Below, one piece after another: positions 1-20,238 of a DNA stretch of 20,238 bases. Numbering within the stretch: position 1 is the first letter of the stretch; every line of letters starts with the position of its first letter. The DNA lies in the IMG/VR virus record IMGVR_UViG_3300013099_000910, positions 1 to 20,238 of that record; one strand, written 5' to 3'. Below the pieces are notes generated by a model. That model was not told the origin of the DNA. It saw only the letters and a program-made list of their open reading frames with translations, and did no database searches. This stretch comes from a virus. Made by a program: the position numbers and the translations under genes.

Positions 1-87
1 CTACCAATTCGTCTTTTGTTGAAAAAAATTCAGTTATAGCATAACCAACTTCTCGATTAGGTAACACGCCAGCTCCCAACACACCGT
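1..87. repeat. Direct repeat copy 1 (pairs with 316-402)
   Basis: Bases 1-87 match 316-402 without gaps. I count 6 mismatches, about 93% identity. Four of them cluster at 22-33. The repeat encodes the shared C-terminal GVLGAGVLPNREVGY...TKDELV of two neighbouring genes. The near identity at silent sites points to a recent duplication or gene conversion. Confidence 0.85.
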
Positions 88-172
88 TTAATAAAAAGCC
101 ACCATACTTTGCATCTACTCCAACGTGTTCGACAACGTTTTTTAAATTTACACCAGTCGGTAACGGATTCAT
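1..172 (-). CDS. Partial phage protein with GVLGAGVLPNREVGY tail (runs off left edge)
   Basis: An open frame reads from an ATG at 172 to the window edge (57 codons seen). It begins MNPLPTGVNLKN and contains GVLGAGVLPNREVGY, then TKDELV. The same tail, ending TKDELVASL, closes the protein at 305-535, so these are paralogous ends joined by a DNA duplication. I do not recognise a function. No Shine-Dalgarno sequence is visible before the ATG, and the frame overlaps the end of the 83-codon gene at 57-308 in another frame. It could therefore be a separate gene starting here, or the displaced C-terminus of that upstream gene after a frameshift. Conservation of the frame against its paralog makes the coding reading likely; the start is uncertain. 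Confidence 0.5.
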   Translation of the reverse strand, partial: MNPLPTGVNLKNVVEHVGVDAKYGGFLLNGVLGAGVLPNREVGYAITEFFSTKDELV

Positions 173-308
173 CAATTTCGATAATAGCTTTCACCAATTC
201 ATTGATAGTAATTTTTTTATCATGATAAAGATTGTAAAGTCGAATTTTATCTTTATTTTCAATAGCAAATGCTATATCAACTTGCATTCCATTTAATGTT
301 TCTTTCAT
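57..308 (-). CDS. Hypothetical phage protein, 83 aa, possibly frame-disrupted
   Basis: The start ATG overlaps the stop of the gene at 305-535 (ATGA). The first 45 or so residues are acidic and helical in character (DIAFAIENKDKIRLYNLYHD) and look like real coding sequence. From about residue 48 the translation turns Arg/Cys/Trp-rich (KKRCRTRWSRCKVWW). That stretch is the wrong frame of the duplicated GVLGAGVLPNREVGY tail, which is open one frame over (1-172). Either the protein really ends in this junk-like tail, or an indel near 150-175 has split an originally longer gene. No function is recognised. Confidence 0.5.
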   Translation of the reverse strand: MKETLNGMQVDIAFAIENKDKIRLYNLYHDKKITINELVKAIIEIDESVTDWCKFKKRCRTRWSRCKVWWLFIKRCVGSWRVT

Positions 309-535
309 AATGATGCTACCAATTCGTCTTTTGTTGCGAAAATTTCACTTATATCATAACCAACTTCTCGATTAGGTAACACACCAGCTCCCAACACACC
401 GTCAACTAATTTATACGACCAGTCAACGTCTGTTTTACTAAAGTTCATGGTTTCTGTCTTAGAATATATCATTTTTTGTTGTATCTGGTTATTTTCTATA
501 AGCCAAACTTTGTCGTACACTTCAAACGTTTTCAA
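305..535 (-). CDS. Hypothetical phage protein, 76 aa, TTG start
   Basis: A small protein with an N-terminal YDKVWLIENNQIQQ segment, probably a short beta-rich module of the kind seen in many small phage proteins, and a C-terminal GVLGAGVLPNREVGY...TKDELVASL. The start is TTG at 535, chosen because a strong GGGGGGAA ribosome binding site sits 6 nt upstream and no ATG is better placed. It lies 18 nt after the stop of the ADP-ribosylglycohydrolase and its own stop overlaps the next ATG, so it belongs to the late packaging operon. Its tail is duplicated at the left edge. No function is recognised. Confidence 0.75.
   Translation of the reverse strand: MKTFEVYDKVWLIENNQIQQKMIYSKTETMNFSKTDVDWSYKLVDGVLGAGVLPNREVGYDISEIFATKDELVASL
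316..402. repeat. Direct repeat copy 2 (pairs with 1-87)
   Basis: This is the second copy of the 87-bp repeat and forms the 3' end of the gene at 305-535. Upstream of the repeat the two genes diverge, so the copied unit is confined to the C-terminal coding part as far as the window shows. Confidence 0.85.
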
Positions 536-553
536 TTCGTTCCCCCCGATACA

Positions 554-1501
554 TCAAATACCATAAGGGCATTCTCTCAAATTTTTAGCAATGTCTTCTA
601 TTATACGCCACTCAGCTAGAATGTCAATCCAATGTGTGGGGATGTCTTTATATCCATAGTATGCCCCTGCCAATTGACCACAAATGGCAGCGGTGGTATC
701 AGCATCATCCCCAAGGTTTGCGGCTAATAAGCAACCGTGTTTAAAGTTTTTACTGTGATAAAAAGCCCATAATGCAGCTTCTAATGATTCTACAACATAC
801 CCAGTTCCCTTAATCGCTGGTGGTTGTTTAAGTTTATAAGAACCTTTAGAAATTTTTTCTATTTTGTGGTCTAATTCACCCTCGTTCCAATTGGTTAAGC
901 CGTGGGAACGATAAAGCTCAGACAATATGACTTCTTTAGATTCACCATGTAATGCGGCAACGATTAAACCAGCATACATTTTACAAGCATCTATACACTT
1001 AACGCTCCCATGCGTTGTCACAGACGACTTCCCTGCCATTTTTATTCCTAATAAGGGGTCTAATGCGAAAGCCATAGGAATAGGTGCTAATCGCATCAGT
1101 GACCCGTTACCGGAATCCTCTTCCTTTGAATTACATACCATGCCCGATTCTGGGTCATTATATTTTTCGAAATAGTTTAAAGCGGTAGATGTTGTATAAC
1201 CAATATCAAAACATTCTCCGTTTGAACTCATGTACCCTTCGCTACGCCATCTACAATAACGTTCTAATTGGTCTACACCATCAAAATCTTGTTTCTCTAT
1301 TAAACTGGTTCCTAAGCATAATGCCATTGAGGTATCGTCAGTCCACTCACCAGCGTCTAAATAGAAAGGTCCACCTCCGACAATTTCTGTTAATGGTTTG
1401 TCTATCAAGTTGGGGGAAGTAAATTCCAAAGTGGTTCCTAAAGCGTCGCCACAAGCTAAACCTACCAAAGCACCTAAATATCTATTTTCTGTTTTACCCA
1501 T
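554..1501 (-). CDS. ADP-ribosylglycohydrolase (DraG/ARH family)
   Basis: The protein (315 aa, normal family length) should hydrolyse ADP-ribose from a modified protein or nucleic acid using two Mg2+ ions. Family motifs occur in order: GDALG (18-22), WTDDTSMAL (53-61, metal-binding TDDT), GNGSLMR (131-137), TTHG (162-165) and NLGDDADTTAA (262-272, the second metal site). All core acidic residues are present, so it looks active. Its ATG shares the last base of the terminase stop (TAATG), meaning translation is coupled to the large terminase and it is probably made late. Phages use such enzymes to reverse host ADP-ribosylation or to regulate NAD-linked chemistry; which applies here is inference. 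No signal peptide. Confidence 0.93.
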   Translation of the reverse strand: MGKTENRYLGALVGLACGDALGTTLEFTSPNLIDKPLTEIVGGGPFYLDAGEWTDDTSMALCLGTSLIEKQDFDGVDQLERYCRWRSEGYMSSNGECFDIGYTTSTALNYFEKYNDPESGMVCNSKEEDSGNGSLMRLAPIPMAFALDPLLGIKMAGKSSVTTHGSVKCIDACKMYAGLIVAALHGESKEVILSELYRSHGLTNWNEGELDHKIEKISKGSYKLKQPPAIKGTGYVVESLEAALWAFYHSKNFKHGCLLAANLGDDADTTAAICGQLAGAYYGYKDIPTHWIDILAEWRIIEDIAKNLRECPYGI

Positions 1502-4356
1502 TAAAATATCATTGGCATCGCAGCCCCTTCACCGTTTTCGTTATATGATTCTTCGCCAGAAAAGTAATCTCCTGACATATTTTCTTCCATCATAGCATAA
1601 GCTTCGTCGTTATACTGAATTATTTCTTCTAAAACTCGAATAACGATAAGAAGTGCGGAAATACAATCATCCGTTCCCCCAGGTTGAGCCTCATATGATG
1701 TTCTAGTTCTAATGAAATTTTTAAACTCAAACAACAGTTGTTGGGATTTGATAGTGATCTTACCACTCTCAAACATTTCTCTAAGTTTGATACACGCTTT
1801 GATTTTAGCCTTATTAGTGGTTGTGAACCCTTCACGCTTACTATCAGCCTGTGTAATAAATTCTGCATGTTCAGGAGAGTTTTCGTCGTTTTCTATGCAC
1901 ACTAACAACCCTTCCCCGATACCATTATTTTCTGAACTGTAAAAAATTTCACAACCCACACGTTCCATCATGTTCAAAATACCTTTTAACGCTTGGTATA
2001 GTTGGGTAGTGTTGCAAGTGTTAGAACGAAATTCACCGACTTGTATCATAGCAGGAAATTCGAAAACTTCTATAACGGAAAAATCGCTATCTATTCCAGT
2101 GCTGGGGTCAACCCCTACAATGTAAGATTTTGCTGGGTCGAAATTGTCCCATAGTTTGAACTCTTTTAACTCTTGTATGTGTGGATATGTTTTGATAGTG
2201 GAAAGTATCAAACTACTAATCAACATTGATTCGCTTGATAAGAAATGACACATATGTTCTTGTAAGAATTTCTCTTCACCGATTCTCATGACTTCACTTC
2301 GTTTCCAAGCTTCATCACGTTCTGGTACATCAGTCCAAAGATATTTTTTAAATACAAATTCGTTTGTTTTTGCTTCTGAAGCTCTTGCTAACTGAGCAAA
2401 CAAATTCATATCTCCGTTAGGAGTAGATGCCACGATGCAGGAACCACCAGTATTACTCCCCAAAATCCCATTTTGTAAAAATGTGTGTGTGTTCGGGACT
2501 GTAAAATCGTAGGTTTTATTAGTGGATGGTGTTATGGTTTTGATCTTATCCCATATACAACGATACCCCAATAATTCACGAAACATATCGCTATAACCAG
2601 CAGCACAATCATAGTCTTTTGTTAAATCGTGAAATTTACTTAACCACCTTATAGTGCATGTTCTGTTTGTGGATTTATCAAATACTTTATCTAATCTACA
2701 ACCGTTATCCCTAAACCATTTTTTGGTTTTACCACAAGAGCGGACTATATCAGCAATGACATTTTTGATTGTACCAAACGGGATGATCTTCTGTTTATAA
2801 TCATCTTGTGGATAAGTTGAAATACATTCGTCTAATTTTTGTTTTTTGTAATTAATATGGAAGCCCACAAATTTTTTAAACTTTTTAGCGTTAGAGCGTG
2901 AGATATTCAAACCCCAACTATCTCTTAATGATTGTACTGGTTTGCCTTGTGGTAACAATCGTCCATTTTTTCGTTCTCTTAATAATATTTTCTCTGAATC
3001 ATTTTTAACTATCGTGGTAAGGATTCCAAAATTGGTCAACAATAATTGCACTTCTTGTATAAGTTTCCTGCTGGTAGATGTTAAATTAATACCCTTGTCT
3101 ACGGTGATGCTACCATCACCATCGTATAATCCTCGTAGAAACATACCCACGGTTTTCCCATCGGATTCCATAATATATCGTGGAATAACTTTATCGTAGC
3201 ATTTTTTAGTAAAATCTATTCCATATTCAGACTCCCAAAGTCTGCATTCGTCTACACCAAACTTTCTAATTTTATGAGATTGGTTTGGGTCATCACTGAA
3301 TCCGTTTCGGTAATATATTTCTCGAAAATCAGAGTTAACGTTTGCTATGTATATTGCCGAATTTACGCGCTCATTATTGGCATTCTTGAAATGAGAAGCC
3401 CACCCTTCTGCTATATAACCGCCCAACATATAAGCAGTATCATCATTTAATGATGCAATACCAAAATGATTCATACCATAATCAATTCTTAAATAATTAT
3501 CGGTAGTTAAATTTTTAGCTTGTTCCATATCAGGATTTTCTGATAATGTATATAATGGATGATCGTGTGTCACTTCTAACATGAAACCTCGTTGGGTTTC
3601 AATGATTAATGTGTCACTTTTTGGTGATACGTAACCATGCGATAAAGGTTCTATACCATTCTTACCATAAACCTCAACACCATCTATTTCAAAATAATCT
3701 CCGACATTTCGGTTTACATGAAAACTATCTATACGTTCATAACCGTTTTTTGTTAATATTAAGGTATCACCAGTTACACAGGATAATGTTGGTGATAATG
3801 CAGCCCAAAATTCTTGCTGAATGTTATCTCTAACAAACGCAAGCTCGTCTGCGAATACAATGGATAAAGATAACCCCCTTGCGGACGATTCTGATGTGGC
3901 TCTTGATATAACACGGCAACCGTTATCAAAACCTACAGATTTTTTATTCCACCCATCGGAAGTAACCCCAGGTTTCAACCATTTAGGTAAGTATTCGTAC
4001 ATGACCTGAATACGGTGAATAAATTCAGTAGCGTTGGATTCTTTGTTAGATACAATTAGAACAGTTTTATGTTCTTCAAACGATGCGTACCATAGAAAAA
4101 ATGCAGCAGCACATGTGGTTTTACCCAACTGTCTTGAACAGAGTGCAAGTGTGAAACGATTGTTCACAAACGAATGTATCAAATCTTCTTGATAAGGGTA
4201 TAGAGCGAAATCTATAATACCTCGTGTCGGATGTTCAATTTTACAATATTCTTTTATAAAGTATATTGGGTCGCGTTCACATCGTTCTAAATCTATTAAG
4301 TTTTCAGGTTTAAAAGCTACTAATTCATTAGCGCGTTTAACGTTATTTCCAGCCAT
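1501..4356 (-). CDS. terL: Terminase large subunit (T4 gp17-like) interrupted by an intein
   Basis: This is the DNA-packaging motor: an N-terminal ATPase and a C-terminal RNase H-fold nuclease that cuts concatemers and pumps DNA into proheads. The open frame is 951 aa; removing the intein (residues 193-635) leaves 508 aa. Walker A is CSRQLGKTT (73-81), Walker B SIVFADE (165-171), and a TPNGD segment follows the intein. Nuclease residues are D750 in GVDPSTGID, the acidic SSENNG region near 807-812 and D896/D897 in GTDDCISA. The start ATG has GAGGA 6 nt upstream and a late promoter at 4378-4385. The stop overlaps the ADP-ribosylglycohydrolase start. The intein sits in PTLS/TGGS, next to the ATPase coupling motif, so packaging depends on splicing. 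Confidence 0.96.
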   Translation of the reverse strand: MAGNNVKRANELVAFKPENLIDLERCERDPIYFIKEYCKIEHPTRGIIDFALYPYQEDLIHSFVNNRFTLALCSRQLGKTTCAAAFFLWYASFEEHKTVLIVSNKESNATEFIHRIQVMYEYLPKWLKPGVTSDGWNKKSVGFDNGCRVISRATSESSARGLSLSIVFADELAFVRDNIQQEFWAALSPTLSCVTGDTLILTKNGYERIDSFHVNRNVGDYFEIDGVEVYGKNGIEPLSHGYVSPKSDTLIIETQRGFMLEVTHDHPLYTLSENPDMEQAKNLTTDNYLRIDYGMNHFGIASLNDDTAYMLGGYIAEGWASHFKNANNERVNSAIYIANVNSDFREIYYRNGFSDDPNQSHKIRKFGVDECRLWESEYGIDFTKKCYDKVIPRYIMESDGKTVGMFLRGLYDGDGSITVDKGINLTSTSRKLIQEVQLLLTNFGILTTIVKNDSEKILLRERKNGRLLPQGKPVQSLRDSWGLNISRSNAKKFKKFVGFHINYKKQKLDECISTYPQDDYKQKIIPFGTIKNVIADIVRSCGKTKKWFRDNGCRLDKVFDKSTNRTCTIRWLSKFHDLTKDYDCAAGYSDMFRELLGYRCIWDKIKTITPSTNKTYDFTVPNTHTFLQNGILGSNTGGSCIVASTPNGDMNLFAQLARASEAKTNEFVFKKYLWTDVPERDEAWKRSEVMRIGEEKFLQEHMCHFLSSESMLISSLILSTIKTYPHIQELKEFKLWDNFDPAKSYIVGVDPSTGIDSDFSVIEVFEFPAMIQVGEFRSNTCNTTQLYQALKGILNMMERVGCEIFYSSENNGIGEGLLVCIENDENSPEHAEFITQADSKREGFTTTNKAKIKACIKLREMFESGKITIKSQQLLFEFKNFIRTRTSYEAQPGGTDDCISALLIVIRVLEEIIQYNDEAYAMMEENMSGDYFSGEESYNENGEGAAMPMIF
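2452..3780 (-). other. Intein with LAGLIDADG homing endonuclease inside terL
   Basis: A 443-residue protein-splicing element, terL residues 193-635. It starts at Cys193 (block A, CVTGDTLILT). Block B is EVTHDHPLYT with the T263/H266 pair, block F is YDFTVPNTHTF with H624, and block G ends NGILGSN before Thr636 (+1 nucleophile). The two dodecapeptide motifs are MLGGYIAEG (310-318, E317) and LRGLYDGDG (407-415, D414); both acidic residues are kept, so the endonuclease may be active. The penultimate residue is Ser rather than the usual His, a variation found in some functional inteins. Boundaries follow from the terminase match on each side. Confidence 0.93.
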
Positions 4357-4377
4357 ATAAAGTCCTCGTGTATGAGG

Positions 4378-4385
4378 TATTTATG
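4378..4385 (-). promoter_or_regulatory. T4-type late promoter (CATAAATA) for terL
   Basis: CATAAATA on the minus strand, 22 nt before the terL ATG, one base from the T4 late consensus TATAAATA. A C-rich tract (plus strand G7-A-G5, 4394-4406) lies just upstream. A CCTC/GAGG pair flanks the leader and includes the ribosome binding site. Confidence 0.6.
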
Positions 4386-4440
4386 GCTAGAAGGGGGGGA
4401 GGGGGTTATTTACATTTGAGAAATATAATTAATCGCAATG

Positions 4441-4474
4441 ATTCCCCATAATTATCATTTTATTTATGGGGAAT
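4441..4474. terminator. Perfect 11-bp inverted repeat downstream of the 4487-5020 gene
   Basis: ATTCCCCATAA (4441-4451) and TTATGGGGAAT (4464-4474) form an 11-bp stem with a 12-nt loop just after the stop at 4487. In the minus direction no U-run follows, so intrinsic termination is doubtful; on the plus strand a T6 run follows at a short distance. The repeat also contains a second CATAAATA (4461-4468), so it may combine a late promoter with an RNA-end-stabilising hairpin. Confidence 0.55.
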
Positions 4475-4486
4475 GACTTAAATTTT

Positions 4487-5020
4487 TTAATTAGCGTAGA
4501 GTTGTCTAACGTTGTTGTGTAAACTAGCAATAGCTACACCTTCCGCAACCCCAGAACAGCTATCTACGTCCATCATACCCTCTTCATCTACCACAAACCA
4601 AACATCTTCATGACGACCTCTAATTTCCCAGAATAGGTTTAAAGGTTTTAATATTGTGATAAGACTTCCATCGTCGAATTCTATTTTGCCGAATTTAATA
4701 CTATGAATGTTGTTAAGTAAGTGGAAATTGTGACAATTTCCTTTAACTTCACTATATATCTCCGTGAAAACTTTGAACAATCTATTAGTATCTTGATCGT
4801 TCATGCCTTTAATGTACACATGTTTTGGGGTGTCGGTAAGTAATAAATCGTATAAAACCGTGAATAACAAACTGTGTGTACTACCATCTTGACGGTTCCC
4901 ACTAATATAGGTTGTATCGTTTAATACATTACTGGTAATGCAAGCTTTGTTATATTTGTCAGCATCGAACCAAGGCAAATTAGTTTTATAGAAATCGAGA
5001 ATATTAGAAATCTCGGTCAT
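4487..5020 (-). CDS. Hypothetical protein with degenerate P-loop-like segment, between terL and terS
   Basis: I do not recognise the family. Near the N-terminus it reads TYISGNRQDGSTHSLLF, laid out like a P-loop (xSGxRQxGxTxxxL) but with Ser where Walker A has Lys. About 100 residues later DVWFVVDEEGMMD looks like Walker B. That order, and the GxRQ similarity to the SRQLGKTT of the terminase, suggest a non-canonical or inactive P-loop fold related to packaging ATPases; this is inference. The second ATG (5020, 177 aa) is chosen because AAGGA lies 7 nt before it and only 1 nt before the ATG at 5026. It lies between terS and terL, so a packaging role is plausible. Confidence 0.8.
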   Translation of the reverse strand: MTEISNILDFYKTNLPWFDADKYNKACITSNVLNDTTYISGNRQDGSTHSLLFTVLYDLLLTDTPKHVYIKGMNDQDTNRLFKVFTEIYSEVKGNCHNFHLLNNIHSIKFGKIEFDDGSLITILKPLNLFWEIRGRHEDVWFVVDEEGMMDVDSCSGVAEGVAIASLHNNVRQLYAN

Positions 5021-5074
5021 AGTCATGTCCTTTTAAATTATAAAACATGAACTATATCACAGTGGGGCAAACCT

Positions 5075-5503
5075 TTATAGCGTTTTTTCGCCCTTCATCA
5101 TCTTCAACAATTCGTTTCTATCCATCATAATATTGTTGTTCTGAACATTAGTGACGTTTTCGCCTTGCTGACCCTTTTTGATTTTAAGATGATCGGAATG
5201 TTGTTTGAGACTTGCTTTTTCTTTTGCAGCGTGAAGAGCCGTGGTTAGGAGTTGGTTAGCAACCTCTGAATTACGGGCAAGATATTTACCATCTATATCA
5301 GCAGATTCCTCAACTTGCGTACTGAACGCTTCCATAGCTTTATCGTAGACTTCTTGAAATTGGTCTTCAATTTCGCGGTCTTTGTGATCGTATTCGTCAT
5401 GAACAGTATTAACGGAAGGAAGATTTTTCATATCTTCAAAGTCTATAAGTTCAGTAGTTTCATACGGTTCTATGTCAAATGCTTTATCTATTTTGTGGCT
5501 CAT
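5075..5503 (-). CDS. terS: Terminase small subunit (T4 gp16-like)
   Basis: The 142-residue protein has an acidic N-terminus, a long charged helical core (about residues 45-105, containing EVANQLLTTALHAAKEKASL) and a C-terminal VTNVQNNNIMMDRNELLKMM. That arrangement is typical of T4 gp16-type small terminases, which form rings, recognise DNA and stimulate the large-subunit ATPase. The C-terminal V/N-rich strand and NELLKM segment correspond to the conserved end of the family. The ATG has AAGGGGT just upstream, directly behind a perfect late promoter octamer. It precedes the P-loop-like gene and terL in the same direction, the expected packaging cluster. Confidence 0.85.
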   Translation of the reverse strand: MSHKIDKAFDIEPYETTELIDFEDMKNLPSVNTVHDEYDHKDREIEDQFQEVYDKAMEAFSTQVEESADIDGKYLARNSEVANQLLTTALHAAKEKASLKQHSDHLKIKKGQQGENVTNVQNNNIMMDRNELLKMMKGEKTL

Positions 5504-5508
5504 ACCCC

Positions 5509-5805
5509 TTATTTATAAAAAACTTGTTTGGTCGTTCTAATGTCAACATCGTGTGCAATTTGATTTTCGAACTTTTTATATGTTTTTTCATTTAGCACTA
5601 TACCTTCTGGTGCTTTAATGTACACATCGTCTTCAACGATCTCAATAGTTTTACCGCCAAAAAAATCAAAGCACCAAGCATTAATATCCTTCCGATATTC
5701 AGGACTCAAATCGACGTTATCGCTTATGCGAAAATTTGGAACTTGTAATGGATAGGCTATGAAAAATTTCACACCATGATACGTCATGGGAGAGGGTTGT
5801 ATCAT
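5509..5805 (-). CDS. Hypothetical phage protein, 98 aa
   Basis: No family is recognised. The protein is small, mixed alpha/beta in character and aromatic-rich at the start (YHGVKFFIAYPL), with an acidic strand segment TIEIVEDDVYIKAPEG in the middle. There is no signal peptide or membrane segment. Its ATG overlaps the stop of the zinc-ribbon gene upstream (ATGA), so the two are translationally coupled, and its stop overlaps the late promoter of terS. This position suggests it can be expressed both from the upstream operon and independently of terS. Confidence 0.8.
   Translation of the reverse strand: MIQPSPMTYHGVKFFIAYPLQVPNFRISDNVDLSPEYRKDINAWCFDFFGGKTIEIVEDDVYIKAPEGIVLNEKTYKKFENQIAHDVDIRTTKQVFYK
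5510..5517 (-). promoter_or_regulatory. T4-type late promoter (TATAAATA) for terS
   Basis: Exact TATAAATA on the minus strand, 6 nt before the terS ATG, overlapping the stop of the gene at 5509-5805. The transcript leader would be extremely short, and the AAGGGGT ribosome binding site directly abuts the octamer. Confidence 0.6.
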
Positions 5806-6221
5806 TTTCTAGTGTCCCAAATGACTCGTAATTCGTCAACTGTTTTGGTGTTATCTTCCAACCCAGCCGGACAATTTTTACAGTAGATAGCAGTTGCTTG
5901 GTTTAACGCATTTTTAGCAAATTCGACATCAACTGAACCACAAAACGGACACGGCATATTTACGGTATCGTCGCCAAAGGTTTTAATGCCACTAACCATG
6001 ACATTATTTCTAATAAAATCGAATTTATAGAGTGGTATTTCTTCCACATAACCGGGCATCATATCAAAATACTCGGAATATGCAACGTATTCGGTATAAT
6101 CTATGGTCTTATAAACCTTGACTATTACCATTCGACCGAAGATAGTTAACAGTTTGTCTTGATTAGTTTCAAAATCCTTTACTGGTATCCTAAATTTACC
6201 CAATCGTTCGGAATTAATCAT
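5802..6221 (-). CDS. Protein with C-terminal Lar-like zinc ribbon, 139 aa
   Basis: The C-terminal third has PCPFCGS (90-96) and YCKNC (113-117), giving four cysteines (C91, C94, C114, C117), followed by DELRVIWDTRK. The CPFCG...C..C spacing and the Trp/Arg end resemble the Lar restriction-alleviation family and related phage zinc ribbons. The N-terminal 85 residues (strands around FGRMVIVKVYKTI and a FDMMPGYVEEIPLYKF stretch) match nothing I know. Known Lar proteins modulate type I restriction; whether this one does is untested. Downstream coupling to the 98-aa gene is by an ATGA overlap. The start has only a weak ribosome binding site. Confidence 0.8.
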   Translation of the reverse strand: MINSERLGKFRIPVKDFETNQDKLLTIFGRMVIVKVYKTIDYTEYVAYSEYFDMMPGYVEEIPLYKFDFIRNNVMVSGIKTFGDDTVNMPCPFCGSVDVEFAKNALNQATAIYCKNCPAGLEDNTKTVDELRVIWDTRK

Positions 6222-6227
6222 ACCAAT

Positions 6228-6545
6228 TCAACCATTTTCGTTCGACTTTTCTAACAGTCGAAGTTTATACAATTGCAGTTTTTCAATCTGTTCTTGCATA
6301 GTCACAATCCAATCATCAATCACAAATTCTTCAAAGTCTTCGTAACCTAATAGATTATCTACGACATCATTCAAATCAACCCATACAGTATCACCGTCAG
6401 CATTTTCGCCTTGTGCATCAACATAAGTTATTACGTGGATACCTGGTGCATCAGCAGTTAAAGTAACTTCATGATGAATGTCGAGGTGATTACCGTCGAG
6501 GTTTAAAGGCTCTACTGTTAAAGTTGTGTTTCCTGTTTTAGTCAT
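6228..6545 (-). CDS. Hypothetical acidic phage protein, 105 aa
   Basis: No family is recognised. The first half is Thr/Asp-rich and looks like a beta-sandwich (TTLTVEPLNLDGNHLDI, VTLTADAPGIHVITYVD). The last 25 residues form an amphipathic helix (MQEQIEKLQLYKLRLLEK), probably a coiled coil for oligomerisation. The ATG at 6545 is preferred to the GTG at 6554 because AGGTGA lies about 6 nt upstream of the ATG. It overlaps the previous gene's stop by 8 nt and belongs to the same operon as its neighbours. Confidence 0.8.
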   Translation of the reverse strand: MTKTGNTTLTVEPLNLDGNHLDIHHEVTLTADAPGIHVITYVDAQGENADGDTVWVDLNDVVDNLLGYEDFEEFVIDDWIVTMQEQIEKLQLYKLRLLEKSNENG

Positions 6546-6825
6546 GTTGTTCACCTAAATCATTTTTTACTAATATAGTATAGTTATTCCAATTTCGCAG
6601 CAACAAAAAATAAGCTATTATCAAACCATCTTTCCACGCTACTGCTACACCGCCATCAGAACCTTCGAACTGTATCGGTGTTACGTTATCTGCCTTGCGT
6701 TCTTTAGCTAAAGCGTTTAACCACCCATAACCATCTTCAGCAGCTTCAACTTCGTCCACAAACAGTTGGAAGCCCTTTTCGGTAGTTCGATCAGTTACAT
6801 CATACACGCCAGCTTCTTCCATCAT
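6538..6825 (-). CDS. Hypothetical phage protein, 95 aa
   Basis: No family is recognised. It starts with MMEE and has an acidic helical N-terminus, a GYGWLNALAKERKA segment, then GVAVAWKDGLIIAYFLLLRNW. The last stretch contains a short hydrophobic run that is probably a buried beta/alpha core, because its charges argue against a membrane helix. The start lies 1 nt after the previous stop, behind GGTGAT. The second ATG (6822) is equally possible. The gene is part of the run from the promoter at 7123-7152. Confidence 0.75.
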   Translation of the reverse strand: MMEEAGVYDVTDRTTEKGFQLFVDEVEAAEDGYGWLNALAKERKADNVTPIQFEGSDGGVAVAWKDGLIIAYFLLLRNWNNYTILVKNDLGEQHD

Positions 6826-6826
6826 A

Positions 6827-7096
6827 TCACCAACTAAAAGGGTTCAAATCCGACAAACCGTTTGAAACTTCGTCGATAACGTCATCTACAACGTCTGTAA
6901 CGTCCGTAACAATTTCAGTGTCCAACACTGCTTGTGTTGCTGAAACTGCCAAACCAGCAGCACCTAAGCCACCAGCAATGGTTATAATGGACGATACAAG
7001 ATCATCATCCCCCAACATTTCCATCAACGCTTCTTCTGTGTAAATTCCAGTGGAAAATCCCACGGCTAGTTCAATTGCTGCTTTAGTTGCACTCAT
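6827..7096 (-). CDS. Hypothetical small protein with Gly/Ala-rich hydrophobic segment, 89 aa
   Basis: No function is recognised. Residues about 34-58 (VSSIITIAGGLGAAGLAVSA) are hydrophobic and glycine-rich enough for a membrane or membrane-inserting helix. They are followed by a Val/Asp-rich acidic tail (TDVTDVVDDVIDEV) ending in NPFSW. It could be a small membrane or virion-associated protein; I see no holin-type charged C-terminus. AGGT lies about 7 nt before the ATG, and a good sigma70-like promoter (7123-7152) is directly upstream, inside the preceding 59-codon gene. Its ATG overlaps the stop of that gene. Confidence 0.75.
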   Translation of the reverse strand: MSATKAAIELAVGFSTGIYTEEALMEMLGDDDLVSSIITIAGGLGAAGLAVSATQAVLDTEIVTDVTDVVDDVIDEVSNGLSDLNPFSW

Positions 7097-7272
7097 TTTA
7101 AAACCTCATTTTCTGTTATGATATAATACCATAAATATGGGGCAAACGTCAATTTTATCCGCAACAATTTATCGACAGGATACGGTGTATTGTGTTTAAT
7201 GTGGTAATTTATGCACCATATAGCTTGTGAAAGATATACAACGGAGAATATTAATACTAAAATTGCTGTCAT
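7093..7272 (-). CDS. Small probable membrane protein, 59 aa
   Basis: This frame opens with MTAILVLIFSVVYLSQAIWC, a clear N-terminal hydrophobic segment that could be a signal anchor or single membrane helix with the rest cytoplasmic, or a short cleaved signal. The remainder is basic (HIKHNTPYPVDKLLRIK), then YLWYYIIT. Its ATG overlaps the stop of the 50-codon gene upstream and its stop overlaps the ATG of the 6827-7096 gene. Both are ATGA junctions, which is strong support for a real gene filling an otherwise empty stretch. No family is recognised. Confidence 0.7.
   Translation of the reverse strand: MTAILVLIFSVVYLSQAIWCINYHIKHNTPYPVDKLLRIKLTFAPYLWYYIITENEVLK
7123..7152 (-). promoter_or_regulatory. 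Sigma70-like promoter before the 6827-7096 gene
   Basis: Minus strand TTGACG (7147-7152), 18-bp spacer, TATTAT (7123-7128), about 27 nt before the ATG at 7096. It lies inside the 3' end of the 59-codon gene, so it would serve the block 6827 down to 5509 independently. Confidence 0.55.
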
Positions 7273-7421
7273 TTGTCTACCTCTAATATTTTTTCAGTTC
7301 TGTAATAATAAAACCCTAACGCTTGCAAAGCATCGAATATTCCATCTTTATCTGAGTTGTCCCAATCATCTTTTCTGGACAACAATTCTAATAAGTCCTC
7401 TTTTGTAGGGACTTCGTTCAT
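7269..7421 (-). CDS. Small hypothetical protein, 50 aa
   Basis: The frame reads MNEVPTKEDLLELLSRKDDW, then a DALQALGFYYYRTEK segment. It is a soluble, acidic, helical mini-protein. The ATG overlaps the stop of the ATP-grasp gene (ATGA) and its stop overlaps the next ATG in the same way, so it is embedded in a translationally coupled string. No family is recognised. The plus-strand frame over the same bases (7211-7408) has no such support. Confidence 0.7.
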   Translation of the reverse strand: MNEVPTKEDLLELLSRKDDWDNSDKDGIFDALQALGFYYYRTEKILEVDK

Positions 7422-8200
7422 GATACTTCTTCTAATAATTCAACAAAATCTTCGATTTTCCAACCAGTTGCTTCAGAAACTTGACCATCACCAATTTCAA
7501 TAAGGTGGAATTCTCCATCTAAAGTTTGAGCTATGTCAACCGAAAAAAATGGTGATTTAACGTTGGCAGCAGCGTGTTCGGCAATCTCTATGATCTTGTC
7601 GTTCACAACTTGATTACCGTAATAAGCTTTACCGTTCACCACAAAAAACCGTTGTTCTGAATCCTGTAATAATTTTAAAACCTTACGAATGGCTATACCA
7701 CCTTCAATACCACCGCGATGTAAATGTATTAAATCTGCAACATATTGACACTCAAGACCATTATCGCAAATAGAGCCGAACCCTGTTGTGTTGGACTTCA
7801 CAAAATCCTTAACAAAGTACCCACCAGTCCAATTTAGCATATCAACAATGCGTATTAAATTACCATCGTATGGCAAAAAAACGGTCTTGGGTGAATACTT
7901 ATCAACACTGTGATACCAGTTAACGATATGATGACATTTCATATATTCTTTCACGCTGATCGCCATAACACCGCCAGCAATAGTTACAAGTTTGGTTAAT
8001 TCTGTGTATTTTTCCTCATTAAGCATCCACCCACGGTATAAAACGGTTTCACCTTTATCAATCTTAGGCTTAGGGTTAAACACCCACTCAAGATCAAATA
8101 ACGAGCATTTGAACCCAGCTTTCAATGCGTTCAAATATTCTGGTTGAAAAGGAATGTCAGCTTGTTTATCATTCAAAGGATATTGTGGATATAAGATCAT
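7418..8200 (-). CDS. ATP-grasp domain protein (R2K-type)
   Basis: The 260-residue protein has the layout of phage ATP-grasp enzymes of the R2K clade. It has an N-terminal preATP-like domain, then GGYFVKDFVKS (126-136, nucleotide-binding lysines), RFFVVNGKAYYG (184-195), FFSVDIA (218-224) and HLIEIGDGQVS (232-242, the Mg-binding acidic strand). ATP-grasp enzymes ligate a carboxylate to an amine through an acyl-phosphate, so this may modify a peptide or small molecule; the substrate is unknown. GAGG lies upstream of the ATG, which overlaps the stop of the J-domain gene. The order J-domain protein, ATP-grasp, two mini-proteins is a coupled operon. Confidence 0.78.
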   Translation of the reverse strand: MILYPQYPLNDKQADIPFQPEYLNALKAGFKCSLFDLEWVFNPKPKIDKGETVLYRGWMLNEEKYTELTKLVTIAGGVMAISVKEYMKCHHIVNWYHSVDKYSPKTVFLPYDGNLIRIVDMLNWTGGYFVKDFVKSNTTGFGSICDNGLECQYVADLIHLHRGGIEGGIAIRKVLKLLQDSEQRFFVVNGKAYYGNQVVNDKIIEIAEHAAANVKSPFFSVDIAQTLDGEFHLIEIGDGQVSEATGWKIEDFVELLEEVS

Positions 8201-9138
8201 TTCAAAGCCTCTACTGCTTTAGTGATAGCATCAAAATCGTTACCTAATGCTTTTAATTTTAAAAGTGTGTCTACTGTTTCAGAATTTTCATAAAACGTAT
8301 GGTAAACACGATGGTTTGTATTTTTATAAGTATAACCTTGTTTATGTGAGATACCACCAAAACTCCATGCTGGAACGCGATTCCAAACCATGCGATATAC
8401 TTTTAAGAAGTAATCGTTTCCTAATGGGATAAAGTCAACGTCGGAAACATGTTTGGCATTTAACTCATATCGCATAGCTAATCCAAAATCAGCTTTTTTC
8501 ATGTCAGTCGTTTTAGGTTGACTAACAGCTTTAAGTAATTTAGCTCTACCAAAAGATTTAGAAGGGTCAAATAATGCTGCGTGGTCATTATCAAAAGCCC
8601 AATCACGTCTAGCCATTTTAATTTTCTTACGGTTTATATAACCGAAAGCGGTAATACCTAATTCGAACGAAATGTTTTCATTGTTACCAGAGAAAGAAGG
8701 TTTAGAACGATCATTAGTGCTTGCTGTAGCGGCAAAGGTGAAAACCGTAGTCTTGTCTTTGTTGAAAAATTTAACATTGATGCCACCGTTCCATTGATTT
8801 GAAGTTTCATGTATTATATACTCGAAATCTTCACCAGTAAAACCTCGGAAGTAAGCTAAAAAGGCTGAAACGTTAAAAGTATTTTTGATAACATTTGTAA
8901 GATCGGAAGCTTTCAACTCATTACGTTCTCTAATTTCTTTCCAATTTAGTGTGTAAGGTTGCGAACTGTTAGTATCTTTTAATATAGAATATGCAACGTT
9001 GATTTGTGCCATATCGTCATCGTTGCCACCGTTATCAGGATGATTTTTGCTGCTTAAAGCACGGTAAGTTTTTTTAACATCTGCGGCAGTGTAAGGAAAT
9101 GATAAACCGAATGTTTTACCAGCTTGTGCTAAATTCAT
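8197..9138 (-). CDS. J-domain (DnaJ-like) phage protein
   Basis: Residues 1-60 form a J domain: TAADVKKTYRALSSKNHPDNGG contains the diagnostic HPD, and INVAYSILKD is helix IV. J domains stimulate the ATPase of Hsp70 (DnaK), so this protein probably recruits host DnaK. The remaining 250 residues match no DnaJ zinc-finger or substrate-binding domain. They are mixed alpha/beta with aromatic-rich strands and presumably bind a phage substrate. The ATG at 9138 is chosen over the in-frame GTG at 9147 because CGGTGA lies about 6 nt before it. The promoter at 9169-9196 and a 12-bp inverted repeat that covers this ribosome binding site precede it. Confidence 0.82.
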   Translation of the reverse strand: MNLAQAGKTFGLSFPYTAADVKKTYRALSSKNHPDNGGNDDDMAQINVAYSILKDTNSSQPYTLNWKEIRERNELKASDLTNVIKNTFNVSAFLAYFRGFTGEDFEYIIHETSNQWNGGINVKFFNKDKTTVFTFAATASTNDRSKPSFSGNNENISFELGITAFGYINRKKIKMARRDWAFDNDHAALFDPSKSFGRAKLLKAVSQPKTTDMKKADFGLAMRYELNAKHVSDVDFIPLGNDYFLKVYRMVWNRVPAWSFGGISHKQGYTYKNTNHRVYHTFYENSETVDTLLKLKALGNDFDAITKAVEALK

Positions 9139-9140
9139 GA

Positions 9141-9196
9141 TCTTCACCGTTTCGTTTAAGTTGAGTCTATTATACTAAACGGTGAAGAAATTGCAA
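9141..9196 (-). promoter_or_regulatory. Sigma70-like promoter inside a perfect 12-bp inverted repeat
   Basis: Minus strand TTGCAA (9191-9196), 16-bp spacer, TATAAT (9169-9174). Arms TCTTCACCGTTT (9177-9188) and AAACGGTGAAGA (9141-9152) are perfectly complementary. The upstream arm lies in the promoter spacer and the downstream arm contains the ribosome binding site. RNA from this promoter would lack the upstream arm; read-through RNA from 9216-9806 would contain both. Confidence 0.75.
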
Positions 9197-9215
9197 ATTT
9201 AATTGTGTGACGTAG

Positions 9216-9806
9216 TTAGCTAATGTCGATTTGATTCCAAGGAGTTTCAGATAAAAGCTTTATAGCGTAATTTCTACCCCAACCTTTTATTGGACTTTCA
9301 GTGAAAAGTGTTTTGTTTTTCAAAACAAAGGGGCGACCATTTACACGAGTAAAAAATTCACCATTTTCACCAAAAATAGGATTGTTAAGTTTAATAACGT
9401 TATCAAAACCTGGGAAATTAGAATCGTTGGTTCCTATCAACTCGCCAGTCTTACCACCTTTTTCAACAAATAGAATTGAATCTTGGTCAAATTCAGCACC
9501 TAACGATTTAAGATTTTTTCTTAAATCGTTTCGATCACTTAAATCGACAACCAAATATACTTCTTCACCAACTTCAACTGCGGCAGGTGATTTGAAATTT
9601 TCGATGTATGAACCCTTTACAGCAGTAACACCGTATCTATATCGTGACAACTTAGCAAGTAAGGACTTATTACGTTGACGATTTTCATGCCTAGTATATT
9701 CACTACGAAACGCTGTGATGGTTCCGATTGCGTGTTTTTGTGATTGTCGATACACTCTACTTAAAGAGCTTTCTACTAAAAATTCTGCGAAAGTTTGTTC
9801 TGACAT
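9216..9806 (-). CDS. Conserved phage protein with DUF3293-like N-terminal half, 196 aa
   Basis: The N-terminal half reads HAIGTITAFRSEYTRHENRQ, then RNKSLLAKLSRYRYGVTAVKG, then EVGEEVYLVVD. This follows the pattern of DUF3293-type proteins (TAxxP/R...N..RN..L...L...G......G.......E.SF.V), where the role is unknown. The second half carries GAEFDQDSILFVEKGG and LIGTNDSNFPGFDNV, which I have no family for. It is preceded by a T4-type late promoter in a hairpin that includes its AGGT ribosome binding site, so it is probably a late protein. The DUF match is my recollection and low in certainty. Confidence 0.8.
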   Translation of the reverse strand: MSEQTFAEFLVESSLSRVYRQSQKHAIGTITAFRSEYTRHENRQRNKSLLAKLSRYRYGVTAVKGSYIENFKSPAAVEVGEEVYLVVDLSDRNDLRKNLKSLGAEFDQDSILFVEKGGKTGELIGTNDSNFPGFDNVIKLNNPIFGENGEFFTRVNGRPFVLKNKTLFTESPIKGWGRNYAIKLLSETPWNQIDIS

Positions 9807-9813
9807 GATAAGT

Positions 9814-9850
9814 ACCTGTAAGTTATGAGTGTATTTATATTCTAACAGGT
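9814..9850 (-). promoter_or_regulatory. Late promoter (TATAAATA) in the loop of an RBS-covering hairpin
   Basis: TATAAATA lies at 9832-9839. Flanking arms on the minus strand are ACCTGTTAG (9842-9850) and CTTACAGGT (9814-9822): 6 bp, one T-T mismatch, then 2 bp. The downstream arm carries the AGGT ribosome binding site of the gene starting at 9806. This is the same design as T4 late genes that are silent in early read-through RNA. Confidence 0.65.
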
Positions 9851-9870
9851 CAAACGCAGAATTGCAAAAA

Positions 9871-10083
9871 TTATTTTACATCTTTAGCTAATTTGACAAT
9901 AGAAACTTTTTTAACCCCTTTCCAAAATATACGATTTGAGGTGCTACCACTAGACCAATTAGTAGGAGCCATCCACCGTTTCCCGTTGGCGGTTATGCCT
10001 ATAGAAGCGAGTGATGTTCCTCCGGTATTCCAGAGAATTTCATAAAGCCCAGTTTTTAAAGCTTTTACGTCTTTCTTTTTCAT
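9871..10083 (-). CDS. Small conserved phage protein, 70 aa
   Basis: A basic small protein, KTGLYEILWNTGGTSLASIG followed by GKRWMAPTNW. It is probably a small beta-barrel resembling other short phage proteins with a TGLY..YW..GG.S.A..G pattern; no function is known to me. GGTGA lies 5 nt before the ATG. It is the last gene of the block starting at the promoter near 10620 and is followed by the late promoter for 9216-9806. Confidence 0.78.
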   Translation of the reverse strand: MKKKDVKALKTGLYEILWNTGGTSLASIGITANGKRWMAPTNWSSGSTSNRIFWKGVKKVSIVKLAKDVK

Positions 10084-10105
10084 CTAATCACCAAGAGTAA
10101 TTTTA

Positions 10106-10303
10106 TCACCATTTATCATAATCGGTTAAATTTATTCTCGAACCACAGATACACTTTACACTTTCAACCACACCCAAACCACTAGGGGTAAATTGGAAAG
10201 TAACAGCACCACCTTTGGTACGATATTGCTCTTTGCTGCATTCATGGTCACGTTGCCAAATGATGTACGCATCAGTTTGTTCGTCGGTTAATTCAAATTT
10301 CAT
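10106..10303 (-). CDS. Small phage protein with C-terminal CxC motif, 65 aa
   Basis: The sequence starts MKFELTDEQTDAYIIWQRDH and ends KCICGSRINLTDYDKW. Two close cysteines (CIC) could be half of a metal site, but only one other Cys is present, so this is not a full zinc ribbon. The central GGAVTFQFTPSGLGVV looks like a beta hairpin. Its ATG overlaps the stop of the upstream 92-aa gene. Small proteins of this composition are common in phage genomes; no function is recognised. Confidence 0.78.
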   Translation of the reverse strand: MKFELTDEQTDAYIIWQRDHECSKEQYRTKGGAVTFQFTPSGLGVVESVKCICGSRINLTDYDKW

Positions 10304-10578
10304 ATAAAGGGGATATAGGTTTCGACCTGCGCAACTTCGTTACACCATTCACGACTTTTTTCGTTTCTAGCGTCTACAAAAGAATTTCTACCATAGTCGC
10401 TGATAGATAATTTCAAAACACGAAAAAAACTTTGTTGTAAAGTACGGTGTTCACCTTGTATGGTGTTAGAAATAGCTTTAGCCATTGCTTCATCGTCAAG
10501 TGACATAGAATTAAGTTCTGATATGATAGCTTTGATATGCTCTTGAACGTTCGCTTCTTTTTCAGTTTGTGTATTCAT
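10300..10578 (-). CDS. Hypothetical phage protein, 92 aa
   Basis: A helical acidic protein. The C-terminal half EHRTLQQSFFRVLKLSISDY, then DARNEKSREWCNEVA and ending YIPFI, resembles a common small phage protein of unknown role. The ATG at 10578 is chosen because GGTGGA lies about 5 nt upstream; the in-frame GTG at 10590 would place the start inside the shared leader. It is the first gene behind the promoter at 10608-10635 and overlaps the next gene by ATGA. Confidence 0.8.
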   Translation of the reverse strand: MNTQTEKEANVQEHIKAIISELNSMSLDDEAMAKAISNTIQGEHRTLQQSFFRVLKLSISDYGRNSFVDARNEKSREWCNEVAQVETYIPFI

Positions 10579-10583
10579 CGGTT

Positions 10584-10635
10584 CCACCACTTGTTTAAGT
10601 TGTGACTATTATATCAGGTGGGGGAATAATTGCAA
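10584..10635 (-). promoter_or_regulatory. Sigma70-like promoter with shared CAACTTAAAC leader
   Basis: Minus strand TTGCAA (10630-10635), 16-bp spacer, TATAAT (10608-10613), then AATAGTCACAACTTAAACA. The promoter lies within the 3' end of the 10614-10916 gene. CCACC (10617-10621) in the spacer can pair with GGTGG (10584-10588) at the ribosome binding site, a shorter version of the arrangement at 9141-9196. Confidence 0.7.
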
Positions 10636-10916
10636 GCACATTTAAGACATTTCTCTCGTAACGCTTGCAACTTTAAAAGGTTATCGCCTTTAAATGTCGG
10701 CAATATGGAGGAAAAGAAAGCATCATCATACCTTCTATTGTATTCAGCGTTGTACAATATAATCACTTGAGGGTCTACAACACCTCTACACACATCAACT
10801 TTGTCTACATATACACATCTTGGTATGCGCGATGGTTCTGCGCCATCTAATTCACCTTTAAGCCATTCATCGACACTATTAACGCTAACGCCAAATACGA
10901 ATATATCTTTAATCAT
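10614..10916 (-). CDS. Hypothetical phage protein with C-terminal CxxCxC, 100 aa
   Basis: The N-terminus MIKDIFVFGVSVNSVDEWL looks like a Rossmann-like first strand and helix, and the C-terminus ends LREKCLKCACNYSPT. The three cysteines (CxxCxC) could bind a metal. No family is recognised. The ATG at 10916 overlaps the helicase stop (ATGA) with GGTGAT upstream; a longer version starting at 10946 would lie within the helicase and lacks a ribosome binding site. The next operon's promoter sits in its last codons. Confidence 0.75.
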   Translation of the reverse strand: MIKDIFVFGVSVNSVDEWLKGELDGAEPSRIPRCVYVDKVDVCRGVVDPQVIILYNAEYNRRYDDAFFSSILPTFKGDNLLKLQALREKCLKCACNYSPT

Positions 10917-12505
10917 TTTATCACCACCAAGGCATCTTTCCACCATTTAGGAAATAAGTAACTGTTTTTATGGTAAAAATAATTCCACGACTCGTCAACT
11001 ATGTAACAAGTTCCGTAGTCAGTTTTAGATCGCACCACACGACCACATGCTTGTATCATGGCTTTAACCACTTCAACAGCATACCATTCACCAGACAATT
11101 CTAAACGTTTCTTAATCCAAGCATCACCAAGATAAGGGAATGCTAATTTAGCGATGATTGCAAAGCGTCCTTTATCGTCCTTTAAATCGACACCCTCAGT
11201 CATAGACGGTGAGATCATAATACTAGGCTTAGGGTCGATCATATAAGCTTTAATGACCGATTCACGCTTATACTTAGATTCTGGGTTATGGTGGTATATG
11301 GTGTGGGTTCCACCCTCCAATTGTTCTACCAACCATTCCGCTACTTTAAAATTTCCAGTGTGTATTATACCCTTTTCGTCATGATGCAGAGCCAGTATTT
11401 CCTTAATGTTAGACAAATACTTATCCCTACTAGCATTATTTTCAGGATTTTTCCACTGTGCATTAACTTTCATACCACCCATATTAACAACGGGGCGTTT
11501 ATTTTGGTCAAATTCTGAATCGACAGATAAGAATGATGTATCTTCACGATCAATTCCTAAATTTTTACAGTACTCGTCTTTGTCAATTATAGTACCGGAC
11601 ATGAATAAGAAATGTTCAGCTTGGTTACTTAACATGCTATGGAAATTCTTTCTGCCATAGATAGATTTAAACTTCAACGTTTCCTTATCTGACATTACCA
11701 CGAAATCTTCTTGGACTGATTCTAGGTCATTATCTAAAAACATTTCAACAACTTCTAAATGATTTTTGACTTTATCATGTTCCTTTATCATTTCACGATC
11801 AGCAATTGACATGTTTTTAGGGTCAACCAGTGCAACGATTTCGTCAACATCACATTCGAGTATGTATTCTCTATCGCGCAATTTTACAACATATGTAGTG
11901 CTAATCCAATCATAAGCATCTTCTATGTTTCTAAACAGTGGCAACTTACACCCCATTTGCAAAGCACGTTTTTTACCAATAGCAACAGGGTTGAACTCTA
12001 CCAACTGGTTTTCCAGATTATGAGCTTCGTCACAAATTATCAATTTTCTAGGTTCAAACTTTTGGTTAAATCCGAACTGTAACAAGGCTAAGGTATAGTT
12101 CAACACCAAATTCTTGCTACGTAAGGCATTTGCTAAAGCTGAACGATATATACACGAGCTACACGAAGTTTTACCTTTAAATTTAAGACCGAGATCACAA
12201 GTGGTGTTCAACTCGCTACACGAATAATTACCTTTACCATACAACGAAAATAATCCGTTAGGCTTTAACATTTTTTCGGTTTCGTATTGCGCCTGTAAAA
12301 TTTTCTGAGGGGTTAATATATAAGAATCCCCACCCTTATCACCAGACAACCAGTTAGAATAGGTTAATCCTAGCGTGGATTTACCCCCACCAACGGGTAA
12401 TTCTATTATGTTATATTTTGTAGTTTGGTCTTCTAGCCAAGTTAATCCGTGTATTTGTGAAGCTCTAGGAGTGTATTCAGACACCCAACTATCCATTATT
12501 GTCAT
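10913..12505 (-). CDS. DinG/XPD-family superfamily 2 helicase with iron-sulfur cysteines
   Basis: An ATP-dependent 5'-3' DNA helicase of the XPD/DinG type, 530 aa. Walker A is PVGGGKST (37-44). Four cysteines at 96, 103, 115 and 118 (C-x6-C-x11-C-x2-C) sit between motifs I and II, where this family holds a 4Fe-4S cluster. Then come LIICDEAHN (motif II, DEAH 159-162), SPSMTEGVDL (motif V region) and QACGRVVRS (motif VI, 485-493). The protein is shorter than bacterial DinG but contains all core motifs. It probably acts in phage replication, recombination or repair. No clear ribosome binding site is seen at 12505; the ATG at 12496 is an alternative. Confidence 0.9.
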   Translation of the reverse strand: MTIMDSWVSEYTPRASQIHGLTWLEDQTTKYNIIELPVGGGKSTLGLTYSNWLSGDKGGDSYILTPQKILQAQYETEKMLKPNGLFSLYGKGNYSCSELNTTCDLGLKFKGKTSCSSCIYRSALANALRSKNLVLNYTLALLQFGFNQKFEPRKLIICDEAHNLENQLVEFNPVAIGKKRALQMGCKLPLFRNIEDAYDWISTTYVVKLRDREYILECDVDEIVALVDPKNMSIADREMIKEHDKVKNHLEVVEMFLDNDLESVQEDFVVMSDKETLKFKSIYGRKNFHSMLSNQAEHFLFMSGTIIDKDEYCKNLGIDREDTSFLSVDSEFDQNKRPVVNMGGMKVNAQWKNPENNASRDKYLSNIKEILALHHDEKGIIHTGNFKVAEWLVEQLEGGTHTIYHHNPESKYKRESVIKAYMIDPKPSIMISPSMTEGVDLKDDKGRFAIIAKLAFPYLGDAWIKKRLELSGEWYAVEVVKAMIQACGRVVRSKTDYGTCYIVDESWNYFYHKNSYLFPKWWKDALVVIK

Positions 12506-12508
12506 AAA

Positions 12509-12907
12509 TTAAAATAAGTATTCGTTAAATATTATACGGTTACAATGCTTCTTTCTAGTGAGCGCACGTTGTTTTTGGCGTTTAATCATGCCATTTATTT
12601 TGGAGTAGTGTTGCTCCGAAGCTTTAGATGTTTTGTCGAGAAGATAATCTTCGATAACATGGATTATCTCAGCACTGGCTTTGATGACCGTTACTATCAC
12701 ATCACCAGCAGCTACAAAAATAATCCCACTATGGGAATACCAGTATTGTCGCCTATCGGTACATCCTGATACATCTTTGTGTCTTTGTCTTAAAACTCTA
12801 GTAAATTTTGATCTTAATCGAACCAAATTTACCAGCTCTGATTCAAGGTTTAATTTAGGAAAGCGTTCTTCCCAACGTTCTGTTGCATGAACTGATAATG
12901 TCATCAT
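12509..12907 (-). CDS. HxxERW-type small protein, possibly toxin-fold (DUF4258/RelE-like)
   Basis: The N-terminus SVHATERWEERFPKLNLES followed by a basic, aromatic middle (SKFTRVLRQRH, QYWYSHSG) and the strand IIFVAAGDVIVTVIKA is the layout of DUF4258/RelE-like proteins, which begin with H-x2-ER-x2-ER and end in a VIVTV strand. The extra basic C-terminus (MIKRQKQRALTRKKH) suggests nucleic-acid binding. No antitoxin partner is recognised next to it, so a toxin role is only a possibility. Its ATG overlaps the preceding stop. Two adjacent ATG codons (12907, 12904) are possible starts. Confidence 0.75.
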   Translation of the reverse strand: MMTLSVHATERWEERFPKLNLESELVNLVRLRSKFTRVLRQRHKDVSGCTDRRQYWYSHSGIIFVAAGDVIVTVIKASAEIIHVIEDYLLDKTSKASEQHYSKINGMIKRQKQRALTRKKHCNRIIFNEYLF

Positions 12908-13161
12908 AGTATCATCACCGTATTGTTTGTGTGTTTATAAGCTAATCGCCCTAATGTGTCCCACTGTTCTCGTGTAAGTAGGTATTTTGTTTCCATGTAG
13001 TCTACTATAGTTTTGTTATCAAGTAAAACAGTCTCTACACTTTTTAAAGTTATTTCGTCTATATCATGACCTCCATAATCAAACGAAAAATCGAAGTTCA
13101 CAGTTAATAAGCGTTCGATGCCAGAAATGTGCATAGGCACATCAAACGTAAGGTTATTCAT
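12904..13161 (-). CDS. Hypothetical phage protein, 85 aa, paralog of 13154-13453
   Basis: The order NLTFDVPM, VNFDFSFD, SVETVLLDNKTIVDYM, then REQWDTLGRLA matches the next gene upstream (HTFQTSV, INFDYSPS, EVKTVLQNKKTLDFIL, ETEWDLLEMRA), so the pair arose by tandem duplication. Function unknown; probably a small alpha/beta fold. The gene overlaps the upstream paralog by 8 nt and the downstream one by ATGA. Confidence 0.78.
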   Translation of the reverse strand: MNNLTFDVPMHISGIERLLTVNFDFSFDYGGHDIDEITLKSVETVLLDNKTIVDYMETKYLLTREQWDTLGRLAYKHTNNTVMIL

Positions 13162-13453
13162 AAGGTTCGTCCGATTCTAAACCATCAACGTATTCCATCG
13201 CTCTCATTTCCAACAAATCCCATTCGGTTTCAGGTATTTGATCTTGTGAAAGGATAAAGTCTAAAGTTTTTTTGTTTTGTAAAACGGTCTTAACTTCAAG
13301 TAATTCTACTGAAGCATCATAACCAGGGGAACCTTCACCATTAAACGGGTCGAACCACTGTTCTTCTGATGGGCTATAATCGAAATTGATGGTAACGTCG
13401 TGTTCAACGTCACGTATGGTATTAACAGATGTTTGAAATGTATGATTGCTCAT
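13154..13453 (-). CDS. Hypothetical phage protein, 99 aa, paralog of 12904-13161
   Basis: This is the first gene of the helicase operon, with AGAGGT about 5 nt before the ATG and a strong promoter at 13491-13518. It shares the full-length layout of the gene downstream but has an insertion of about 12 residues (EQWFDPFNGEGSPGYD) and an acidic tail ending SDEPYE. No function is recognised. The acidity and early promoter would suit a host-takeover protein, but this is inference. Confidence 0.8.
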   Translation of the reverse strand: MSNHTFQTSVNTIRDVEHDVTINFDYSPSEEQWFDPFNGEGSPGYDASVELLEVKTVLQNKKTLDFILSQDQIPETEWDLLEMRAMEYVDGLESDEPYE

Positions 13454-13490
13454 GTATACCTCTTAAATGTTTTTTAAAAGTTTCCACTAC

Positions 13491-13518
13491 ATTATACACG
13501 AAACAGTTAAAATAGCAA
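13491..13518 (-). promoter_or_regulatory. Sigma70-like early promoter for the helicase operon
   Basis: Minus strand TTGCTA (13513-13518), 16-bp spacer, TATAAT (13491-13496), lying over the end of the methyltransferase at 13507-14526 and about 38 nt before the ATG at 13453. It shares the 16-bp spacer of three other promoters in the window but lacks the CAACTTAAAC leader. Confidence 0.7.
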
Positions 13519-14526
13519 CGCCCCTGCTATTTTTTTGATTAACAATGGTGGTATACCTGAACACCGTTCATACTGTTTACTCCACGGTACAACATCGGCA
13601 AAACTATACCAATCTGGTACAGTTTGCAACCGTAAACACTCTCGAACGGTAAATCGTCTACAACCTTTAACACTACCATCTTGGTATTTATCACTTAAAT
13701 CAACCAGTTGAGAGTTAAACTTCCCATTCATAGTTGACGTTATTGTATAAGCATAAGAATCGAATGCGATTTTTCTCAAATACCCAGTTTTACCGCCACC
13801 AGAATAATAAGAATTCCCCATAAATTTTTTCTGGGAATCTATTGAAATATCTGTCCAGTTGCCACCTATAGGAACTTCATCTATAAAAGCAGCTTCATCC
13901 GGTCTAACACCGTATCCATAATGATTTTTAATGTTTACGTTTATAGCTGGTTCCGGCAAGTCTCCTATGGTGGTTCTGATAGTAACATATTCATCTTTAG
14001 AGTGTGTAGCGTCGGGGAACTGATATGTGTCGCCTAAAGATGCCACTAATATAACTCTTTCACGCTTTTGAGGTATCCCATATTCTAAGCAGTTTGTCAA
14101 TTTCCACGATGTGATATATCCCAACTCATACAAGCTGGCTATGAAATCATAAAAAACATTTTGGTGGTTTTTGGACACAATACCCTTTACGTTTTCAAAA
14201 ATGACATACTTTGGTTTTTTATATTTTATGATGTTATAAAATTCATAGATTAGATTACCATGCTTTTTATCATTAACACCTTCACCTTTTCCAGCAAACG
14301 AAAACGGCAAACACGGTACACCACCTATTATAATATCTGAATCTGGTATGGTTTTATAATCTAGGGTTTCAACATTACCTAAGACCGCATGGTTGCCAAT
14401 GTTCGCATTATAGGTCGATACTGCATAAGGGTTATTATCCACAGCATACAATATATCATATCCTAATTCTTTAAGCCCTACTGCCCCTATACCTGCGCCA
14501 CAAAAAATTTCGACTACGGTTGGCAT
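13507..14526 (-). CDS. DNA (cytosine-5-)-methyltransferase with altered motif X
   Basis: A C5-cytosine DNA methyltransferase, 339 aa. Motif I is EIFCGAGIGAVGLK (6-19), motif IV GGVPCLPFSFAGKGEG with catalytic C72, motif VI IFENV (109-113) and motif VIII PQKRERV. The variable target-recognition region follows, with SYYSGGGKTGYLR reminiscent of the HaeIII-type group, then RRFTVRECLRLQTVPDW (motif IX). Motif X, normally QYxQxGNAVPPLL, reads QYERCSGIPPLL: the Gly-Asn that lines the methyl-donor pocket is Cys-Ser. Its start overlaps the CmoA-like gene by 13 nt. It likely protects phage DNA from host restriction or installs a modified base. The specificity cannot be read from sequence. Confidence 0.93.
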   Translation of the reverse strand: MPTVVEIFCGAGIGAVGLKELGYDILYAVDNNPYAVSTYNANIGNHAVLGNVETLDYKTIPDSDIIIGGVPCLPFSFAGKGEGVNDKKHGNLIYEFYNIIKYKKPKYVIFENVKGIVSKNHQNVFYDFIASLYELGYITSWKLTNCLEYGIPQKRERVILVASLGDTYQFPDATHSKDEYVTIRTTIGDLPEPAINVNIKNHYGYGVRPDEAAFIDEVPIGGNWTDISIDSQKKFMGNSYYSGGGKTGYLRKIAFDSYAYTITSTMNGKFNSQLVDLSDKYQDGSVKGCRRFTVRECLRLQTVPDWYSFADVVPWSKQYERCSGIPPLLIKKIAGALLF

Positions 14527-15155
14527 TTATACACTACCCACGCTTTAAAATTATAGCTTTGCCATATCTGCTCATACTGTCCGATACTATTTAATTCTTC
14601 TATCATCTTATCGTCGTCTAAACAAAACATTGACCCAAATAGTTCATAATCTTTGTCTAATATTTCTGTATCGGTGAATGATTTTCTTTTTTGGTGGACA
14701 TGTTCTCTAGTCAAAATCGAATTGACTCTTGCGGATTTGGAAAAAACTTTTTCTGCTATGATTAGTGTTGTACCATTGGCGACTAGACGACGTAATTCAT
14801 CTACGACCTTTTTGCGTTTGATATTTCCTAGAAATTGAAGGGTGAAAACAGATATTACAACATCTATACTTTTAGTATTGGCTGTCAAAAATGTTAAACA
14901 GTCAGCTTCGTAAAACGTGAACGGATAACCGTCGCACATCCTAACCTGATCGACTCCTATGTATTCGCCCTCTGTGATGTTCTGGAAGGATTTTAATAGT
15001 TTGCCAGTGCTGCAACCCACATCAACGCAAACACCGTGTGGCGGCATATATTCTTTGAATATTGAAGTGGTAACATCTACTAGCCCATCATAATTTGGGA
15101 TGGATAGACTTATATGCTTATCGAAATCTTTTATAGATGCAAAGTCAAATTTCAT
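14514..15155 (-). CDS. CmoA-like class I SAM methyltransferase
   Basis: The 213-aa protein has the Rossmann motif VDVGCSTG (44-51) and an overall match to the tRNA-modification protein CmoA. The matching landmarks are ISLSIPNYDGLVDV (CmoA RSVPGYSNII), FTLQFL (104-109, identical), LIIAEKVFS (CmoA LVLSEKFS), a QKR...FTDTEILDK region and IWQSYNFKAWVVYK (CmoA LWFQCFNFGSLVALK). CmoA makes carboxy-SAM from SAM and prephenate. By my recalled alignment the CmoA Arg199 that holds the carboxylate is Asp here, so it may be a conventional methyltransferase or use another donor. It sits between two cytosine methyltransferases with overlapping ends, implying a joint role in DNA modification. Confidence 0.85.
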   Translation of the reverse strand: MKFDFASIKDFDKHISLSIPNYDGLVDVTTSIFKEYMPPHGVCVDVGCSTGKLLKSFQNITEGEYIGVDQVRMCDGYPFTFYEADCLTFLTANTKSIDVVISVFTLQFLGNIKRKKVVDELRRLVANGTTLIIAEKVFSKSARVNSILTREHVHQKRKSFTDTEILDKDYELFGSMFCLDDDKMIEELNSIGQYEQIWQSYNFKAWVVYKCQP

Positions 15156-16029
15156 TATCGAATTGTTGAATTAGGTCGCCAATGTATTTTATAACGGGTA
15201 CGGTCATACCATTACAGGTGAATTGTTGTGTAACGCTTAAATCGGTGTCATCAAACCAATCATCGGGGAAACCTTGTAATTTTAAACGTTCGGTGGGTGT
15301 GACTCTTCTAAGTATATCATTCATAAGAACAAGATCAGTAAAGTCCTTATAGTCGCGCTTCATTAATGTGCTACTTAATCCAGTGCAAGCGAATTGGTCA
15401 CTACGTTGTCTAGTAAAAAAGGCAAAGGGAACTTCGACTTCTGTGTTCTCAGTGAAATCCCATTCAAAGCTTTTGTTGATAAAGTCCATTTCGGATTTGA
15501 GGTTGGGATTATTACGCTTCCCAAGTTGGAACAAATCGGATTCAGGGGGGATTCCATCACGCACCCCAACAATGTAAACTCTACGTCTACGCTGTGGGAC
15601 TCCAAAGTACTTTGAATCAAACATTGTCCACGTCGCATCGTACCCGATTTCGGCAAGGTCTTGTAAGATAACATCAATTCCTCTGCTAAGGATGGCACTG
15701 ACGTTCTCAATAATCGCATATTTTGGTTTTGCTTCACTTATTAATCTCTTATATTCTTTCCATAAACTAGAATCTTTTCCTTCTATACCACCACCTTTAC
15801 CAGCATGGGAAATTTGTGTACAAGGGAAACCGCCACATAAGACATCATATTTGTCTGGTTCAACGGTTAATTCTAAAACATCGTTGACTATATTAACACC
15901 ATTAAAGTTCTTACGTAAAACTTTTCTACAATAGTCTTCAATTTCGCACATAGTAACGATTTCCATACCAGCTTCTCGTAAGCCTAATTCGAAGCCTCCT
16001 ATACCACTAAACAATCCTAATACTTTCAT
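15145..16029 (-). CDS. DNA (cytosine-5-)-methyltransferase, second copy, variant motif X
   Basis: A C5-cytosine DNA methyltransferase, 294 aa. MKVLGLFSGIGGFELGL is motif I, GGFPCTQISHAGKGGG motif IV with C70, IIENVSAIL motif VI, PQRRRRVYIVG motif VIII, and RRVTPTERLKLQGFPDDW motif IX. Motif X reads QQFTCNGMTVPVI: Asn is kept but the preceding Gly is Cys. It belongs to the phage Dcm-like group and is clearly different from the methyltransferase at 13507-14526. The ATG at 16029 is chosen because it overlaps the previous stop and starts motif I directly; a longer frame to 16074 adds only an unrelated MGNRTRSKRW extension. Confidence 0.93.
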   Translation of the reverse strand: MKVLGLFSGIGGFELGLREAGMEIVTMCEIEDYCRKVLRKNFNGVNIVNDVLELTVEPDKYDVLCGGFPCTQISHAGKGGGIEGKDSSLWKEYKRLISEAKPKYAIIENVSAILSRGIDVILQDLAEIGYDATWTMFDSKYFGVPQRRRRVYIVGVRDGIPPESDLFQLGKRNNPNLKSEMDFINKSFEWDFTENTEVEVPFAFFTRQRSDQFACTGLSSTLMKRDYKDFTDLVLMNDILRRVTPTERLKLQGFPDDWFDDTDLSVTQQFTCNGMTVPVIKYIGDLIQQFDNEI

Positions 16030-16343
16030 AAAATCCAATGTGAACCATCTTTTTGATCGAGTCCTATTACCCAAGATATAGGACGATTTTTGTTAATGTT
16101 ATCTTGATAGGTTTCTTTGATTTTTGGTTTAACACCAGTATCTTTTTCATACCATGCTAAAAATTTATGAGCTTCACAATCTTCTTCAAGATAACAATTT
16201 TTACGTTGCCAATAGCTGTATGATATATCACTTAACTTATCGTTGTCAATGAGTTCGTTGATGTATTGTTTCATGATAGCATTAGCTACTACTAAATATC
16301 CGTGTCCAGCAGTACCTATAAATTTAAAAGTTTTAGATTTCAT
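16026..16343 (-). CDS. Small conserved phage protein, first gene of the methyltransferase operon
   Basis: A 105-aa protein that begins TFKFIGTAGHGYLVV, a pattern I associate with a small phage family of unknown function (F...GT.GHGYL.V). It continues with SYSYWQRKNCYLEEDCEAHKF and a basic centre. AAGGG lies about 7 nt before the ATG. It is the first gene behind the promoter at 16379-16406 and is coupled to the methyltransferase by ATGA. It may be an accessory factor of the modification enzymes, but only position suggests this. Confidence 0.82.
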   Translation of the reverse strand: MKSKTFKFIGTAGHGYLVVANAIMKQYINELIDNDKLSDISYSYWQRKNCYLEEDCEAHKFLAWYEKDTGVKPKIKETYQDNINKNRPISWVIGLDQKDGSHWIL

Positions 16344-16378
16344 GATGAACCCTTCGACGTTTCGTTTAAGTTGGGTCT

Positions 16379-16406
16379 ATTATGACAGGGTGACAGATAA
16401 TGTCAA
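16379..16406 (-). promoter_or_regulatory. Early promoter of the methyltransferase operon, shared leader
   Basis: Minus strand TTGACA (16401-16406), 16-bp spacer, CATAAT (16379-16384), then AATAGACCCAACTTAAACGA. The leader matches that of the J-domain gene over about 25 nt (AATAGACYCAACTTAAACGA). An ACCCT in the spacer can pair with AGGGT at the ribosome binding site, a weak 5-bp stem. Confidence 0.75.
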
Positions 16407-16420
16407 ATTTATTTTGAAGG

Positions 16421-16461
16421 AATCATGCACTTAAACCTTATAATATTTTAAGTGCATGATT
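16421..16461. terminator. Perfect 15-bp inverted repeat, likely terminator/insulator
   Basis: AATCATGCACTTAAA (16421-16435) and TTTAAGTGCATGATT (16447-16461) form a 15-bp stem with an 11-nt loop, between the stop of 16471-17253 and the methyltransferase promoter. In the minus direction no U-run follows (CCTTCAAAAT), so it may act as a transcript-end hairpin rather than a classic Rho-independent terminator. Confidence 0.65.
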
Positions 16462-16470
16462 TTACGGGGC

Positions 16471-17253
16471 TTATTTGAAGTATTTTGAATAGTGCTTTTT
16501 AATCAACATGTTTAAGAAGTCCTTATACTTAGGATATGAGGATAACAAGTCGATGTTTTCAGGTGTTAGGTTTTTATTCCATTTATTTTTGAATTCACCC
16601 TTTTCATATTGTAGTTGGAATAATTCTGGGTTCTTACCTGCACCAACCATAATGATATAAAGGTTTCCAGCACCAGCATATTGATTATAGAATGCTGGGT
16701 CTTCATTAGTCGTACAAAAACCAGATGCACCATATTTACAAGAAGCTGCATGGTCTTTAGGTATAATAACCTTAAAATCTTTACTCTTAATCACATAAGT
16801 AGCTTCACTAGTTGGGATATTATCCAAATCTTTGAAATCTTTTTGTGCAGCAACTTCTTCTACAGCAGCGTTCAACTCACCAATGCTTTTGAATTGACCA
16901 ATTTGATTTTTAGTCATTTTAGATTTGAACTTATCTAAAGTTACTAATGCGCGTTTAGCATGTTCTATATCTTCAAGCGGTTCACCTTTTAGATATTGTA
17001 TAATCATCCACTGTAAGTTACTCTTTTTACGAGTTGGGTCAATTTCGGCAAACATATCAACAATGTTTTTCGCCTGATCTTCACCTTGGCTTAATCTACT
17101 TTTCATAGATGCTGGCACACGATTATCGTTATCAAAACGATCTTCTAATTTGTCCTTATACATGGTGTAAAAGGTTTCGATCTTACCTTCATTCAACATC
17201 ATGACAAATGATTCAGTAATACTCATATTTTTAAAAATTTCTAATAGTAACAT
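16471..17253 (-). CDS. Conserved phage protein with YGxxxxCT-type domain, 260 aa
   Basis: The C-terminal half has HAASCKYGASGFCTTNEDPAF followed by YNQYAGAGNLYIIMV and a FQLQYEKGEF strand. This resembles a domain frequent in phage proteins with the pattern A..YG..T.WCT....D...F..Y...G.LY.I, whose biochemical role I do not know. The usual Trp before Cys is Phe here. The N-terminal half is helical and charged. It starts MLLLEIF, like the neighbour at 17304-17759 (MLLNEIF). AAGGA lies 6 nt before the ATG and a GATAAATA late promoter lies just upstream. A 15-bp inverted repeat follows the stop. Confidence 0.82.
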   Translation of the reverse strand: MLLLEIFKNMSITESFVMMLNEGKIETFYTMYKDKLEDRFDNDNRVPASMKSRLSQGEDQAKNIVDMFAEIDPTRKKSNLQWMIIQYLKGEPLEDIEHAKRALVTLDKFKSKMTKNQIGQFKSIGELNAAVEEVAAQKDFKDLDNIPTSEATYVIKSKDFKVIIPKDHAASCKYGASGFCTTNEDPAFYNQYAGAGNLYIIMVGAGKNPELFQLQYEKGEFKNKWNKNLTPENIDLLSSYPKYKDFLNMLIKKHYSKYFK

Positions 17254-17277
17254 TGTTGTTCCTTCTTGTTTTGGATG

Positions 17278-17285
17278 TATTTATC
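17278..17285 (-). promoter_or_regulatory. T4-type late promoter (GATAAATA)
   Basis: GATAAATA on the minus strand, 24 nt before the ATG at 17253, in the gap after the stop of 17304-17759. One base differs from the T4 late consensus. Confidence 0.5.
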
Positions 17286-17303
17286 AATTCGTTAAGTGTT
17301 ATC

Positions 17304-17759
17304 TTACGTTTTTCTCAGCACATAATATTTAGAGGTTCCCAAAGGAAACATAACTGGTGGCTTATCTAACAATTCGTAAGCATATTTACGCTGCATAACT
17401 TTTATCATTTTGTCATACAAATCCTGACGATTATCCTCATGCGCACCAAATGCTACTAGCTTGGGGTCGTGTTTAACGAGCGATTTTTCTATTATGGCTA
17501 GAACGGTTGCGAAAACTTCAAATTCATCACCAGTACCCGTTATACCCTCTTTATCGCCATCTACACTTTGGTTTTGGAAGTCGAAACCTATTCCACTATC
17601 GCTTAAATCCACACCAGTCTGTCTAAAGTTTCTAATTTTGAAAACGTTAACTGTTATGAGGATGCCTGATGTTGTAGTGAATTCAAATTTATCTACACCG
17701 CTTCCACCACTAACCAGTTTGTATGGTAAGGGTCTGTCAAATATTTCATTTAATAGCAT
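17304..17759 (-). CDS. Conserved phage protein, 151 aa, possible acetyltransferase-like fold
   Basis: The layout MLLNEIFDRPLPYKL, then strands (KFEFTTTSGILITVNV), GIGFDFQN, ITGTGDEFEVFATVLAII, then LVAFGAHEDNRQDLYDKMIK and a C-terminal YYVLRK belongs to a phage family I recognise by pattern (L.EIFD.P..Y, TGTG...VFATV..I, F.A.E..R..LY). The last part, A.E..R..LYdkM...., resembles the acceptor-binding end of GNAT folds, but no acetyl-CoA motif is visible, so the activity is open. AAGGA lies 7 nt before the ATG. It is transcribed with the repeat proteins upstream. Confidence 0.82.
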   Translation of the reverse strand: MLLNEIFDRPLPYKLVSGGSGVDKFEFTTTSGILITVNVFKIRNFRQTGVDLSDSGIGFDFQNQSVDGDKEGITGTGDEFEVFATVLAIIEKSLVKHDPKLVAFGAHEDNRQDLYDKMIKVMQRKYAYELLDKPPVMFPLGTSKYYVLRKT

Positions 17760-17771
17760 TATATATCCTTT

Positions 17772-18203
17772 TCAAAATCTGTTATTGTAATGTCTGCGCC
17801 AAACAACGCTTCGATCTTTCTGTAAATTAGCTTCACCTTTAGGAAATTTTTCATCTAAAACAACAGAAGCGTAATAATAGGTGTACATAGCGTTTTGTGC
17901 CAGAGCTTCTTCGCCTTTAGGAAATTCATCATGTAGTATTTCATTAGCATAACCATAAGCAAATTTCGCATCGGTTGCTATAATATCTTCTAACTCTGGA
18001 AACGGTTTTTCTATCATCTTCCTAACGAACAAAAATGCCAATCGGGGTGATTTTGTTAACTGTTCGTAAGTATGGTCTATATCATCTTTATCCGCACCAT
18101 TGTAATCATTAAAGAACATTTGAGCCAACGTTGAACGTCTATCACCGTAAAGACTATCTGGGTCAGAATACATATTATATAAATTTATTTTAGTATGACT
18201 CAT
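17772..18203 (-). CDS. Repeat protein of the YAxxxL..FPxGE family, 143 aa
   Basis: After an N-terminal LYNMYSDPDSLYG cap, the protein is built of helical units of about 25 residues. Examples are AFLFVRKMIEKPFPELEDII, AYGYANEILHDEFPKGEEAL and TYYYASVVLDEKFPKGEANL. The units fit a helix-turn pattern with a FPxGE turn, so an alpha solenoid similar to SEL1/TPR repeats is likely. Two further paralogs lie upstream. No catalytic motif is seen; a protein-binding role is inferred. GGGGA lies 7 nt before the ATG, which overlaps the upstream paralog's stop. Confidence 0.82.
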   Translation of the reverse strand: MSHTKINLYNMYSDPDSLYGDRRSTLAQMFFNDYNGADKDDIDHTYEQLTKSPRLAFLFVRKMIEKPFPELEDIIATDAKFAYGYANEILHDEFPKGEEALAQNAMYTYYYASVVLDEKFPKGEANLQKDRSVVWRRHYNNRF

Positions 18204-18583
18204 ACTTTATCCCCATATCGTTCCATAGCTACCAGATAAGCATTGCGATGTGTAGAGTTTAAAATTAGTGGTTCAGCTCTACGAAACCGCTCAAACATAA
18301 TATCAACAGCATAATGAAACGCATAATAGGCATTTTGTGCTATTGCTGGTTCCCCAGTTACAAATCTGTCATCTAAATAATTAGCGGCATACAGATAAGA
18401 ATATTCTGCGCTTTTCGCTATTGCTTTCTCATACTTTTCTAAATCAGAAAAATCGAAAAACATTGCATCTAAATCCATGTTTTCATCAGAATACGTCGCC
18501 CAAACAAAATCAGCATCTTCATGAACTAAATCATGTGCATACAATTTTTCAGGGTTTTTGTGGTATTTGTAAAGTTTTAGCAT
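18200..18583 (-). CDS. Repeat protein of the YAxxxL..FPxGE family, 127 aa
   Basis: This is a paralog of the genes on either side. The cap is LKLYKYHKNPEKLYAHD. Repeat units include EYSYLYAANYLDDRFVTGEP and YYAFHYAVDIMFERFRRAEP, with AIAKS and AIAQN linkers. The last unit has lost the FPxGE turn (FRRAEP). It is preceded by a TATAAATA late promoter (18608-18615) that faces away from the plus-strand paralog. The start ATG has only a weak ribosome binding site (GAGAA). Function unknown. Confidence 0.82.
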   Translation of the reverse strand: MLKLYKYHKNPEKLYAHDLVHEDADFVWATYSDENMDLDAMFFDFSDLEKYEKAIAKSAEYSYLYAANYLDDRFVTGEPAIAQNAYYAFHYAVDIMFERFRRAEPLILNSTHRNAYLVAMERYGDKV

Positions 18584-18593
18584 ATAGGTTTCT

Positions 18594-18615
18594 CATAAAT
18601 ATAGTAATATTTATA
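18594..18615. promoter_or_regulatory. Back-to-back late promoters in a palindrome
   Basis: Plus strand CATAAATA (18594-18601) faces the gene at 18629, and minus strand TATAAATA (18608-18615) faces the gene starting at 18583. The two overlap a palindrome ATAAATAT-AGTA-ATATTTAT, so one 22-bp site can serve both paralogs. Confidence 0.7.
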
Positions 18616-18628
18616 AAAGGTTACTAGA

Positions 18629-19153
18629 ATGGACTTATATCAACATCACAATGAGCCAAAAGATTTATATGGTTATGATAGATTAACACCTAAAACTGTA
18701 TGGGAATGGCACAAAAACCAAATAGAAACAATGACACCTTACGAAAGTATATTGAAACAATCACCGGAATATTCTTACAAATATGCGTCTGCTATGAAGT
18801 CTAGGTATGGTGGTTTCGTAGCACCAATGGAACACGCTGTAGGAAAAAGTGCAAAGTATTCATACAATTGGGCTATGAACATTTTAGATAAAAAACCATT
18901 CCCAGAAGGTGAAGAGGCTATTGCCAGAAATCCAAATTTGTCTATGCAATATGCGTGGTACATCATAAAGGGAAAATGGGAAAAAGGTGAGGATGCTATA
19001 GCTACAGATGCTTGGCAATCGGTTAGGTACGCACAATTCGTGTTAGGTGGTAGGTTCCCTAAAGGCGAAGAGATCATAAAAACGGACAGTATGGCACATA
19101 AGAGTTATATTGATATGTTGAAAACCACAGAAGCAGACAAAGCTTATCGTTAA
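18629..19153 (+). CDS. Repeat protein of the YAxxxL..FPxGE family, 174 aa, plus strand
   Basis: The largest of three paralogs. The N-terminal cap MDLYQHHNEPKDLYGYDRL matches the other two. Repeat units include EYSYKYASAMKSRYGG, KYSYNWAMNILDKKPFPEGE, LSMQYAWYIIKGKWEKGE and SVRYAQFVLGGRFPKGE, linked by AIARN, AIATD and IIKTD. It is probably an alpha solenoid. AAAAGG lies upstream of the ATG and a CATAAATA late promoter at 18594. It is one of the few plus-strand genes; its stop shares TTAA with the convergent gene at 19150-19407. The role is unknown. Confidence 0.88.
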   Translation: MDLYQHHNEPKDLYGYDRLTPKTVWEWHKNQIETMTPYESILKQSPEYSYKYASAMKSRYGGFVAPMEHAVGKSAKYSYNWAMNILDKKPFPEGEEAIARNPNLSMQYAWYIIKGKWEKGEDAIATDAWQSVRYAQFVLGGRFPKGEEIIKTDSMAHKSYIDMLKTTEADKAYR

Positions 19154-19407
19154 TGTTTAAGAATATCATCCATTCTTCTTCTCATTTTTTGATAAATCTG
19201 ATACCTTAACGAGCGGATATGGATGCCCCAACAATAAGAAAAGAAACCAACCCCTATCGAAAACATCCCAAATGTGGTAAGATGGAGGGGTTCAGTTGAA
19301 AACCAACCTACACTTGACATCATCAACATTACACCTAATAGTGCAAATATAAATGGCATGGCTGCATAGACATATCGGTTTAATCTAACTTTTTTAAGCA
19401 AAAACAT
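19150..19407 (-). CDS. Small membrane protein with two helices, 85 aa
   Basis: Two hydrophobic stretches, AAMPFIFALLGVMLMMSS (about 15-32) and FGMFSIGVGFFSYCWGI (about 46-62), are separated by a short polar loop, with basic residues before the first and a basic tail (RSLRYQIYQKMRRRM) after the second. Both ends are probably cytoplasmic. The size and topology would suit a holin-like or superinfection-related protein, but no lysis partner is nearby. AGGA lies 5 nt before the ATG. The stop is convergent with the repeat protein. Confidence 0.78.
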   Translation of the reverse strand: MFLLKKVRLNRYVYAAMPFIFALLGVMLMMSSVGWFSTEPLHLTTFGMFSIGVGFFSYCWGIHIRSLRYQIYQKMRRRMDDILKH

Positions 19408-19416
19408 ATTAATCCT

Positions 19417-19563
19417 ATGAAAATTGTAATTTTCTACATCTTTACGGTTCCACCACTGTTACAACATTACTTAACAGATGATACACCGTTTTTTGTTACA
19501 TATACATTTCTGATTATAACAGGTTTGTTCGCGCTATTCCAAGATAAACAGTTAGGAGATTAG
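19417..19563 (+). CDS. Small membrane protein, 48 aa, plus strand
   Basis: The frame MKIVIFYIFTVPPLLQHYL continues through TPFFVTYTFLIITGLFALFQ to DKQLGD: two hydrophobic segments with a DD-containing loop. It starts 9 nt from the divergent minus-strand start at 19407, and its TAG overlaps the convergent stop at 19560, exactly filling the gap. That tight fit supports a real gene. Against it, no ribosome binding site is obvious and no plus-strand promoter is seen; transcription would come from read-through of 18629-19153. Confidence 0.45.
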   Translation: MKIVIFYIFTVPPLLQHYLTDDTPFFVTYTFLIITGLFALFQDKQLGD

Positions 19564-20033
19564 AATTTTCCTATCCAGTAAGCATCTGCTAAATCAGCTA
19601 ACCCAGTTGTCTTTTTATGACCAGACTCTTTAAACTTTGTCATATCATCTTCTGGCACAGACGCTATCATTTCAGTTTTGGTAGCTTTACCGTTATCAGT
19701 TGCGAATTTCTTAACAGCGGTTGGAGCCACAATCTTACATTCCATCGTGAAATCGTTTAAAATATTCGTGATGATGACACCTTGTAAACAGGCTAAATCT
19801 CTTGTCACATTACCACGACTCATACCAAAGCTCAAACCTTCAATGTTTACCGCATCCACGTTATACTGTTGCATTATGTTATGAATGCGTATGTATATCA
19901 TTAAAATCCTTTTAAACAGTGAACCATCGTCTTTAGACGTTTTTATTGTCGCATGGTGAATCATATCACCATCTAAGAATATCACGATGCCAGTGCAGCT
20001 TAACGACTGATCTATACCCATTGTTACTATCAT
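19560..20033 (-). CDS. RuvC-like Holliday-junction resolvase
   Basis: An RNase H-fold junction endonuclease, 157 aa, as for RuvC. The four acidic residues are in place: D8 in GIDQSLSCTG, E65 in VNIEGLSFG, and D147/D150 in GLADLADAYWIG. The basic APTAVKKFATDNGKATKTEM segment matches the RuvC substrate-binding loop (P...KK..TGNG.A.K..M). In T4 the non-homologous gp49 resolves branched DNA before packaging; this enzyme likely fills that role. GAGGGT lies about 6 nt before the ATG at 20033, inside a hairpin that also contains its late promoter. A second ATG at 20021 is possible but lacks this site. Confidence 0.9.
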   Translation of the reverse strand: MIVTMGIDQSLSCTGIVIFLDGDMIHHATIKTSKDDGSLFKRILMIYIRIHNIMQQYNVDAVNIEGLSFGMSRGNVTRDLACLQGVIITNILNDFTMECKIVAPTAVKKFATDNGKATKTEMIASVPEDDMTKFKESGHKKTTGLADLADAYWIGKF

Positions 20034-20038
20034 TTCTA

Positions 20039-20070
20039 ACCCTCATAATCTTTCGACTATTTATAAGGGT
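20039..20070 (-). promoter_or_regulatory. Late promoter and RBS-sequestering hairpin of the resolvase gene
   Basis: TATAAATA is at 20058-20065. ACCCTTATAA (20061-20070) can pair with TTATGAGGGT (20039-20048): 10 bp including one G-U in RNA, with a 12-nt loop. The 3' arm holds the GAGGGT ribosome binding site. RNA starting at the late promoter lacks most of the 5' arm. Confidence 0.7.
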
Positions 20071-20078
20071 CGGAAATG

Positions 20079-20238
20079 TCATTCTAAGGGCGTATTAAGA
20101 TGTATCAGTCGTTCATGTAATTGTTTAGATTCGACATCCAAACAATGTATATAACAGCTTAAAGCATATTTGTAAGCGTCTTCTAACTTTGAAAATTCTT
20201 TTAATGGGATATAACAACGATTTTCAAAGTCCACTACC
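20079..20238 (-). CDS. Hypothetical phage protein, C-terminal part (runs off right edge)
   Basis: 52 codons and a stop are visible. The sequence reads VVDFENRCYIPLKEF, then a helical SKLEDAYKYALSCYIHCLD and ends HLNTPLE. No family is recognised. The gene sits upstream of the resolvase and ends 9 nt before its hairpin, so its transcript would be the read-through RNA that folds the hairpin. No competing frame is better. Confidence 0.6.
   Translation of the reverse strand, partial: VVDFENRCYIPLKEFSKLEDAYKYALSCYIHCLDVESKQLHERLIHLNTPLE

Follow-up and report, generated by a model that had tools for sequence, protein, structure and literature searches.

Why should the ribosome binding site of a Holliday junction resolvase gene lie in a hairpin that overlaps a candidate late promoter? 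The question is raised by a locus at the right end, on the minus strand, of a 20,238-base fragment from an uncultured virus (the whole stretch analysed, called the window here). A first-pass annotation had proposed that this resolvase gene is controlled like gene 49 of phage T4 and that the enzyme is of RuvC type, not homologous to T4 endonuclease VII. The assignment of the enzyme was borne out. The ORF 19560-20033 matched Pfam RuvC (1.1e-8) and PHROG 159 (2.3e-31), its profile matched RuvC chains of crystal structures in the PDB, and in Pfam and PHROG only RuvC families were found, with no homology to gp49 (T4 endonuclease VII). The putative catalytic residues D8, E65, D147 and D150, which we take from their positions to be the RuvC catalytic tetrad, are invariant across 18 relatives, and the start at 20033 agrees with the N-terminus of the relatives (MPILTMGIDQ). 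Judged by its sequence, the resolvase is a member of the RuvC family, for which Holliday junction cleavage is predicted.

A co-directional gene before ruvC, which read-through requires, is present in the window. This upstream ORF, 20079-20237 (-), shares 66% identity over 41 aa with the gene located immediately before ruvC in contig L007, the closest relative (60% identity), in which gp46 lies approximately 1 kb upstream of ruvC. The hairpin begins at the base adjoining the end of the upstream ORF (20079), and because the stop codon of this ORF abuts the hairpin and the two genes have the same direction, its transcript would read into ruvC. In many relatives ruvC follows gp46 (SbcC-like) directly or nearly directly, and in some of them gp47 precedes gp46. 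In T4 the recombination genes gp46 and gp47 are early or middle genes, thus early read-through into ruvC would be expected, and blocking it would be reasonable.

The 10-bp stem burying GAGGGT was found on the minus strand as it had been described (20071-20062, GACCCUUAUA, paired with 20047-20038, UAUGAGGGUU), whereas the extent of the hairpin had been underestimated: two further stems had been missed, one of 6 bp (20078-20073, CAUUUC, with 20036-20031, GAAAUG) in which the start codon itself takes part, and an inner one of 3 bp capped by the GAAA loop. The leader fold of 20078-20031 reads CAUUUC.GACCCUUAUA....GUC-GAAA-GAU / UAUGAGGGUU.GAAAUG, with both GAGGGT and AUG paired in the read-through RNA. 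The minimum free energy, computed on the 56-nt core, was -20.1 kcal/mol (z = -6.5), and none of 200 shuffled sequences was as stable. No Rfam family was matched in the window. The octamer, TATAAATA at 20065-20058, does overlap the other arm, the 5' arm and the inner bulge each holding four of its bases. The features of the locus are listed in Table 1.

Table 1. Features of the ruvC locus at the right end of the window
Feature	Position	Strand	Remarks
RuvC-type Holliday junction resolvase gene	19560..20033	-	157 aa; ATG 20033-20031; Pfam RuvC, PHROG 159
Upstream ORF, co-directional, runs off contig end	20079..20237	-	Stop codon abuts hairpin
Whole hairpin in read-through RNA, 6 bp + 10 bp + 3 bp, GAAA loop	20031..20078	-	MFE -20.1, z -6.5
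5' arm, CATTTC c GACCCTTATA, missing from predicted late RNA	20062..20078	-	Folding, sequence
3' arm, TATGAGGGTT a GAAATG, holds Shine-Dalgarno and start codon	20031..20047	-	Folding
Shine-Dalgarno GAGGGT, buried in 10-bp stem	20039..20044	-	Sequence, folding
T4-type late promoter octamer (candidate) TATAAATA	20058..20065	-	Sequence; enrichment upstream of genes
Predicted late transcription start, within GAAA loop	20052	-	6 nt past octamer; from T4 late promoter geometry

The ruvC leader very probably acts as a switch that restricts expression to the late period. As suggested by folding, RNA reading through from the co-directional gene upstream would fold the Shine-Dalgarno sequence and the AUG into the hairpin and would not be translated. 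Late in infection, by analogy with T4, a gp55-type sigma factor would start transcription about 6 nt past TATAAATA, in the loop. If transcription starts near 20052, the whole 5' arm is lost from the late RNA (AAGAUUAUGAGGGUUAGAAAUG from the predicted start), and ribosomes could bind. If produced early, the resolvase would cut replication and recombination intermediates; its synthesis would instead be timed to the resolution of branched DNA for packaging, a role assumed from T4 gp49. The window has the ribosome binding site paired in read-through RNA, the octamer in the 5' arm with the predicted start downstream, and a computed open ribosome binding site in the late RNA.

To put numbers on this difference, the energy required to make the segment -15 to +3 single-stranded (opening cost) was computed for the long, read-through RNA and for the late RNA. 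The cost fell from 18.8 to 1.7 kcal/mol, which supports, as an inference from sequence, the proposal of the first-pass annotation that read-through RNA is silent and late RNA open. The value for late RNA hardly depended on the choice of start, all offsets of 3-9 nt after the octamer giving 1.5-1.7 kcal/mol, and the value of 18.8 was the highest among all genes called in the window (the next was 16.3). With T4 gene 49 as the yardstick (15.5 to 2.9 kcal/mol), the suggested gene 49 logic found a quantitative match.

The recurrence of the arrangement was studied in relatives of the gene. Single-sequence searches of viral_contigs with the RuvC and TerL proteins of the window yielded no confirmed relatives, and an alignment query was needed, which retrieved 80 ruvC loci from viral contigs; a second query added more. 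XacN1, which has a close helicase relative and gp55, contained no detectable homologue of the window RuvC. Start codons were picked blind to hairpins and redundancy was removed at 90%. A gene was counted as a carrier if its opening cost was at least 10 kcal/mol and the fall at least 6 kcal/mol. By these thresholds, which were chosen after the values had been seen, 17 of 30 ruvC genes (the window and 29 non-redundant relatives) were carriers, compared with 3 among the 162 other genes from these loci (p = 1.2e-13); threshold-free tests gave p = 2e-9 for opening cost and p = 4e-8 for the fall. The octamer was present in 18/30 ruvC leaders and in 34/162 controls, and among the genes having it, 17 of the 18 ruvC genes but just 3 of the 34 controls were carriers. 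Thirteen of the 29 close relatives lacked the combination of octamer and hairpin by this criterion, one of them (L022) narrowly. Among all 66 non-redundant ruvC relatives, of which the more distant belong mostly to phages of unknown transcription type, 18 were carriers. In the N4-like ruvC clade, which is without gp55, no hairpin was found. Among the other genes in the contigs of four relatives, 8 of approximately 354 showed the architecture, including a homing endonuclease gene and a T4-type portal gene.

The ruvC gene of L003 (Alishewanella phage Slickus01) shows the architecture more weakly (8.3 to 0.7), provided that translation starts at the internal ATG used by the relatives; the annotated start of this gene (2938-3510) is probably 51 nt too far upstream, and the ATG at 2989 fits the relatives and has the hairpin. 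In L017 and L013 the octamer is so close to ruvC that the predicted late start coincides with the A of the start codon, which predicts a leaderless late mRNA, with the start codon inside a small hairpin. Clear ribosome binding site hairpins without the TAAATA octamer were seen in the ruvC leaders of L028, L147, L148, L152, L154 and L144; these phages may have a diverged late promoter or another control. Stenotrophomonas phage DLP6, whose ruvC also has a ribosome binding site hairpin without a TAAATA octamer, was not counted.

The hairpin could instead act chiefly as an intrinsic terminator for transcription from upstream, which late RNA escapes by starting inside it; the timing would be the same and the block transcriptional. 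A T-run directly following the stem in L009, L019, L020, L039 and phage CBA120 speaks for this explanation, and in such relatives the block may in part be transcription termination. As the main role of the hairpin it is improbable: the sequence after the stem of the window, ATAGTAACAATG, contains no T-run, and a terminator scan made no call at the site; a clear T-run is absent from most carriers and from T4 gene 49, and the Shine-Dalgarno sequence and the AUG are paired whether or not the stem terminates transcription.

The leaders of the relatives share the design and differ in sequence (for example GCATCCTATATAAATACAGAAAGTTTGTATAGGATGC in L008 and GCGATTCTCCTTTAATAAATAATGTCAAAAGGGAGAATCGC in L034). 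When the arms of 19 loci were swapped computationally, cognate pairs had a mean of 14.3 vs 6.3 for non-cognate pairs, and none of 20,000 permutations matched the cognate sum; selection of this set for having hairpins inflates the test, whereas the count of 17/30 is free of that bias. Identity between loci upstream of the octamer was 26%, which equals chance. That cognate arms pair best while identity is at chance level indicates that the stems were kept complementary while their sequence was replaced. This bears on the idea that a translational repressor, be it the resolvase or a RegA-like protein, uses the hairpin as its operator, with the octamer being incidental. Translational-repressor operators are used by T4 for genes 32 and 43 (PMC3014915), yet for ruvC such control is very unlikely, because no conserved loop or stem sequence is available for a repressor protein to read, the octamer is more frequent in ruvC leaders than in the controls, and from its position the predicted start would leave the 5' arm out of the RNA.

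In T4, late promoters have no -35 element and are made up of an 8-bp TATA box that lies roughly one helical turn before the start (PMC2988020). The number of TATAAATA copies in the window, four vs 3.3 expected, was not significant, and the count by itself was rejected as evidence. Their position was more informative: three of the four sit 25-26 nt before ORF starts, and in the window and the contigs of four relatives TATAAATA tops all 56 octamers that share its composition between -50 and -21 relative to gene starts, with 32 occurrences on the sense strand vs 3 on the opposite strand. No gp55 was identified in the 20-kb window fragment, and the late sigma factor is inferred from the relatives: of the 20 contigs or records that were searched, 12 had a gp55-type factor, in many cases close to ruvC; the closest relative is among these 12, and in the N4-like ones no such factor was found. 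It is most unlikely that TATAAATA works as a sigma-70 -10 element (TATAAA) giving the short RNA early as well, since despite the 5/6 match to TATAAT a promoter scan found no -35/-10 pair at the octamer site, the forms found in the relatives (CTAAATA and ATTAAATA) resemble gp55-type promoters, and many carriers encode gp55.

The ruvC leader, read as a late-only switch, has close counterparts in cultured phages. T4 gene 49 likewise has a late octamer (AATAAATA) that lies ahead of and inside the 5' arm of a hairpin holding the ribosome binding site, co-directional genes upstream and a junction resolvase downstream; the differences are that endonuclease VII is unrelated to RuvC, that the stems have different sequences and that pairing extends to the AUG in the window. 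Reviews credit control by the gene 49 leader to Barth et al. 1988 (PMC3014915, PMC2988022); the comparison made here is based on the T4 sequence and on a review that cites this paper and prints '39' where its reference 60 concerns gene 49. Late genes with a sequestered ribosome binding site also include T4 e, soc, I-TevI/II/III and segB, and mobE of Aeh1 (PMC3014915, PMC2988022). In these, too, a hairpin silences early read-through RNA and its 5' arm carries the late promoter; the products are others, and for e and I-TevI there is experimental demonstration. Among eight Straboviridae or Straboviridae-like phages beyond T4, seven had gene 49 leaders with this architecture. The lone exception was Vibrio phage nt-1, in which the genes upstream of gene 49 are on the opposite strand, so that there is no read-through to block, in agreement with the read-through model.

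RuvC-like resolvases with such leaders were also found in the Ackermannviridae: ruvC of CBA120, LIMEstone1 and 0507-KN2-1 has a 13-15 bp hairpin over the ribosome binding site and an octamer, TCTAAATA or CGTAAATA; for LIMEstone1, the sequence record carries an annotation of a putative late promoter at this place. These enzymes differ from that of the window in belonging to another RuvC subfamily, and in CBA120 and 0507-KN2-1 the stem is followed by a T-run. CBA120 encodes homologues of gp55, gp33 and gp45, and the late promoter of the group was called not identified (PMC3184105); no description of the hairpin was found in that paper.

The first-pass annotation had suggested that what is conserved is the control of timing and not the enzyme, and the recurrence of the device on divergent ruvC genes and on most Straboviridae endonuclease VII genes examined argues for this. 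In some T4 relatives gp49 is replaced by other nucleases (PMC2993671). We lean, by a modest margin of confidence, towards the view that junction resolvases of phages with gp55-type late transcription generally need a switch confining their translation to the late period, which was fixed repeatedly or carried over when the resolvase was replaced, endonuclease VII and RuvC being at least two of the unrelated enzymes concerned, in Straboviridae, Ackermannviridae and many uncultured phages of the T4 superfamily, with the architecture conserved and the sequence not. What looked like a curiosity of T4 gene 49 would then become a rule predicting at which genes, and for what reason, a phage blocks translation, namely where a dangerous late nuclease is sited downstream of early recombination genes (gp47-gp46), and would offer a sequence-independent signature for spotting late-only genes in unannotated phages. 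The device itself is already known. That it recurs on RuvC-type resolvases seems not to have been described, since literature searches lacking most subscription journals found no account of a late promoter combined with a ribosome binding site hairpin on such an enzyme; what is new is the class of enzyme and how widely the device recurs.

Similar hairpins were observed at other genes. The terminase large subunit gene terL of the window, 1501-4356 (-), whose product contains an intein carrying a homing endonuclease domain of the LAGLIDADG type, has a late octamer, CATAAATA (approximately 4378-4385), in a ribosome binding site hairpin in the region 4357-4390 (-), formed by CCTC/GAGG and ATAAA/TTTAT, with an opening cost of 14.9 and a fall of 13.5 kcal/mol. 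The T4-type portal gene of L120, 11335-14466 (-), likewise combines an intein with a late-promoter hairpin over the ribosome binding site. The strongest such hairpin seen precedes a homing endonuclease gene of L129, 14604-16298 (-), with an opening cost of 32.9 and a fall of 31.7 kcal/mol, and echoes the T4 intron endonucleases. Elsewhere in the window, at 9216-9806 (-) and 13507-16074 (-), a S-adenosylmethionine lyase-like gene with its own TATAAATA at 9832-9839 was noted in a phage in which inspection by eye also suggests two cytosine methyltransferases, possibly forming an anti-restriction set.
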